Shown in pieces: positions 1-64,000 of a DNA stretch of 64,000 bases; position 1 is the first letter of the stretch, and every line of letters starts with the position of its first letter. Below the pieces are notes generated by a model that searched no databases, was not told the origin of the DNA, and saw only the letters and a program-made list of their open reading frames with translations. The position numbers were made by a program, and so were the translations under genes. Origin of the DNA: Pilibacter termitis (lineage in GTDB: Bacteria > Bacillota > Bacilli > Lactobacillales > Streptococcaceae). The DNA lies in assembly GCF_900167335.1 (NCBI RefSeq), contig NZ_FUXI01000007.1, positions 1 to 64,000 of the forward strand, given 5' to 3'.

Positions 1-47
1 TCACCTTGCCAAGGTGGGGGTCGCGGGTTCGAACCCCGTCGTTCGCT
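1..47 (+). tRNA. tRNA-Gly (GCC), 5' end outside window
   Basis: Anticodon arm with loop TTGCCAA, T arm and acceptor 3' strand are present; the 5' part lies before base 1. No CCA is encoded. It is the first visible member of the tRNA array. Confidence 0.85.
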
Positions 48-58
48 TGACTACTCTC

Positions 59-144
59 GCCGGGGTGGCGGAACTGGCAGACGCACAGGACTTAAAATCC
101 TGCGGTGAGCGATCACCGTACCGGTTCGATTCCGGTCCTCGGCA
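59..144 (+). tRNA. tRNA-Leu (TAA)
   Basis: Complete cloverleaf with a long variable arm, anticodon loop CTTAAAA, acceptor GCCGGGG paired with CCTCGGC, discriminator A, no encoded CCA. Confidence 0.95.
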
Positions 145-162
145 TTCTAAGAAGTAAATAAC

Positions 163-236
163 GCACCCTTAGCTCAACTGGATAGAGTACCTGACTACGA
201 ATCAGGCGGTTAGAGGTTCGACTCCTCTAGGGTGCA
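163..236 (+). tRNA. tRNA-Arg (ACG)
   Basis: Cloverleaf with acceptor GCACCCT/AGGGTGC and loop CTACGAA. The ACG anticodon would need TadA deamination to inosine. CCA is not encoded. Confidence 0.95.
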
Positions 237-244
237 TAGACGAA

Positions 245-318
245 CGGGACGTAGCTCAGCTTGGTAGAGCACTTGGTTTGGGACCAAGGGGTCGCAGGTT
301 CGAATCCTGTCGTCCCGA
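245..318 (+). tRNA. tRNA-Pro (TGG)
   Basis: Acceptor CGGGACG/CGTCCCG, anticodon stem CTTGG/CCAAG with TGG in the loop, discriminator A. Confidence 0.95.
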
Positions 319-330
319 TTTTTCTATTTT

Positions 331-403
331 GGGGCCTTAGCTCAGCTGGGAGAGCGCCTGCTTTGCACGCAGGAGGTCAGCGGTTCGATCCCGCTAGGCT
401 CCA
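331..403 (+). tRNA. tRNA-Ala (TGC)
   Basis: Acceptor GGGGCCT/AGGCTCC, including the G3.T70 wobble pair that is the alanine identity element. Loop TTTGCAC; discriminator A. Confidence 0.95.
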
Positions 404-408
404 TTTTT

Positions 409-482
409 GGCGGTGTAGCTCAGCTGGCTAGAGCGTCCGGTTCATACCCGGGAGGTCGGGGGTTCGATCCCCTTCGCCGCTA
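409..482 (+). tRNA. tRNA-Met elongator (CAT)
   Basis: Loop TTCATAC. It matches the Gram-positive elongator Met type (acceptor begins GGCGGTG), not the initiator: it lacks the three G-C pairs closing the anticodon stem. Position between Ala and Ile2 matches the Bacillus trnB order. Confidence 0.88.
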
Positions 483-497
483 TAAATATTGGATAAA

Positions 498-571
498 GGA
501 CCTTTAGCTCAGGTGGTTAGAGCTCTCGGCTCATAACCGAGCGGTCGTAGGTTCGAGTCCTACAAGGTCCA
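498..571 (+). tRNA. tRNA-Ile2 (CAT, lysidine type)
   Basis: Anticodon CAT with acceptor GGACCTT/AAGGTCC. C4 and C5 with their G partners are features TilS uses to recognise tRNA-Ile2, and the sequence resembles the Bacillus Ile2 gene. Assigned as Ile2 rather than Met by that similarity and by its place in the array. Confidence 0.8.
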
Positions 572-586
572 TGTGGCTTTGTTTCT

Positions 587-676
587 GGAGGATTACCCAA
601 GTCCGGCTGAAGGGAACGGTCTTGAAAACCGTCAGGCGTGTAAAAGCGTGCGTGGGTTCGAATCCCACATCCTCCT
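587..676 (+). tRNA. tRNA-Ser (TGA), copy 1
   Basis: Class II tRNA with long variable arm, acceptor GGAGGAT/ATCCTCC, anticodon TGA. The base after the acceptor is T, whereas bacterial tRNA-Ser normally has discriminator G73. Identical to the copy at 1346-1435. Confidence 0.93.
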
Positions 677-691
677 TTTTTATTCATTTAT

Positions 692-765
<74 letters not shown>

Positions 766-805
766 TTCTGTAAAAAATATTTACAGTGAAATTTTCTATT
801 AAAAT

Positions 806-878
806 GGTCCCGTAGTGTAGCGGTTATCACGTCGCCCTGTCACGGCGAAGATCGCGGGTTCGATTCCCGTCGGGACCG
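806..878 (+). tRNA. tRNA-Asp (GTC)
   Basis: Acceptor GGTCCCG/CGGGACC, loop CTGTCAC, discriminator G as expected for Asp. A single copy; not part of the duplicated block. Confidence 0.95.
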
Positions 879-891
879 TTAAAAATCATTT

Positions 892-964
892 GGCTCGGTA
901 GCTCAGTTGGTAGAGCAATGGATTGAAGCTCCATGTGTCGGCGGTTCGATTCCGTCTCGCGCCA
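892..964 (+). tRNA. tRNA-Phe (GAA)
   Basis: Anticodon GAA in stem ATGGA/TCCAT. The acceptor 5' strand GGCTCGG faces TCGCGCC, giving a T4-C69 mismatch and a G7-T66 wobble. Bacillus tRNA-Phe pairs perfectly here. Confidence 0.9.
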
Positions 965-969
965 TTTCT

Positions 970-1040
970 GCGGGTGTAGTTTAGTGGTAAAACTACAGCC
1001 TTCCAAGCTGTTGTCGCGAGTTCGATTCTCGTCACCCGCT
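970..1040 (+). tRNA. tRNA-Gly (TCC), copy 1
   Basis: Acceptor GCGGGTG/CACCCGC, loop CTTCCAA, discriminator T as in other Gly tRNAs. Repeated at 1592-1662. Confidence 0.95.
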
Positions 1041-1065
1041 TTACCATAGTAATGGTTTTCAATAG

Positions 1066-1139
<74 letters not shown>

Positions 1140-1163
1140 TTATATCAATATTTATATTGGTAT

Positions 1164-1251
1164 GGGGAAGTACTCAAGAGGCTGAAGAGGCGCCCCTGCT
1201 AAGGGTGTAGGTCGGGAAACCGGCGCGAGGGTTCAAATCCCTCCTTCTCCG
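1164..1251 (+). tRNA. tRNA-Ser (GCT)
   Basis: Class II tRNA, acceptor GGGGAAG/CTTCTCC with one G-T wobble, loop CTGCTAA, discriminator G. Single copy. Confidence 0.93.
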
Positions 1252-1261
1252 TTTTATATAC

Positions 1262-1333
1262 GGCCCGTTGGTCAAGCGGTTAAGACACCGCCCTTTCACG
1301 GCGGTAACACGGGTTCGATTCCCGTACGGGTCA
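1262..1333 (+). tRNA. tRNA-Glu (TTC), copy 1
   Basis: Acceptor GGCCCGT/ACGGGTC, loop CTTTCAC, discriminator A. Repeated at 1773-1844. Confidence 0.94.
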
Positions 1334-1345
1334 TTTTTGAATATT

Positions 1346-1435
1346 GGAGGATTACCCAAGTCCGGCTGAAGGGAACGGTCTTGAAAACCGTCAGGCGTGT
1401 AAAAGCGTGCGTGGGTTCGAATCCCACATCCTCCT
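1346..1435 (+). tRNA. tRNA-Ser (TGA), copy 2
   Basis: Identical to 587-676, including T at the discriminator position. First gene of the duplicated block. Confidence 0.93.
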
Positions 1436-1449
1436 TTTTTATTCGTTAT

Positions 1450-1523
<74 letters not shown>

Positions 1524-1547
1524 TTTTGATAATTTCATCTCTCGGAA

Positions 1548-1572
1548 CGTTCTCTACGAGAACGATATTTTT
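1548..1572 (+). terminator. hairpin inside the tRNA array, terminator-like
   Basis: CGTTCTC pairs with GAGAACG around loop TAC, then ATATTTTT. It lies in the 68-bp spacer that replaces Asp-Phe in the second block. It could be a weak terminator or an RNase processing site. Confidence 0.4.
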
Positions 1573-1591
1573 CTGTTAGGAGAGAATTTCT

Positions 1592-1662
1592 GCGGGTGTA
1601 GTTTAGTGGTAAAACTACAGCCTTCCAAGCTGTTGTCGCGAGTTCGATTCTCGTCACCCGCT
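1592..1662 (+). tRNA. tRNA-Gly (TCC), copy 2
   Basis: Identical to 970-1040; the 13 bases after it are also the same. Confidence 0.95.
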
Positions 1663-1686
1663 TTACCATAGTAATGGTTTCAATAG

Positions 1687-1760
<74 letters not shown>

Positions 1761-1772
1761 TTTTATTTTTAT

Positions 1773-1844
1773 GGCCCGTTGGTCAAGCGGTTAAGACACC
1801 GCCCTTTCACGGCGGTAACACGGGTTCGATTCCCGTACGGGTCA
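1773..1844 (+). tRNA. tRNA-Glu (TTC), copy 2
   Basis: Identical to 1262-1333. Last gene of the array; the SAM-I aptamer begins eight bases after its discriminator, with no terminator between. Confidence 0.94.
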
Positions 1845-1852
1845 TTATTATA

Positions 1853-1969
1853 TTTATCAAGAGTACGCGAGAGACTGGCTCCATGACCGTACAGCAACCT
1901 GCATTTGTAAGGTGCTAAACCCAGAGAGATAAAGGAAAAGTTTGTCAGCCTTTATCGGCTGGCTTTTTT
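1853..1969 (+). promoter_or_regulatory. SAM-I (S-box) riboswitch with terminator
   Basis: Conserved S-box segments appear in order: TATCAAGAG, a GAGACTGGC-type P2 segment, GCAACCTGC, AAGGTGCTAA and AGAGATAAA. P1 pairs 1853-1858 (TTTATC) with 1928-1933 (GATAAA). GATAAAGG at 1928-1935 is also complementary to CCTTTATC at 1949-1956, forming the antiterminator. The alternative terminator pairs 1944-1950 with 1957-1963 and is followed by T6. SAM binding should favour P1 and termination, lowering expression of the next gene and metK. This is an OFF switch by family knowledge and by the visible exclusive pairings. Confidence 0.92.
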
Positions 1970-2005
1970 GTTTAGAGACACCCTTATTACAAGGAGGTGA
2001 ATAAC

Positions 2006-2773
2006 GTGTTGAAAAAATTTTTAAAATTGGATAGACCAGAGCTCTATGATTTTAAAACGGTTGATAGAAACAAAGGAAGTAGCGAGAGTATTCATCCGAT
2101 TGAGTTGTTTTTGCGTTATAAAAATGGTGAGTTAAAGGTGAAAGATTGCGATAAGGAAGCGTTCTTTATTTATCAGACGTTTGGTTGGCAAGAGGATGTT
2201 GACAGTATCATCAGAGGGGAGGTTATGAACTCTTTTTGGAATCCATATAAGACCATGATGAAGTTGTCTTATCCAGAAAAATGGAGAGGACAACATCCGA
2301 CATTAAAAGATATTCCCTATATTTTGGCTCATTTTCATGAATTTCAAGAGGTTCATGAAAATCATGAATTAAAAAAATTCGCCACGCTTACGCATACGAT
2401 TGGCAATTTTATTGTCATTCCGCATTGGATGAATACAGGACGAAGTCTTCCTTTGAGAGATTACTGGGATTTGACTTTGAAGTCGTTGTACGATTATTTT
2501 CATCTATTTGATGATGAGGACGATGCATGGGAGAAGTTTATTCAAATATTTTATTTAGAGCCGTTTGTAGAAAGGAAAAAATTTGAGCCTAAGATATTTG
2601 ACAAACTTCATTTTGCGAGTAACCAAGGAAAAGATGAGCTAAATCTTTTTTTACAAAAGACCAATCAAAGAATTGAGCAGCGTGGAAAATATATGGTGAA
2701 TGAACTTTATAAAAGTTATGAGAGTGAAAAATATAATGCACAGATGAAAATTCTTTTTTCAGATGAACTATAA
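2006..2773 (+). CDS. conserved hypothetical protein in the SAM-riboswitch operon
   Basis: About 255 residues, function not recognised. I take GTG at 2006 as the start because AAGGAGGTG at 1991-1999 is placed correctly for it; an upstream in-frame GTG at 1997 lies within that ribosome site. The protein is soluble, without signal peptide or membrane segment. It has a central His-Thr-Ile-Gly-Asn motif followed by an Asn-Thr-Gly-Arg-Ser stretch and an acidic Phe-Asp-Asp-Glu-Asp-Asp patch. It resembles an uncharacterised Firmicutes DUF family (perhaps DUF6994), which I cannot confirm. It sits 18 bases before metK under the same riboswitch, so its expression should follow SAM level, but that alone does not assign a function. 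Confidence 0.7.
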   Translation: MLKKFLKLDRPELYDFKTVDRNKGSSESIHPIELFLRYKNGELKVKDCDKEAFFIYQTFGWQEDVDSIIRGEVMNSFWNPYKTMMKLSYPEKWRGQHPTLKDIPYILAHFHEFQEVHENHELKKFATLTHTIGNFIVIPHWMNTGRSLPLRDYWDLTLKSLYDYFHLFDDEDDAWEKFIQIFYLEPFVERKKFEPKIFDKLHFASNQGKDELNLFLQKTNQRIEQRGKYMVNELYKSYESEKYNAQMKILFSDEL

Positions 2774-2791
2774 AAAATAAGGAGAAACATT

Positions 2792-3988
2792 ATGACAGAA
2801 AAACGTTTGTTTACATCAGAATCTGTATCTGAAGGACATCCTGATAAGATTGCAGATCAGATAAGTGATGCGATTTTGGATGAGATTTTAAAACAGGACC
2901 CAAATGCACGTGTGGCAGCTGAAACAGCGGTTTATACAGGGAGTGTTCATGTGTTTGGTGAAATTACGACAAGTGCGTATGTTGACATTAATAAAATCGT
3001 ACGTGATACCATTCGTGAAATTGGCTACACACGTGCAAAATTTGGGTTTGATGCGGATACAGTAGGTGTTCATCCGTCAATTGTGGAGCAATCACCTGAT
3101 ATTGCTCAAGGGGTCAACCTTGCACAAGAGGCACGTGAAAATAATGATCACGATCCACTTGATGAAATTGGTGCGGGAGACCAAGGATTGATGTTTGGTT
3201 TTGCAGTAGATGAAACGCCAGAATTGATGCCTTTGCCGATTTCTCTTAGTCATAAACTTGTTTGGAAATTAACAGAGCTAAGAAAAACGAATAGACTTCC
3301 ATATTTGCGACCAGATGCGAAAAGTCAAGTGACAGTGGAATATGATGAATTTGACCACCCAAAACGTGTGGATACGATTGTTATTTCTACACAGCATGAC
3401 CCAGAAGTAACGCTTGAGCAAATTAAAAAAGATGTGATTGAGCAAGTGATTCATGCGGTGATTGCAAGTGAATTACTAGATGATGAGACGAAAATTTACA
3501 TCAATCCAACAGGTCGTTTTGTTATCGGTGGCCCTCAAGGAGATTCTGGATTGACAGGTCGAAAAATCATCGTGGATACTTACGGAGGGTATGCACATCA
3601 TGGTGGCGGTGCATTTAGTGGAAAAGATCCAACAAAAGTTGACCGTTCTGCAAGCTACGCAGCACGTTACATTGCCAAAAATATTGTCGCAGCAGGAATT
3701 GCTAAAAAACTAGAAGTTCAGCTTGCCTATGCGATCGGAGTCGCCCACCCTGTTTCCATTTCAGTGAATACATTTGGGACAGGAGAAGTGAGTGATGAAA
3801 AAATCATTCAAGCGATTCGTCAATTCTTTGATTTACGTCCCGCAGGAATTATCGAAATGCTTGATTTGAAACGCCCAATTTACAAACAAACCGCAGCCTA
3901 CGGTCATTTTGGTCGAACAGATATGGCATTGCCTTGGGAAAAATTGGACAAAGTAGAAATTTTGAGAGATTTTTTTGCGAAAAGTTAA
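2792..3988 (+). CDS. metK: S-adenosylmethionine synthase
   Basis: 398 residues, full family length. It makes SAM from methionine and ATP in the cytosol, acting as a homotetramer in characterised relatives. Visible motifs are GHPDK near residues 15-19 (His16 in the active site), GAGDQG near 127-132, and the glycine-rich [16 protein letters not shown] loop near 270. ATG at 2792 follows AAGGAG. It is second in an operon behind the SAM-I riboswitch, which makes product feedback likely. The 18-base spacer upstream is too short for an SMK-box, the element that normally controls metK in Lactobacillales. A bidirectional hairpin terminator follows. Confidence 0.98.
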
Positions 3989-3995
3989 GCAGTAT

Positions 3996-4014
3996 TATTT
4001 TAGAGGTGTCCTTA
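3996..4014 (+). repeat. family A solo terminal repeat
   Basis: TTTTAGAGGTGTCCTTA matches the right end of the full family A elements at 14373 and 20438. Only this end is present, just after metK. Confidence 0.6.
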
Positions 4015-4020
4015 TAAACG

Positions 4021-4060
4021 AAGAAACATATTCCAAAGTAAAAGGAATATGTTTCTTTTT
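4021..4060. terminator. bidirectional terminator between metK and the RpiR gene
   Basis: GAAACATATTCC pairs with GGAATATGTTTC around a short A-rich loop, with T5 on the plus strand and A-rich sequence on the other side. The flanking genes converge here. Confidence 0.85.
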
Positions 4061-4115
4061 GACTAATAATGCTTGTGTTGTTTGGAATTTTCTATAAAAT
4101 AAAGAGAAATACTTT

Positions 4116-4133
4116 ATTTTTAGAGGTACACTT
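4116..4133 (+). repeat. family A solo end at the 3' end of the RpiR gene
   Basis: TTTTTAGAGGTACACTTAA is a diverged family A end. Its outer TTAA contributes the stop codon of the minus-strand gene. Confidence 0.55.
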
Positions 4134-4818
4134 AAATCTGGTTAAGATACTCACAAATTAACTCCTCAAAAGAGATAAGTGTCTGCCCGAAAAACACTTG
4201 TGGTTTTGCATGAGAGGTTGAAAATGGACTATAAGAGTTTGTGGAAAACGTAAGGTCAGCCATTTTTCCAAGCGTTGAAAATTTATCACCTAAAAACGCA
4301 ATGGTTGGGTGATGATACTTTTTAGCAAAAGTGATTGTTTTCACCAATTCTTCCTCCTCGCCAGAGTGAGACACAAAGAGAAAAAGGATTTTCTGCTGTT
4401 CGGTTTTCTGTATGAGCCTCGTATGAGAGGTACAGACATTCGGGATAAAATGAAAATTCAGCACTTCGCTAATGTAAGAGCAAATAGGAAATGAAAACCC
4501 CGTTCCGATAATTGCGACCAAACCGTCTTGATTTTCTTTGAAAAATTTGGCAAATTTCCTCTTCTCCTCATCAGAAATACTAGGCGAGGTTTGTGAAGGA
4601 AAATGCATTGCTTTAATCTTGAAAAGAAGTTCGTTATAGCCAGATAAATTCAATTTTTTGGCTAATCGGACGATACTAGACGGAGAAGTGAAACATTCTT
4701 TGGCAAGTTTTCGAATACTTATCTCAACGCCTGCATTGACCTGTGTGTCAAGATAGTCGAGAATAGTACATTCGTTTTCGGTAAGGTCAAATAAATCTTT
4801 TAAGTAGTAAATATCCAT
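4132..4818 (-). CDS. MurR/RpiR-family transcriptional regulator
   Basis: 228 residues. Residues 1-75 form the RpiR-type helix-turn-helix (IRKLAKECFTSPSSIVRLAKKL region). About 85-228 form a SIS sugar-phosphate isomerase-like ligand domain with the VSHSGEEEE loop typical of SIS phosphosugar binding. GGAGGCA lies just before ATG at 4818. It is divergent from the oligopeptide-binding lipoprotein gene, so it probably controls that peptide-uptake and peptidase cluster; MurR-type members sense amino-sugar phosphates. Ligand and operator are inferred. The stop codon sits in a family A repeat end, so the last residues may be insertion-derived. Confidence 0.88.
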   Translation of the reverse strand: MDIYYLKDLFDLTENECTILDYLDTQVNAGVEISIRKLAKECFTSPSSIVRLAKKLNLSGYNELLFKIKAMHFPSQTSPSISDEEKRKFAKFFKENQDGLVAIIGTGFSFPICSYISEVLNFHFIPNVCTSHTRLIQKTEQQKILFLFVSHSGEEEELVKTITFAKKYHHPTIAFLGDKFSTLGKMADLTFSTNSYSPFSTSHAKPQVFFGQTLISFEELICEYLNQI

Positions 4819-4952
4819 GAGTGCCTCCTACCAATTTAAAGTATGAAGTAAGTGTACCAAAAGAATAGGTTGTCGTCAAAGTTATATCTGAAAATTTTGA
4901 ATCCCCAGAGTTTTATCGGATAGAACGAAAAGAAAAGGAAAAGGTGAAGAAA

Positions 4953-6569
4953 ATGAAGAAATGGAAATTAGCTGTAAGTTTCATGATGTTACTAAGTTTG
5001 GCTGCGTGTAGTTCGCCAAAAGAGTCCTCTAAAAAAGAGGTAGAACAAGTATTGAAAGCCAGTATCGCCTCAGAGCTTTCAACGGCAGATGTTTCACTTG
5101 CTATGGATAATACAGCTTGTGAGGTGATGAGCCAAGTTGCTGAGGGGCTTTATTCTTTTGATATAAAAGGAAATGCTATCCCTGCTTTAGCGGAAGAAAA
5201 AGTTACACCAACAGAAGAAGGCTTGCGTTACACTTTTAAAATCAGAAAAGGGGCAAAATGGAGTAATGGCGAGGAGATTACGGCAAAGGATTTTGTCTAT
5301 TCATGGCAAAGAACGGTTGATCCAAAAACGACTTCTCCTCAAGCATTTTATTTCTCAGGGATTGAAAACTATGCAGAAATTAGCGAGGGGAAAAAACAGC
5401 CGAGTGAGTTAGGAGTGAAAGCGACAGATGATTACACATTGGAAGTCAAACTTGCTTATCCAATGAGTTATTTCCAACAATTACTTGCCGTGCCTGCATT
5501 TTTCCCACTAAATCAGGCGTTTGTAGAAAAAGAGGGGGCAAAATATGGAACAAATGCCACTTCAACTCTTTACAATGGTGCCTTTACCCTAAAAGATTGG
5601 GACGGAACAAGTATGTCTTGGACGTATGAAAAAAATAATCAATACTGGGATAAAAAGAATGTAAAACTAGAAAAAGTTCAAATGCAAGTTGTAAAAGAAG
5701 TGGGAACAGGGAAAAATTTATTTGATGACGGAAAACTAGATGAAGTAGCGATTTCTGGAGAAGTAGTCGCTCAAGAAAAAGCAAACAAAGCACTTCACAT
5801 TCGTGAACTTCCGGGAACGTATTATGTGGAGTTAAACACGCAAAAGAAATTGTTTGCCAATAAAAATGCACGGAAAGCCATGTCTTTAGCATTAGATTCT
5901 GAAAAACTTGCCAAAAATGTATTGAATGACGGGTCGCAAAAAGCGTTGGGATTTGTTCCAGCAGGTTTTGTCAATCAAGAAACGCAAAAAGATTTTGCCA
6001 AAGAAGTAGGCGATATTAACCCTCATGATAGCAAAGAGGCGAAAAAACTTTGGGAGGAAGCGAAAAAAGAGCTTGGTGTAACCAAAGCGGAATTTACCAT
6101 TCTTTGCTCAGATGCGGAAGGGCCTAAAAAAGTGAGTGAGTACATTCAAGGGGCATTAAGTGAAACACTTGACGGCTTGAGTATCTCTATTTCACCCGTA
6201 CCGTTTGCCAATCGTTTAGAAAAAAGTAGAAGTGGTGATTTTGACGTTGTGCTAGGAGGGTGGACACCAGTCTATGCTGACCCAATTGATTTCTTGAATT
6301 TATTGCAATCAGAGAACTCTAACAACTTTGGAAAGTGGAAAAATACAGCATTTGACCAATATGTTGAGCAAGCCAATGTTACTTATGCCAACGACTATCA
6401 AAAACGCTGGGAAGCAATGAAATCTGCCGACAAACTTATTTCTGAGGAAGTGCCATTGATTCCGCTTTATCAAATCTCTGAGGCACATTTAATCAATTCA
6501 AAAGTAAAAGGTTTAGAATTTGGTCCGCTAGGTTCTGCTTACTATAAAAATGTAGAAATTGTAAAATAG
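4953..6569 (+). CDS. oligopeptide ABC transporter substrate-binding lipoprotein (OppA/SBP5 family)
   Basis: 538 residues from ATG at 4953, preferred over in-frame GTG at 4944 because AAGG at 4941-4944 is well spaced for the ATG. The signal peptide ends in lipobox LAAC with lipidated Cys19, so the mature protein is tethered outside the membrane. The body is SBP family 5, with the FKIRKGAKWSNGEEITAKDFVYSW block near residue 90 typical of OppA/MppA. No permease or ATPase genes lie nearby, so it must borrow a peptide transporter encoded elsewhere. The next genes are two peptidases, which points to uptake of peptides, possibly cell-wall peptides given the DppA-type enzyme and the MurR-type regulator. 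Confidence 0.93.
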   Translation: MKKWKLAVSFMMLLSLAACSSPKESSKKEVEQVLKASIASELSTADVSLAMDNTACEVMSQVAEGLYSFDIKGNAIPALAEEKVTPTEEGLRYTFKIRKGAKWSNGEEITAKDFVYSWQRTVDPKTTSPQAFYFSGIENYAEISEGKKQPSELGVKATDDYTLEVKLAYPMSYFQQLLAVPAFFPLNQAFVEKEGAKYGTNATSTLYNGAFTLKDWDGTSMSWTYEKNNQYWDKKNVKLEKVQMQVVKEVGTGKNLFDDGKLDEVAISGEVVAQEKANKALHIRELPGTYYVELNTQKKLFANKNARKAMSLALDSEKLAKNVLNDGSQKALGFVPAGFVNQETQKDFAKEVGDINPHDSKEAKKLWEEAKKELGVTKAEFTILCSDAEGPKKVSEYIQGALSETLDGLSISISPVPFANRLEKSRSGDFDVVLGGWTPVYADPIDFLNLLQSENSNNFGKWKNTAFDQYVEQANVTYANDYQKRWEAMKSADKLISEEVPLIPLYQISEAHLINSKVKGLEFGPLGSAYYKNVEIVK

Positions 6570-6608
6570 AGTAAGAAGTACCCAAAAATGAAAGAAGGTA
6601 TAAATTTC

Positions 6609-7694
6609 GTGAAAAAAATGGAAACTATTGAACTCATTCAAACACTTTCCACAGCGAATGGAGTGTCAGGTTTTGAAGAGGAAGTTGTGAAAATTTACAA
6701 AGAAACGTGTCAAGAAATAGGCGAAATGTCAACGGACGGCATGAAAAATCTCTACATTCAACGCAAAGAAAATCAGGGCAATCGCCGAATTGTTCAGCTA
6801 GATGCACATAGCGACGAGGTGGGATTGATTGTGCAAGCAATTTTGCCAAACGGTATGCTCCGATTTTTGACTGTTGGCGGTTGGGTGGCAAACAATTTAT
6901 CAGCTCAAAAGGTGAGAGTGAGAAATCGGCAGAAAAAATATATCACAGGTGTCGTAACAAGTATTCCTCCGCATTTTCTATCGGAAAGTGAACGCAAAAA
7001 ACCGCTTTCGGTGCAAGATTTGCTGATTGATGTTGGTGCGAAAAGTAAAAAGGAAGTAGAAGAAATTTACGGCATTGCTATTGGTTCACCGATAGTACCA
7101 GATGTAGAGTGTAAATTTGACGAAAAACGAGGATTATTTTTAGGGAAAGCATTTGACTGTCGCATTGGTTGTGCTTGCATGGCAGATGTTTTAGACGAGT
7201 TAAAAGGTGAAGAATTGCCATTTGACGTAGTAGCAACACTTTCTTCCCAAGAAGAAGTTGGTTTGCGTGGTGCAACAGTTGCTGCAAATAAAGTAAAAAG
7301 TGATCTTGCAATAGTCTTTGAGGGTTGTCCAGCAGACGATTTATCAAAAGAAAGTTTCATGATACAATCGGCAATGGGGAAAGGTCCAATGCTTCGCCAT
7401 TTTGATGTTTCGATGATTACAAGCCCAGAATTTCAAGAATATGCTTTAGAAGTTGCTAAAAAGTTGAATATTCCAGTGCAAGTATCCGTTAGAAGTGGTG
7501 GAGGAACCAATGGTGCAGCGATCCAAAAGGCAACAGGCTCCCCAACGATTGTGATAGCCATACCAGTCCGCTACGCACACACACACCACGGCATGGTAGA
7601 GTATCAAGACTACCTTTACGCAAAAGAACTTGCCCTAGGCATTCTAAGAAAACTTTCCAACGAAGAAATAACCACACTAATTCAACCAGTGTGA
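6609..7694 (+). CDS. M42-family metallo-aminopeptidase
   Basis: About 361 residues from GTG 6609, which has GAAGG at 6594-6598; in-frame ATG 6588 and ATG 6618 are alternatives. M42 features include DAHSDEVG (metal His and Asp) near residue 70, an internal PDZ-like insertion, the QEEVG general-base motif near 215, and AHTHHGMVE near the C-terminus where the last metal ligand His is expected. Relatives are cytosolic oligomers that trim peptides or glutamyl substrates. The Asp-Cys-Arg at the usual Asp-Asn-Arg bridging position is slightly unusual. It follows the oligopeptide-binding gene by 39 bases and is probably co-transcribed, digesting imported peptides. Confidence 0.9.
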   Translation: MKKMETIELIQTLSTANGVSGFEEEVVKIYKETCQEIGEMSTDGMKNLYIQRKENQGNRRIVQLDAHSDEVGLIVQAILPNGMLRFLTVGGWVANNLSAQKVRVRNRQKKYITGVVTSIPPHFLSESERKKPLSVQDLLIDVGAKSKKEVEEIYGIAIGSPIVPDVECKFDEKRGLFLGKAFDCRIGCACMADVLDELKGEELPFDVVATLSSQEEVGLRGATVAANKVKSDLAIVFEGCPADDLSKESFMIQSAMGKGPMLRHFDVSMITSPEFQEYALEVAKKLNIPVQVSVRSGGGTNGAAIQKATGSPTIVIAIPVRYAHTHHGMVEYQDYLYAKELALGILRKLSNEEITTLIQPV

Positions 7695-7700
7695 GAATAA

Positions 7701-7935
7701 GAAAAGCTACGAGGGGCGTTTTGAAGTCTGCAACAGCGAACACTGTCGTTCATTTACTAGAAACGTAAGTTTCTAGCGACATTGAGAGCAGTTGCCAGAC
7801 TTCAGCCCCTCACAGCTAGACAAAGAAAAGCGAAGAGGGGCGATTTGAAGTCTGCAACAGCGAACCATGCCGTTTATTTACTTCAAGCGACATTGCGAGC
7901 AACCACCAGACTTCAGCACTTCACAGTTAGATCAA
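7701..7935 (+). repeat. family B hairpin repeats, two tandem copies
   Basis: Copies at 7701-7823 and 7825-7935. The first has matched stems: GAGGGGC/GCCCCTC outer, TGAAGTCTG/CAGACTTCA, TGTCG/CGACA, and AGAAAC/GTTTCT apical. The second is a hybrid: its 5' outer arm is the GAGGGGC type and its 3' arm the GCACTTC type, so the outer stem no longer pairs. Both lie between the M42 and DppA genes. The last bases run into the DppA ribosome site. Confidence 0.85.
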
Positions 7936-7945
7936 GGAGAATAAA

Positions 7946-8788
7946 ATGAAACTATATATATCATGCGATATTGAGGGATTAGCAGGAATTGCGAATTTTG
8001 ATATGGAGAAAGACGATCACGAGCGTTTTTTAGATTTATACCACGCCCATGTTCAATGGGTGATAGAGGGGATTCAACAAAGCGAGAAAAATCAAGAGAT
8101 TACAACGATTACGATTTCTGATTCTCATGCAAGAGGAGTGAATTTGAGTTTGCCACGTCTTTGCGAAATGGACGAGAGAGTAGAGCTTATTAGCGGGTTT
8201 CCTCGAATGGACTATATGATGACAGGTTTAGATGAATCCTATGACATGGTCATTTTTCTAGGGTATCACGCAGGAATTGGCAAAAAGTATGGAAGTATGG
8301 ACCATGGGTATAGTGCAAGTGTTGCGTATTCTTTAGAGATAAATGGAAAATACATGAATGAAACAACTATTAATGCTGCATTTGCAAGTGAATTAGGTGT
8401 GCCAGTTGCCTTAATCATTGGCGAAAGCGGGCTAAAAGAACAGCTTTTTGATGAAAAAATGTTTCCATATGTTGATTATGTATCGACAAAGCAATCACTT
8501 GGACGATATAGCGTAAAAAACAAACCGCTACAACAAGTAAGAGAAGAAATAATTGCCCAGACAAAAGCGACTTTGGCTAAGGAAGTTTCACAACTCAAGA
8601 AATACACGCTCACCACACCGTTAGAAGTGAAATTGCAATGCTACACAACAGCACAAGCGGATAGATTAGAGATGCTTTCGACGATAGATCGAATAGACGG
8701 GCGAAGTGTCTCTTTTACAGGCGAGAGTATGAAAAATGTTATGAATGACATTGTAGCACTTGTAGGATTAGCGGGAACGGTGCATTAA
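7946..8788 (+). CDS. dppA: D-aminopeptidase, DppA/M55 family
   Basis: 280 residues, close to the family norm. Zn ligands of B. subtilis DppA are recognisable: Asp8 and Glu10 in CDIEG, His61 in DSHARG, His108 in GYHAG, and an acidic residue near 139. Family members release D-amino acids from short peptides and form decameric rings with a central pore. ATG at 7946 follows AAGGAG. It is linked to an oligopeptide-binding protein, an M42 peptidase and a MurR/RpiR regulator, so scavenging of D-Ala-containing wall peptides is the likeliest role (inference). Two family B repeats occupy the leader, and a family A hairpin begins at its stop codon. Confidence 0.93.
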   Translation: MKLYISCDIEGLAGIANFDMEKDDHERFLDLYHAHVQWVIEGIQQSEKNQEITTITISDSHARGVNLSLPRLCEMDERVELISGFPRMDYMMTGLDESYDMVIFLGYHAGIGKKYGSMDHGYSASVAYSLEINGKYMNETTINAAFASELGVPVALIIGESGLKEQLFDEKMFPYVDYVSTKQSLGRYSVKNKPLQQVREEIIAQTKATLAKEVSQLKKYTLTTPLEVKLQCYTTAQADRLEMLSTIDRIDGRSVSFTGESMKNVMNDIVALVGLAGTVH

Positions 8789-8862
8789 GGGGAACTCTAA
8801 AAACTCACGCTTACCCAAAATTGCTAATTTTGGCTTAACTGGAGTTTTTAGCTCCCTTTAAG
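8786..8862. repeat. family A short hairpin element
   Basis: Two family A ends face each other (GGGGAACTCTAAAAACTC and GGAGTTTTTAGCTCCC) over a 30-bp centre, with no long core. The dppA stop codon TAA is part of the element's outer TTAAGGG. Confidence 0.7.
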
Positions 8863-8863
8863 C

Positions 8864-8905
8864 AAATACCAGAGATAAGCACATTCGCTTACCTCTGGTA
8901 TTTTT
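8864..8905. terminator. bidirectional terminator between dppA and the frameshifted gene
   Basis: AAATACCAGAG(A)TAAGC pairs with GCTTA(C)CTCTGGTATTT around ACATTC, followed by T-rich sequence. It is directly next to the reconstructed stop codon of the minus-strand gene at 8904. Confidence 0.85.
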
Positions 8906-9388
8906 ATCTTGGTGTAGAATTTGTCGTCGAATAACTTGTAGTGGTTCGTTTGTCTTTTTCACGTTTGGCAACACTTGCTTTGATTTGGTCTAAAAGCTGT
9001 GAAAAGTCCTTGTTGAATGTTTCAATAACATGATTTACTAGTTCCCCAAATTTTTCATCAAAGAAATAACGGGAGTCGTATCGTTGGATTTAAATTCCAA
9101 AGACTTTAAGAACACTGCATTTTCGGCTAAATTGTTGTTCCAAAGTCGTTTTTCTAACCCCGGGAGGAAAATCATAAGGGTGTAGCCCATTTTTATTAAT
9201 TCGTTGATGTTTCCTTCTGTACTATCCAAATCAACTGTCCACTCGAGATTGTCTTGAAGAATATCTTTTTGTAACTTTTTCAAATATTTCTCTACATTTC
9301 CATCAAACCGAAAAGTTGATTGTGGTGACATCATAAGAAGTGGTTCAGCATAATAGATTATTACGGCTTTGTTCATTTTTATAATCAT
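8904..9388 (-). pseudogene. frameshifted small gene of unknown function
   Basis: The upstream part (9388 to 9038) encodes 116 residues and then hits a stop. A different frame is open from the same area down to a stop at 8904 and encodes a coherent, charged, helical tail (about 58 residues, beginning Tyr-Asp-Ser-Arg-Tyr-Phe-Phe and ending Asn-Ser-Thr-Pro-Arg). One missing base near 9081-9090 (GAT-ACGAC) would join them into a protein of about 160 residues. The terminator stem begins exactly at the reconstructed stop, which supports 8904 as the original end. No family recognised. A recent mutation and a sequencing error are both possible. ATG 9388 sits against AAAGGA, so ATG 9376 may be the true start. 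Confidence 0.7.
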
Positions 9389-9518
9389 TCCTTTCGCTCC
9401 GAAAAAGGCACAACACCGTATGAAAACGGTCTTCTTGAACGGTTTTTTTTCTTTTCTTTGTTATAAAATCTATTTAGAAGAAGTCTGCATACACTACAAA
9501 TCACGGGGAGGTGAATAA

Positions 9519-9605
9519 GTGCGAAGAATCACTTTTCTTTTCTTGTATGTTTATATGTGTCGCTCGACTTTTCAAGTGCAACTAACTGTGGTAATGAACA
9601 CGTAA
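9519..9605 (+). CDS. possible 28-residue peptide, low support
   Basis: GTG at 9519 follows a strong GGGGAGGTG site at 9505-9513, and an A/T-rich TATAAAAT lies some 50 bases upstream. The predicted peptide is hydrophobic at its start (Thr-Phe-Leu-Phe-Leu-Tyr-Val-Tyr) and basic at the N-terminus. It is the only thing of note in the 278-bp gap between the frameshifted gene and mntH. It could be a small membrane peptide or a chance ORF. Confidence 0.3.
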   Translation: MRRITFLFLYVYMCRSTFQVQLTVVMNT

Positions 9606-9666
9606 ACTTATCTTTGGATAAACGACTCGTTTGTGTAGGTCTGGCAGTTAAGGTGCTGTACTTCTT

Positions 9667-11022
9667 CTAAAACAACGTTGCAAGTGTCTCATAGACGAGA
9701 CGGATATTCAATAAGGTCAAGACAATGGTAATCACCCAACTTAAAACACTTACCCATTTACTATTGACAAATCTTCCCATGAGCTTTTTGTCGCTTGTAT
9801 AGATTGTCAATGGAATCATGGAAATAGGCAGAGCGATAGAAAGAAAGACTTGAGAATAAAGCAACAAACTTTCTACGGCACTTTCTTTTCCACCGTAAAG
9901 GATAACGCAGATGATAACTGGTGTTACAGCAAGTCCACGTGTTACCACACGACGTAGCCAGAGTGGCATTTTCAAGTGTAAAAATCCTTCCATAACGACT
10001 TCCCCAGTCAATGTGCCGGTAATCGTTGAATTTTGCCCACTAGCGAGTAAGGCAATGGCAAACAATACGGAGAGTACGGGACTAGCGATAGCTCCGACAA
10101 TTTTATCGTTTGAAAGGGCGTTGTATAAATCGACAAATCGCCCGAGAGAATCGCCATGACCAAAAAACATAGAGGCACCTAAAATCAAGAGTAAACTATT
10201 GATAACAAATGCACCAGCAAGTTGGATATTGCTATCAATTCCTGCAAAACGTACTGCACGAGCGACTTCTTCTTCATTTGTGTAATCAATTTTCCTCGTT
10301 TGTGAAATGGCGGAGTGTAAATAAAGATTATGTGGCATAACGGTTGCCCCGACAATTCCGAGTGCAACGGTTAGCATAGAGCCGTTTGTTACAACTTTTG
10401 TTTGTGGCACATATCCTTTTACAACACTTGCCCAATTGGGATTGCTGAGTAGCACTTCGTAGGCGAATACAATCAAAATGACTGCGATGAGTGTGACCAC
10501 AATTGCCTCCACTTTTCTAAAACCTAGTTTTTGTAAAAGTAATAAGAGCATGACGTCAAATACTGTAATAATCACACCAAGGAGCAATGGAATGTGAAAG
10601 AGTAACTCAAGAGCCACCGCACTTCCGATAATTTCGGCAATATCCGTTGCCATAATTGCCAATTCCGTTGTCACCCAGAGTGTTATACCGAGTTTTTTTC
10701 CTGTATGGTGGCGAGTGGCTTGTGCCAAGTCCATGCGAGTAACAATGCCAAGTTTTGCTGCCATATATTGCAATAGCATGGCAATAAGAGAACTTAGTAA
10801 AATAAAAGAAAGCAATGTATATTCAAATCGACTTCCACCTTCGATAGAGGTAATCCAGTTTCCGGGGTCCATATATCCAACTGCTACCAACGCACCGGGT
10901 CCTGAAAAGGCGAAAAGCGTCCGCCAAAAACCAGCATTTTTCGGCACATCAACGGTAGCATTTACTTCTTCTAAACTAGGACCGTTCGCATATTTCAACA
11001 TTTGTTCATGTTTTTCTTCCAT
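9667..11022 (-). CDS. mntH: Nramp-family Mn2+/H+ symporter
   Basis: About 451 residues from ATG 11022 (AGAAGGG upstream). A longer frame exists only because it reads through upstream repeats and should be ignored. Signature motifs are MDPGNW near residue 50, whose Asp and Asn coordinate the metal, and [11 protein letters not shown] near 220, which supplies the TM6 Met and His. About 11 membrane segments. It imports Mn2+ and possibly Fe2+ with protons. An EfaR/MntR-type palindrome overlaps its promoter (11124-11137), so repression by manganese-loaded regulator is likely. It is a monocistronic unit, divergent from a large family B array. Confidence 0.95.
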
Positions 11023-11086
11023 TTGAACCCTTCTTTCTTTATGTAAATTTACTGAATCATTTATTTTTAGAAAATCCCATAGTTGC

Positions 11087-11137
11087 ATTATATAAGAAAT
11101 TAAAGCAGTTGTAAACAAAAAAGTTAGGCGAACCGAA
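11087..11137 (-). promoter_or_regulatory. mntH promoter with DtxR/EfaR-like operator
   Basis: On the minus strand: -35 TTTACA (11115-11110), 17-bp spacer, -10 TATAAT (11092-11087). Directly upstream of the -35, at 11124-11137, is TTAGGCGAACCGAA, a near-palindrome fitting the TTAGG-N4-CCTAA form bound by EfaR and other DtxR-family metal regulators. Confidence 0.75.
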
Positions 11138-11161
11138 AAAATAAGTAACGGTTTCAAAGGG

Positions 11162-11645
11162 GAGAAAAACGAAGAGGGGTGTTTTGAAGTTTGCAACAGT
11201 GAGCCGTGTCGTTTATTTAATCGCAACGTTAGTTGCGATCGACACTGCGAACAGTTGCCAAACTTCAGCCCCTCGTAGTTAGACAAAGAAAAACGAAGAG
11301 GGGCGTTCAGGAGTTTGTCGCAGTGAGCCATACCATTTACTTGCCTGAAGCAGAGCTTCAGGTGGCATTGCGAACAGCGACCCAACTCCTGCCCCTCGCA
11401 GTTAGACAAAGAAAAGCTACGAGGGGCGTTTTGAAGTCTGCAACAGCGAACCATGTCGTTTATTTACTTGAAGCAAAGCTTCAAGCGACACTGCGAACAG
11501 TTGCCAAACTTCAGCCCCTCGTAGCTAGACAAAGAAAAACGAAGAGGGGCGTTCAGGAGTTTGTCGCAGTGAACTATGTCGTCCATTTACTTGCAACGTC
11601 AGTTTCAAGCGACATTGCGAACAGTTGCCAGTCATAGCTAGACAA
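11162..11645 (+). repeat. family B array, four tandem copies
   Basis: Copies at 11162-11285, 11288-11409, 11411-11532 and 11534-11645, alternating TGAAG-type and CAGGAG-type second stems. The third has a perfect 12-bp outer stem (GCTACGAGGGGC/GCCCCTCGTAGC). The fourth joins a CAGGAG-type 5' half to a truncated 3' half of the other type. The array fills most of the 800 bp between mntH and glmU. Confidence 0.9.
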
Positions 11646-11822
11646 GAAGAAAACTTGCAATTTGAAAGAAGTTTGAGTTTTTATAGTTCTACACATTATT
11701 ACTGTCTCCATTGAAAAATGATAAAGACACTTTCTCCTCCAGTTGTTCTTTCTTTCTCTCATTTTCAAACTGTGCTAAACTTAACGGAGAAACAAAAAAA
11801 GCAAACAGAAAAGAGTGAAATT

Positions 11823-13199
11823 ATGGAAAATCGGTTTGTAATTATTTTGGCGGCAGGTAAAGGGACACGTATGAAGTCCAAACTTTACAAAGTTTTGCAC
11901 AAAGTGGCAGGAAAAGCTATGGTTGACCATGTGCTAACGCAGGTGGAAAACACACGTCCTGACGAAATCGTGACGATTGTAGGGCATGGAGCGGAGGCTG
12001 TAAAGGCGACACTTGGCGAAAGAAGTAAGTATGCACTTCAAGCAGAACAGCTTGGAACGGGACACGCCGTTTTGCAGGCAAAAGAACTTCTTGCAGGAAA
12101 AAAAGGAACGACTTTGGTTGTCAGCGGAGATACACCGTTATTGACTTGGGAAACACTATCCAATCTTTTTGAATACCATGCAACACGTCAGTCAAGTGCG
12201 ACAATTTTAACTGCAAATGCACCCGATCCATTTGGCTATGGTCGAATTATTCGTGACCATATTGGGATTGTGGAGCGTATTGTGGAGCAAAAAGATGCGA
12301 GTGCAGAAGAAGCACGAGTTACGGAAATCAACACAGGAACGTATGTTTTTGACAATGAACTACTTTTTGATGCTCTTGGGAAAATTGACACGAACAACGC
12401 ACAAGGCGAATATTATTTGACAGATATTATCGAGATTTTGAAAAATGAAGGACAAACGGTTGCGGCTTTCCAAATGGATAATTTTGATGAATCTCTTGGA
12501 GTGAACGATCGCATTGCACTATCGGAGGCAAACCGCATTATGCGTGATAGAATCAACAAATACCATATGGTGCAAGGAGTAACGCTCGTTGATCCTGCGT
12601 CTACTTACATTCAATACGGTGTAAAAATTGGCAGTGATACGATTATTGAGCCAAATGTGCATATCAAAGGGAAAACAGTGATTGGCAGTGACGTGGTTAT
12701 TGGAGCAAACAGTGAAATTGTTGACTCTACGATAGAAGACAATGTGAAAATCAGAAGTTCTGTGATTGAAGAAAGCATTGTCAGAACAGGTGCTGACGTA
12801 GGACCAATGGCACACCTTCGCCCGCTTGCTGAAATTGGCGAAAATGCACACGTTGGCAACTTTGTCGAGGTGAAAAAAGCGACACTTGGCAAGGGAACAA
12901 AAGCAGGACACCTCACCTACATTGGCAACGCTGAAATTGGGAACGAAGTGAACATTGGTGCAGGTGTTATTTTCGTCAATTATGACGGAAAAAATAAATA
13001 CGAATCAAAAGTAGATGATTTTGCATTTATCGGTAGCAATGCCAATATTGTCAGCCCCGTTCACGTTGGAAAAAATGGCTTGGTAACGGCAGGAAGTACG
13101 ATTACAGAAGATGTGGCGGAAGATGCTCTTGCATTTGGACGTGCAAGACAGGTAAATAAAGAAGATAGAGCAAAAAACTACCCTCATTATAAAGGGTAA
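11823..13199 (+). CDS. glmU: bifunctional UDP-N-acetylglucosamine pyrophosphorylase / glucosamine-1-phosphate N-acetyltransferase
   Basis: 458 residues from ATG 11823; the frame is open further upstream but homology starts here. It makes UDP-GlcNAc for peptidoglycan and wall polymers: the C-terminal domain acetylates GlcN-1-P, the N-terminal domain adds UMP. Seen: nucleotide-binding [12 protein letters not shown] at 9-20, uridylyltransferase domain to about 230, then left-handed beta-helix hexapeptide repeats ([21 protein letters not shown]) to the end. The ribosome site is weak (AAAGAG). It is followed by its own terminator. The family B array lies in its upstream region, so the leader may carry hairpins. 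Confidence 0.97.
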
Positions 13200-13201
13200 A
13201 G

Positions 13202-13237
13202 AAAAGGACGATAGCCTTGATTGTTATCGTCCTTTTT
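13202..13237 (+). terminator. glmU terminator
   Basis: AAAGGACGATA pairs with TATCGTCCTTT, followed by T-rich sequence. Confidence 0.85.
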
Positions 13238-13420
13238 GTGCAAAAAAAAAGAACGAAACCATTCGAGCCAATGCTTGCGAACAATCCCGTTGTGTAGTGC
13301 TGTTTACGGACTTTTATCTGAGGGCAACAGGTAAAAACCAATAAAGAGCGACCTGCTAGTAACTATAACAAAAGATGTAGGAAGTTGCAAGGAAAATTTG
13401 AATTTTTTCAGAGAATTTTC

Positions 13421-14281
13421 TTATCCTACGATTTCACGCTTTTCTCCTACCAAAATTAAGACGTCCACTGTAATTTTTTCCAAAGGATGTTTTTGTAATT
13501 CACGCTTTACTTCTTCTGTCACCCCCCACTCAAGTGGCGACATTTCAAGCAAATCAAGCTGATTTTCTTTTGGCAAATCAAACGTATAGCTCACTCTCTC
13601 CATAGCTGCTACATTCATCTCCTGCTGAAATTTGGCAAGCACTTCTGCATTGGAGTAGTGCTGTTTTTGCTCATCGTCAGGATAAAACGCAAGACGTAGC
13701 TCTTCTAAATAATGTTCTTCAGGAATCACTTTGATAAGCACCCCGTCCTCTTTCAACGCTCGTTGAAGTTCTCCGTAGTGTGAGGGAGAGAAAATGTTCA
13801 AAATGCAGTCGAATGCTCCTGTTTCAAAAGGAAGTCTCGTCAAATCCGCTACGCACCAAAGTGTTTCTTCGAGAGCATGATTGGTTGCAAGTTGAATGGC
13901 ATCTTTTGAAATATCAATCCCAAATTTAATCCCTAAATTTTGTAAACAAGCCAGTTTTGCAAGAAAACCGCCCTCGCCAGCACCTGCGTCTAGCACATTG
14001 GCATTTTTCGGTAAAAATTCTGCGAGTTTTTCGAGCATTTTATCATACATTCCACAAGCAATGATTCGTCCACGTGGTGCCAACATTTTCTTTGTGTAAC
14101 CAGTATCCACCGCTTTTTTCAAAAAATACAGCGTTCCTTTTTTGGACAAATCAAATTGATGACGATTCTCACAAATAAGAGAAATCCCACAACCATTCAT
14201 TGTCGTATGGCAAAACGGACAACGGAAAAATGTTTCATTTTTTGCTAAAAATTCACTTGCCAACTCAATTTTTTTCTTCAT
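13421..14281 (-). CDS. 23S rRNA (guanine-N1) methyltransferase, RlmA family
   Basis: 286 residues. The N-terminal zinc finger has C21-x2-C24-x12-C37-x3-H41, the exact RlmA spacing. A Rossmann SAM-binding fold follows with VLDAGAGEGG near residue 97. The family methylates G745 (RlmA-I) or G748 (RlmA-II/TlrB) in helix 35 of 23S rRNA. Gram-positive members are usually the G748 type linked to tylosin-site methylation, but sequence alone does not settle it. ATG 14281 follows AGAGG. It is a single gene on the minus strand, divergent from cutC across a full family A element. Confidence 0.9.
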   Translation of the reverse strand: MKKKIELASEFLAKNETFFRCPFCHTTMNGCGISLICENRHQFDLSKKGTLYFLKKAVDTGYTKKMLAPRGRIIACGMYDKMLEKLAEFLPKNANVLDAGAGEGGFLAKLACLQNLGIKFGIDISKDAIQLATNHALEETLWCVADLTRLPFETGAFDCILNIFSPSHYGELQRALKEDGVLIKVIPEEHYLEELRLAFYPDDEQKQHYSNAEVLAKFQQEMNVAAMERVSYTFDLPKENQLDLLEMSPLEWGVTEEVKRELQKHPLEKITVDVLILVGEKREIVG

Positions 14282-14372
14282 GAAGAACCTCTTTTCTTTT
14301 ATTTTTATGTAAATTATTAACTTCAGTTTACCAAAGACATGGTAAAATAGACAATGAAAATAAATTTAATAA

Positions 14373-14527
14373 GGGCACCTCTAAAAACTCCGCTTAAGAC
14401 TAAATTAGCTAGTTTTTCGATTTTCGAGGAAATCGACGAAAGCTATGTGGTTCATAGGTTGAGGAGATTGACGAAGAAAATCGGAAAACTAGCAATTTAG
14501 GATAAGTGCGAGTTTTTAGAGGTGCCC
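14373..14527. mobile_element. family A element, full length (MITE-like)
   Basis: 155 bp with about 50-bp imperfect terminal inverted repeats starting GGGCACCTCTAAAAACTC, flanked by a 4-bp direct repeat ATAA on both sides. No coding capacity. The right-hand ATAA is immediately followed by the cutC ribosome site. The 20438-20715 element is an inverted copy of the same sequence with an insertion. Confidence 0.85.
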
Positions 14528-14541
14528 ATAAGGAGACAGTC

Positions 14542-15183
14542 ATGATTTTAAAAGAATTTTGTGCAGAAAATTTCACTCGTATTCCACAAGCGATTCGAGC
14601 AGGGGCAAAACGCATTGAGCTTTGTGATAATTTGGCAGTAGGAGGGACAACTCCGTCTATTGCGGTGATTGAGGAGTCGGTCAAATATGCACATGAAAAA
14701 AATGTAAGTGTTTTTGTAATGATTCGTCCACGTGGCGGAAATTTTGTTTACAACGACATTGAAATCAAAATGATGGAAATTGACATCTTAGAGGCGATGA
14801 AACGTGAAGTAGACGGTGTGGTGTTTGGTTTACTAACTCCGGATAATTGGATTGACACAGAAGCACTTGAAACACTCATGCTTGCAGCGAATGGCGTGGA
14901 AGTAACGTTTCACATGGCGTTTGACGAAATTCCAAAAGAACGGCAAAAAGAAGCGATTGATGTGCTTGCAGACTTAGGTGTGAGCCGTATTTTGACACAC
15001 GGAAGTGCATTAGCAAGCGAAATCAATGAAAACTACGAACATTTGCGAGAAATTGTCGATTATGCAAAAGGCAAACTCCATATTCTCATCGGTGGCGGTG
15101 TGCGGTTTGACAATTTTGAGGAAGTCGTTGATAAAACTGGCACAAGAGAGGTACATGGAACGAAGATTGTGGCAATGCAATAG
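14542..15183 (+). CDS. cutC: CutC family protein
   Basis: 213 residues from ATG 14542, preceded by AAGGAG; the upstream extension of the frame lies within the family A element. TIM-barrel CutC protein with typical blocks: AGAKRIELCDNLAVGGTTPS near residue 20, VMIRPRGGNF near 65, VTFHMAFDE near 128, and GGGVR near 185. Historically linked to copper homeostasis; the biochemical activity is still unclear. The full family A element inserted right before its ribosome site, separating the gene from any older promoter. The start of A is about 35 bases after a TAAAAT-like box. Confidence 0.88.
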   Translation: MILKEFCAENFTRIPQAIRAGAKRIELCDNLAVGGTTPSIAVIEESVKYAHEKNVSVFVMIRPRGGNFVYNDIEIKMMEIDILEAMKREVDGVVFGLLTPDNWIDTEALETLMLAANGVEVTFHMAFDEIPKERQKEAIDVLADLGVSRILTHGSALASEINENYEHLREIVDYAKGKLHILIGGGVRFDNFEEVVDKTGTREVHGTKIVAMQ

Positions 15184-15357
15184 AACAAAGCGAGTGGGAA
15201 TATTTTCCTGCTCGTTTTTTATAGTTTGTCTTTCAATAAATCGCTTTATTTCTTTTGACGATTATAGGAAAAGGTGTTATTCTGTTTTTATATTAGAAAA
15301 CGATAAAAAAATTAGAGGTAATATCATTTGCTTCAGAAAGAAATAGAGGGCAAGCAT

Positions 15358-15762
15358 ATGGAGAAAAAACGGTGGGGCATCTATACGCAAGGAATGTTTT
15401 TGCTAGATATGATTATCAAGGATAGCCTTTTTCAAATGTATGAGAACGGACATCTTCAAGAAAATTATTATCGTAAAGCATGGGAATTGGAGCAGTTGGC
15501 AAAACAGCATATTTCTCATTTTTTGCCAAGTCATAAGGAAGGATTGCCGATGATTGAGGCGGAAAAACTCGAGCTTGCCATGCTAGAAAAAGAGGGGGTT
15601 TGCGTTTATTATGCTGAAAAATATTTGGACATTTGCGAACGATTGACCAATGAAACCGCACCACTCGGCAATAGCAATCGTGTTGTTTATCATGAAATGA
15701 TGAGAGAAATTCATGAAAATATGCAGGACGAGGCAAAACGGATTTTGTATTACATGACTTAA
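15358..15762 (+). CDS. hypothetical protein
   Basis: 134 residues from ATG 15358 with AGAGGG seven bases upstream; an earlier in-frame codon at 15328 lacks a ribosome site. Soluble, mainly helical, rich in Glu, Lys and Met, without signal peptide or recognisable domain. The N-terminal half contains a Trp-Gly-Ile-Tyr-Thr-Gln-Gly stretch. Codon use is like its neighbours. It is a stand-alone unit with its own terminator, followed by the Spx-like gene. Function not known. Confidence 0.65.
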   Translation: MEKKRWGIYTQGMFLLDMIIKDSLFQMYENGHLQENYYRKAWELEQLAKQHISHFLPSHKEGLPMIEAEKLELAMLEKEGVCVYYAEKYLDICERLTNETAPLGNSNRVVYHEMMREIHENMQDEAKRILYYMT

Positions 15763-15773
15763 AGAATGTAAAG

Positions 15774-15803
15774 AAAAAAATCTCTATTTTTAGAGATTTT
15801 TTT
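15774..15803 (+). terminator. terminator after 15762
   Basis: AAAAATCTCT pairs with AGAGATTTTT across ATTTTT, then a run of T. Confidence 0.8.
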
Positions 15804-15881
15804 ATCTTAGGGGTATATTTTATCAATGAAAAGTTGTATCATAAAAGAAAGCAAAAAAGATATGAAAAGTGAGGTGAGAGA

Positions 15882-16280
15882 ATGCTGACATTATACTTTT
15901 CTCCAAGCTGTACGAGTTGTCGTAAGGAGAAAGCTTGGTTGAACGAGCATAAGTTGCCGTATAAGGAGCGAAATATTTTCCAAGATCCATTACAAGCAGA
16001 CGAATTAAAGGAATTGCTAATGCTAACGGAAAATGGCACGGAGGATTTGATTTCTGAGAGAAGTAAAGTCTTTCAAAAGCTAGACATGGATTTTGATGAT
16101 TTGTCAATGAGTGAATTATTGAACTTAGTGCAAGAACATCCAAGCCTGCTCAGACGCCCAATGTTGACAGACGGGCAACGCTTGTTAATCGGCTTTAACG
16201 ACGAGGAAATTCGTATGTTTTTGCCAAGAGATTTGAAAAAAATGGAACAAAAAAACGCTCGATTGCGTGCGGGGTTATAA
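15882..16280 (+). CDS. spx: Spx/MgsR-family regulator (ArsC fold)
   Basis: 132 residues. Thioredoxin-like ArsC fold with redox switch C10-T-S-C13, the RRPML segment near 92 and FLPRDLKK at the end of the conserved core. Spx binds the RNA polymerase alpha C-terminal domain and redirects transcription under disulfide stress. ATG 15882 follows GAGGTGAGAG. Lactobacillales often carry several paralogues, so this may be Spx itself or an Spx-like copy. It is transcribed alone. Regulation by ClpXP is known for the family but not visible here. Confidence 0.88.
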   Translation: MLTLYFSPSCTSCRKEKAWLNEHKLPYKERNIFQDPLQADELKELLMLTENGTEDLISERSKVFQKLDMDFDDLSMSELLNLVQEHPSLLRRPMLTDGQRLLIGFNDEEIRMFLPRDLKKMEQKNARLRAGL

Positions 16281-16315
16281 GGGGTTCTTTCGTAGAATCT
16301 CTTTTTTGCCGTAGT

Positions 16316-16338
16316 CTATATTTTTAGAGGTGCCCTTA
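16316..16338 (+). repeat. family A solo end
   Basis: TTTTTAGAGGTGCCCTTAA, identical to the consensus right end, alone in the gap between spx and the FNT gene. Confidence 0.65.
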
Positions 16339-16442
16339 AGATAGAATTTTTTAGTAAAAATATTCGCTCATTATAAAAAAATTGGTTATACTATTATAAG
16401 TGAAAAAATATGGAAGAAGATAAAATTCAGAAAGGAGCAACA

Positions 16443-17240
16443 ATGTTATCACCAGCAGAAATTTTAAAAGTAACCGTTCATCATGGGCGTCATAAGGTTG
16501 ACAAACCTTTTGTGGAAAAGGCGATTTTGGGCTTTATCGGAGGGGCGATGATTAGTCTAGGCTATCTTGCGTATATTCGTGTTGTTAGTTCAATGGCACA
16601 CGAGTGGGGAAGTTTTGCCTCATTTATCGGAGCTTGCGTATTTCCAATCGGACTAATTGTTATTTTAATGGCAGGTGGCGAATTAATCACAGGAAACATG
16701 ATGGCAGTTGCCGCAGCATTTTTTGCTAAACACGTAAAACTAAAAGAACTTTTGTATAATTGGCTTGTGATTACAATTTTTAATGTTATCGGGGCAATTT
16801 TTGTAGCGTATGTATTTGGTCATGTTGTAGGTTTGACGGAAGTTGCTGCTTTTAAAGAAGAAACAATTCTTGTTGCTCAAGCAAAAATTTCAGCCTCACC
16901 ACTTCAAGCGATGATTTCAGGGATTGGGTGTAACTGGTTTGTAGGGCTTGCTTTATGGCTTTGCTACGGAGCAAAAGATGCCACAGGGAAATTTTTAGGA
17001 ACGTGGTTTCCCGTTATGACATTTGTGGCAATTGGTTTTCAGCACAGTGTGGCAAATGCGTTTGTTATCCCTGCTGCCATTTTTGAAGGTGGAGCAACGT
17101 GGGGGCAATTTCTTGCCAACTTTTTCCCTGTCTATCTAGGAAATATTATCGGTGGAGCGATATTTGTTGGTGGATTTTATTACTACGCGTATAGAAACGA
17201 CCCAAAATTGCAAACAGATGAAGAAGCACAAGTAAAATAA
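16443..17240 (+). CDS. formate/nitrite transporter family channel (FocA-like)
   Basis: 265 residues from ATG 16443 (AAAGGAG upstream; in-frame ATG 16410 is not supported by a ribosome site). Six hydrophobic segments with an internal repeat typical of FNT proteins, GGELITGNM near residue 75, CNWFVGLALW near 170, and FQHSVANAF near 200, whose His is the central pore residue of FocA. Pentameric pore for formate, nitrite or hydrosulfide. In a fermentative organism formate from pyruvate formate-lyase is the likely cargo. No pfl gene is in this window. Confidence 0.92.
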   Translation: MLSPAEILKVTVHHGRHKVDKPFVEKAILGFIGGAMISLGYLAYIRVVSSMAHEWGSFASFIGACVFPIGLIVILMAGGELITGNMMAVAAAFFAKHVKLKELLYNWLVITIFNVIGAIFVAYVFGHVVGLTEVAAFKEETILVAQAKISASPLQAMISGIGCNWFVGLALWLCYGAKDATGKFLGTWFPVMTFVAIGFQHSVANAFVIPAAIFEGGATWGQFLANFFPVYLGNIIGGAIFVGGFYYYAYRNDPKLQTDEEAQVK

Positions 17241-17254
17241 GGCTAATCGTATAT

Positions 17255-17285
17255 AAAAGACCTCTCGGAATCAAAGAGGTCTTTT
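17255..17285. terminator. convergent terminator, FNT gene and TPM gene
   Basis: AAAAGACCTCT pairs with AGAGGTCTTTT; symmetric, so usable by both converging transcripts. Confidence 0.85.
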
Positions 17286-17295
17286 GAGCATAGAA

Positions 17296-18069
17296 TTAAA
17301 AACTTCGTCCTCCGCCACTTCCGCCAGAGCTGCCACCACCAAAACTACTGTTATCAGTATGTTTTGGAATACGGCGAGTTGTGACATAGGTGTTTGTGAG
17401 AATATCTTCACGTATATGAATGTTGCGGGTGCTGTTTTCACGGAAAGGATATTTCCACGTGCCGAATTTGAGCTGATAGCGTCCAACAGTCGTGGAAATG
17501 AACACACCAGTTGCTATCGCCGCAATTGCTAAAGCGATCAAGATTTCGGTTTGGTCGAGAGATTTTTGAACGGTAATATCGCCAGTCGCCTCATCAACGG
17601 TATAATTTTGATTATTTGGCAATCCTTTGTCAAAATATTTCTCCACATCTGCCAAAAAATATTCGGCAGATTGAGCATAGTTTCCGTTTCTCATTTCAGG
17701 TGTAATATCATCTAAAATGCTCTCAATTCGAGCATTTGTGATATAATACTCCATATTTCCGGTTGCCCAGATATAATTTTTCCTTTGCCCCATATCAATC
17801 AATAGCACAATTCCGTTCTTTCCCTCGCCCACACGTTCGGCAAGGTAATTTCTAGCAAAATCTTCAGGTTCATCGTTATTTTCTTTTGTTGTGACAACAA
17901 ATACGCCAGCTTTTGTCTTTTCTGAAAGAGTTTGTGCTTTGCTGGAAAGTTGCGTTGTATTGCCAAAAATCTTCGCTCCGTCCTCAATACTGCTTAGAAC
18001 ATCTGCAAATGCGTGGTGCGGTAGGAGGCATGAGAGCAATAGAAAACAAGTAAGCAAAAATTTTCTCAT
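17296..18069 (-). CDS. TPM-domain membrane protein, YdjH/YgcG type
   Basis: 257 residues from ATG 18069, with GGAGG nine bases upstream. N-terminal signal peptide (cleavage after AFA near residue 23), a TPM domain about 25-160, one membrane segment about 165-190, and a C-terminal tail ending in Gly/Ser-rich SSGGSGGGRSF. Last gene of a three-gene set; ATGA overlap with the zinc-ribbon gene shows translational coupling. In B. subtilis the ydjF-G-H-I operon encodes PspA plus similar partners (zinc ribbon, TPM, SPFH) for membrane stress. The assignment follows that resemblance. Confidence 0.85.
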   Translation of the reverse strand: MRKFLLTCFLLLSCLLPHHAFADVLSSIEDGAKIFGNTTQLSSKAQTLSEKTKAGVFVVTTKENNDEPEDFARNYLAERVGEGKNGIVLLIDMGQRKNYIWATGNMEYYITNARIESILDDITPEMRNGNYAQSAEYFLADVEKYFDKGLPNNQNYTVDEATGDITVQKSLDQTEILIALAIAAIATGVFISTTVGRYQLKFGTWKYPFRENSTRNIHIREDILTNTYVTTRRIPKHTDNSSFGGGSSGGSGGGRSF

Positions 18070-19151
18070 ATGAACCAACCTCCAATCAACGCAAGAATGA
18101 GTACAAGAATGAAAATCAAAATTCCCGCTTGTGCCAATTTTCCACGGCTAATCGGTAAAACTCCACTTGTCTTTCCTGTTTGTCCGTTCATTGCATAATA
18201 ATAAAGTGTGTCGCTTCCTCGGTCACGGTACGTTACAAGCCAGACAGGCAAAAGCACATAGGAATTTTGTTGGTCAACAAGTTCGAGTGAACTTGTGACA
18301 TTACTCACAGTCGTATAACCGCTAATTTCTTCTCGAAGTAAACTTGTGCCATATTCCTTTAGCTCATGATCAATTTCTTCTTTTAAGTCGGAAAACTCAA
18401 GGTCACGTTTTTCCGCTTGGAAACCAGCCAAATACTGATTTTTAAAAGGAATTGCTCTGTCGAAATCAAAAGGTTGTACACCTGTAACCATTTTTTGCGT
18501 CGTATTTTTCCGTAGAGCATTTTTGACTAAATCAAAAAATGTCATATCGCCTTCACGATAAATACGGTACTGTTTTGTTTCTGTGTATTCAATATCCCCA
18601 ACTACCCAGCTGCGTATGCGTACGCCTTTGGCTTTCATACTACCATGTAGCTTACTGTCAACGAGAAAATAAGGGAAATATACACCTGTTAAGTTTTTAA
18701 TTTGTTCTTTATTAAAAAATGCTTTCGGCACAAATCGTTTTTTTGCTGTCCACTCTAAAAATTTCTTCTCCGCCTCTTTTTTATCAATCAGAAAAGGAAT
18801 GACTTTTTCAGGCAAAAATTCTCCACTTAATCGCTCGTTTAAAACCACAGGATTGTGGCAAAAATAACAAGTAGTTGCAGCAGTTGTCGTTTCGGTGACA
18901 ATTTGAGCCGCACAATTTGGGCAGATAAATAAGCCAATATCATCCACACCGTCACCGTCAGTATCTTTTGGTACTTCTTGTTGTGAAGTTGAGGCAACAC
19001 TCGCCTGTTTTTCCTCAAACTTGGAGACTTCTTGCTCAGAAAAAACGGACAAACAATATTCGCAATGGAATTTTTGGTCAGTTGGATTGAATGTAAGAGC
19101 TCCAGCACAGTTTGGACATTTGTGCGTAAGAACAGTAGTATTTTCTACCAT
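18066..19151 (-). CDS. zinc-ribbon membrane protein, YdjG type
   Basis: 361 residues. Residues 11-34 hold a zinc ribbon (CPNCAG...CEYC), and about 78-100 hold a second one (CPNCAAQ...CYFC). A long soluble middle part follows and a single C-terminal membrane helix lies near 335-358. It looks like a TFIIB-type zinc-ribbon protein of the YdjG group. The start codon ATG 19151 follows AAAGG. The gene overlaps the TPM gene by four bases and lies 25 bases after the SPFH gene, so the three are one operon. The catalytic role is unknown; adaptor or membrane recruitment is the inferred function. Confidence 0.82.
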   Translation of the reverse strand: MVENTTVLTHKCPNCAGALTFNPTDQKFHCEYCLSVFSEQEVSKFEEKQASVASTSQQEVPKDTDGDGVDDIGLFICPNCAAQIVTETTTAATTCYFCHNPVVLNERLSGEFLPEKVIPFLIDKKEAEKKFLEWTAKKRFVPKAFFNKEQIKNLTGVYFPYFLVDSKLHGSMKAKGVRIRSWVVGDIEYTETKQYRIYREGDMTFFDLVKNALRKNTTQKMVTGVQPFDFDRAIPFKNQYLAGFQAEKRDLEFSDLKEEIDHELKEYGTSLLREEISGYTTVSNVTSSLELVDQQNSYVLLPVWLVTYRDRGSDTLYYYAMNGQTGKTSGVLPISRGKLAQAGILIFILVLILALIGGWFI

Positions 19152-19176
19152 AAGCGTTCAACCTTTCTTTAAAAAA

Positions 19177-20400
19177 TTATAAAGGTTTTGCAATAAATGG
19201 TTTGCCACATTCTGGGCAGAATTTTGGCACGCCGTTTGACAAATCAATCACCCCGCCACATTCAGAACAAGCCATTTGGATTTTTACGCTTGTAGTGATT
19301 GTTCTCCCCTCACCACAATTGGAACAGAATTTCCCAGTGTTTTGACTGTTACATTTTGGACAAGTCCAGCTTTCAGGTGTGTTTGTTTGTTGAGATTGCT
19401 GGCTCATTTGACTTCGATTAGTCTCGCTCGCACTTTGCATAAATCCGCCTGCGGTATTCATGCCCATATTGATACCCATAAACGCATTGCCACTTCCAGC
19501 AGGGTTACTTCCGGCATCTTGAATCCCTTTTGCCACGGCACCTTGCACATACCCCTCACGAATGGTTGCATCTTGGAGCATTGCCCCTTGATTTCGCATA
19601 TTGATGAGTTGTTGGCTTTCATCTGTATAAGAAATGCTTGCCACAGCAACACTTACAATTTCAAGTCCACGCAAATTTTTCCAATCTTCGTCTAAAACGT
19701 TTGACATGAACTTTGAAAGCTCCATGCTTTTTGACGGAATATGGCTGACACGTTCGCCTTGTGCAGAATATTGATTGATAGAAGTATTGAGTGCGGTCAA
19801 AAATTCTTGCAAATATTGCTCGTTAATATCTGAAATTTCCACTTGCGACTTGTTTTTCGGAATGGCGTTGACGTAAAACGAAATCGGGTCTGTAATTTTT
19901 ACAGAATACGTGCCGTGAGCACGCAAGAACAACTCTGCGTTATAAAAATTATCAAAGTATTGAAGTGGGGACTGCGTACCAAACTTAATTCCTTTGATTT
20001 CTTGCAAATTGATAAAGAAAACTTGTTGTTTTTGAGGGCTGACTCCGCCAAATTTGAAACGGTTGAAAGCCTCACCGACAGCCTCTTTGAGTGATCCGTT
20101 AAGCATACTAGGTGCGAGATCATTTTTAACGGTGTAATAGCCTTCTTCTGCGGTATAATCAATAATTTTCCCGCCGTCAACCAAGAGCATCATCATATTT
20201 GGGTAAACGTGTACAACGCTACCGTCTGTAATGACATCAACGGTTGATTTTGTATTATTGTTCCGCTTGTCATCTCGGCGAACCATGACTCCTTTTGTCA
20301 TAACGGTCATATCGCTCATCTCATCAGGTTCAATGACTTCAATCCATTGGTCTGCCGCTGCACCTGCGACACTGTTAATTGCTGCTTTTATAATACCCAT
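19177..20400 (-). CDS. SPFH/band-7 protein with C-terminal zinc ribbons, YdjI type
   Basis: 407 residues. SPFH domain about 20-260, then a Gly/Met/Gln-rich linker. Two C-terminal zinc ribbons follow: CPKCN...CSNCG near 345-365 and CSECGG...CPECG near 376-400. It matches the 'virion core protein'/YdjI group, which in B. subtilis works with PspA at stressed membrane. ATG 20400 has GGAGG just upstream. First gene of the ydjI-G-H-like operon. No PspA gene adjoins it. A family A element with a nested family B copy lies about 40 bp upstream and may contain or displace the promoter. Confidence 0.85.
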   Translation of the reverse strand: MGIIKAAINSVAGAAADQWIEVIEPDEMSDMTVMTKGVMVRRDDKRNNNTKSTVDVITDGSVVHVYPNMMMLLVDGGKIIDYTAEEGYYTVKNDLAPSMLNGSLKEAVGEAFNRFKFGGVSPQKQQVFFINLQEIKGIKFGTQSPLQYFDNFYNAELFLRAHGTYSVKITDPISFYVNAIPKNKSQVEISDINEQYLQEFLTALNTSINQYSAQGERVSHIPSKSMELSKFMSNVLDEDWKNLRGLEIVSVAVASISYTDESQQLINMRNQGAMLQDATIREGYVQGAVAKGIQDAGSNPAGSGNAFMGINMGMNTAGGFMQSASETNRSQMSQQSQQTNTPESWTCPKCNSQNTGKFCSNCGEGRTITTSVKIQMACSECGGVIDLSNGVPKFCPECGKPFIAKPL

Positions 20401-20437
20401 TTTTTATAACCTCCTCATTCAGTTGCAAACAACTTTA

Positions 20438-20715
20438 GGGCACCTCTAAAAACTCGCACTTATCCTAAATTGCTAGTTTTCCGATTTTCTTCGTCAATCT
20501 CCTCAACCTTGTCTAGCTACGAGGGGCAGGAGTTTGGTCGCTGTTCGCAATGCTACTTGAAACTTCGTTTCAAGCAAGTAAATAGCATGGCTCACTACGA
20601 CAAACTCCTGAACACCCCTCTTAGCTTTTTGATGAACCACATAGCTTTCGTCGATTTCCTCGAAAACAAGAAAAACTAGCTAATTTAGTCTTAAGCGGAG
20701 TTTTTAGAGGTGCCC
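20438..20715. mobile_element. family A element carrying a nested family B copy
   Basis: Ends GGGCACC and GGTGCCC, flanked by the 4-bp direct repeat TTTA on both sides. Without the inserted 123 bp the element is 155 bp, the same length as the 14373 copy, to which it is inverted. The two ends pair over about 50 bp. Confidence 0.88.
20509..20631 (-). repeat. family B copy inserted in family A element
   Basis: Inverted CAGGAG-type copy with third stem ATGCTA/TAGCAT, a further compensated variant. The empty site is seen in the 14373 element as CCTCAACCTATGAACC. Here the same bases flank the insert, with one T lost or replaced and no target duplication. Confidence 0.9.
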
Positions 20716-20879
20716 TTTACATAATATCATCATTATATCACTCAACAGAAAAACTGTTTACCAAAAGTGTATCACACTTATAAAAAATTCTTTTCAGTCT
20801 AAGGAATGATTTTTCTATAAAAAATGATAAGATAGAAAATGTAGTATAAAAACAGAGAGTATAGAAAGCAGGGAAAACA

Positions 20880-21371
20880 ATGGAATGGAAAAATAAACAA
20901 GAGAAAAAAGAGGCATATGAATTATTTTTGGCACAACTTTCAGCAGTATTGAAAGCAGAAAAAGACCCGATAGCCAATCTTGCCAATACAAGTGCAATGC
21001 TTAACGAGTTTCTGCCAAATACTGTATTCGCAGGTTTTTACTTATTTGACGGTACCTCTCTTGTGTTAGGACCTTTTCAAGGTGGTGTGAGTTGCACGAG
21101 AATTGCACTAGGCAAAGGTGTTTGTGGTATTTCAGCTGAGGAGAGACGAACGGTGGTTGTCGATGACGTCAAAAAGTTTGACAATTATATCTCTTGCGAC
21201 GCTCGAGCTAAATCAGAAATCGTTGTCCCAATGCTCCAAAACGGGAAATTACTCGGAGTTTTGGATATTGACGCCTCTGTCGAAGAAGGGTATGACGAAA
21301 TTGACCAAGAAAATTTGGAGAAAGTAGTGGAAGTAGTGGTTTCTGAGAGTGAATTTTTAGAGGTGCCCTAA
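20880..21371 (+). CDS. msrC: free methionine-(R)-sulfoxide reductase (GAF domain)
   Basis: 163 residues, a single GAF domain. C72, C82 and C106 have the spacing of the three catalytic cysteines of E. coli fRMsr (10 and 24 residues apart). Reduces free Met-R-sulfoxide with thioredoxin-type electron donors in the cytosol. ATG 20880 follows AGGG. Its last residues and stop codon (Glu-Phe-Leu-Glu-Val-Pro-stop) are read from a family A end, so the C-terminus was replaced or trimmed by that insertion. Activity should survive because the GAF core is complete. Confidence 0.92.
   Translation: MEWKNKQEKKEAYELFLAQLSAVLKAEKDPIANLANTSAMLNEFLPNTVFAGFYLFDGTSLVLGPFQGGVSCTRIALGKGVCGISAEERRTVVVDDVKKFDNYISCDARAKSEIVVPMLQNGKLLGVLDIDASVEEGYDEIDQENLEKVVEVVVSESEFLEVP
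21352..21370 (+). repeat. family A solo end inside the fRMsr gene 3' end
   Basis: TTTTTAGAGGTGCCCTAA encodes the last four residues and the stop codon of the upstream gene. Confidence 0.7.
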
Positions 21372-21382
21372 AATAATCCCCT

Positions 21383-21411
21383 TTGACAACTCACGACACA
21401 CATGATAAAAT
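21383..21411 (+). promoter_or_regulatory. promoter of the first rpoB-type leader
   Basis: TTGACA at 21383-21388, 17-bp spacer, TAAAAT at 21406-21411. The second copy upstream of rpoB has the same architecture. Confidence 0.8.
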
Positions 21412-21414
21412 GGT

Positions 21415-21499
21415 AACTGAAGTTATTGTCGGATAAGAACACATAAGCGAGTGAGAAATATTGTCCTCATACGCTTTTATAGAGCTGAAACGGGATTTG
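21415..21499 (+). ncRNA. structured leader, copy 1
   Basis: About 85 bases nearly identical to 21993-22077. It contains GCGAGTGAG facing CTCATACGC, a stem with one A-A mismatch, around AAATATTGTC. Preserved in both copies with few substitutions, all outside or silent for the stem. Role unknown. Confidence 0.6.
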
Positions 21500-21639
21500 A
21501 CGACTCCTTTATGTAAACGTTTAAATGAAAATCGTTTTTTAAACGTGAATTTTGGTGTGTTTTAGCTGTTATGAATCTTCAGTAAAAAATTTGATCATTT
21601 TGAGTATCGTTGGATACAAGTATAGAAAAGAGTGAGACT

Positions 21640-21858
21640 ATGTTTCTTATATCTAGTGCAATTTGCTTTTCATTCTCCATGTTTCTTTTTTGTGGTATTG
21701 AAATCTCTAAAATTGTGATGAATGGAGAAGGAAATTTTCTTCATGAGGCAATGAAATATCCAATTATTTTGCTAGTGGTTAGCATTTTGTTACTGGTGAT
21801 TGAATTATGGACGAATGATTCAATCAAACAATTATTGAACCCGAAAATAAGAAAATGA
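21640..21858 (+). CDS. small membrane protein, unknown
   Basis: 72 residues from ATG 21640; an upstream TTG at 21610 is possible but has no ribosome site. Two hydrophobic segments (about residues 2-22 and 38-57) joined by a short charged loop, with a basic tail (Asn-Pro-Lys-Ile-Arg-Lys). It lies between two copies of the rpoB leader and is closed by a strong hairpin, so it is its own transcription unit. No family recognised. Confidence 0.6.
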   Translation: MFLISSAICFSFSMFLFCGIEISKIVMNGEGNFLHEAMKYPIILLVVSILLLVIELWTNDSIKQLLNPKIRK

Positions 21859-21920
21859 CAGTGTAACTCCCGATTAGCATACGTATTGTGTGTGCTAATT
21901 GGGAGTTACACTGCTATTTT
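21859..21920 (+). terminator. long hairpin terminator after the small membrane gene
   Basis: A stem of about 20 bp (CAGTGTAACTCCC arm pairing with GGGAGTTACACTG, extended by ATTAGCA/TGCTAAT with one wobble) followed by CTATTTTTT. Confidence 0.8.
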
Positions 21921-21959
21921 TTCCATTTCTTTTTGAGTATAATTTATTTGCCATTCCTC

Positions 21960-21988
21960 TTGACAATCAAGAAGTTATACGCTAAAAT
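21960..21988 (+). promoter_or_regulatory. rpoBC promoter
   Basis: TTGACA at 21960-21965, 17-bp spacer, TAAAAT at 21983-21988, followed by the second leader copy. About 235 bp of 5' UTR follow before rpoB. Confidence 0.8.
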
Positions 21989-21992
21989 GATA

Positions 21993-22077
21993 AATTGAAG
22001 TTATTGTCGGATAAAAACACATAAGCGAGTGAGAAATATTGTCCTCATACGCTTTCATAGAGCTGAAACGGAATTTG
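21993..22077 (+). ncRNA. structured leader, copy 2 (rpoB 5' UTR)
   Basis: Near-identical to 21415-21499, with the same stem. Likely original position is upstream of rpoB; may take part in rpoBC control (inference). Confidence 0.6.
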
Positions 22078-22227
22078 GCGGCAGTCAATCTCTGTTTAAG
22101 CTTTTTTTGTGCCTAAAAATCAGTTAAAATGTGATATTTAACGAAAAAGTAAACAAAATGTAATATTTGTAATATCGCAATTGGCTGTTTCCGCAATGAA
22201 AAAATTATAGAACAAGAGGTGTTGAAC

Positions 22228-25200
22228 TTGGCTGGACATATTGTCAAATATGGAAAACATCGCGAGCGTCGTAGCTTTGCACGCATTTCCGAGGCGTTAG
22301 AATTACCAGACTTGACGGAAATTCAAACAAATTCTTATCAGTGGTTTCTTGACGAGGGACTCAAAGAAATGTTTGAGGACGTATTGCCAATCAATGATTT
22401 CAATGACAATCTTTCATTGGAATTTGTTGGTTATGAATTAAAAGATGCCAAATATACAGTAGAAGAAGCTCGTATTCATGATGCGAACTATTCTGCTCCA
22501 CTTCACGTGACACTTCGTCTTGCCAATAAAGAAACAGGCGAAATCAAGTCACAAGAGGTGTTCTTTGGCGACTTCCCACTTATGACGGAAATGGGAACAT
22601 TCATCATTAACGGTGCGGAACGTGTTATCGTTTCTCAGCTTGTCAGAAGTCCGGGGGTGTATTTCCACGGAAAAGAAGACAAGAACGGAAAACTAGGCTT
22701 TGGAACAACGGTTATTCCAAACCGTGGTGCATGGCTAGAACTTGAAACAGATGCAAAGGATATTAGCTATGTGCGTATTGACCGTACACGTAAAATTCCA
22801 TTGACGACACTTGTTCGTGCATTAGGATTTCCAGGAGATACCGAGATTTTAGATATTTTCGGTGAGTCAGAAAGTCTACACAACACCATTGAAAAAGATA
22901 TTCATAAAAACGCAAGCGATTCTCGTACGGAAGAAGGGCTAAAAGACATTTACGAGCGTCTACGTCCGGGAGAACCAAAAACGGCGGACTCATCAAGAAA
23001 CTTGTTAAACGCACGTTTCTTTGACCCAAAACGTTATGACTTGGCAGCGGTTGGTCGCTACAAAATCAACAAAAAATTAGACTTGAAAACACGTCTATTG
23101 AATTTGACCTTAGCGGAAACATTGGCTGACGCTGAAACGGGCGAAGTAATCGTACAAAAAGGAACGGTTCTTAACCATGAAGTGTTGGAAACTTTAGCTC
23201 CGCATATTGAAAATGGTTTGAACAAGACAACACTTTATCCAACAGATGATGCCGTTGTTACAGAGCCAGTAGACATTCAAACGATTAAAGTGTACTCGCC
23301 AAACGATAGTGAACGCATTGTCAATGTCATCGGGAATGCTTATCCAGACGAGCATACACGTATCGTTACACCAAGTGACATTATTGCCAGCATGAGCTAT
23401 TTCTTCAACTTAATGGAAGGAATTGGCAATGTGGACGATATTGACCACTTAGGAAACCGTCGTATTCGTTCAGTTGGGGAATTATTGCAAAATCAATTCC
23501 GTATTGGTCTTTCTCGTATGGAACGTGTGGTACGTGAGCGTATGAGTGTACAAGACACTGAAACGTTGACACCACAACACTTGATTAACATTCGTCCAGT
23601 GGTTGCAAGTATCAAAGAGTTCTTCGGTTCTTCTCAGCTTTCGCAGTTCATGGACCAGCACAACCCGCTTTCTGAGCTTTCCCACAAACGTCGTTTGTCA
23701 GCCTTAGGGCCGGGCGGTTTGACACGTGATAGAGCAGGATATGAAGTGCGTGACGTACACTATTCTCACTATGGTCGTATGTGTCCAATTGAAACACCTG
23801 AAGGACCAAACATTGGTTTGATTAATAACTTATCTTCTTACGCGAAGATTAATAAATATGGTTTCATTGAAAGTCCGTATCGCCGTGTAGATAAGGCAAA
23901 TGGTCGTGTAACCGATCAGATTGATTATCTTTCTGCTGATGTGGAAGATTTGTACGTTGTTGCCCAAGCGAACTCACCGTTAAATGAAGACGGAACGTTC
24001 AAAACAGATGTCGTAATGGCACGTTCAACAGGTAGCAATATCGAAATTTCAACAGACAGAATTGATTATATGGACGTTTCGCCAAAACAGGTAGTCGCAG
24101 TGGCGACAGCGTGTATTCCTTTCTTGGAAAATGACGATAGTAACCGTGCCTTGATGGGTGCGAACATGCAACGTCAGGCGGTGCCATTGATTGACCCGCA
24201 CGCTCCATTTGTTGGGACAGGAATGGAATATCAAGCGGCACATGACTCAGGTAGTGCTTTGCTTGCACACCATGCGGGAGTTGTAGAATATGCAGATGCA
24301 GATGAAATCCGTATTCGCCGTGAGGACGGAAGTCTCGATAAATATGGGGTAACCAAATTCCGTCGTTCAAACTCAGGGAACTCTTACAACCAACGCACGC
24401 TTGTAAAACCGGGAGACAAAGTAGATGTAGATGAAATTATCGCAGACGGACCTTCCATGCAAGACGGCGAACTCGCTCTTGGTCAAAACCCACTTGTTGC
24501 GTTTATGACGTGGGAAGGGTACAACTATGAAGATGCGGTTATCATGAGTGAACGCTTAGTAAAAGATGATGTTTATACTTCTATTCATATCGAAGAGTAC
24601 GAAAGTGAGGCACGTGATACAAAACTAGGACCTGAGGAAATCACACGTGAAATTCCAAACGTTGGGGATGATGCGTTGAAAAACCTTGATGAGCTAGGAA
24701 TTATCCGCATTGGTGCTGAAGTAAAAGAGGGCGATTTGCTTGTCGGGAAAGTAACACCAAAAGGTGTAACAGAACTTACCGCAGAAGAACGCTTGTTGCA
24801 CGCTATCTTTGGTGAAAAAGCTCGTGAAGTGCGTGATACTTCACTTCGTGTGCCACATGGTGCGGACGGAATTGTGCATGATGTGAAAATTTTCACTCGT
24901 GAAAACAATGATGAACTTGCACCAGGTGTCAATATGCTCGTGCGTGTTTATATCGTACAAAAACGTAAAATTCACGTTGGAGACAAAATGGCGGGACGTC
25001 ATGGAAACAAAGGGGTTGTTTCACGTATCTTGCCAGTAGAAGATATGCCTTATCTTCCAGACGGAACCCCTGTTGACATCATGTTGAATCCACTTGGGGT
25101 ACCAAGTCGTATGAACATTGGACAAGTAATGGAACTTCACTTAGGTATGGCGGCTAGAACGCTTGGTATTCATATTGCTACACCAGTATTTGACGGAGCT

Positions 25201-25857
25201 CGTGATGAAGATTTGTGGGCGACTGTTAAAGAGGCGGGTATGGCAAGAGATGCGAAAACTGTTCTTTATGACGGACGTACGGGTGAACCATTTGACAACC
25301 GTGTATCTGTGGGTGTGATGTATATGATTAAATTGCACCACATGGTTGATGATAAATTGCACGCTCGTTCGATTGGACCGTACTCACTTGTTACACAACA
25401 ACCACTTGGTGGGAAAGCACAATTTGGTGGACAACGTTTTGGAGAAATGGAAGTATGGGCATTGGAAGCATACGGTGCGGCTTACATTCTGCAAGAAATC
25501 CTTACGTACAAATCAGATGACGTGGTAGGACGTGTGAAAACTTACGAGGCAATTGTCAAGGGCGAACGTATTCAAAAACCTGGCGTACCAGAAAGTTTCC
25601 GTGTATTAGTGAAAGAATTGCAATCACTTGGACTTGATATGCGTGTATTGGACGATGAGGAACAAGAAGTCGAATTACGTGATATGGATGACGATGATGA
25701 TGATTTGATTACTGTTGATGCACTGGCAAAATATGCAGAAGAACATCAAGCGAAAATGGCAGCAAAACAAGCCAAAAATGCTGAGGCAGAAGGTGAAAAC
25801 ACTTCTGAAGAGGAAACTGACGCACAACAAGAAGAAACAGAAGAAGGCGAAGAGTAA
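22228..25857 (+). CDS. rpoB: RNA polymerase subunit beta
   Basis: 1209 residues from TTG 22228. AGAGGTG at 22215-22221 fits it, and the protein then starts [10 protein letters not shown] like enterococcal RpoB; in-frame GTG 22219 and TTG 22222 overlap the ribosome site. All core regions are present. In the rifampicin pocket the key Asp, His and Ser (FMDQ, THKRR-type SHKRR, SALGPGG) are wild type, with a His where many relatives have Thr or Asn next to it. The C-terminal tail after EVELRDMDD is highly acidic, as in enterococci. Forms the catalytic core with beta-prime, encoded next. Confidence 0.98.
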
Positions 25858-25867
25858 GGGATAAAGA

Positions 25868-25932
25868 ATTTTTCACGAACATCATTCGAGCGAAACGATT
25901 GTTCGATTTTGCTCGAATGAAAAAGTGAAAAC
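25868..25932 (+). promoter_or_regulatory. two-tier hairpin between rpoB and rpoC
   Basis: CATTCGAGC (25883-25891) pairs with GCTCGAATG (25911-25919); an outer TTTTCAC pairs with GTGAAAA. No T run follows directly, so it is more likely a processing or stability element than a terminator. Confidence 0.55.
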
Positions 25933-26036
25933 TTCGCAATATCCTCTCTAGTTCTTTATTAAATAGAAAAATTTAAATAAGAAAACAGACCTTTTTGCGA
26001 GAAGTGTCGCAGAAAAGTTGAATTGGAGGGAAAAAC

Positions 26037-29000
26037 TTGATTGATGTGAATAAATTTGAGAGTATGCAAATCGGTCTTGCCTCGCCTGAAAAAGTGCGCA
26101 GCTGGAGTTATGGTGAAGTCAAAAAGCCAGAAACGATTAACTATCGTACTCTTAAACCTGAAAAAGAGGGTTTGTTTGATGAACGCATTTTCGGTCCGTC
26201 AAAAGATTGGGAATGTGCGTGTGGAAAATACAAACGAATCCGTTACAAAGGCATTGTCTGTGACCGCTGTGGAGTAGAAGTCACTCGTTCTAAAGTACGT
26301 CGTGAACGCATGGCTCATATTGAGCTTGCAGCACCAGTGTCACACATTTGGTATTTCAAGGGAATCCCAAGCCGTATGGGACTTGTTCTTGATATGTCAC
26401 CAAGAAGTTTAGAAGAAATTATTTATTTTGCAAGCTATGTGGTTATTGATGCAGGTAGCACTCCGCTTGAGAAAAAACAACTTCTTTCAGAACGTGAATA
26501 TCGTGAAAAACGTAGCCTTTATGGCATGGAATTTCACGCACTTATGGGAGCAGAGGCGGTTAAGCAACTGCTTGACGGTGTAGATTTGGAAAAAGAAATC
26601 GGTGAATTAAAAGAAATGCTGAAAGACGCAACAGGTCAAAAGCGTACAAAAGCTATTCGCCGTTTGGATATTTTGGATGCGTTCCGCAAATCTGGCAACA
26701 AACCAAGCTGGATGGTCATGGACGTATTGCCAGTTATTCCGCCAGATTTACGTCCAATGGTACAGCTTGAAGGTGGACGTTTTGCGACAAGTGATTTGAA
26801 TGACTTGTATCGCCGTGTCATCAACCGTAACAATCGTTTGAAACGTCTACTTGACTTGAACGCACCGAATATTATCGTGCAAAACGAAAAACGTATGCTC
26901 CAAGAAGCAGTGGACGCTTTGATTGATAACGGTCGCCGTGGTCGCCCTGTAACAGGACCGGGTAACCGTCCGTTGAAATCTCTTTCTCATATGTTGAAAG
27001 GGAAACAAGGTCGTTTCCGTCAAAACTTGCTCGGAAAACGTGTAGACTACTCAGGACGTTCCGTAATCGTTGTGGGACCAAACCTTAAAATGTATCAATG
27101 TGGTCTGCCAAAAGAAATGGCGATTGAATTGTTCAAGCCATTTGTAATGCACCAATTGGTTGAACGTGAAATTGCAAACAATATTAAAAATGCGAAGCGT
27201 AAAATTGAACGCTTAGATGATGATATTTGGGATGTATTAGAAGATGTTATTAAAGAACACCCAGTTCTTTTGAACCGAGCACCTACATTGCACCGTTTAG
27301 GTATCCAAGCGTTTGAGCCTGTCTTGATTGAAGGGCGTGCGATTCGTTTGCACCCGCTTGTGTGTGAGGCGTACAATGCCGACTTTGACGGAGACCAAAT
27401 GGCGGTTCACGTGCCGCTTTCTGAAGAGGCACAAGCAGAGGCTCGTCTATTGATGTTGGCTGCTGAACACATTCTAAATCCAAAAGACGGAAAACCAGTG
27501 GTTACACCGTCTCAGGATATGGTACTAGGAAACTACTACTTGACAATGGAACAAGCAGGTCGTGAGGGTGAAGGGATGATTTTCCGTGATGCAAATGAAG
27601 CGGTCATGGCTTACAAAAACGGATATGTTCACTTGCACTCTCGTGTAGGTATCTCGCCACTTGCCGCTGATTTGGATAAACCATTTACCGAAGAGCAAAA
27701 AGAGAAAATCCTTGTGACTACGGTTGGGAAAATTATTTTCAACTCGATTATGCCGAAAGAATTTCCATACTTGAACGAGCCAACGCAAAGCAATTTGACG
27801 GAAAAAACGCCAGATAAATACTTCGTTGCTCGTGGTGAAGATGTGAAATCTTATATTGAGAGCCAACCACTTGTAGCACCGTTTAAGAAGAAAAATCTTG
27901 GGAATGTCATTGCCGAAGTCTTTAAGATTTTCCGCACGACATTGACAAGTGAAATGCTTGACCGCATGAAAGATTTGGGTTATCACCATTCTACTCATGC
28001 AGGTTTAACGGTAGGGATTGCGGACATTTCTGCACTTCCAGAAAAAGCGGGAATTATTGAAAAAGCACACGAACAAGTGGAGCTGATTACGAAAAACTTC
28101 CGCCGTGGATTTGCCACAGATGATGAGCGTTACCAAGCGGTTATCAACACATGGAATAGTGCAAAAGACGAAATCCAAGGAAAACTTGCCGATGCACTGG
28201 ATGACAACAACCCAATCTTTATGATGAGTGATTCTGGAGCCCGTGGGAACATCTCCAACTTTACGCAGCTTGCGGGTATGCGTGGATTAATGGCGGCACC
28301 GAACGGTCGCATTATGGAATTGCCAATCGTATCGAACTTCCGTGAAGGACTTTCAGTCTTGGAAATGTTCTTGTCTACACATGGTGCTCGTAAAGGGATG
28401 ACCGATACAGCGTTAAAAACAGCCGACTCAGGTTACCTTACTCGTCGTTTGGTTGATGTGGCACAAGATGTCATTATTCGTGAAGATGACTGTGGAACAG
28501 ACAGAGGCTTGCGTATTTCTACGATTAAGAACGGAAACGAAATCGTAGAAACGCTTGAAGAACGTCTAATTGGTCGTTATACGAGAAAAACAGTATTCCA
28601 CCCTGAGACGAATAAAGTAATCATTGACCAAGATGAATTGATTACAGAAGACATTGCACGTGAAATCGTAGGTGCTGGTGTAGAAGAAGTAACCATTCGC
28701 TCAGTATTTACTTGTAATACAAAACATGGTGTATGTAAACATTGTTATGGTATGAACCTTGCCACAGGAGATGCCGTTGAAGTAGGTGAAGCAGTCGGAA
28801 CGATTGCCGCTCAATCTATCGGAGAACCTGGTACTCAGTTGACCATGCGTACATTCCATACGGGTGGGGTTGCCTCTAGTGAAGATATTACACAAGGTCT
28901 CCCTCGTATCCAAGAAATCTTTGAAGCACGGAATCCTAAAGGGGAAGCGGTCGTAACAGAAGTGACAGGTATCGTCGAAGAAATTTTTGAAGACCCTGCA

Positions 29001-29690
29001 ACTCGTACAAAACGTGTAACCGTGAAAGGAAATACTGGCGAAGAAGAATATACAGTGCCTTACACTGCACGCATGAAAGTTTCTCAAGGCGACAGTATTC
29101 ATCGTGGAGATGCCTTAACAGAAGGTTCTATCGAACCAAAACACTTGCTTTCTATTCGTGATGCTCTAACCGTTGAACAATATCTTCTTGCCGAAGTGCA
29201 AAAAGTTTACCGTTCGCAAGGGGTGGAAATCGGAGATAAGCACGTTGAGGTAATGGTACGTCAAATGTTGCGTAAAGTGCGTGTCATGGATCCGGGAGAT
29301 ACGGATATTTTACCGGGAACACTTTTGGATATTCAAGATTTCAAAGACTCAAACTACGAAACCTTGATGAATGGTGGCACACCAGCAACAGCTCGTCCTG
29401 TTCTTCTAGGAATTACGAAAGCAAGTTTGGAAACAAATTCATTCTTGTCAGCTGCCTCATTCCAAGAAACAACACGTGTCTTGACAGATGCCTCTATTCG
29501 TGGCAAAAAAGACCCACTTCTTGGACTCAAAGAAAATGTTATCATCGGGAAAATCATTCCTGCTGGTACAGGTATGGCTCGCTATCGCAACATGGAGCCA
29601 AAAGACGAAGTGGCAACTGTCAGTGAAAATGTGTACTCAATCGCAGACATTGAAAAACAACTTGCAGCCGAGGACTCAGAAGAAGAGTAG
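26037..29690 (+). CDS. rpoC: RNA polymerase subunit beta-prime
   Basis: 1217 residues from TTG 26037 with GGAGGG six bases upstream. The N-terminal zinc site is [20 protein letters not shown] near 60-80. The catalytic NADFDGDQM with three Mg-binding Asp residues lies near 450. A second zinc cluster, with [13 protein letters not shown], lies near 895-910. The bridge helix and trigger-loop region are intact. Co-transcribed with rpoB across a 179-bp spacer that contains a hairpin. Family B repeats begin four bases after the stop codon. Confidence 0.98.
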
Positions 29691-29694
29691 GAAA

Positions 29695-29894
29695 GAAAAG
29701 CGAGCGGGGCGTTCAGGAGTTTGCGACATTGTGAACAGTTGCCAAACTTCAGCCCCGTACAGCTAGACAATAGAAAAGCAAAGAGGGGCGTTCATGGTTT
29801 TGTCGCAGAGAGCCATGCCATTTACTTGCCTGAAGCAGAGCTTCAGGTGGCATTGCGAACAGCGACCAAAACCATGCCCCTCGTAGCTAGACAA
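29695..29894 (+). repeat. family B copies, one collapsed and one intact
   Basis: 29695-29770 joins the 5' arm of a CAGGAG-type copy directly to the 3' arm of a TGAAG-type copy, losing the inner two stems. 29773-29894 is complete with second stem CATGGTTTTGTCGC against GCGAC..AAACCATG, a separately compensated variant. The array lies between rpoC and a convergent regulator gene and may act as terminator. Confidence 0.85.
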
Positions 29895-29934
29895 ACTAAA
29901 TAATAGAGTCTGCTTTTCGAGCAGGCTCTATTTT

Positions 29935-30894
29935 TTACCTAGGTGTGTAGCCGTAAAATCGTTTGAATGCATTGAGAAAGGAAGAAACTGTGCCATAGCC
30001 AGTTTGAGCGGAAATTTCTTCGATTGTATAATGTTTTCTCATCAGTAATTTTCTGGCATATTGCATTTTCAAAATATGATAAAATTCTGTAAAGCTCATG
30101 TTCAATATCATTTGAAAACGACGTTGAATTGTTCGTTCCGTCAGAGTGAATTTTTCAGCTAATTCGCTTAACGAGTGATGAATGGAGAAATCTTTCTTCA
30201 AAAAAGCGACAATTTCCATTAATTCCCTCTCATTTTTGCTAAATAGGCAATGAATTACTTGATGATGTAGTGCGTGGTAAATTGTTTCTGTAAAATACAG
30301 ATTCTTTTTTGGAAATTGTTTGCTGAGTTTCATGAGTTTTAAAAATTCCTCGTTTTTAAATGTAGCAATCTCCTCTGAACTCTCGCTTTGATAAGCACCA
30401 GCGATAATCAAGATGTTTTTTGAAGGAAATTCGATAATGCAAAAAGTCAATCCTAAAAAATCATGGAAAATATAAAAACTTTTCCCTAAAAGCATTTCGC
30501 AAAATGAAATTTCTTCACATGGTTCTTTACCAAACATTCGATTCAAGTTAGCAATATTTTTTTGTCGCAATTTGTAAGTTTGGATTTTGAATAAATTTTT
30601 AATCCAATCATTTTCTACTAATTCTCTTACAAATTTCCCTTCATTTTTGTAAAGTAGAAATCGTTCATTTTCCGTATCCTTCACATGAATAAATGGCAAA
30701 TCTATTTCCCCCAAACTTTCTAGTAGCACTCCTTTTTCCAATGTAAACCCTCCTTTTGATTTTATTTGATGATTCCCAATTAATTCTAAAATTAAATCAG
30801 CATTAAAATTCCCTTTTTTATATAGCTTACATTTTTCTACCGTTTCTTTCAAATAAAAAATGATAGATTTTATAATTTTGTCAGAAACGAACAA
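29935..30894 (-). CDS. AraC-type transcriptional regulator, paralogue 1
   Basis: About 319 residues. The C-terminal 100 residues form an AraC/XylS double helix-turn-helix (LSELAEKFTLTERTIQRRF; IEEISAQTGYGTVSSFLNAFKRFYGYTPR). The N-terminal 200 residues match no domain I know. Residues near 200-250 (LSKQFPKK, VAFLKKDFSI.HS) are shared with the next gene, marking tandem paralogues. The start is uncertain: TTG 30894 has no ribosome site, and a terminator for the neighbour lies just upstream, so a promoter must fit in about 50 bp or the 5' end has been eroded. Confidence 0.75.
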   Translation of the reverse strand: MFVSDKIIKSIIFYLKETVEKCKLYKKGNFNADLILELIGNHQIKSKGGFTLEKGVLLESLGEIDLPFIHVKDTENERFLLYKNEGKFVRELVENDWIKNLFKIQTYKLRQKNIANLNRMFGKEPCEEISFCEMLLGKSFYIFHDFLGLTFCIIEFPSKNILIIAGAYQSESSEEIATFKNEEFLKLMKLSKQFPKKNLYFTETIYHALHHQVIHCLFSKNERELMEIVAFLKKDFSIHHSLSELAEKFTLTERTIQRRFQMILNMSFTEFYHILKMQYARKLLMRKHYTIEEISAQTGYGTVSSFLNAFKRFYGYTPR

Positions 30895-30946
30895 TTTATT
30901 GTCGTGTTTGGCTATGTTTTTTTGGAAAGGATGTAAAAGTTAGGTG

Positions 30947-31002
30947 TTGAAAAAAATCAAACCAATAGAACATCTAGGAAAAGTGTTCTATTGGTTTGAT
31001 AG
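30947..31002 (-). terminator. terminator of the second AraC-type gene
   Basis: ATCAAACCAATAGAACA pairs with TGTTCTATTGGTTTGAT, a 17-bp stem, followed on the minus strand by T7. Confidence 0.88.
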
Positions 31003-31037
31003 GATTTGATAAGATGTAGAGCGTGGGTTTGAGTCGT

Positions 31038-31814
31038 TCATTTTGGCAAATTAAAACTTTCGATTTTTCTATATTTATTTGGAGTAATTTTATAAAGTTT
31101 TTTAAATGTTCTACTAAAGGAAGAAGCAAACGAAAATCCTGTTAGAAAAGCAATTTCATTTATGTGTAGTTCAGAATTTTTTAGTAAGCTCTTTGCAAAT
31201 TCCATTCTTAAATAAGTATAATATTGAGAATAATTTTTTCCAGTTTGATTTTTAATGCACTTGGCTATTGTTTTTTCAGAACAGACTAACTCTTTTGCGA
31301 CTGTGGCTATCGAATGATTGATTGAAAAATCTTTTTTTAAAAAAGCAATTACTTCTGTCAGCAATCGGACTTCTTCGTTAGAAGCAATTCGACTGATTTC
31401 ACATCTTATCTTAGAAAAGATACGTTCTACTTCTATTTTTTCCTTTTTTGGAAATTGCTTTGACAATCTATCTAAACGAGTGTATTCACAATCGATAAAA
31501 TCATAGGAAATGCATGGCACACGGTAACCTCCTGCAAGTATCATTAAATCCATTTCTTTAACATAGGTTAAGAAATAATTAATTCCGAAAGCGTCTACAA
31601 TTGTCTGCTCATACTTATGTTCGTGATTCCCTAGTTCCTTTAATTTTCTAAATTGTATGAGAAAATAGCGATGACAAAATTCATCTTCGACAAAATCTTT
31701 CAAGTGCTGCAATAGATTCTTTTTCAACAACGTTTTTTCGCTTTTCATATGAACTGCGAAAACAAATGGTACTTTTAGCGTTGTTAAGGCATTTTCTATT
31801 TTTTCTATAATCAT
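31038..31814 (-). CDS. AraC-type transcriptional regulator, paralogue 2
   Basis: 258 residues from ATG 31814, well placed after GGAGGA. C-terminal AraC HTH pair (IATVAKELVCSEKTIAKCI; INEIAFLTGFSFASSFSRTFKKLYKITPNKYR). The N-terminal 150 residues are unassigned and shorter than in paralogue 1. It has its own terminator, so the two genes are separate units despite their common origin. The upstream minus-strand leader contains a hairpin at 31944-31978. Ligand and targets unknown; a secreted-protein gene lies divergently. Confidence 0.82.
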   Translation of the reverse strand: MIIEKIENALTTLKVPFVFAVHMKSEKTLLKKNLLQHLKDFVEDEFCHRYFLIQFRKLKELGNHEHKYEQTIVDAFGINYFLTYVKEMDLMILAGGYRVPCISYDFIDCEYTRLDRLSKQFPKKEKIEVERIFSKIRCEISRIASNEEVRLLTEVIAFLKKDFSINHSIATVAKELVCSEKTIAKCIKNQTGKNYSQYYTYLRMEFAKSLLKNSELHINEIAFLTGFSFASSFSRTFKKLYKITPNKYRKIESFNLPK

Positions 31815-31943
31815 GTAATCTTCCTCCAATCATTTTTATTAGGAAATTCTGGAAAAAATAACTTTTATCCAAAAAATAATATTTTTTTCTTTATTATGAA
31901 CCGTTTTCTTTATGGAAAGTATATCACAACATTTTAAAGAAAA

Positions 31944-31978
31944 AAAGCGGAAAGTCACAAATTGTAACTTTCCACTCA
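31944..31978 (-). terminator. hairpin in the leader of the second AraC-type gene
   Basis: GGAAAGT pairs with ACTTTCC; on the minus strand it is followed by GCTTTTTTTC, a terminator-like arrangement about 130 bp before ATG 31814. Either a premature terminator (attenuator) or the end of an unseen transcript. The remainder of 31815-32155 is A/T-rich with no ORF. Confidence 0.5.
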
Positions 31979-32149
31979 CGAACGATTCTTTTTACATTCT
32001 AGGAACTCTTTTGCGAAGTTTATGATTTTAGGATTATGTATGAATTTGTATCAAGAAAAAATGGAATAGGCATATCTCTAGTTTATTTTTTTGTAAAAAG
32101 TGTTTTTGGTTAATTTTTTTTCCGTTTCGGCTAATTGTCAAGAAATTTT

Positions 32150-32161
32150 TTGTGGTATAAT
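32150..32161 (+). promoter_or_regulatory. promoter of the 32225 gene
   Basis: Perfect TATAAT at 32156-32161 with an upstream TG (TGG-TATAAT, extended -10) and TTGTCA about 15 bases further upstream. Confidence 0.65.
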
Positions 32162-32224
32162 CTACGCAAATGAAAAGATTTTATGGTGAAATAGAAAATT
32201 TATCTGTTAAGGAGGTATTGTACC

Positions 32225-32629
32225 ATGAACAAAAAAATTTTTTTAACAACCCTACTTATTTCTTCAATTTTTGCAGTTGGAGTATTAGTTTCAACCCAAG
32301 TAAATGGAGAATTAAAACAAGAAAGCACTAAAAAGCAAACAGAAATTTCAGAGCAAAAAGCCGAACATAAAGCTATAAGGACAATGGACGAAGCTTATTC
32401 AGGTGAAACGATAGATGCTTTGGACATCATCACTGGAGAAGTGATTGGCTCTGTAAAAACATTTAAAGGTCCTGTAACATTGGAAGAATTGGAATCATGG
32501 TTCCCCAATGAAGAAATGGATTCATGGTCCCGAGATAAGAATACGGAGGAAGCTGCCGAAAGCTCAAGGGGATATTCAAATGACGAGTTTGAAGCAGCAC
32601 TAAAAAGAAGACTTTCGCAAAATAATTGA
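32225..32629 (+). CDS. secreted or membrane-anchored small protein, unknown
   Basis: 134 residues with AAGGAGG nine bases before ATG 32225. One N-terminal hydrophobic segment (about 5-26) without a clear lipobox, ending near VNG, so it is either a signal peptide or an anchor. The rest is very hydrophilic and acidic (many Glu, Lys, Ser; EEMDSWSRDKNTEEAAESS). No family recognised. It has its own promoter and lies divergent from AraC-type regulators, which might control it. Confidence 0.7.
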   Translation: MNKKIFLTTLLISSIFAVGVLVSTQVNGELKQESTKKQTEISEQKAEHKAIRTMDEAYSGETIDALDIITGEVIGSVKTFKGPVTLEELESWFPNEEMDSWSRDKNTEEAAESSRGYSNDEFEAALKRRLSQNN

Positions 32630-32683
32630 GTTAACAAAAAGATTGTGACAAGATTCAAAGTATAGCTTTAAACAATTTAAAAA

Positions 32684-32736
32684 CAGAAAATCGCAGAAAC
32701 CTCATTCTCTCAAATGTTGATTTTCAGCGATTTTTC
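32684..32736 (+). terminator. probable terminator after 32629
   Basis: AAAATCGC and GCGATTTTT close a loop containing partly complementary CAGAAA/TTTTCAG; T run at the 3' side. Confidence 0.55.
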
Positions 32737-32741
32737 TATTA

Positions 32742-32815
32742 TAATGCCTCTAACAACTCCGTCTAAGCCAAAACTAGCATTTTTTGATAAGCCTGAGTTT
32801 TTAGAGGTATCCGTA
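32742..32815. repeat. family A short element, diverged
   Basis: GCCTCTAACAACTCCGTCTAAGCC faces the right end GAGTTTTTAGAGGTATCC. About 74 bp with no core, like the copies at 8786 and 44922. Confidence 0.6.
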
Positions 32816-32841
32816 TTTTAACCGCAAAAAAATTTTTATGG

Positions 32842-32847
32842 TACAAT
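32842..32847 (+). promoter_or_regulatory. -10 box for the two overlapping small ORFs
   Basis: TACAAT preceded by TGG (extended -10), about 100 bases before ATG 32945. No good -35 is seen. Confidence 0.4.
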
Positions 32848-32944
32848 TATTAAAAATTAGGAAAATGGAGTGTTGAACAGACTTTTAGTTTTATAGAATT
32901 AAAAATGCACAGACATTCACTAACGTTATAAGGAGAGCTTTATT

Positions 32945-33010
32945 ATGCCAACAATCCAAAACAAAATCTCAATTGCACGAGTAGTAGATAACGGGAAAAA
33001 TACACAATGA
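32945..33010 (+). CDS. 21-residue peptide, coupled to the next small gene
   Basis: ATG 32945 with AAGGAG nine bases upstream. The short hydrophilic peptide begins Met-Pro-Thr-Ile-Gln-Asn-Lys and its stop codon TGA overlaps the next ATG. It may be a leader peptide that delivers ribosomes to the downstream frame, or the remnant of a longer gene. Confidence 0.45.
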   Translation: MPTIQNKISIARVVDNGKNTQ

Positions 33011-33168
33011 TAGATTATATTGTAATAACAATCATTTTCCTATTTTCTCAAATTTTTTATTCTTTTCCTAAGGAAAAACAGAAAAAGAAAGAACTTCGAA
33101 TTTTAAGAGTGTTAGTAATTGCTCTTTATCTCGCTTATTCTCTTTATCGTCTATTTTTGAACGGTTGA
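33007..33168 (+). CDS. 53-residue membrane protein
   Basis: ATG 33007 overlaps the preceding stop as ATGA. Two hydrophobic segments (about 3-17 and 34-49) flank a strongly basic loop (Lys-Glu-Lys-Gln-Lys-Lys-Lys-Glu-Leu-Arg). It ends in Leu-Asn-Gly and is followed by a terminator. Size and layout recall small membrane toxins, immunity proteins or accessory subunits, but no family can be named. Confidence 0.5.
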   Translation: MIDYIVITIIFLFSQIFYSFPKEKQKKKELRILRVLVIALYLAYSLYRLFLNG

Positions 33169-33205
33169 TTTCTATTGAAATAAAATCTGATAAATTGCTA
33201 AACAA

Positions 33206-33243
33206 CCCCTCGTATCTGTTTCAAGATATGAGGGGATTTTTTT
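33206..33243 (+). terminator. terminator after the small ORFs
   Basis: CCCCTC(G)TATCT pairs with AGATA(T)GAGGGG, followed by ATTTTTTT. It touches the end of the converging Mga-like gene. Confidence 0.85.
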
Positions 33244-34903
33244 AAGCCAATTCACCTTTTTCCTGTAAGGACTTTCTCGCCTTTTCATGAGCCTCGCGTC
33301 TGCGTTCGTCCATTTTTTCCAAATAAATTTTGTCAACGACGACTCTAAAGGTTTCCATCATTTGCTCAGAAATTACTTTATCCCAAAGAAAGACAGTTGT
33401 TTCTTTTGAAATGTCTTGCATTGGCAAAGTATTGCCCACAAATATATCCGTTGTATCCGTCAACTTCTCAGAAAAAATCAAATTCTTATCCACGTGCTTG
33501 GACAAAATCAATTGAATGTATTCATTTCGGTAAGGGTCATACATATTTTCTACGCAGATAAAAACAGGAGGCGTAAACCGAAAGTAAGGCTGGTCAATTT
33601 TCTTGCTTTTGAAAAACACAGTAATAATGCTACGCACCAACTGAAGGAAAACGTGTGTCGTTACGTTTTCCGCATCATTTCTTGATAATGCAGAAGTGTA
33701 AAGTTCTTTTTGCAAAACCCGTGCATAACTTCTTGCCACCTGACAAGATAATGGAAATTTCCGTAGGAAATAGGCGTTTTCCATTGTGATATTTCGTGTA
33801 TAGTCCTGATTGTAAATCAATCTGGCAATAATAGAGGGGAGAATATCGTGAATTTTTTCTCTTTCTTGATTTTCCATAGGTAGAAAAAAGACATTCTCAA
33901 AACTATTGTCAAAAAGTTCCAAGAGATAATCAACACGTTCAGAGTAAGTTTCTGAAAATGGCAGTTTTGAGTTCTCTAGCGGTTGGATATACAAGAAGAA
34001 AAAGACTGCGATATTTTTTAACTCTAAGTCCAACACTTCTGCTGGGGGATTGAAAATTTTCAAAATTTTACGAAGTACAGTTAGTTTTGGTTCTAATTCT
34101 TTCGGAATCCGATTGGCTATATCAAAATAGCGTGATAGATGATCTCGTTTCATATAGTGCTTGGTGTTGATACGAGTGAATGAAACGAAAAGGAAAACTG
34201 CAAAACTCAATTGTTCCTCTGATTTCATGTTTCCGAAAAGCTCTGGGTTATCGTTGACCATTTCTTGCACTTGCGTGTAGATAAATTGAAAATCGGCAAT
34301 CAATTCCTTGTCGGGCAGTGTTTTTTCAGCGAAAAAGAGTGCTGCATTTGACAAGAAAAACTGATGAAGTTGCACTCTAAGCTGTTGCTCGTTGCCGATA
34401 AGCTGTAAATTATGATCAAACGAAAATCCGAGATTTTCAAAACGGCGGTTGAACATATTTGTTTTTTTGTAAATCGTTGACTTGGAAACTCCTTTGTATT
34501 CTTTGTCATTTGATGTAGGCAGGCAATTATTGTCTACTAATTCACAGAGGTCTGTAAGCTCTACCTTTTCTTGTCGGAAAGCAAGCAAAAGTAGGAAGAA
34601 TTTCACAGAGTGTGTAAGGTAATAGTTGCTAAGGTAGGCAGATTGCACCACGGAGGTAGGCTCTAAAAATAAGGCATTTCCTCGATTTTCTAGGGGAATT
34701 TTATCAAAAATCCCTGCATCTTTGATATCGTTGTCAATTTCGTTAATGTAGCGTTCATAAGTAGAACGAGATTTTTTGTAGTAGGCAAACTCGGGCAACG
34801 TTTCAAACCAGTAAGCATTCGCCGAAGCTACTCCGTATCTTTCAATGGCTAACACCATCTCATACTTGATTTTCTCTTTCGGCTCTAATAATTCTAATAA
34901 CAT
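33242..34903 (-). CDS. Mga-family transcriptional regulator
   Basis: 553 residues with GGAGGGG before ATG 34903. The N-terminal part holds the winged HTH of Mga (VSKSTIYKKTNMFNRRFENLGF near 138-160). A long central region resembles the Mga/PRD-like helical domain, and the C-terminal third may be the EIIB-like domain. Mga-type proteins in streptococci and enterococci (Mga, MafR) are global regulators tied to carbon supply and surface proteins. Targets here are unknown; the MFS gene lies about 540 bp upstream on the same strand. A promoter at 34978-35006 is clear. Confidence 0.82.
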   Translation of the reverse strand: MLLELLEPKEKIKYEMVLAIERYGVASANAYWFETLPEFAYYKKSRSTYERYINEIDNDIKDAGIFDKIPLENRGNALFLEPTSVVQSAYLSNYYLTHSVKFFLLLLAFRQEKVELTDLCELVDNNCLPTSNDKEYKGVSKSTIYKKTNMFNRRFENLGFSFDHNLQLIGNEQQLRVQLHQFFLSNAALFFAEKTLPDKELIADFQFIYTQVQEMVNDNPELFGNMKSEEQLSFAVFLFVSFTRINTKHYMKRDHLSRYFDIANRIPKELEPKLTVLRKILKIFNPPAEVLDLELKNIAVFFFLYIQPLENSKLPFSETYSERVDYLLELFDNSFENVFFLPMENQEREKIHDILPSIIARLIYNQDYTRNITMENAYFLRKFPLSCQVARSYARVLQKELYTSALSRNDAENVTTHVFLQLVRSIITVFFKSKKIDQPYFRFTPPVFICVENMYDPYRNEYIQLILSKHVDKNLIFSEKLTDTTDIFVGNTLPMQDISKETTVFLWDKVISEQMMETFRVVVDKIYLEKMDERRREAHEKARKSLQEKGELA

Positions 34904-34977
34904 AAGAATAGCCCCTCCTCATTCTAGCATAAAAATAGTAGGAAAAAATAAATTAAAAACTACCGTTTTACGTCCTT

Positions 34978-35006
34978 ATTATAATAAAGTTAAAAAGGAA
35001 TTGCAA
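34978..35006 (-). promoter_or_regulatory. promoter of the Mga-like gene
   Basis: Minus strand: TTGCAA (35006-35001), 17-bp spacer, TATAAT (34983-34978), about 75 bases before ATG 34903. Confidence 0.75.
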
Positions 35007-35403
35007 TACCTAAAATTAATTACTATTTTTTGCTTAAAAGCGTAATAATAATTTTTCCTTTGAGTTTAAACTGCTTTACAAACGGCGAAAAGAAAGGCTT
35101 TTGTCTATTTATGCAAAAAAACGAGAGGCTTGCCAATGCGAGCTTTTCTCAGTTTCAGAGAGCTTTTTCAAAAAATAACGGGCTAGAACTATCTCGAAAT
35201 CACGAACATTCCCTTGAGAAAGCGATAAGGTGAGGATCGTTTATTTTAGTATAAAATTTTATCCTATCCTATCCTATCAAAAGATTAGAGAGAAAGGAAC
35301 AAAAGAACAACACTTTATAATGTAGAACAGTTGTTTTTTTGCTCATTTAATCAAGGAAACAATGAGAGAGGGCAAGAGAGCCTTCTCATCATAAGGGGAT
35401 TTA
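35007..35403. other. intergenic region, no gene recognised
   Basis: About 400 bp of A/T-rich sequence between the Mga-like and MFS genes. It contains a TATCC microrepeat (three to four units near 35263-35279) and a weak AACAAC/GTTGTT hairpin with T7 at 35307-35340. No ORF with a ribosome site was found. Confidence 0.6.
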
Positions 35404-35445
35404 AAAAAACCAGAGCAGTGACACAATGCTCTGGTTTCTTTTTTA
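35404..35445. terminator. terminator of the MFS gene
   Basis: AAACCAGAGCA pairs with TGCTCTGGTTT; on the minus strand the stem is followed by T7. Confidence 0.85.
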
Positions 35446-36864
35446 TTTGCTTTTTTTCAACATTCTCCCGACAACAATAATTAATGTAACAACTGAAATC
35501 CCAAATGAAACGTAAAAAGCAACGTGCATACCGTTTAGGAAAATATCGTCACGCCCTTCAACGTACGTTGTCACACGATACCCGATATTCTTGCTCATCG
35601 TACTGAAAAGGGTAGTAGTGGCAATGGAAATCCCTGTAATCATTCCGAGATTTCGAGCTAGAGCATTGATGCTCCCTGCGACACCGAGATAGTCTTTTTC
35701 AACACTTTCCATGACGAGAGCGTTGTTTGGCGATTGGAAAAGACTTGCCCCTGCGGCGTTAAAAACGGTGAAAATCACGATAAACCACCAACTTGTGTCC
35801 GCTGCAAAATAAGTATAGCCAAGTTGTGCGATTGCGACGAGGAAAATTCCTGCAACAGCAATTTTTTCCTTGTCGAAATGGTCGCCCAAATACCCTCCGA
35901 TTGGGCTTACCACCATCATAACAAGAGGAAACACCATCATCAAAATCCCCGCATTTCCCGGAGAATATTTCAACAAATCTTGAAGATAGAACGGCATTAA
36001 AATGCTTGCGAAAAAGTTTGTTACAAAGATGAGCATGGCACTGATAAGACTTACTGAAAACAAGGAGTTTTTAAACATTTTCAGCTGAATCATCGGTGTC
36101 TTAGTTTTCATTTCGCACAGAATAAATAGGACGAATAAAATAACCGCCAAAATGACTGAAACCACGGTAATTGGCTGATTAAACCCTTGATTTTGCCCGA
36201 TTTCAATACCGAGAAAGAGACTGCCGATAGAAAAGAAGAACAAAATAGTTCCCCACCAGTCGAGTTGTTTCCTATCAAGTGGTTGTTTTGGCTCTTTCGG
36301 GAAAAGTTTTTCTCCGAGAATCATGGCGAAAATTCCAATTGGCACGTTTACCCAGAAAATAGAACTCCAGTGAGAAACTTGCAAGAGCAATCCACCAAGT
36401 CCGGGACCTGTAACGGAACCTAGGGCAACGAAAATACCAATCATAGACATAGCTCTCGCACGTGTTTTTGGCGGAAAACAGCTAGTGGTAATGCCAAAAC
36501 TATTACTCATGGTCATAGAAGCACCGAGTGCTTGGACGAATCGAGCGAATAGCAGAAACTCGAGACCGAAATTTAATCCGCACAGCAAGGAGCCGATAGT
36601 GAAAATCAGCGTTCCAACACGGAAAACACGGATTTTTCCGATTAAATCGCCCAGACGACCGAAGAAAATGAGCATGGCACTTACGGCGATTAAATAAATA
36701 GAAACCGTCCAAGTTGCCTGATTCATCTGAATGCCAAGCTCTTTAGAAATAGTCGGCAGAGCGATATTGACAATAGAAGAATCAAGTGTAGACATAAAGG
36801 TGAACAGTCCGACTGCGACCAAAATGAGCCAGCGACGTGCTGGTGTTAAGTGTTCTGTTTGCAA
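35443..36864 (-). CDS. MFS drug exporter, DHA2 (EmrB/QacA) family
   Basis: About 473 residues if TTG 36864 is used; AGGGGG lies eight to nine bases upstream and the family-typical N-terminus starts here. The frame is open upstream to 36981 without a ribosome site. Fourteen hydrophobic segments are expected; visible marks are the FMSTLDSSIVNIALP motif in TM1 and the GRLGDLIGKIRVFRVG motif A after TM2. Proton-driven efflux of lipophilic or cationic compounds is the family function. Single-gene unit; the nearby Mga-like regulator is not clearly linked. Confidence 0.9.
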   Translation of the reverse strand: MQTEHLTPARRWLILVAVGLFTFMSTLDSSIVNIALPTISKELGIQMNQATWTVSIYLIAVSAMLIFFGRLGDLIGKIRVFRVGTLIFTIGSLLCGLNFGLEFLLFARFVQALGASMTMSNSFGITTSCFPPKTRARAMSMIGIFVALGSVTGPGLGGLLLQVSHWSSIFWVNVPIGIFAMILGEKLFPKEPKQPLDRKQLDWWGTILFFFSIGSLFLGIEIGQNQGFNQPITVVSVILAVILFVLFILCEMKTKTPMIQLKMFKNSLFSVSLISAMLIFVTNFFASILMPFYLQDLLKYSPGNAGILMMVFPLVMMVVSPIGGYLGDHFDKEKIAVAGIFLVAIAQLGYTYFAADTSWWFIVIFTVFNAAGASLFQSPNNALVMESVEKDYLGVAGSINALARNLGMITGISIATTTLFSTMSKNIGYRVTTYVEGRDDIFLNGMHVAFYVSFGISVVTLIIVVGRMLKKSK

Positions 36865-37102
36865 AAAAATACCCCCTAATTTTTGTTTCTTGCTTGAGAG
36901 TAATCCACTCCCCACAAGTAGTCCCCTAATATTCAAGCAAAAATTTTTGTGGAATTGTTTTCCACTTGCGTATCTTATCAAGGAACTTCCGAAATATCAA
37001 AAATCTTGTTTAGTTTTATTTTGACACCTTGTATTGTACTAATTTTTTGGGGAAAATGATATACTTATATTAGTTTGATATTAATTTTGGAGGCAAAAAA
37101 GA

Positions 37103-38509
37103 ATGAGCATTGATTTTAAAAAAGAAGTGGAATCACGAAAAGAGGCGTTAATTGAGGATTTATTTACTTTGTTGCGTGTTAAATCAGAGCGTGAGGACGA
37201 GTTAGCGACGAAGGAGGCTCCATTTGGACCGGGACCGTTGGCTGCAATGAAAAAAATGCTAGAACTTGCACAGCGAGACGGCTTTGCAACGAAAAATATT
37301 GACAACTATGTAGGCGAATTTGAATATGGCACTGGCGATGAAACGCTTGGTGTATATGCACATATGGACGTTGTGCCTGCAGGAAATGGCTGGGAAAGCG
37401 ACCCGTACAATCCAGAAATTCGTGACGGAAAAATTTATGCACGTGGTGCAAGTGATGACAAAGGACCAACTGTTGCTTGTTATTATGGCTTGAAAATATT
37501 AAAAGAGTTAGGCGTTCCGCTTTCTAAGAAAATCAAATTTATCATTGGAACAGATGAAGAAAGTGGCTGGGCGGATATGGATTATTATTTCCAACACGCA
37601 AAAAAAGCGGATTTTGGTTTTTCTCCAGACGCAGAATTTCCAATTATCAATGGTGAAAAAGGAAATATTACGGAATATCTGCATTTTGCAGGCGACAATA
37701 GTGGAGCGTTTACGCTTCATTCGTTCAAAGGAGGGTTGCGTGAAAATATGGTGCCAGAAAGTGCGACAGCGATTTTTACTACGAATCTTCCGTTTTCAGA
37801 TGTGCAAGCAGACCTTTCTGCTTTCCTTGAGGCTCACGGGGTGAAAGGTGAATTGAGCGAAGAAGAGGGCAAAATTTCCGTTACGATTATCGGAAAATCC
37901 GCTCATGGAGCAAATCCACAATCAGGTGTGAACGGAGCGACTTATTTGGCTCGTTTCCTTGTAGCATATGCGTTTGAGGGTGCGGCGAAGAACTTTTTGA
38001 CGGCAGCAGGGCATTTTGCGTTTAACGACCATTATGGTGAACGTCTAGGTGTTGCCAGTGAAGATGAAAAAATGGGCAAATTAACCATGAATGCTGGAGT
38101 ATTTTTCTTTGAAAAGGATAGCGACGAAAACAAAATCGCTCTAAATTTCCGTTACCCGAAAGGGACTGATGCCAAAGAAATTATGGCTGGTTTAACAAAA
38201 ACGGTAGGAAATTTGGTGAGTGAAATTACTTTGAGCGAACATGAGCATACACCGCACTATGTGCCAATGGAAGATCCGCTTGTTTCGACATTGCTTGAAG
38301 TTTACGAAGATCATACAGGTGAAAAAGGCTACGAGCAAGTAATCGGTGGTGGTACGTTTGGTCGATTAATGGAGCGTGGCGTGGCATTTGGAGCGATGTT
38401 CCCGGGAGATGTGGATACTATGCACCAAGCAAATGAATTTATTCCAGTTGACGTGTTATTGCGTGCGGCTGCAATTTATGCAGATGCACTTTATCGCCTA
38501 GCGAAGTAG
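37103..38509 (+). CDS. pepV: dipeptidase PepV (M20 family)
   Basis: 468 residues. Zn-binding and catalytic features: AHMDVVPAG near 91 (His and Asp), [10 protein letters not shown] near 118 (bridging Asp), GTDEESGW near 154 (catalytic Glu pair), and a lid domain insertion about 185-370. It hydrolyses dipeptides such as carnosine-like substrates in the cytosol. GGAGG precedes ATG 37103, and a TATACT box lies about 40 bases upstream. Followed after 32 bp by a LacI-type regulator gene on the same strand; co-transcription is possible but the functions differ. Confidence 0.95.
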
Positions 38510-38541
38510 TAAACACTTTGCAGGTTTTGGAGAGGATTGTT

Positions 38542-39507
38542 ATGACTACAATAAAAGATGTAGCAAAAGAGGCGGGGGTTTCGGTTGCAACGGTTTCTCG
38601 CTATATGAATAAAAGTGGGTATATTAAAAAAGAAACGGGCGAAAAAATTGAGCAAGCAATTCAAAAATTCCACTACGTTCCAAACGAAGTGGCACGCTCG
38701 CTTTTTCAGAAAAAATCAAAGTTGGTCGGTTTGTTGATACCCGATATTGAAAATCCGTTTTTCCCAACGCTTGCCAAAGGTGCAGAAGATGTTTTCAATC
38801 AGCATGGCTATACAATGCTTTTAGGAAATGCGACAGATTCGGAAGAACAAAATCAAGAATATCTTTTGACTTTTGCTAAAAATAATATCGGGGGCATTTT
38901 GTCTACCGAGAAAAAAACAGAGAATATCAACGTTCCATTTGTCAGTATTGACCGTTTTTATAACGATGATGATTATGCTGTTTTCTGCAATAATTATGAG
39001 GGCGGAAAATTGGCAGCCGAAGAAATTTTGAAAACTAATTTTCACAAGATCACCCTTGTCAAAGGACCGAAAACTTTGAAAGGGGCAGTGGATAGATTTG
39101 AGGGTATTTCGGAAGTGCTAACAAGGGAAAATATTCCATATGAAGTCATGGAAATTTCCTCTTATAATGGAGAAAAAGTGAAAGAATACACCGAGCGATT
39201 CTTTCGAGAGTACCCGCAAACAGACACGGTTATCGCCTCTCACGATATGCTTGCATTGACAATTTTGCAAGAGGCACAGACACGAGGGATTAAAGTTCCC
39301 GAAGAACTGCAAATTATTGGTTATGACGGGATTTTATTTAGCGAAATGTGTTATCCAAAACTCGTTACCATTCGCCAGCCTGTCTATGAAATGGGGGCAG
39401 AGTCTGCAAGACAGCTCATTCGCTTGATGAAAGAGGAAGAAATCGAAGAAAAACAGATTATTCTTCCAGTTACGCTTTCTGAGGGGGCGACTTTGAGGTA
39501 TTTGTAG
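38542..39507 (+). CDS. LacI-family regulator, ribose/nucleoside operon (RbsR-like)
   Basis: 321 residues from ATG 38542, with GGAGAGG six bases upstream. N-terminal LacI HTH (TIKDVAKEAGVSVATVSRYMN) and hinge (VPNEVARSL). A periplasmic-binding-like sensor domain follows with GLLIPDIENPFF and IIGYDGI, typical of RbsR. It precedes ribokinase and a complete ECF transporter plus nucleoside hydrolase, so repression of that operon, relieved by ribose or a derivative, is inferred. Two operator-like motifs lie at the next promoter (39838-39873). Confidence 0.9.
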   Translation: MTTIKDVAKEAGVSVATVSRYMNKSGYIKKETGEKIEQAIQKFHYVPNEVARSLFQKKSKLVGLLIPDIENPFFPTLAKGAEDVFNQHGYTMLLGNATDSEEQNQEYLLTFAKNNIGGILSTEKKTENINVPFVSIDRFYNDDDYAVFCNNYEGGKLAAEEILKTNFHKITLVKGPKTLKGAVDRFEGISEVLTRENIPYEVMEISSYNGEKVKEYTERFFREYPQTDTVIASHDMLALTILQEAQTRGIKVPEELQIIGYDGILFSEMCYPKLVTIRQPVYEMGAESARQLIRLMKEEEIEEKQIILPVTLSEGATLRYL

Positions 39508-39553
39508 AGGATTTTGACGTGCTTGTTACAGAATAAAGGAGGTTATCGAAAAG

Positions 39554-39855
39554 TTGCACAAAGTAAAACGGATGTTTTTTATCAAAGGAAAAACAGAAAT
39601 TACGATAAAAAAATAGATAACCTCTCTGTCGGCATGAGAATACGAGGAGCAAGTGGGAAAGTGTACCAAGTTACAGGTATTCCTTTTATGCGATACTTCG
39701 ATAGTTCAAAGCGAAACACGGAGAGTTCCTTTGTGATTGACAGCACATTTGATGAAAAAGAGAGAAAAAGTCGCTTAACGGTGGCTTTTTTTCTTGCTCA
39801 AAAAATATTTTTCAAAAAAGACTTGACAAATAAACAGGAAACGGTTACAGTATAA
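39554..39855 (+). pseudogene. small ORF interrupted by a -1 shift at an A7 run
   Basis: AAAGGAGGT (39535-39543) and TTG 39554 open a 20-codon frame that stops at TAG 39614. The stop follows A-AAA-AAA at 39607-39613, in the phase of a -1 slippery heptamer. Reading on in the -1 frame gives a coherent tail (Ile-Asp-Asn-Leu-Ser-Val-Gly-Met-Arg...) up to 39855, for a total of about 100 residues. One lost A or programmed slippage would both explain it. No family recognised. Its 3' end runs into the ribokinase promoter. Confidence 0.45.
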
Positions 39856-39873
39856 TTATGAAATGGGTTACAG
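39823..39873 (+). promoter_or_regulatory. ribokinase operon promoter with tandem operator-like motifs
   Basis: TATAAT at 39851-39856. GGAAACGGTTACAG (about 39838-39851) and GAAATGGGTTACAG (39860-39873) are near-identical direct copies about 21 bp apart, on the same DNA face around the -10. The first fits the cre/LacI-type pattern at 12 of 14 positions. A TTGACA at 39823-39828 is 22 bp from the -10, so spacing is poor. Confidence 0.6.
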
Positions 39874-39905
39874 AAAACAATTTTGCATGGAGAGGAAATT
39901 AGTAC

Positions 39906-40775
39906 ATGAAGAAAATAGCGGTATTTGGAAGTATTTCTACCGATTTTGTAGTAGAAACAAAACGGATAGCCGAGAAAGGAGAAACCATTATTGCCGAGAG
40001 TTTCCACCGTTATTTTGGTGGAAAAGGAGCAAATCAAGCACTAAGCATTGCACGAAGTGGTGAAGAAGTTGTCTTTATTGGTTGTGTTGGAGCGGATTTG
40101 TACGGAGATGAAGCAGTTGAAAATTTGAAAAAGGAGGGAATTGATACAAGTGGCATTGTGCGGACAAAGGAATTTCCGACAGGTTCGGCACATATTACGG
40201 TTTGCCAAGGGGATAACCGAATTTTGATTGTTCAAGGGGCGAACAATTCCTCAGATTTTATCGAGAAACACGAGATAGCGAGGTTGCTTGAGGGCTGTGC
40301 GTTTGCGGTTATTCAAAACGAAGTGAATCCTAAAATGAATGAGTTATTGCTAAATGTTTGTGAGGAAAAGAATATTTCTGTGCTGTACAATCCAGCACCT
40401 GTTACAACGGTAACAAATGAACTGCTGGAAAAAGTACATTTTTTAACTCCAAATGAACACGAGGCAAAAGAGCTATTTCCCGAGAAAACTCTTGAGGAAA
40501 TGGTGCTTGCGTATCCCGAAAAACTCCTGATTACACTTGGCGAAAATGGCGTTTTATACGCTGAGGGAACAAACGTTAAACGCATAGCTGCCTACAAAGT
40601 TGCACCAGTTGATACAACAGGAGCAGGCGATACGTTTAATGGCTACTTTATTTCTGGCATTGTAAAGGGTTACTCAATAGAAAAAGCAATCCGATTTGCC
40701 AACAAAGCAGCTTCTCTATCCGTCCAAAAATCTGGTGCTCAAGAGGGTGTGCCTTTTTTGGGGGAAGTGGAGTGA
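39906..40775 (+). CDS. rbsK: ribokinase
   Basis: 289 residues, PfkB family. FGGKGANQA near 38-46 and the C-terminal DTTGAGDTFNG with catalytic Asp near 240 are intact. Phosphorylates ribose to ribose-5-phosphate. ATG 39906 follows GAGG. No ribose transporter or RbsD adjoins; instead the operon carries an ECF transporter and a nucleoside hydrolase. The ribose is therefore probably produced inside the cell by nucleoside cleavage (inference). Confidence 0.94.
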   Translation: MKKIAVFGSISTDFVVETKRIAEKGETIIAESFHRYFGGKGANQALSIARSGEEVVFIGCVGADLYGDEAVENLKKEGIDTSGIVRTKEFPTGSAHITVCQGDNRILIVQGANNSSDFIEKHEIARLLEGCAFAVIQNEVNPKMNELLLNVCEEKNISVLYNPAPVTTVTNELLEKVHFLTPNEHEAKELFPEKTLEEMVLAYPEKLLITLGENGVLYAEGTNVKRIAAYKVAPVDTTGAGDTFNGYFISGIVKGYSIEKAIRFANKAASLSVQKSGAQEGVPFLGEVE

Positions 40776-40811
40776 GCAAATGAAACAAAAATAATTGGCA
40801 AAGCAACGATT

Positions 40812-40867
40812 CTTGAAACTGGCTTTGCGAAGAAAGGTTTCGATCGGGCGAAGCGAAAGTTTCAAGA
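40812..40867 (+). promoter_or_regulatory. hairpin in the rbsK-ECF spacer
   Basis: CTTGAAACT at 40812 pairs with AGTTTCAAG ending at 40867, with further pairing of GCTTTGC and GCGAAGC inside. No T run. Possibly an mRNA processing or stability element within the operon. Confidence 0.5.
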
Positions 40868-40905
40868 TTTCATGCAGTGAAACCGCAGAAAGGAAATAGA
40901 AAAAA

Positions 40906-41535
40906 ATGAAAATGAAACAAGGAATTAAATATGATTTTTCACTTTTAGCATTATTGCTAATCCCTGTAGGTGTTTCGTTAAGCGTAGTTGGTTACCAACT
41001 TTCTTCGCTGTTGAAATTACCTGTTTTTATTGATTTAATTGGAACAGTTATGGTTGGAATGATTGCAGGACCTTGGGTCGGGATGATTACAGGTTTATTG
41101 GGAAATGTGGTCAATGGCACGCTCAATCCGATTGCCATTCCGTTTGGCTTTGTAGCGATGTGCGTAGGTTTTAGTACAGGTTATTTTTCAAAATGGAAAA
41201 TGTATACCAATATTGTCGGCATTCTAATCTCTGGAGCTTTAGGAGCGATTATTGCAGCAATGTCGTCTGCCGTTGTAACAGTCTTTCTTTTTGGAGGGGT
41301 TACAGGAAGCGGAACGGACCTTTTAACCGCAGCATTTTTAACGACAGGTAAACAAATTTGGGAAGCAGTTTTTACAACGAATATTATTTCGGGAATCATT
41401 AATACTACGATTAATATGACAATTGCTTTAATTATTATTAAGCGTATCCCAGAGCGATTTCTAGTGAAATTAAACTATGGTTTCCCTTATCTATCGAAAA
41501 AATCAAGAGAACAGGAGAAGAGTCGTCATGAATAA
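40906..41535 (+). CDS. ECF transporter S component (predicted nucleoside)
   Basis: 209 residues with six hydrophobic segments and no soluble domain, the layout of an energy-coupling-factor substrate-binding membrane protein. The glycine-rich IAGPWVGMITGLLGNVVNG stretch near 55-73 lies where the ECF S-component core is. Followed by its own T and two A components with overlapping frames, making a dedicated (group I) ECF module. Neighbouring ribokinase and nucleoside hydrolase point to a ribonucleoside substrate. Queuosine-type nucleosides are an alternative, because ECF and hydrolase genes cooperate in queuosine salvage in some Firmicutes. Confidence 0.85.
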   Translation: MKMKQGIKYDFSLLALLLIPVGVSLSVVGYQLSSLLKLPVFIDLIGTVMVGMIAGPWVGMITGLLGNVVNGTLNPIAIPFGFVAMCVGFSTGYFSKWKMYTNIVGILISGALGAIIAAMSSAVVTVFLFGGVTGSGTDLLTAAFLTTGKQIWEAVFTTNIISGIINTTINMTIALIIIKRIPERFLVKLNYGFPYLSKKSREQEKSRHE

Positions 41536-42268
41536 TTGGGCAACGAGATTGTATCCGTCAACTAAAGTTTTATTTGTTTTACTCGTGATTGTCTTAGGAG
41601 TAATGGTACCGGGATATACTTTTCAGTATAGTATTTTTCCTTTTATGATAATTGTTGCATTACTTTCGCAATGTGCAGGAAAATTTCTCTCTTTGTTTAT
41701 GAAATCAATTTTTGTCATCGTTCTTTTTATTTTTGTTATCCAAGTTTGCATTATTAAAAATGGTGACGAGCAATCACTATTTGCGTTTCTCCATTTTTCA
41801 AAAATTGGACTGGATACAAGTTTGAATATGACATCAAAAATTGTTGCAATTAGTTCGTCAGTAATTTGGTTCTTCCAAGTGACGAGTGTTAAAGATATTA
41901 TTTATTCAATGGAAAAAATTAATGCTCCAAGAAAGATGACTTTTGTGATTGCTTCGACCATTCAACTGATTCCACAGATGACGGCTCTATCTAAGACGAT
42001 TACAGATGCTCAAAAATCACGTGGTATTGAGACTGAGGGAAATGTTTTAGTGCGGGCAAAAGCGTTTGTTCCAATGCTTGGACCGCTTGTTCTTTCTTCC
42101 ATTCAACAAATTGAAGAAAGAGTTCTAGCATTAGAAAGTCGTGCGTTTTCGGCAACTGGCAGAAAAACAAGTTTTTATAGTGTACGAAAAACGGTACTGG
42201 ACTATATATTGGTTATCTTGATGCTGGTCGGATTTATTGCTTATTTATGGATTGGGGGCAAATCATGA
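41528..42268 (+). CDS. ecfT: ECF transporter T component
   Basis: 246 residues from ATG 41528, overlapping the S-component stop by eight bases; AGGAG lies upstream. Four to five hydrophobic segments, then coupling helices with the KSRGIE motif near 175 and a RAKAF segment, the Ala/Arg/Gly-type signatures that dock onto the ATPases. Transmits ATP hydrolysis to the S component at the membrane. Ends in an ATGA overlap with the first ATPase gene, so all subunits are translationally coupled. Confidence 0.9.
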   Translation: MNNWATRLYPSTKVLFVLLVIVLGVMVPGYTFQYSIFPFMIIVALLSQCAGKFLSLFMKSIFVIVLFIFVIQVCIIKNGDEQSLFAFLHFSKIGLDTSLNMTSKIVAISSSVIWFFQVTSVKDIIYSMEKINAPRKMTFVIASTIQLIPQMTALSKTITDAQKSRGIETEGNVLVRAKAFVPMLGPLVLSSIQQIEERVLALESRAFSATGRKTSFYSVRKTVLDYILVILMLVGFIAYLWIGGKS

Positions 42269-43110
42269 TTGTTTCACTGAAAAATATAAGTTATCGTTAT
42301 CCTTTAGAAAAGGAGAGTGTCATTCATAATGTTTCCTTTTCGTTTGAAAAAGGAAAAGTTTACGGAATGCTTGGAGAAAATGAGGCTGGAAAAACCAGTA
42401 TTTGCAATATTATTCGTGGATTTATCCCGAATTTCTTTCAAGGTGAATTGACAGGAGAAGTTTTCATTAAGGGAAAAGCAATTTCGGAATATACAGTAGG
42501 AGAACTTTCTTCGATTGTCGGTTATTCTTTTCAAAATCCTTTTACACAAATTTCTGGTGTAAAAGAAACGGTGGAAGAAGAACTTGCTTACGGTATGGAA
42601 AATCTAGGTGTTTCACCAGAAAAAATGAGAAGAAAAGTAGATGAGTTGATTGAGTTGTTTCATTTGCAACCGTTAGTAAATAAAAATCCTTACGAACTTT
42701 CAGGAGGACAAAAACAAAGGGTGGCTCTAGCGTCTATGCTGTCACTTGAGCCAGAAGTTGTTATATTAGATGAACCAACTTCGCAATTAGACCCGAAAAG
42801 TACCGAGGATATTTTTGAAATTGTTCAGATTTTAAAAGAACAAGGTAAAACGATTTTACTCGTGGAGCATAAAGTAGACTTGTTGGCACAATATTGTGAT
42901 GAAATTTTCGTTATGCAAAAAGGTGAAATTAAATTTTCAGGTAAGACAGAGGACGTTTTAACCAATCCAGAAATTTTACAATTTGGCGGTCAATTGCCAC
43001 AGGCAACGCTATTTTGTTTGAAAATGCAAGAAAGAGGAAAACAATTTGCCAAACTTCCACTTTCGGTTGATGAAGCAGTGAGCGTGCTTAGGAATGGAGG
43101 GTTAGCATGA
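42265..43110 (+). CDS. ecfA: ECF transporter ATPase, subunit A
   Basis: 281 residues from ATG 42265 (GGGGG upstream). Walker A GENEAGKTS near 36-44, Q-loop in SFQNPF, canonical signature LSGGQKQRV near 143, Walker B VVILDEPTSQLD, H-loop VEHK. This subunit has a full set of catalytic motifs. Pairs with the product of the next gene on the T component. Overlaps both neighbours by four bases. Confidence 0.93.
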   Translation: MIVSLKNISYRYPLEKESVIHNVSFSFEKGKVYGMLGENEAGKTSICNIIRGFIPNFFQGELTGEVFIKGKAISEYTVGELSSIVGYSFQNPFTQISGVKETVEEELAYGMENLGVSPEKMRRKVDELIELFHLQPLVNKNPYELSGGQKQRVALASMLSLEPEVVILDEPTSQLDPKSTEDIFEIVQILKEQGKTILLVEHKVDLLAQYCDEIFVMQKGEIKFSGKTEDVLTNPEILQFGGQLPQATLFCLKMQERGKQFAKLPLSVDEAVSVLRNGGLA

Positions 43111-43904
43111 GTTTTTTAGAGCTGAGAAATGCACATTATACTTATGAAAATGGTTATCAAGCTGTAAAAGATGTAAACATGAGCTTTGATTTGGGAGAAA
43201 AAGTTGCGATTATCGGACAAAACGGTGCGGGAAAAACAACGACAGTGAAATTAATGAATGGTTTGCTAAAGGCGACAAAAGGAGAAGTGCTAGTTGACGG
43301 GCAATCGACTTCTAGCCAAACGACTGCTCAAGTTGCTAAAAAAGTAGGTTATGTGTTTCAAAATCCAGATGACCAAATTTTTCAAAGTAGTATTTACAAA
43401 GAAATCTCCTTTGGTTTGAAACGCTTAGGTTTAGAAGAAAGTGAAATAACGCAACGTGTACGTGAAGCGGCAAAACTTTGCGGTTTACTTGAACATTTAG
43501 AGGAACATCCGTATAATCTTCCATACTCTAAACGAAAATTTGTCACACTTGCAGCTGTTATTGCAATGAATCCACAAGTCATAGTATTAGATGAACCGAC
43601 AGCAGGGCAAGATAGACTCTCGATTGAGCGACTAGGAGTAATAATTGACGAATTAGCTAAACAAGGAAAACTCGTTATCACGATAACGCACGATATGGAG
43701 TTTGTCGTTAATAAATTTGAGCGAGTCATTGTCATGTCAAATAAGCAAGTGCAATTAGATAGTCATGCACGAGAAGTATTTTGGAATGAGGAAGTGCTAA
43801 AAATAAGTGATTTGAAACAACCTTATATTTGTCAATTAGCCAATCAATTAGGCTTGAGAGATGTTTTGACGATTGATGAGTTGCTGGAGGAAGTGAATCA
43901 ATGA
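43107..43904 (+). CDS. ECF transporter ATPase, subunit A', degenerate signature
   Basis: 265 residues. Walker A GQNGAGKTT near 38-46, Q-loop FQNPDDQIF, Walker B VIVLDEPTAGQD and H-loop THD are intact, but the signature reads LPYSKRKF where LSGGQ is expected. In the EcfA-EcfA' dimer only one composite ATP site would then have a normal signature, suggesting an asymmetric pair. Coupled by ATGA overlaps to the ATPase gene before it and the nucleoside hydrolase gene after it. Confidence 0.9.
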   Translation: MSFLELRNAHYTYENGYQAVKDVNMSFDLGEKVAIIGQNGAGKTTTVKLMNGLLKATKGEVLVDGQSTSSQTTAQVAKKVGYVFQNPDDQIFQSSIYKEISFGLKRLGLEESEITQRVREAAKLCGLLEHLEEHPYNLPYSKRKFVTLAAVIAMNPQVIVLDEPTAGQDRLSIERLGVIIDELAKQGKLVITITHDMEFVVNKFERVIVMSNKQVQLDSHAREVFWNEEVLKISDLKQPYICQLANQLGLRDVLTIDELLEEVNQ

Positions 43905-44836
43905 AGAAAAATATTTGGATAGATTGCGACCCGGGGCATGATGACGCTCTAGCTATTTTGGTTGCTTTAGCGAATCCGGAGAAACTCAATGTTTTGGGTA
44001 TTTCAACGATTGGTGGCAATCAACGGCTTGAAAAAGTAACGCAAAATGCTCGCAACATTTTACAATTTATTCATGCTAAAACACCACTTGTTGCAGGACA
44101 GGAAACGCCATTGGTAAAAACTTTGACCATTGCTCCAGAAGCACATGGCGACTCTGGCATGGATGGTCCATTTTTTGAGGACGGAGAATATCCTGTTTTA
44201 TCACAAAATGCGATTTTGTATATGTATGAAACATTGATGAAAACGGAGGGAAAAACGACTTTAGTCGGTTTAGGACCGTTGACGAATCTTGCGTTGTTAT
44301 TAAAAACTTTTCCAGAGGTTAAAGACAAAATTGAGTGCATTAGCATTATGGGGGGAGGGCTTGATAGAGGGAATTACAATTCATTAGCAGAGTTCAATAT
44401 TTTTGTCGATCCAGAGGCAGCCCATATCGTATTTCATTCAGGGATAAACATAATTATGTCAGGATTAGATGTAACAGAAAAAGCAGCGATTACTCTTGGA
44501 GAAATTCAATCTTTAAAAAACAAAGGTCGAGTAAGTCAATTAGTGTACGAATTGCTTTCATTTTACAACGAAAGTGGCAAACAATTTGGATTTGTAGACA
44601 GTCCGTTGCATGATTTGTGTGCTATCGCCTATTTATTGGCACCCGATATGTTTTGCGGAGAAAATTATTATGTAGATGTTATTACTGACAACAATGCTTC
44701 ACGAGGAATGACATTTGCGGACAAACGGCTTGTCACACAATCTAAAACAAACTCTTTTGTATTGCTTGATGTAAAACGAAAAGAATTTGTGGAATTATTA
44801 TTGAAGAGCTTAGAGGAACTGGATAATGCTAGGTAA
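43901..44836 (+). CDS. inosine-uridine preferring nucleoside hydrolase family
   Basis: 311 residues. N-terminal DCDPGHDDA with calcium-binding Asp10, Asp14 and Asp15, SIMGGG near 150, EFNIFVDPEAA near 167, and a C-terminal HD pair (SPLHDLCA) near 237. These enzymes cleave ribonucleosides to base and ribose. It ends the rbsK-ECF operon and overlaps the ATPase gene, so import, cleavage and ribose phosphorylation form one pathway. Base preference cannot be read from the sequence. Queuosine hydrolases belong to the same fold. Confidence 0.94.
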   Translation: MKKNIWIDCDPGHDDALAILVALANPEKLNVLGISTIGGNQRLEKVTQNARNILQFIHAKTPLVAGQETPLVKTLTIAPEAHGDSGMDGPFFEDGEYPVLSQNAILYMYETLMKTEGKTTLVGLGPLTNLALLLKTFPEVKDKIECISIMGGGLDRGNYNSLAEFNIFVDPEAAHIVFHSGINIIMSGLDVTEKAAITLGEIQSLKNKGRVSQLVYELLSFYNESGKQFGFVDSPLHDLCAIAYLLAPDMFCGENYYVDVITDNNASRGMTFADKRLVTQSKTNSFVLLDVKRKEFVELLLKSLEELDNAR

Positions 44837-44921
44837 AAAAGGTGTTAAAGTTTTGCTGTAAATAGCTTGATATTTTATTTTGGCGGTTGGTTGTTTCAAT
44901 CTGAATTAAAATCATGTATAT

Positions 44922-44998
44922 AAAGGAGAACTCTAAAAAATCCGTTTAAGCCAAAACTAACAATTCTGGATAATCTTGAATTTTTAGAGTTACCCTTA
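44922..44998. repeat. family A short hairpin element
   Basis: Left end GGAGAACTCTAAAAAATCC and right end GAATTTTTAGAGTTACCC facing each other over a short centre, 77 bp, in the gap after the nucleoside hydrolase gene. Confidence 0.65.
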
Positions 44999-45015
44999 AA
45001 AATAAATCTAAGCGA

Positions 45016-45085
45016 AACAAATCCTCAAAGTAAGTTTCACGCATCCACCACTGTGGAACTTGCTTTGAGGATTTGTTGTTTTATT
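45016..45085 (+). terminator. long hairpin terminator
   Basis: CAAATCCTCAAAG pairs with CTTTGAGGATTTG, continued by GTTTCAC/GTGGAAC with minor mismatches; TTGTTTTATTT follows. Probably ends the rbsK-ECF-hydrolase operon. Confidence 0.75.
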
Positions 45086-45171
45086 TAGAACAGGATTTTC
45101 CTCCCCCATTGCATTCCCAAAAATTCTCCGTTATAATAGAAAAAATCCCCACATCAAGAAAGAGGTTTCAG

Positions 45172-46143
45172 ATGAAAAAAATTTATCCAGAAAAATTAGA
45201 AGTTGGCGATGAGATTCGAGTGGTGAGTCCGTCTAGTTCGATTGCGAGAATCGGGGGAATGAAAGTTAATTTTCCAGCGAAAGAGCGTTTGGAGGCGTTT
45301 GGCTTTACGGTGACATTTGGCGAATATCTTGAAGAAGATGACTTAGTACATTCTTCTACGATTGAAAGCAGAGTGAAAGATTTGCACAATGCGTTTTTGG
45401 ATAAAAATGTCAAAATGGTGCTAGTAGTGATTGGCGGGTTTAATTGTAACGAGATTTTGCCTTATTTGGACTTTGATTTGATACGAAACAATCCGAAAAT
45501 TATTTGTGGCTATTCGGACACGACCGCTCTGCTCAATGCGATTTTTGTGAAAACGGGACTTGTGACTTACTATGGCCCGAGCTATTCCAGTTTCAAGATG
45601 AATGGTTTGCAGGAATACCAAAGTGAAATGTGGTTACGTGCAGTGCAAAATACAAGTTATTCCCTAGAAAAAAGTGAAAAATGGAGTAGTGACAATTGGT
45701 TTATTCCGTTAATTCCAAGGGAATACTATGCGACAGAGTGGAAAGTTTATCAGAGTGGCAAGACGTGTGGCGAGATCATTGGCGGGGAAATCACGACATT
45801 TGCTCTTTTGCAAGGAACGGAGTATCAGCCGACAACGAAAAATCCTGTGCTATTTTTGGAGCTTGCCGAGGAGGACACCTATCACGACTTCAATCGAATG
45901 TTAAGTTCGATTTTGCAAATATATCCAAAACCAAAAGCATTGATGATTGGTCGGTTTCCGAAACCGACAGGTATGAGCGAAGAATTACTTTTGTTTATTC
46001 TTGCAAAATACCCTATTTTAAAAGAAATACCTGTAATGTATGATTTAGACTTTGGTCACACTCAGCCGATTTTCACGTTTGAAATCGGTGCGGAAATTGA
46101 GATTGATACTCAAGCAGGAAAATTAAAAATACAAGAAAAATAA
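45172..46143 (+). CDS. S66 family carboxypeptidase (LdcA/MccF-like)
   Basis: About 323 residues from ATG 45172, with AAAGAGG nine bases upstream; the longer open frame overlaps the preceding terminator. Serine nucleophile in CGYSDTT near 110, glycine-rich VVIGGFNCNEILPYLDF near 85, and catalytic Glu and His near 230 and 300 (GHTQP). Family members are LD-carboxypeptidases that trim muropeptides, or MccF enzymes that inactivate microcin C-like peptide-nucleotides. The YATEWKV insertion and size are closer to MccF-type members. Single-gene unit with its own terminator. Confidence 0.88.
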   Translation: MKKIYPEKLEVGDEIRVVSPSSSIARIGGMKVNFPAKERLEAFGFTVTFGEYLEEDDLVHSSTIESRVKDLHNAFLDKNVKMVLVVIGGFNCNEILPYLDFDLIRNNPKIICGYSDTTALLNAIFVKTGLVTYYGPSYSSFKMNGLQEYQSEMWLRAVQNTSYSLEKSEKWSSDNWFIPLIPREYYATEWKVYQSGKTCGEIIGGEITTFALLQGTEYQPTTKNPVLFLELAEEDTYHDFNRMLSSILQIYPKPKALMIGRFPKPTGMSEELLLFILAKYPILKEIPVMYDLDFGHTQPIFTFEIGAEIEIDTQAGKLKIQEK

Positions 46144-46189
46144 AAGAACCTATGAGAATGCGGAATTACATTCTCGTAGGTTCTTTTTC
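46142..46189 (+). terminator. terminator after the S66 gene
   Basis: AAAAGAACCTA(T)GAGAATG pairs with CATTCTC(G)TAGGTTCTTTT, then T-rich. Confidence 0.88.
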
Positions 46190-46223
46190 TAATTCTTAAT
46201 AAAGCATAAGAAAAGTTAAGATT

Positions 46224-46259
46224 TTGATAATAATTTATCAAAAAAATTTTGTTATAGTG
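46224..46259 (+). promoter_or_regulatory. promoter with palindrome, ABC transporter operon
   Basis: TTGATAATAATTTATCAA at 46224-46241 is an 18-bp inverted repeat; TATAGT follows at about 46254-46259. TTGATA could serve as -35 with long spacing, so the palindrome is a possible operator. Confidence 0.45.
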
Positions 46260-46306
46260 AACACATAGCTTGAAAACGAGTGAAAAATAGCGAATGGAGA
46301 AAGAAA

Positions 46307-46993
46307 ATGATAGACGTAAAAGGTATTAGCAAGAGTTTTGGAAAAGGAGCCAACAGGTTTTATGCGTTGAGAAGTGTGAGTTTTAAAGCGGAGTCAGGAG
46401 AAAGTATTGCGATTATAGGGAAAAGTGGAAGTGGAAAATCGACACTTATTCACGCAATTAGCGGGCTTGAAAAAGCAGACAGCGGCAGTGTATTTGTCGA
46501 AGGCGTGGATATTTTAAAACTAAACGAAAAAGAAACAGATAAATTTCGTGCGGAAAAACTCGGGTTTGTTTTCCAGCAATTTTTTGTGCAAGGAGACGAG
46601 ACGGCATATGACAATATCTCGCTTTCGCTTGAGATTAATAACGCAAAATCTAGCGAGCGAACAACGCTCATTCGTCAGGCACTTTCGCAAGTAGGGCTTG
46701 AGGGCAAGGAAAAAAGTTTGGCGAGAGATTTGAGTGGAGGAGAAAAACAACGTTTGGCGATTGCAAGAGCAATTGTTAACAACCCGAAAATCTTAATTGC
46801 AGACGAACCAACGGGAAATTTAGACAGTCAGACAGGTGCGGAAATTGAGCAATTGCTTTTTGAGTTAAATCAAAAAGGCACAACGCTTATGATTGTTACA
46901 CATGATAATGAGTTAGCGGAAAAATGTGATATGCAGATTACGATTAAAGACGGAGAAGTGCAAAACGTGAAAAGAAGAGGAGTATCAGCATGA
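46307..46993 (+). CDS. ABC transporter ATPase, MacB/LolD type
   Basis: 228 residues from ATG 46307, GGAG eight bases upstream. Walker A GKSGSGKST, Q-loop FVFQQFF, signature LSGGEKQR, Walker B ILIADEPTGNLD and H-loop VTHD are all present, the pattern of MacB-class mechanotransmission ATPases. Overlaps the permease gene by ATGA, so the two make one complex. Substrate unknown; relatives export peptides or relieve envelope stress. Confidence 0.93.
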   Translation: MIDVKGISKSFGKGANRFYALRSVSFKAESGESIAIIGKSGSGKSTLIHAISGLEKADSGSVFVEGVDILKLNEKETDKFRAEKLGFVFQQFFVQGDETAYDNISLSLEINNAKSSERTTLIRQALSQVGLEGKEKSLARDLSGGEKQRLAIARAIVNNPKILIADEPTGNLDSQTGAEIEQLLFELNQKGTTLMIVTHDNELAEKCDMQITIKDGEVQNVKRRGVSA

Positions 46994-48309
46994 AAAAGAC
47001 GGATATTTTAAAACGTGCAGTGAAAAATATAAAAAAATCAAAGCGTAGAACAATTTTAACAGCGATGAGTATTTCAGTTGGAGCATTTACCATTTGTCTG
47101 GCACTTGCAGCGGGAGGTGGGGCAAATGAATATATTTACAATGTGGCGGAAAAAGTTTCGGCGATAAATGAAATGACGATTACAAAATTTGGGAATATGT
47201 TTGAATCAAATGACGAACTAAGGGACACGCCAACTGAAGAAGAACCAGATTTGTCTACTTATACGATTTCCAAAAAGGAACTAGAGCAAATAAAGAAAAT
47301 CGAAGGTGTGGCGAAAGCCGAGGAGGATTTTTACATTCAGGCAAATGCGATTTATCAAGGCGAAACACCTGAGGGGACGACAAAAACAGCAGAAATTCAT
47401 ACATCAATCAATCCAGCAAAACTCCAAATTATTGCTGGTGAAATCAAGAACAATACAATCGGGAAAAATGAAATAGTTTTACCAAAAGTGTATTGTAAAC
47501 CGCTAGGTTTCTCCTCTGCAAAAGATGCCGTTGGCAAAGAAGTTACGCTTGAGCTGTATGATTATAGTAAGGAAGATACACCTGCCCTAAAAAGTGAGAT
47601 GGATCTAAAAACTGTAAAAGTGAAGATGAAAATTATTGCAGTAGAAGAAAGTCAAGATTCCGTTGTGAGTGGTGTTCAGGAAGTGAAAATAGGTGCAGCA
47701 AGTGTTCCAACGTTGAAACAATACGATTTTCCAGAGTCGAAAAACGGGGAAGAATACTGCCATTCCGTTCAAGTCTTGACAAAAGAAAGTGATGAAACAA
47801 GCGTTCAAGCAGTCAAAGATAAGATTTTGGATACGGTAAAAGGCTCTGGCACTCAAACGTTTTATGATACAAGCAAAACGATGAAAAACGCAATTCTTGT
47901 CGCACAAGCAGGGTTAATCGGTTTTGGGTTGCTTGCACTTTTAGCCTCTGTTTTTGGCATTATCAACACGCAATATATCAGCGTATTAGAGCGTACTCGT
48001 CAAATTGGGATTATGAAATCTCTAGGTATGAGCAAACGAGATGTTTCCGCTCTTTTCCGCTATGAAGCAGCGAGCATTGGTTTTCTTGGCAGTATGATTG
48101 GTATTTTCATTGCCTTTTTGGCAACATTGTTCAATCCAATAATTTCAAGCACGTTAAATTTGCCAAAAGGCATTTCCATTTTACAAATGAAATTATTACC
48201 AAACCTCATCTTAGTCCTTTCGCTCATGCTTATTGCTGTTTTAGCAGGATATTTCCCAGCAAGAAAAGCAGCAAGACTTGACCCGGTAAAAGCATTAAAG
48301 ACAGAATAA
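46990..48309 (+). CDS. ABC transporter permease, MacB/FtsX type
   Basis: 439 residues. One N-terminal membrane segment (about 20-42), a large extracellular MacB-like domain (about 45-300), then three membrane segments to the C-terminus, the FtsX topology. The cytosolic coupling segment ERTRQIGIMKSLGMSKRDV near 335 is typical. With the preceding ATPase it forms a four-TM type VII transporter. Followed by a terminator. Confidence 0.92.
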   Translation: MKKTDILKRAVKNIKKSKRRTILTAMSISVGAFTICLALAAGGGANEYIYNVAEKVSAINEMTITKFGNMFESNDELRDTPTEEEPDLSTYTISKKELEQIKKIEGVAKAEEDFYIQANAIYQGETPEGTTKTAEIHTSINPAKLQIIAGEIKNNTIGKNEIVLPKVYCKPLGFSSAKDAVGKEVTLELYDYSKEDTPALKSEMDLKTVKVKMKIIAVEESQDSVVSGVQEVKIGAASVPTLKQYDFPESKNGEEYCHSVQVLTKESDETSVQAVKDKILDTVKGSGTQTFYDTSKTMKNAILVAQAGLIGFGLLALLASVFGIINTQYISVLERTRQIGIMKSLGMSKRDVSALFRYEAASIGFLGSMIGIFIAFLATLFNPIISSTLNLPKGISILQMKLLPNLILVLSLMLIAVLAGYFPARKAARLDPVKALKTE

Positions 48310-48311
48310 GG

Positions 48312-48344
48312 GAAAAATCGCAGAAAAAACTCTGCGATTTTTTT
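48312..48344 (+). terminator. terminator after the MacB-like permease
   Basis: AAAATCGCAGA pairs with TCTGCGATTTT, followed by T-rich sequence. Confidence 0.9.
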
Positions 48345-48356
48345 GTTTTTCCAACC

Positions 48357-48419
48357 TTACAAAACTGTAAGTTTCCAATCAAATTTGTAAGCTGACTTTA
48401 TGAAAAAAAGGTCTATAAT
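48357..48419 (+). promoter_or_regulatory. BceR-type operator and promoter of the BceAB-like operon
   Basis: TTACA-AAAC-TGTAA at 48357-48370 matches the TNACA-N4-TGTAA box of BceR/YxdJ-type response regulators exactly. TATAAT lies at 48414-48419, with a weak GCTGAC 17 bp upstream. The first family B repeat starts six bases after the -10, so the transcript begins within or just before it. Confidence 0.7.
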
Positions 48420-48424
48420 AAAAA

Positions 48425-48853
48425 GAAAAGCGAAGAGGGGCGTTTTGAAGTTTGCAACAGTGAGCCACAGCATTTACTTGCTGGAAACGCAGTTTCCAGT
48501 GCTGTTGTGAACAGTTGCCAAACTTCAGCCCCTCGTAGCTAGACAAAGAAAAGCGGAGAGGGGCGGTCAGGAGATTGTCGCAGAGAGCCATGCCATTTAC
48601 TTGCCTGAAGCAGAGCTTCAGGTGGCATTGCGAACAGCGACCAAGCCCCTGCCCCTCGCAGCTAGACAAAGAAAAGCGAAATGGTGCGTTTTGGAGTTTG
48701 TAACAGTGAACACTGTCGTTTATTTACTGCTACACTTCGTTTCGCATACAGTCTTTCTAAGAATCAAAGATTCTTGAAAGACTAGCATTGAAGCGTTAGC
48801 TTCAAGCGACATTGTGAACAGTTGCCAAACTCCAGCACCATGCAGCTAGACAA
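48425..48853 (+). repeat. family B array of three in the 5' UTR of the BceA-like gene
   Basis: 48425-48546 (TGAAG type, third stem ACAGCA/TGCTGT), 48548-48669 (CAGGAG type), and 48671-48853 (outer stem ATGGTGC/GCACCAT, with an extended apical module containing AGTCTTTC/GAAAGACT). All lie between the -10 at 48414 and ATG 48873. Confidence 0.9.
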
Positions 48854-48872
48854 AAAAATAAGGAGACTCATC

Positions 48873-49634
48873 ATGTCATTTGTAAAAGTAAATCATGTAA
48901 AAAAACAATATCAAACAAAATTTAGTGCAACAACGGTGCAAGCGTTGAAAGATGTGCATTTTGAAGTAGAAAAAGGCGAGTTTATTTCGATTATGGGCGA
49001 AAGTGGTTCAGGGAAAAGTACGCTATTGAACATTTTGGCAACGCTAGATGTCGCAACAGAGGGCGAAGTTTTACTTGACGGCAAAGATCTTGCCAATATC
49101 CCAGAGGGCAAACTTGCAGCGTTTCGTCGTGACCATTTAGGGTTTGTTTTCCAAGATTTCAACTTGCTTGATACGTTTACCGTTCGAGACAATATTTATT
49201 TACCGCTTGTTTTGGCGAAACAAAAATTGTCAATTATGGAAGAGAGAATCAAGCCTTTAGCAAAACAATTAGCGATTGAGGAATTGCTTGAAAAACATCC
49301 GTTTGAGCTTTCTGGTGGACAAAAACAACGTGTAGCAATTGCTCGTGCGTTAATTACACAACCAGAAATCGTGCTTGCAGATGAGCCAACTGGAGCGTTA
49401 GACTCCAAAAACTCTGAAGAAGTGCTAGAGATGTTTGAGCGAATCAATGCAGAAGGGCAAACACTTCTTATGGTAACGCACTCTGCACTTGCCGCAAGTC
49501 GTAGCTCACGTGTGCTTTTTATCAAAGACGGACGTGTATTTCACCAACTTTATCGTGCAGGAAAAAGTCATGAAGAATTTTTCAACATGATTAGCAATAC
49601 TATGACCAATTTACTAAGCACAAGAGGGGAGTAA
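48873..49634 (+). CDS. BceA/YxdL-type ABC transporter ATPase
   Basis: 253 residues from ATG 48873 with AAGGAGA upstream. Walker A GESGSGKST, Q-loop FVFQDFN, signature LSGGQKQR, Walker B IVLADEPTGALD, H-loop VTHS. Together with the 640-residue permease next door this is a BceAB-type peptide-antibiotic sensing and resistance exporter. An exact BceR-type box lies in its promoter, but the histidine kinase and response regulator genes are not in the window. The leader contains three family B hairpins. Confidence 0.92.
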   Translation: MSFVKVNHVKKQYQTKFSATTVQALKDVHFEVEKGEFISIMGESGSGKSTLLNILATLDVATEGEVLLDGKDLANIPEGKLAAFRRDHLGFVFQDFNLLDTFTVRDNIYLPLVLAKQKLSIMEERIKPLAKQLAIEELLEKHPFELSGGQKQRVAIARALITQPEIVLADEPTGALDSKNSEEVLEMFERINAEGQTLLMVTHSALAASRSSRVLFIKDGRVFHQLYRAGKSHEEFFNMISNTMTNLLSTRGE

Positions 49635-49638
49635 GAAA

Positions 49639-51561
49639 ATGCTATTTGCAAAATTAGCGAGCCAAAGTGTTCGTAAAAATAAAATGGAATATTATCCATT
49701 TATCTTCGGTGTGATTGTGACATTTGTATTAAATACAATCGTGCAACTCATCATGAACAATCCCGCACTTGACAAGATGAAAGGAGCAGAAACGCTCAAG
49801 ACACTTTTAAGTTTTGGGAATGTTGTCATCGTGATTTTTACCGTTGTCTTTGTTTTATACGCTCATTCTTTTGTGGCGAAAAAACGTAAGAAAGAGTTTG
49901 GATTATATAGCGTTCTCGGCATGAGCAAACGAGATTTGCGGAAGTATCTTCTTTTACAAGCAATGTTCATTTTTGCGATTTCCATTGTTATTGGCTTAAT
50001 CGTAGGGCTTGTATTTTCAAAAGCGATGTTTCTTGTTTTGGTGAAATTGCTCGGGGAAAGTAATTTTGGCTTACACTTAGAAATCTCCGTCATTTTGAAA
50101 CTCGTGATAGAATTTTTCATTTTGTTTTTATTGATTTATCTCGTTGACGTGTGGGATGTGCAACGCACGAAGTCAATTGATTTATTAAAATCTGAGAGCA
50201 TTGGAGAAAAAGAACCGAAAGGTCGTCTTGTGATTAGTTTGATTGGTGTTGTTATGCTAATTGTCGCTTACTCAATGACTTTGCAAATTAGTAACCCAAT
50301 TTCAGCATTGTTCAAATTTTTCCTTGCGGTGATTTTGGTTATTGTTTCAACCTATATTCTCTACATTGCAGGAAGTATCACAATTTTAAAATTGATGAAG
50401 AAAAACAAACGATTTTTCTATCAACCAAAACATTTCATTTCCGTTTCAGGCATGATTTTCCGCATGAAACAAAACGGAGTAGGGCTTGCCAATATTGCGA
50501 TTCTAACGACGATGACGTTGGTGACATTTGTGACAACCGTAGCACTTTATGCAGGAAAAGAAGTAGTGATTCGTGAAATGGCACCAAGAGAATACGTGGT
50601 GAATGTTCTTTCAGGCAGTGAAGAAGAAAAGAAATTAAATGATTTAATGAGCAATCCTGATATAAAAGTAAAAAACAAAGTGACGTATGAAGTTTTCGGA
50701 AGTTATACAGGTACGTTTGAAGGGGATGTTTTCAGTAATACCGCTCGCTCAACCAATCTTTCCATGTTGAGTTTTATGACAATAGAAGAGTATGAAAAAT
50801 TGACAGGAAAAAATGAAAGTCTAAATGCTGGCGAGGCTCTTCTTTTTGACCAGACAGGAAAATTTAAAGGCAAAACTTTCTATGTGAACAAGCAGAAATT
50901 TGATGTGAAAGTTGTAGATGAAGTGGCAAATATGGAACGATTGCCAGATTTTGCTCATCCTTTTTACATGATTGTCAAAGACAAGGCTGAGATTGAGAAG
51001 ATAAGTGCAGATTTGAATAAAGTGCAAAAAGAGGGCGGCAATTTCAGTGAGAACGTGTTGTTTGATATTTCTGCGAGTGACAAACAACGTACTTCTTTTG
51101 ACAAAGAATTGGTCAAAGAACTTGGAGGAATGGCACGTGTCAAATCAGAAATGGAATCTGCGTACAAATTTTTAACAGGTGGATTCTTATTTATCGGCGT
51201 GTTATTCGGATTTAGCTTTATTTTGGCGACAGGTTTGATTATTTATTACAAGCAAATCACAGAGGGCATGGCAGATCAAAAACGCTTTGATATTCTGCAA
51301 AAAGTTGGCATGAGTCATAAAGAAGTCAAGCAAACAATTAACGGGCAAATTATCTGGGTGTTTGCATTGCCGATTGCTACGGCGGTAGTTCATTTATTGG
51401 TTGCCTTGCCATTTATTTACAGTATGATTGGTTTGTTCAATTTGAACAAATGGAGTGTTATTTTACCAACAGCGGTAGGCGTTGTTGTAATTATTAGCTT
51501 GATTTACTATGTCATTTATACAAAAACTTCAAAAGTTTATTACAAGCTAGTAGAAAGATAA
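49639..51561 (+). CDS. BceB/YxdM-type ABC permease
   Basis: 640 residues with the ten-segment BceB layout: four N-terminal membrane segments paired with FtsX core (SVLGMSKRDLRKYLLLQ near 95), further segments to about 310, a large extracellular domain about 320-510, and three final segments. The extracellular domain binds peptide antibiotic or its lipid target in the family. Starts five bases after the ATPase stop. Substrate unknown; the YxeA-like gene downstream matches the YxdLM branch, which responds to cationic peptides such as LL-37 in B. subtilis. Confidence 0.92.
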   Translation: MLFAKLASQSVRKNKMEYYPFIFGVIVTFVLNTIVQLIMNNPALDKMKGAETLKTLLSFGNVVIVIFTVVFVLYAHSFVAKKRKKEFGLYSVLGMSKRDLRKYLLLQAMFIFAISIVIGLIVGLVFSKAMFLVLVKLLGESNFGLHLEISVILKLVIEFFILFLLIYLVDVWDVQRTKSIDLLKSESIGEKEPKGRLVISLIGVVMLIVAYSMTLQISNPISALFKFFLAVILVIVSTYILYIAGSITILKLMKKNKRFFYQPKHFISVSGMIFRMKQNGVGLANIAILTTMTLVTFVTTVALYAGKEVVIREMAPREYVVNVLSGSEEEKKLNDLMSNPDIKVKNKVTYEVFGSYTGTFEGDVFSNTARSTNLSMLSFMTIEEYEKLTGKNESLNAGEALLFDQTGKFKGKTFYVNKQKFDVKVVDEVANMERLPDFAHPFYMIVKDKAEIEKISADLNKVQKEGGNFSENVLFDISASDKQRTSFDKELVKELGGMARVKSEMESAYKFLTGGFLFIGVLFGFSFILATGLIIYYKQITEGMADQKRFDILQKVGMSHKEVKQTINGQIIWVFALPIATAVVHLLVALPFIYSMIGLFNLNKWSVILPTAVGVVVIISLIYYVIYTKTSKVYYKLVER

Positions 51562-51617
51562 TTGTTGGGGAGAATGTTTGCAGATGAAGAGAAAACTAGA
51601 TTTTATGAGGTGATAGT

Positions 51618-51980
51618 ATGAAAGGGAAAATTATTTTTGCGTTACTCATTGTCGTAGCTCTCGTAGTAGCTGGCTATACATGGTATCAATCAGAATACGG
51701 CGGGGAAAACTATTATACGCAAATCGTTTCGACAGGTAAAAAAGAAGTTCAAAAAACGGATAGCGGGGAAAAATTCACTCGATATTTTTACAATCAAGCA
51801 GTTTTTAACAAAGACGGTAAAGAAATTCAAGCAGAATTTTCAAGTGTAGCCAACGCAGAACCGCTCAGAAAAAATGCCTATCTTGAAATTTTATACAACA
51901 AGAAAAAAGGCGTGATAAGCTGGCAAGAAGTAGAAGAAAAAGACGTACCAAAGCCTGCTATGGAAAAACTGAAAGAATAA
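51618..51980 (+). CDS. yxeA: YxeA-family (DUF1093) secreted protein
   Basis: 120 residues: an N-terminal hydrophobic segment (about 4-22, likely uncleaved anchor or signal) and a small beta-rich domain with GENYYTQI near 29 and RYFYNQAVFNKDGKE near 55, as in YxeA. B. subtilis has yxeA directly after yxdJKLM, so the same order here supports the assignment of the transporter. Function unknown. GAGGTGA precedes ATG 51618. Confidence 0.85.
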   Translation: MKGKIIFALLIVVALVVAGYTWYQSEYGGENYYTQIVSTGKKEVQKTDSGEKFTRYFYNQAVFNKDGKEIQAEFSSVANAEPLRKNAYLEILYNKKKGVISWQEVEEKDVPKPAMEKLKE

Positions 51981-52034
51981 GTGGACTCTAAAAACTCACG
52001 CTCACCTAAAATTGCTAGTTTTTAGAGGAGCCAA
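51980..52034. repeat. family A short element with internal deletion
   Basis: GGACTCTAAAAACTCACGCTCACC followed by TTTTTAGAGGAGCC; the right arm lacks part of the stem. Confidence 0.6.
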
Positions 52035-52050
52035 TATTTACCCTTAATCC

Positions 52051-52086
52051 AAAAAAATCGCAAGAAGGAGAACTTGCGATTTTTTT
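52051..52086 (+). terminator. terminator of the BceAB-like operon
   Basis: AAAAAATCGCAAG pairs with CTTGCGATTTTTT around AAGGAGAA. Confidence 0.9.
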
Positions 52087-52099
52087 GTTGTAAAAACGG

Positions 52100-52127
52100 T
52101 TGACAAAATCGGGAATTTTTTTATAAT
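52100..52127 (+). promoter_or_regulatory. eda-kdgK promoter
   Basis: TTGACA at 52100-52105, 16-bp spacer, TATAAT at 52122-52127: a near-consensus promoter. Two family B copies lie between it and ATG 52500, giving a leader of about 365 nt. Confidence 0.85.
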
Positions 52128-52173
52128 TTGTGTATAAATAGGAAATAGAGTTTCTTAATAAGAAACGAAAAGG

Positions 52174-52478
52174 AAAGCGGAGAAGTGCGTTTTGAAGTCT
52201 GTGGCAGTGAACCATGCCGTTTACTTGCTCGAAACTTAGTTTCGAGTGGCATTGTGAACAGCCACCAGACTTCAGCACTTCGTAGCTAGACAAAAGAAAA
52301 GCGAAATGGTGCGTTTTGGAGTTTGCAACAGTGAACACTGTCGTTTATTTACTGCTACACTTCGTTTCGCATACAGTCTTTCTAAGAATCAAAGATTCTT
52401 GAAAGACTAGCATTGAAGCGTTAGCTTCAAGCGGCATTGTGAACAGTTGCCAAACTCCAGCACCATGTAGCTAGACAA
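52174..52478 (+). repeat. family B pair in the eda leader
   Basis: 52174-52296 has outer stem GAAGTGC/GCACTTC and second stem TGAAGTCTGTGGC/GCCAC..CAGACTTCA. 52299-52478 has outer stem ATGGTGC/GCACCAT and the long apical module. Both stems are compensated relative to other copies. Confidence 0.9.
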
Positions 52479-52499
52479 AAGAAAAGCGAGGAAACAAGC

Positions 52500-53147
52500 A
52501 TGAAAAAAATGAACATTCTTTATCAATTAAGGTCAGCGGGAGTGATTGCGGTAGTGCGTGCGGATAGTGCGGAAGATGCAATCAAAGCAAGCGAGGCAAT
52601 TATCGAAGGAGGTCTTGCAGGAATCGAAGTAACTTACACCACACCAAATGCAAGCGAAGTCATTCGCACATTAGCGGAGAAATATAAAGAGAAAGACGAT
52701 GTAGTAATTGGTGCTGGAACGGTCTTGGACGAAGTTTCGACAATGGACGCAATTAATGCAGGAGCTGCATTTGTTGTGAGTCCTTGTTTTGATGAGGCGA
52801 GTGCGAAACTTTGCAACTTGTATCAAATTCCTTACCTTCCGGGGTGCTTAACACCGACAGAAATTCGTACAGCATTGACGTTTGGTGTGGATATTGTCAA
52901 ATTATTCCCGGGAAGTGCGTTTTCGCCAAGCTATGTCAAAAATCTAAAAGCTCCACTTCCGCATATTAACATTATGCCAACTGGCGGGGTAAGTCTTGAC
53001 AATATGCAAGATTGGTTTGATATGGGCGTAATTGCTGTTGGAATTGGTGGCGACTTACTTGCTCCTCTTGCCAATCGAGATTTCGCAGGTATCACTGAAA
53101 AAGCACGAGCTTACAAAGAGAAGTTTTTGTCTATTCAAAAGGGCTAG
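52500..53147 (+). CDS. eda: KDPG/KHG aldolase
   Basis: 215 residues. TIM-barrel class I aldolase: Schiff-base lysine in VKLFPGS near 138, catalytic Glu in GIEVTYTTP near 42, and PTGGVS near 160. Splits 2-keto-3-deoxy-6-phosphogluconate to pyruvate and glyceraldehyde-3-phosphate. GAGGA lies before ATG 52500. Next gene is KDG kinase, so the pair degrades uronate- or hexonate-derived 2-keto-3-deoxygluconate. Confidence 0.95.
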   Translation: MKKMNILYQLRSAGVIAVVRADSAEDAIKASEAIIEGGLAGIEVTYTTPNASEVIRTLAEKYKEKDDVVIGAGTVLDEVSTMDAINAGAAFVVSPCFDEASAKLCNLYQIPYLPGCLTPTEIRTALTFGVDIVKLFPGSAFSPSYVKNLKAPLPHINIMPTGGVSLDNMQDWFDMGVIAVGIGGDLLAPLANRDFAGITEKARAYKEKFLSIQKG

Positions 53148-53163
53148 GCAAAGGAGGAAAAAA

Positions 53164-54156
53164 ATGGCAAATATTGTAAGTTTTGGAGAAATTCTTCTTC
53201 GTCTTGCAAGCGAAAATCATACACGTTTTGGCAACGACAGCAAATTATCAGCGAACTTTGGCGGAAGCGAGATGAATGTCGGAGTGAGTTTGTCGCATTT
53301 TGGGCATAATGTACGTGTGGCATCTGTTTTGCCAAAAAATAGAATTGGCACAGCAGTAAAGCAGTTTCTTCATTCGCATGAAGTTTCAACAGAGTTCATT
53401 TGTGAGTCTGACGGCAGAATGGGAATTTATTTTGTAGAGGCTGGTGCAGGCAATCGTGGAGGCAATGTCATTTATGACCGTGCTTATTCCGTTTTTTCAC
53501 AAATAAAAGAATTTCCATTTGAACTAGCGGCATTATTGAAAGGGTGCGATTTACTTTTTGTCTCAGGAATCACCCCAGCATTGAGCGAAGAATTGCAAGA
53601 GATGACGCTATCTCTTTTGCAAACGGCGAAAAAAATGGGGGTGCGTGTGGCGTATGATAATAATTATCGTGAAAAACTTTGGTCAACTCGTGAAGCAGCT
53701 TTTGAAATGACGCGTAAAATTTTACCGTATGTTGATATTTTATCCGCAGGAATTTTAGATATTCGAGCGATTTTTCAGGATGAATCCATAGAAGATTTGG
53801 CGACAGGGTATGATTTGTTAACGGAAAAATATCCGAATATCCAAGCTATTTTTTCAACTAATCGTACAACACATTCCACAGAGGATTATGAATTGCAGGG
53901 GAATCTTTATGTAGAAGGCAAGTTGTACCAAACAGAAGTAGAGAAAATCGCCAATGCTATTGATCGAATTGGTGGCGGAGATGCTTATGCGGCAGGGATT
54001 TTACATGGTTTGATAAATGGCATGGAAAATCAAGAAACCGTCTCATTTGGTGTGGCGGCAACGGTATTAAAACATACGGTTTATGGCGATGTGAACCTCT
54101 TTTCAGAAGAAGAAGTGCTTGCGTTTATGAGAGGTGGCAAAGGAATTAAAAGGTAA
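53164..54156 (+). CDS. kdgK: 2-keto-3-deoxygluconate kinase (PfkB family)
   Basis: 330 residues from ATG 53164 with AAAGGAGG upstream; the longer frame starts inside eda. PfkB features: FGGSEMNVGVSLSHFG near 36-51 and DRIGGGDAYAAG with catalytic Asp near 270. Forms the KDPG substrate of the preceding aldolase. Sixteen bases after eda, same transcript, then a terminator. No uronate isomerase or dehydratase genes adjoin, so the upstream pathway must lie elsewhere. The IclR-type gene at 58998 is a candidate regulator. Confidence 0.92.
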   Translation: MANIVSFGEILLRLASENHTRFGNDSKLSANFGGSEMNVGVSLSHFGHNVRVASVLPKNRIGTAVKQFLHSHEVSTEFICESDGRMGIYFVEAGAGNRGGNVIYDRAYSVFSQIKEFPFELAALLKGCDLLFVSGITPALSEELQEMTLSLLQTAKKMGVRVAYDNNYREKLWSTREAAFEMTRKILPYVDILSAGILDIRAIFQDESIEDLATGYDLLTEKYPNIQAIFSTNRTTHSTEDYELQGNLYVEGKLYQTEVEKIANAIDRIGGGDAYAAGILHGLINGMENQETVSFGVAATVLKHTVYGDVNLFSEEEVLAFMRGGKGIKR

Positions 54157-54159
54157 GGC

Positions 54160-54197
54160 ATACAAGGTGTGGCGAAATGCTGTGCCTTGTTTTTTTA
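54160..54197 (+). terminator. eda-kdgK terminator
   Basis: ACAAGGTGTGGC pairs with GCTGTGCCTTGT (two G-T pairs), followed by T7. Confidence 0.8.
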
Positions 54198-54316
54198 GGT
54201 TAATTTAAAGATGAAGTATTATAAATAATACAAAGTATTTTATCAATGTAAAAATACGAAAATGAAAATTTATTTTTTCTTGATAAATATGATTTTAAAA
54301 AACGAAAAATTCGATG

Positions 54317-54322
54317 TATAAT
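54317..54322 (+). promoter_or_regulatory. -10 box of the wall-protein gene
   Basis: TATAAT, with no convincing -35. A truncated family B copy lies between it and the start codon. Confidence 0.5.
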
Positions 54323-54395
54323 TAAAGTAGGATTAATAAAATAAGAGAAGTTTGCCTTTTTCTAAAATCCCCCTAGGTTATTACTACATAGATTC

Positions 54396-54471
54396 AAAAA
54401 ATGCTAAGAGGGGTGTTCGGGAGTTGCCGTTGCGAACCGTTGCCCAACTCCTGCACTTCGTAGCTAGCCAA
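54396..54471 (+). repeat. family B, truncated copy
   Basis: Outer arms only: AAGAGGGGTGTTCGGGAGTTG and CCCAACTCCTGCACTTCGTAGC, with the inner stems deleted. It lies in the leader of the wall-protein gene. Confidence 0.75.
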
Positions 54472-54495
54472 AGAAAAGCGAAGGAGGGGAATAAG

Positions 54496-57400
54496 ATGAC
54501 GAAGAACACGAAGAGGTTAAGAAAAGCGTCCTCGCTTGCGATTGCGACAGGTTATTTGGCATTTTCTGTTGTGCAACCGGTCAAAATTGTGGCAGATGAG
54601 ATAATCAAAGTGCAAAGTGCTGGGCGACAGACGAGAGCAGGTACAACGTTTGATGACTATGAAATTTCTAGGCAAGCGTATGAAGAAAAAAGAGCGATTT
54701 ATGCAGAAAAATTGGCGGATTATTTATCTAAGCAGGCTGATTTAGACGATAAAAGGGCGAGTGCGGATCTTGCGGCAAAAGCATTGGCTCAATTAAAGCC
54801 TGAGTATGAGGCTGAAGTGAATGATTATTTGCAGGCAAAAGCAATATATGAAAACGCACTTGCTCAATACGAAACAAATCAAACTGCAAATAAAGAAATT
54901 ATCAGCCAATATGTTTCAGCTCAAAGTGAATATGTATTGAAAAAGAAAGACTATGATGATATTGTAAATGAATTTGTAAACAAAACGAAAGAGCAAAGCC
55001 AAAATTTGGATGCGTTTCATCAAGCGAAAACGAGTTTGGAAGATTTGGCAACAGAATTTCAAACGGCAAAAGATGTGTATGAAACGGCAAAGAGCGAGTA
55101 TGATACCAAATTGGCAAATATGCTTGAGATGAGAAATGCTTACTTAGCGTTGCAAGAAGAATATTTGGCAGAAGTGGCGAAGACGACTCAAGTGACCTTG
55201 GTTTGTGAGGAAGCACTTGAAAAATATCAAGCGATTTTGACGAAATATGACCAAGAACGTGTAGAATTTCAAGCGAAGAAAGAGGCATACGAAGAAGTTA
55301 AAGAAACATTTGCCCAAGCAACAGCAGAGTTTAACGAGAAAAAACAAGAGTATGAAACATTGCTTGCTCAATATAAAACGAAACTAGCGAGCTATGAAGA
55401 AAATAATCAAAAATATGAGCAAATCAAAGCACAATATGAATCTGTTCTTGCCGAATATAATGAAATAAAAAGTCATTATGATGAAAAATGTGCAGCATTT
55501 AACGAGAAAAAAGCGGCATATCTTCAAACAGAGAGCAACTATAATGAAATTGTCGCACAACTTGAGCGTTTGCACGAAGAATTGCAACAAGAGGTTGAGC
55601 GTTATACTGTGAAAAAAGTAGCTTATGAAAAAATGCAGGTTGCGTACAATCAAGAGTTTCGTGCTTATCAGTCATATGTTGCGAACTACAAAGACGAAAA
55701 AGCGATTTATGATGAAAAGCTGGCTAATTTTGCTCCGATAGAGAAATCCTACAACGAGGCACTTGCAGCTTATAATAAAGTCAAAGAGCAATTTGAGGCT
55801 GGAAGTGAACCTTATCAAGAAGCGTTGGAAGAATACAATCGAGTCAAAGAACAATACGACAATGCAAAAAGTGAAGTAGATGTCTTGACGGCTGAATTTG
55901 AGCGATTGAGCGAGGAATATCGTGAAAAAACAGAGCAAATGGAGCAAGTTCACGCAGATTACGAAAAAACGCACAATGAATACCTTGAGACAAAAGCAGT
56001 CTATGAAGAAACCGAGCAATCGTTGATTGAAACCAAGAAGAAAATGGAAGAAACAAGAGCATTATTTTCACAAGCGAAAACGGAGTACCAAATGCTTGAA
56101 GAAGAATATCAACTCGTATTTTCCGATTATCAAACGATAGAACGTGATTTCAAAGAATTAGAAGGAGTCTTTCATCTTAGTCAAGAGCAAAAAGCAGAGT
56201 TTGACAAATTGTCCTTGCTTTATCAAGAAACCGAGGGAAATTATAAAGATTTGAAGACGACTTATGTCAATGATGTTTTGGTAAAATATGAGCAAGCGAA
56301 AACTTCTTATGATGAGGCGGTAGCAGAATTTACGGTAACGCAAGTAAGTTATGAAGAATGTTATGCAAGATATTTGGCGATTAAAGCTGATTTGGATCAT
56401 TTGGCAGTAGATAGTGAAAAAAATAAGGAACGCTATCAAACGCTTGAGGCTAAATACAACCAAACGAAAGCTGAGTTAGATGAATTTGCCAAGGAAACGA
56501 GTGGTTTACAAACGCAATACATGGCAATCGTCGAAAAATACAATCTTGCGAATTTACAATATACGCAAGTGGTTGCGTTAAAAGATGCGTACAATCAGCA
56601 AGTGGCGGATTTGAAAGTGGAATATGATGCGATTGGTGAGGAGTATTTGCAGATTTTGACGAATTTCATCACTCTTGAGACAAAGTACCTTGACGCTGTT
56701 ATAGCAGTTGTCGATGACGGAACCCAGCACGATGTTCTTGAGGAAGAATATCGCTTGCTCAAAAACGAATATGATGAAATAGAGGCAAAATATGAAAATA
56801 CCCACCAAGCATACGTTGAGGCACAAGAAGCATATGAGGTGGCTCAAACGGCATATGATGTGGCGAATGCAAGCTATACCGAAGTAGCCGAGAGCTACCC
56901 AGAAATCACCGAGCTTTATTCTCAAGTAGAGGGAATGTATCACCAAGCAGTTGATGAGTATGAAACTGTTTATCCTGACTATATTTATGCGATTTTTGCT
57001 TATGGTGCAGCGTTGGCTGATTTGGAAGGTTTAGACTATCAAATGACAGAGTTTAAGAAATTTTTGACAACATTTCCAATAGATAATGTCGAAAGCTCAG
57101 ATTATGCGACCACTCTTTCTGCATGGGAAAGTGATTTGGGCAATTGGGAGACGACTTTGACGACTACGACTGCCCAGTTAGAAACGGATTTTCAAGAGTA
57201 TGAGGAAAAAGCTGAGGAGTATTATGCAACTGGTTTTGTGGTGGACCCGACAGGTTTGCCGGTAATCAATACGAATGGATTTAATGCAAATGACGTAGTA
57301 GCACAGGCGAGAAGTTCTGCTGGGGCAATTACGACACTTGTTGATTCTTACAAAGAGTATTATGCACAATACAATGATTTACTTGAAAAATGGGCGATTT

Positions 57401-58749
57401 ATAATAGTGCGTATCTTTCTAAAAAAGAAGATTATAAGAGAAATGCTGCGATTGTGAATGCTTTAAATGACGCAAACTTTGACGGTTGCCCAGATCACCC
57501 TGAGTTGATTGGCTACACGTTAGCCGATTTGCAAAATTTGTCAGGCACAGAAGAATTAGAAAAATTAATTGAGGCGTACAAACAAGCGGCTATACCAGCA
57601 GCTCAAAAAGTAACGGAAATCGCTCAATTTCTTTTGCCTTATGCTCAGGGTTGGAAACAAGAAAAAGAAGCGTTTAAGGACGAATTGAAAACATTTGAAG
57701 AAAAAACAGGGGTGACAACGGATAATCTAGGCAATCCGTTAACGTTGAGGAATGGTGGAATTGACCAATCTATCGGTATTTTGGAAAATGTAGAGCAAAC
57801 TTCTTCTTCAATTGTCAGTCGCAATATTTCTGGTTTGGAAAGTTATTTGGAAGGGGTGGATGAAAAATCTAGTTTGCTTGAGTTGTTTGAGAATAACAAT
57901 TCGACTGGACTTCAAGGCATTTACAATGCACAAGCGAAACCGAGCATAAATGCACCAAAGGCGATTACGCAAAAAATCGAAGTTACTTACAAACTACCGG
58001 AACTCAAGGAAATTTCTCATCCAAAAGATGTTGACTTCCAACCTCCGATTAAGCCGATAAGCGTGAAAGGACCAACACCACCGCAACCGGTGAGTGATGT
58101 GAGTATGGTTGACATTGTTCCACTACCAGCGGAACAATTGCCAATCGTGTTAAATGTGGAAATGCCAGAACTTCCAGAGTTTGATGATACAAAAGTTGAT
58201 GTTTCATGGTCTGCGAGTTTGCCGAAAGAAGTTACAGGTGTTGCGGATATTACGTTGTCAAAAGAACCACCAACGGATACACCAAACGCTATTTCGCCTG
58301 TTGCACCAGAAGTGATTTTACCATTGCTAAGTTTGCCAGACTTGGCAGAAGTAATACCACCGTTACCTGAGCATGATGACATTTGGATAGAAGAGATTAC
58401 ACCTCCGATTATGCCAGAAGACCAGCTCTACTCACTTGCCATTCAACTCCCAATCATAGATGATGTAGCTGATGTAACGTATGTAGCAGATGAGGCGGAA
58501 ATGCCAGAAAATGTAACGATTACTCCGCCGACACCGCCGAAAGAATCGCCAAGCGTTCCACCGGGAACTCCACCGAGTGTTCCACCAAACACGCCTCCTG
58601 AAAAAGAGCCGAAACGAGTGGAGCACAAGACGAAACATTCTATGCCAAAAACAAGCGAAAAAAGTGGTATGAGCTTGTCTGTTATTGGTGGTGTGATGAT
58701 TGCGATGATAAGTGTAATCAAACGTAGAATGAAAAAACACAACTCTTAG
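54496..58749 (+). CDS. large coiled-coil surface protein with sortase anchor (MPKTS)
   Basis: 1417 residues from ATG 54496 (GAAGGAGGGG upstream). Signal peptide about 1-35, ending near IVADE. About 55-890 is a long coiled coil with Tyr repeating every seven residues (YEEKRAIYAEKLADYL; YEAEVNDYLQAKAIYENAL), very rich in Glu, Lys, Ala and Tyr. A less regular helical region follows to about 1130. From about 1160 to 1380 comes a Pro/Val/Ile-rich, acidic wall-spanning stretch (PPTPPKES, VPPGTPPSVPPNTPP). The C-terminus has sorting motif MPKTS at about 1383-1387, a hydrophobic segment and a basic tail. The motif departs from LPXTG at both ends. Likely fibrillar adhesin or scaffold; ligand unknown. 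Confidence 0.88.
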   Translation: MTKNTKRLRKASSLAIATGYLAFSVVQPVKIVADEIIKVQSAGRQTRAGTTFDDYEISRQAYEEKRAIYAEKLADYLSKQADLDDKRASADLAAKALAQLKPEYEAEVNDYLQAKAIYENALAQYETNQTANKEIISQYVSAQSEYVLKKKDYDDIVNEFVNKTKEQSQNLDAFHQAKTSLEDLATEFQTAKDVYETAKSEYDTKLANMLEMRNAYLALQEEYLAEVAKTTQVTLVCEEALEKYQAILTKYDQERVEFQAKKEAYEEVKETFAQATAEFNEKKQEYETLLAQYKTKLASYEENNQKYEQIKAQYESVLAEYNEIKSHYDEKCAAFNEKKAAYLQTESNYNEIVAQLERLHEELQQEVERYTVKKVAYEKMQVAYNQEFRAYQSYVANYKDEKAIYDEKLANFAPIEKSYNEALAAYNKVKEQFEAGSEPYQEALEEYNRVKEQYDNAKSEVDVLTAEFERLSEEYREKTEQMEQVHADYEKTHNEYLETKAVYEETEQSLIETKKKMEETRALFSQAKTEYQMLEEEYQLVFSDYQTIERDFKELEGVFHLSQEQKAEFDKLSLLYQETEGNYKDLKTTYVNDVLVKYEQAKTSYDEAVAEFTVTQVSYEECYARYLAIKADLDHLAVDSEKNKERYQTLEAKYNQTKAELDEFAKETSGLQTQYMAIVEKYNLANLQYTQVVALKDAYNQQVADLKVEYDAIGEEYLQILTNFITLETKYLDAVIAVVDDGTQHDVLEEEYRLLKNEYDEIEAKYENTHQAYVEAQEAYEVAQTAYDVANASYTEVAESYPEITELYSQVEGMYHQAVDEYETVYPDYIYAIFAYGAALADLEGLDYQMTEFKKFLTTFPIDNVESSDYATTLSAWESDLGNWETTLTTTTAQLETDFQEYEEKAEEYYATGFVVDPTGLPVINTNGFNANDVVAQARSSAGAITTLVDSYKEYYAQYNDLLEKWAIYNSAYLSKKEDYKRNAAIVNALNDANFDGCPDHPELIGYTLADLQNLSGTEELEKLIEAYKQAAIPAAQKVTEIAQFLLPYAQGWKQEKEAFKDELKTFEEKTGVTTDNLGNPLTLRNGGIDQSIGILENVEQTSSSIVSRNISGLESYLEGVDEKSSLLELFENNNSTGLQGIYNAQAKPSINAPKAITQKIEVTYKLPELKEISHPKDVDFQPPIKPISVKGPTPPQPVSDVSMVDIVPLPAEQLPIVLNVEMPELPEFDDTKVDVSWSASLPKEVTGVADITLSKEPPTDTPNAISPVAPEVILPLLSLPDLAEVIPPLPEHDDIWIEEITPPIMPEDQLYSLAIQLPIIDDVADVTYVADEAEMPENVTITPPTPPKESPSVPPGTPPSVPPNTPPEKEPKRVEHKTKHSMPKTSEKSGMSLSVIGGVMIAMISVIKRRMKKHNS

Positions 58750-58752
58750 ATT

Positions 58753-58787
58753 TTAATCGAGCCAGAATTTTTGGCTCGATTTTTTTA
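58753..58787 (+). terminator. terminator of the wall-protein gene
   Basis: AATCGAGCCA pairs with TGGCTCGATT, followed by T6. Confidence 0.9.
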
Positions 58788-58806
58788 GAACACCCTTAAG
58801 GGGACG
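58785..58806 (+). repeat. family A solo end, diverged
   Basis: TTTTTTAGAACACCCTTAAGG resembles the right family A end and overlaps the terminator T run. Confidence 0.45.
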
Positions 58807-58997
58807 TTCAAAATATTCCCCAAGAGAGCGAAAAAACGGTACAATATAGAAAAAGTAATGCTTAGATTATAGAGTTGACCCCGTATGAAAAGACTTTGAG
58901 CGAACGTATTTCGCTAATGCCCCGCTTGGACGGAGCGAAGCGTAGTTCAAGTTTCGAGCAATTTCGCATAAATTGTGTAGAAAGGGAATGGAAAATA

Positions 58998-59753
58998 ATG
59001 GAACAAGAAAAACTATACGGCGGAGTCGTTATCAAGGTGATTGCAATTTTGGATTTTTTGCGAGATAGCACTATTCCTCCGACATCAACAGAAATCGCTA
59101 AAGAAATCAAGGTGACTAAAGGGACTGCCTCAAAAATTATGAACACCATGACGCAATTAAGACTTGCTACGAAAGACAATGCAACGCAAGGCTATACGAT
59201 AGGTGTGCGTTTAATTGGCTATGGTGAAAAAGCGATTGAGAGCTTTAGTTTTGAAAAAGAATTACATTCATCTATTGAAAAAATTCACGACGAAATTGGT
59301 GAAACTATTCACGTTGGAGTGGAACAAAGTGGCGAGATTGTCTATATTTTAAAGCGAGAAGCCAAAGATGCTGTAACGCTGAAAAGTCGTGTAGGCGATA
59401 AATTAAGGATGTACGCAAGTGCGATGGGAAAAGCGATTTTAGCAGAAAAGACGAAACGAAGTGTACAGCAATATTTTAGAGAAACTGCCATTGAGCAATT
59501 AACACCACATACGATAACAGAAGAATCTGCGTTTTTAGAGGAATTGGCAGAAATACGAAGAAGTGGTGTCTCTTTTGATCGTGAAGAAAATGAGCAAGGT
59601 ATTTTTTGCATTGGCGTTTCTTTGACGAGGCGGGGGCATATTTACGGTGCGGTCAGTGTAAGCGTGCCAACGTATCGGTTAGACGAAGAAAAAAAAGAGC
59701 GGATTGTGACCGTCTTACTAGAAATGAAAAAAGAAGTACAAGAAAAACTTTAG
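58998..59753 (+). CDS. IclR-family transcriptional regulator (KdgR-like)
   Basis: 251 residues from ATG 58998 (AAAGGGA upstream). N-terminal winged HTH (TSTEIAKEIKVTKGTASKIMNTM near 33-55) and an IclR effector domain about 75-250 with GETIHVGV, SAMGKAIL, and FDREENEQGIFCIGVSL. IclR members often govern 2-keto-3-deoxygluconate or aromatic-acid use, and eda-kdgK lies just upstream past the wall-protein gene, so KdgR-like control is plausible. The leader (58905-58980) contains a hairpin with GCGAAGCG. Not co-transcribed with the wall-protein gene. Confidence 0.88.
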   Translation: MEQEKLYGGVVIKVIAILDFLRDSTIPPTSTEIAKEIKVTKGTASKIMNTMTQLRLATKDNATQGYTIGVRLIGYGEKAIESFSFEKELHSSIEKIHDEIGETIHVGVEQSGEIVYILKREAKDAVTLKSRVGDKLRMYASAMGKAILAEKTKRSVQQYFRETAIEQLTPHTITEESAFLEELAEIRRSGVSFDREENEQGIFCIGVSLTRRGHIYGAVSVSVPTYRLDEEKKERIVTVLLEMKKEVQEKL

Positions 59754-59761
59754 AACAAAAA

Positions 59762-60188
59762 GAAAAGCGAAGAAGTGCGTTTTGAAGTCTGTGGCAGTGA
59801 GCTACGTCGTTTATTCACTTGAAACTTTAGTTTCAAGCGACGTTGCGAACAGCCACCAGACTTCAGCACTTCGTAGCTAGACAAAGAAAAGCGATCGGTG
59901 CGGTTAGGGGATTGTCGCAGTGAGCAATGCCATTTACTTGCCTGAAGCAGAGCTTCAGGTGGTATTGTGAACAGCGACCAAGCCCCTGCCCCTCGTAGCT
60001 AGACACAGAAAAGCGAAGAAGTGCGTTTTGAAGTCTGTGGCAGTGAGCTACGTCGTTTATTTACTACTACACTTCGTTTCGCATACAGTCTTTCTAAGAA
60101 TCAAAGATTCTTGAAAGACTAGCATTGAAACGAAGTTTCAATTGACGTTGCGAACAGCCACCAGACTTCAGCATTTCGTGTTAGATAA
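59762..60188 (+). repeat. family B array of three before the cysteine desulfurase gene
   Basis: 59762-59884 (GAAGTGC outer, TGTGGC/GCCAC), 59886-60005 (CAGGAG-like with degenerate outer stem), and 60008-60188 (GAAGTGC type with long apical module). The third ends in the ribosome site region of the next gene. Confidence 0.88.
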
Positions 60189-60198
60189 GGAGAAATTC

Positions 60199-61344
60199 AT
60201 GATTTATTTTGACAATGCAGCAACGACTATTCCATTTCCAGAAGTGTTAGACACGTACATGAAAACAAGTCAGCGAATTATTGGGAACCCTTCTAGTTTG
60301 CATAGTTTGGGGGAGGAGGCACGTCGTTTGCTAGTACGAGCTAGAGGGCAAGTTGCCGATATTTTAGGTGTAAAAGGTGAGGAGATTTTCTTCACTTCGG
60401 GAGGGACAGAAAGTGACAATTGGGCGTTAAAAGGTAGTGCGATTGCCAAGAAAAATTTCGGGAGACACATCATCATTTCAGCGATTGAACACCCTGCAGT
60501 TTATGAAACAGCCAACCAGCTGGAACTTCTTGGTTTTGAAATTAGTCGTGTAGGTGTAGATAATCGTGGAATGGTAAAACTAGACGAGCTTTCTTCGCTT
60601 ATTCGCAAGGATACTATTTTAGTTTCGATTATGGCAGTGAATAATGAAATTGGCAGTATTCAGCCAATTTCGGCGATTGGCGAGTTGTTAGAACATTACC
60701 CCAACATTCATTTTCATGTGGATGCAGTTCAAGCAGTTGGAAAAATTCCAACGGAGAAGTATTTACATCCACGAGTGGATTTTGCGAGTTTTTCGGCACA
60801 TAAATTTCACGGAGTGCGTGGTGTAGGATTTCTTTATGCAAAAAAAGGCAAAGATCTTGCACCACTTTTGACAGGTGGCGGACAAGAGAGTAATAGGCGT
60901 TCCACAACGGAAAACGTGGCAGGTATTGTATCTAGTGCGAAAGCATTGCGGTTATATATGGAAAAAGTAAAGGCGAAAGAAAATCATTTACAGGCACTTC
61001 AAAAATATTTGCTCGAATCACTGAAAACCTATGAAAACGTGACATTGTTTACAGAGTGCGATGAAGATTTTTCACCACATATTGTCACATTTGGTCTAAG
61101 AGGAGTACGAGGAGAAGTGTTGGTTCATGCGTTTGAGGAAAAGCAAATTTATATTTCGACTACAAGTGCTTGTAGCAGTCGAAAAAAATATCCTGCAAGT
61201 ACGCTAAAAGCAATGAACGTGCCAACAAACCTCTCTGAAACAGCTGTGCGTGTATCGCTTGATGAGAGCAATACTATGGCAGAAGTGGAACAGTTTTTGA
61301 TTGTATTTCGTCTTTTGAGTGAGAAGTTTGCGAAAATATCTTAG
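60199..61344 (+). CDS. cysteine desulfurase (NifS/NifZ-like), partner of ThiI
   Basis: 381 residues from ATG 60199 with AAGGAG upstream; an open frame extends back into family B sequence but is not used. Fold-type I PLP enzyme: FTSGGTESDNWALKG near 69, PLP lysine in SFSAHKFHG near 197, and catalytic Cys in TSACSSR near 325. Transfers sulfur from cysteine as an enzyme persulfide. Followed after 283 bp by thiI, as nifZ-thiI in Bacillus, so the sulfur most likely goes to 4-thiouridine at tRNA position 8. Confidence 0.93.
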   Translation: MIYFDNAATTIPFPEVLDTYMKTSQRIIGNPSSLHSLGEEARRLLVRARGQVADILGVKGEEIFFTSGGTESDNWALKGSAIAKKNFGRHIIISAIEHPAVYETANQLELLGFEISRVGVDNRGMVKLDELSSLIRKDTILVSIMAVNNEIGSIQPISAIGELLEHYPNIHFHVDAVQAVGKIPTEKYLHPRVDFASFSAHKFHGVRGVGFLYAKKGKDLAPLLTGGGQESNRRSTTENVAGIVSSAKALRLYMEKVKAKENHLQALQKYLLESLKTYENVTLFTECDEDFSPHIVTFGLRGVRGEVLVHAFEEKQIYISTTSACSSRKKYPASTLKAMNVPTNLSETAVRVSLDESNTMAEVEQFLIVFRLLSEKFAKIS

Positions 61345-61477
61345 AGTTTGATACAAAAGCGAAAAGAGGTTAGGACAAAACTAGTAAATCAGGCTAGATT
61401 TTAAATGTTGCCACAACTAAGAGAAACTCTAAAAACTAGATAGTTTTTAGGATTCGGTTTGAGTAGTTTGGCTTTTA

Positions 61478-61558
61478 CCTAGCTACGAGTAGCAGGAAGC
61501 TAGTCATTGTTCTCAATGGCAAGGTTCACTACAACAAACGCCTCTTTTTCGCTTTTCT
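61478..61558 (-). repeat. family B, degenerate inverted copy
   Basis: CTAGCTACGAG at the left and GCCTCTTTTTCGCTTTTC at the right match the inverted family B ends; the middle is shortened and mutated. It fills part of the gap between the desulfurase and thiI, with a family A-like CTCTAAAAACTAG fragment just before it. Confidence 0.6.
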
Positions 61559-61627
61559 TTTTTCTTTGCTTTTAAGATGATATAATAAGAAAGCAAAAAA
61601 ATAACAAGAGGGAGTAGTGCAGAGGCT

Positions 61628-62848
61628 ATGAAATACACCGAAATAATGGTTCGCTACGGCGAGCTTTCGACAAAAGGAAAGAATCGCAAGAGGTTTATTC
61701 AGCAGTTGGCGAAAAATATTCGTCTGGCATTGGTGGATTTTCCTAAAATTAAAATTATTGCAGAGCGGGATCGGACGCATTTGTTGCTAAATGGTGAGGA
61801 TAGCGATTTGTTGATTCCTGAGTTGAAAAAAGTGTTTGGTATACAAAGTTTTTCGCCAGTTGTGAGAGTGGAGAAAGATTTGGAAGAGATGAAAAAAATG
61901 GCGGTGAGTATTGTCCGTGAGCAATTTTTTGAGGGCATGACGTTTAAAATAACAAGTAAACGTAGTGACCATGACTTTGAACTTGATACAACAGGGTTAA
62001 ATCAATTTCTTGGAAGTGCAGTATTTAACAAAGTCGAAGGTATTCAGGCGAAAATGAAGAAACCCGACTTAGATTTACGTGTGGAAGTCCGCATGGATGC
62101 TGTTTATTTTAGTTTTGAAACAATCAAAGGTGCAGGAGGACTTCCTGTTGCAACGAGTGGTCGTGGAATGTTAATGCTCTCTGGTGGAATAGATTCTCCC
62201 GTGGCAGGTTATTTGGCAATGAAACGTGGGGTAGAACTTGAAATGGTGCATTTTGCCTCTCCGCCGTACACTTCAGCAGGAGCATTGCAAAAGGCAAAAG
62301 ATTTAACGCAAAAACTCACTGTTTTCGGTGGCAATATCCAGTTTATCGAAGTGCCGTTTACGGAAATTCAAGAGGAAATTAAAGCAAAAGCACCTGAGGC
62401 GTATTTGATGACCATTACACGTCGAATGATGATGAGATTGACCGATAAAATCCGCCAAATGCGTAAGGGATACGTGATTATCAACGGTGAGTCGCTTGGT
62501 CAAGTGGCAAGTCAAACGCTGGAGAGTATGCAGGCAATCAACGATGTGACAACGACACCCGTTATTCGTCCTGTTGTTACAATGGATAAACTTGAAATTA
62601 TTGAGCTAAGCCAAAAAATTGATACTTTTGAAATTTCGATTCAACCTTTTGAGGATTGTTGCACGATTTTTTCTCCAGCCAGCCCGAAAACTCGTCCAAA
62701 TTTGGAACTTACAAGAGAATATGAGGCACGCCTTGACATTGAGGGCTTGATAGAGAGAGCAATCGCAGGACTAAAAATTTCCGAAATCACCCCACTCGGC
62801 GAAGTAGGAAACGTGCGACTAGAAGATGAATTTGAGGATTTATTATAA
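61628..62848 (+). CDS. thiI: tRNA 4-thiouridine synthase ThiI
   Basis: 406 residues. N-terminal ferredoxin-like and THUMP domains (about 1-165) bind tRNA. A PP-loop ATPase follows with [12 protein letters not shown] near 182, and the C-terminal DCCTIFSP segment near 345 carries the conserved cysteine of Gram-positive ThiI. There is no rhodanese domain, as usual in Firmicutes. Adenylates U8 in tRNA and, with the cysteine desulfurase upstream, makes s4U8; may also feed thiazole synthesis. AGAGG before ATG 61628. Family B repeat starts immediately after the stop. Confidence 0.96.
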
Positions 62849-63154
62849 GAAAAGCTACGAGGGGCGTTCTGGAGTTTGTCGCAGTAAGCCATGCCATTTA
62901 CTTGCTTGAAGCAGAGCTTCAAGTGGCATTGCGAACAGCGACCAAAGTCCAGCCCCTCGTAGCTAGACACAGAAAAGCGAAGAAGTGCGTTTTGAAGTCT
63001 GTGGCAGTGAGTCACGTCGTTTATTTACTGCTATACTTCGTTTCGCATACAGTCTTTCTAAGAATCAAAGATTCTTGAAAGACTAGCATTGAAACTTTAG
63101 TTTCAAGCGACGTTGCGAACAGCCACCAGACTTTAGCACTTCGTAGCTAGACAA
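62849..63154 (+). repeat. family B pair after thiI
   Basis: 62849-62970 (outer GAGGGGC, second stem CTGGAGTTTGTCGC against GCGAC..AGTCCAG) begins at the base after the thiI stop. 62972-63154 is the GAAGTGC type with the long apical module. Confidence 0.9.
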
Positions 63155-63198
63155 AAAAAGTTACTAAGAACTTCTATTTTCAATTTTTGAAAAAAATC

Positions 63199-63219
63199 TA
63201 GTTTTTAGAAGTACCCATA
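63199..63219 (+). repeat. family A solo end, diverged
   Basis: CTAGTTTTTAGAAGTACCCATA, one substitution from the usual end. Confidence 0.5.
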
Positions 63220-63252
63220 CAAGCATACGATAGTTTTTAATGCAAAAGAAGT

Positions 63253-63702
63253 TTAATAACAACTTAAATGTTCATGAATTAATTTCCATTCATTATTTAT
63301 TTTAGAAAAAATATTTGTGGCTTCTCCATTTCCACTTATTGCTTCCCCTACCGTATTTGTTCCATAGTAATAAAAATTATAGGTAAAAATTTTTAAATAT
63401 TCGTTTTCTATCAATATCTTTGAGTTTTTTGCCTCATACACTTCATCGCTAAGTTCTTCCCATGCTTTTATAAAATATTCCTCGATATCTTCTATTTTTG
63501 AACATTTTTTATCTGAGAAAATAAATTCGGCATTAGGCGATAAAATTTTTCTAACATTTTCAAAATCATGAGAATTAATACTAGAAATATACTCATTAAG
63601 AATATCTTCATCTTTTTGAGCATTTTCTTCTTTTAAATAAAAACAGCATTGAGAAACTTCCGTATGTATGTCTGGAAATATTATTTTTTCTATATTTTTC
63701 AT
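63253..63702 (-). CDS. SnoaL/NTF2-like small protein
   Basis: 149 residues. The C-terminal 110 residues have the cone-shaped NTF2-like pattern: helices, then strands with FEFIFSDK-type and NGEATNIFSKINNEWKLIHEHLS, close to DUF4440/SnoaL proteins. No enzyme residues can be fixed. ATG 63702 follows AAGGAG, and its first bases overlap the stop codon of the transporter gene, so the two are translationally coupled. Base composition here is lower in GC than in neighbouring genes. Function unknown. Confidence 0.75.
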   Translation of the reverse strand: MKNIEKIIFPDIHTEVSQCCFYLKEENAQKDEDILNEYISSINSHDFENVRKILSPNAEFIFSDKKCSKIEDIEEYFIKAWEELSDEVYEAKNSKILIENEYLKIFTYNFYYYGTNTVGEAISGNGEATNIFSKINNEWKLIHEHLSCY

Positions 63703-64000
63703 TTTATCTCTTCTCCTTGTAAACTATGAATTCCTATTAGTAATAAAACGCTTATAGAACTTACTATCAAAAGAATCATCTTATAATCAGTAATAAGAAA
63801 CAAAAGTCCAACAGTAATAAAACCTAATAAGTAAGCTATCATAGAGAAAAAATGGTTTAAAAAAAATATCCCACTTCTTTCTGTTCCTGTTGTGCTTTTA
63901 GTAATTATAACATTAATTATAATCCCGATGGGGTTGTAAAAGATATTTGAGAAAAAATTAAGAATGAAAAATGCTATCGGATAAACTACCATATATGAAC
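63699..64000 (-). CDS. membrane transporter, probably MFS, C-terminal part only
   Basis: The frame is open to the window edge, so the start lies beyond base 64000; the visible ~100 residues are the C-terminal end. Three hydrophobic segments with small-residue-rich helices and a short hydrophilic end (Gln-Gly-Glu-Glu-Ile-Lys). The STTGTERSGIFF...FFSM loop recalls macrolide-type or other MFS exporters, but family and cargo cannot be fixed. Coupled by ATGA overlap to the NTF2-like gene. Confidence 0.6.
   Translation of the reverse strand, partial: SYMVVYPIAFFILNFFSNIFYNPIGIIINVIITKSTTGTERSGIFFLNHFFSMIAYLLGFITVGLLFLITDYKMILLIVSSISVLLLIGIHSLQGEEIK

Follow-up and report, generated by a model that had tools for sequence, protein, structure and literature searches.

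The 64,000-nucleotide stretch of Pilibacter termitis DNA analysed here (the window) holds two closely related elements that differ by one hairpin. The shorter, of 155 bp, lies at 14373-14527 on the minus strand in the order C-A, between ATAA flanks at 14369-14372 and 14528-14531. The longer lies at 20438-20715. An earlier note on this DNA had read the pair as a hairpin of one repeat family, B, inserted into a resident element of another, A, so that B would have moved after A. The question is whether such a pair can date an insertion.

The basic relation between the two elements is as the earlier note had described it: 20438-20715 is the reverse complement of the B-less element plus a hairpin, with a framework match of 153/155. 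The target duplication TTTA (20434-20437 and 20716-20719) encloses three modules on the plus strand. Module A (72 bp, 20438-20509) starts with the terminal inverted repeat GGGCACCTCTAAAAACT, module B (20510-20631) is a 122-bp hairpin running from TGTCTAGC to AGCTTTTTG with a derived 3′ junction, and module C (84 bp, the usual length plus 1, 20632-20715) has AGTTTTTAGAGGTGCCC at its end. The figure of 123 bp given before for the added piece is correct as the total length difference, but the insert at the junction measures 122 bp; the 123rd base is a 1-nt indel within module C (AAAACAAG versus AAAATCG). The B-less form reads CCTCAACCT^ATGAACC, and the insert stands directly 3′ of CCTCAACCT. The added piece is indeed one B hairpin, folding at -52.7 kcal/mol (z = -7.0; 0 of 200 shuffles as good). 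The window also contains a minimal element of 71 bp with the same, imperfect, terminal repeats (44925-44995).

The pair had further been taken to give the exact ends of B. For this purpose the window copy is a poor guide: it carries the variant junction CTTTTTG-ATGAACC, where most filled copies have CTTTTCT-ATGAACC, and B's ends are therefore clearer from the family. Aligning many filled and empty elements, as the earlier note had proposed, places them mostly as CTCCTCAACC-T-[TGTCTAGC...GCTTTTC]-T-ATGAACC. With a single T on either side of B, a hidden duplication could be 1 bp at most.

Family A itself is abundant. Across the whole genome (2.79 Mb, 59 contigs), GGGCACCTCTAAAAACT has 150 forward and 147 reverse matches with up to 2 mismatches, compared to 1 and 0 for the reversed control, and from these ends we estimate about 150 elements. 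Their lengths include 54, 66, 71, 108, 128, 155, 180, 233, 277-279, 339, 402 bp and more, up to 585 bp. They hold 0, 1, 2 or more B units between A and C, and in the stretches examined (54 to 585 bp) no transposase lies between the ends. The loci studied are those that matched the two window elements best at the DNA level, a non-random choice. Within this set, 48 of 56 oriented elements have an exact 4-bp target duplication, most commonly ATAT, TTAA, TTTA or ATAA, with TTAA second (12/48). Unrelated left and right ends agree in 15.6% of pairings, because all ends are A/T-rich. The duplication is found at similar rates without B (23/28) and with B (25/28); it is therefore carried by whole composites. 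B, by contrast, shows no target duplication beyond the possible single T, a difference from family A that had been noticed before.

A search of 57 relatives and of plasmids and phages found nothing related to the whole element at the DNA level, and a second genome of the genus (59% complete) gave no DNA match. Neither B nor A-C matched any Rfam 15 covariance model, whether in the window or in a further locus (L001).

The ends of family A point to a candidate mover. A pattern search for the terminal repeat gave hits in 7 of 395 genomes of the order. At one of these loci (L224, another genus of the same family), the repeat bounds an intact 1.39-kb element with TTAA on both sides, which encodes a 334-aa transposase of the IS5 family (NF033581, E = 2e-79; DUF772 and DDE_Tnp_1). 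Its best named plasmid relatives are annotated as IS1194 in Lactococcus. On a Lactococcus lactis plasmid (NZ_CP129293.1, L240), IS1194 reads TTAA-GGGCACCTCTAAAAAC...TTATTAGAGGTGCCC-TTAA, and 16 of 16 bases of GGGCACCTCTAAAAAC are present at the left end in both L224 and L240, a match by terminal repeat. The length of the target duplication, 4 bp, also agrees between family A and the IS1194-type elements, with TTAA at both L224 and L240. Given these shared ends and duplications, family A is best read as a MITE of IS1194-type IS5-family elements, and a transposase of this kind most likely mobilised it in trans. The likeness to IS1194 and its IS5-family relatives consists of the terminal repeat GGGCACCTCTAAAAAC and the 4-bp TTAA duplication. 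The window element differs in lacking a transposase, and apart from the ends it showed no resemblance to the IS.

An IS1194-type transposase was not found in the genome itself, in a search of the 59-contig assembly run without a positive control, so the mover is assigned from relatives. Similarly, none of 17 stretches of this genome around isolated ends contained an autonomous element bounded by the A repeat, a PF01609 search of the genome gave one unrelated IS5-family relic only, and no IS1182-type transposase (PF13751) was found in it. This IS5-family relic, decayed and lying among short A-repeat copies (L162:1117-1972), was first taken as the source, then rejected because its own ends are of the AGAACCTGTTCTC... 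/ AGAACCTG type, like those of its homologues in relatives. The titles and abstracts of the IS1194 literature contained nothing on MITEs. In genome G425, an IS1194-type transposase gene contains a 99-bp element (L226:1420-1518) with the terminal repeats of family A, so such MITEs are present in another genus too.

Hairpin B has a life of its own. It is a 121-122-nt hairpin that folds alone and covaries. In 47 diverse B units a 40-pair structure is formed in 91.1% of cells, and 30 of the 40 pairs have changes on both sides (268 such cells). None of 500 shuffles reached the observed pairing, number of double changes or covariation score, although kinship among B units inflates such tests. Sliding the partner by 1 to 3 columns lowers pairing to 34-45%. 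The effect is nevertheless large, and the B alignment plainly contains discrete paired alternatives (GGGGC/GCCCC, AGTGC/GCACT and others); some units combine two arms of different types (L081:1584-1705 and L072:374-494). A covariance model finds at least 150 B copies genome-wide, all those listed at E < 1e-28. An unselected 264-kb sample (the window and ten 20-kb stretches) contains 54 hits above 40 bits, and scaling up from this sample gives an estimate of about 570 copies in the genome. All but one of the 54 lie outside A-C, single or in tandem at a spacing of about 123 bp; some B units are extended at the apex by about 61 bp. These data support A and B as two different repeat families.

The window illustrates this independence. 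Standalone B clusters in the sample are intergenic, often with a stop codon or ribosome-binding site only a few bases away; those of the window are on the minus strand. Two B units without A or C lie between codirectional genes at 7701-7933 and abut the ribosome-binding site of the next gene. A four-unit array, also without A or C and with the spacing of about 123 bp, lies at 11164-11644, and two units at 29695-29893 directly follow the 3′ end of an rpoC-like gene (stop at 29690). Arrays of three units are found at 48425-48852, where the last unit has the apical insert of about 61 bp, and at 59762-60187, where one unit has such an insert. Pairs of units occupy 52172-52477 (one with an apical insert) and 62849-63153, which starts 1 bp past the stop codon of the gene ending at 62848. 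A truncated unit lies at 54398-54470. Between codirectional genes, 11 B clusters are antisense to transcription and 1 is sense. On the sense strand, B finishes with a G+C stem and then TTTTCTTT, so this bias is possibly due to avoidance of termination, as far as such a small sample suggests.

We also observed that reading frames are open through the tandem array on both strands, at 9667-11454 (-) and 11233-11637 (+), because of the spacing of about 123 bp (3 x 41). In the first frame, the array part probably lengthens an NRAMP-type transporter gene artificially at the N-terminal end.

B-like hairpins extend beyond this genome. A neighbouring 407-aa protein groups beside Lactococcus (tree support 83). 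Among 97 relatives searched with the covariance model, 4, belonging to three genera of the same family, have weak but clear B-like hairpins: at least 6 in G018, and others in G019, G026 and G069. In nine of these remote hairpins pairing reaches 85.4%, and 23 of 29 pairs have changes on both sides, in an alignment fitted to the model; they keep the sequence around AACTTCGTT...AGTAAATAAAC. Named loci of Enterococcus, Lactococcus, Vagococcus and allied bacteria, 462 kb in all, gave no B-like hit below E = 0.69. Among the remote hairpins, the RNase P RNA gene of G018 is one site: it (L247:564-1070, minus strand) has a loop of 140 nt compared to 8 in the Rfam consensus, which holds a B-like hairpin. 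Others lie in a 16S-23S spacer of G069, between a tRNA and the 23S gene (L254:607-727, minus strand), and between the genes for ribosomal proteins S8 and L6, recognised by sequence (L248). In A-B-C elements the insertion point of B, too, lies next to the tip of the A-C foldback. This suggests, without proving it, that B-like hairpins settle at hairpin tips. Tentatively, and with the odds rather against it, B could represent a so far undescribed family of structured, mobile hairpins shared by several genera, probably of the Streptococcaceae, which would insert at hairpin tips (the MITE foldback, a variable helix of RNase P RNA) without target duplication, by a non-DDE route, and which would have reached hundreds of copies here.

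Could B be primarily a structured RNA with a function, or a DNA-binding site, that is under selection wherever it occurs and only incidentally present in A-C? The doubly changed pairs and the shuffle result speak for it, together with the structure kept in the remote copies from three other genera and the orientation bias between codirectional genes. Nonetheless, we regard this as unlikely. Copying of the hairpin or pairwise exchange of stems also yields compensated arms, and sequences related by a tree can inflate the shuffle test. The extreme and uneven copy number, the tandem arrays and the lack of a common gene context are those of a repeat, and the presence of B among relatives is patchy.

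The part of the earlier reading that concerns two separate families, with B mostly found without A, is thus upheld. A jump of B at this locus, and the date derived from it, are not supported. The window B, including its private CTTTTTG junction, is identical at 122 of 122 positions in two other elements, L002 (TTAA duplication) and L005 (ATAT duplication). Their frameworks match that of the window element at 152/155 in L002 and only 141/155 in L005, a divergence of 9%. The same hairpin with the same private junction is present at three loci, one of them in a strongly diverged framework, which speaks against reading one dated move from the pair. In addition, all 28 B-bearing elements have B at the same place, 25 of them with their own duplication around the whole composite, and the B junction is alike in the B-bearing elements examined, private variants aside.

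Conversely, one framework can go with different contents. L012 (without B), L002 and L050 have identical frameworks (155/155), yet the B units of L002 and L050 match at only 99/122. Across 20 elements with one B each, the distance between frameworks does not track the distance between their B units (Mantel r = 0.016, p = 0.40). On the framework tree, elements with and without B are interspersed, and three states need 17 changes against a minimum of 2. With only 155 framework columns much of the tree lacks resolution; its well-supported branches alone force 5 changes for 'no B' and 7 for 'one B'. One genome thus contains a mixture of elements that have the hairpin, lack it or have another one, which suggests that B is an exchanged module rather than one datable insertion.

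An in-place jump of a mobile B into an A element resident at 20438, with the pair dating B after A, would draw on the independence of B (53 of the 54 sampled copies), on the lack of a duplication at its ends beyond the possible single T and on the B-less form as an exact empty counterpart. It would have to account for the recurrence of the window B with its private junction, for the single insertion point common to all B-bearing copies and for the lack of correlation between B type and framework. We consider it quite unlikely. Mixed combinations would also result if B had entered several times independently at exactly the same point. The reverse order, in which the long form is ancestral and composites gave rise to the 155-bp form by losing B precisely, fits the identical frameworks with and without B and the clearly variable B copy number. 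We consider it very unlikely, since B has no flanking direct repeat that would permit exact loss, and B-less copies are numerous, with a mean distance of 0.039 among themselves compared to 0.068 for filled ones in this sample chosen by similarity. Which form is older, with or without B, cannot be read from the pair. Relatives found via the neighbouring gene belong to other genera and are too distant for an intergenic alignment.

The simplest account of these sequences is that B is a module that moved with, or was exchanged between, copies of A. Accordingly, we propose a modular non-autonomous transposon of the form A-(B)n-C, moved by an IS1194-type transposase and exchanging B by recombination, to which we assign a probability of roughly 75%. 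A and C would be the two ends of a MITE with IS1194-type terminal repeats and a 4-bp target duplication, and the transposase would have moved this A-C element in trans. B would be a distinct hairpin repeat, commoner alone, placed at a fixed mid-point of the A-C foldback. Composites holding B would have transposed as whole units, which fits the duplication flanking the entire composite. Homologous recombination between A-C copies, with A and C as arms, would add, remove, replace or multiply B, and recombination between B units probably also changed B content, as the shuffled combinations and chimeric B units of this one assembly suggest. At 20438, either the arrival of a whole composite or the conversion of an element is likely, and no B jump need be assumed there.

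This build is that of the BOX elements of S. pneumoniae, which have the form boxA-(boxB)n-boxC; two BOX-type families are found in S. suis (PMC3049150). In S. suis, the same boxB occurs between different end pairs and there are extra boxD modules; large BOX-type elements carry open frames (PMC3049150). The number of boxB units in pneumococcus has been proposed to change by recombination and slippage (PMC3049150), in agreement with module exchange here. The likeness claimed here is one of build: two fixed ends with none, one or several B units between them, terminal inverted repeats together with target duplications, strong hairpins, a B that folds alone and more than 100 copies. The modules differ in size, at 72, 122 and 83 bp here compared to about 59, 45 and 50 for pneumococcal boxA, boxB and boxC. 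The mover proposed in pneumococcus is ISSpn2, whereas here it would be of the IS1194 type. Finally, nearly all B units lie outside A-C here, while the pneumococcal genome has 17 lone modules against 125 BOX elements.

Other systems share some of these features. A MITE of Porphyromonas gingivalis (PMC4596501) also holds a repeat array, but that array is a minisatellite and ours is a large independent hairpin repeat. REP and BIME palindromes resemble B as intergenic hairpins that occur alone or clustered in high copy number. B is, however, three to five times longer, and no Y1 (TnpA_REP/RAYT-type) transposase was found in this genome with PF01797, a search that was positive in 5 control genomes.

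The earlier observation is sound, but its interpretation was too precise. Most of the system is what one expects of MITEs in bacteria; the link to IS1194, the exchange of modules and the wide family of B hairpins are of real, if moderate, interest. An orphan MITE family is tied to a named insertion sequence by its ends and target duplication. In one genome, the internal module of a BOX-like element is also an independent and far commoner repeat, which offers a concrete system for how boxB-like modules enter, leave and multiply. It also carries a warning that one filled and one empty copy are an unsafe basis for dating insertions.

Other repeats and structured RNAs occur in the window. A tRNA cluster with duplicated blocks, 86 to 100% identical, occupies 586-1871, and an S-box (SAM) riboswitch follows it at 1851-1935. 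Upstream of an rpoB-like gene, at 21415-22080, lies an 88-bp direct repeat (94%) whose copies are 578 bp apart.
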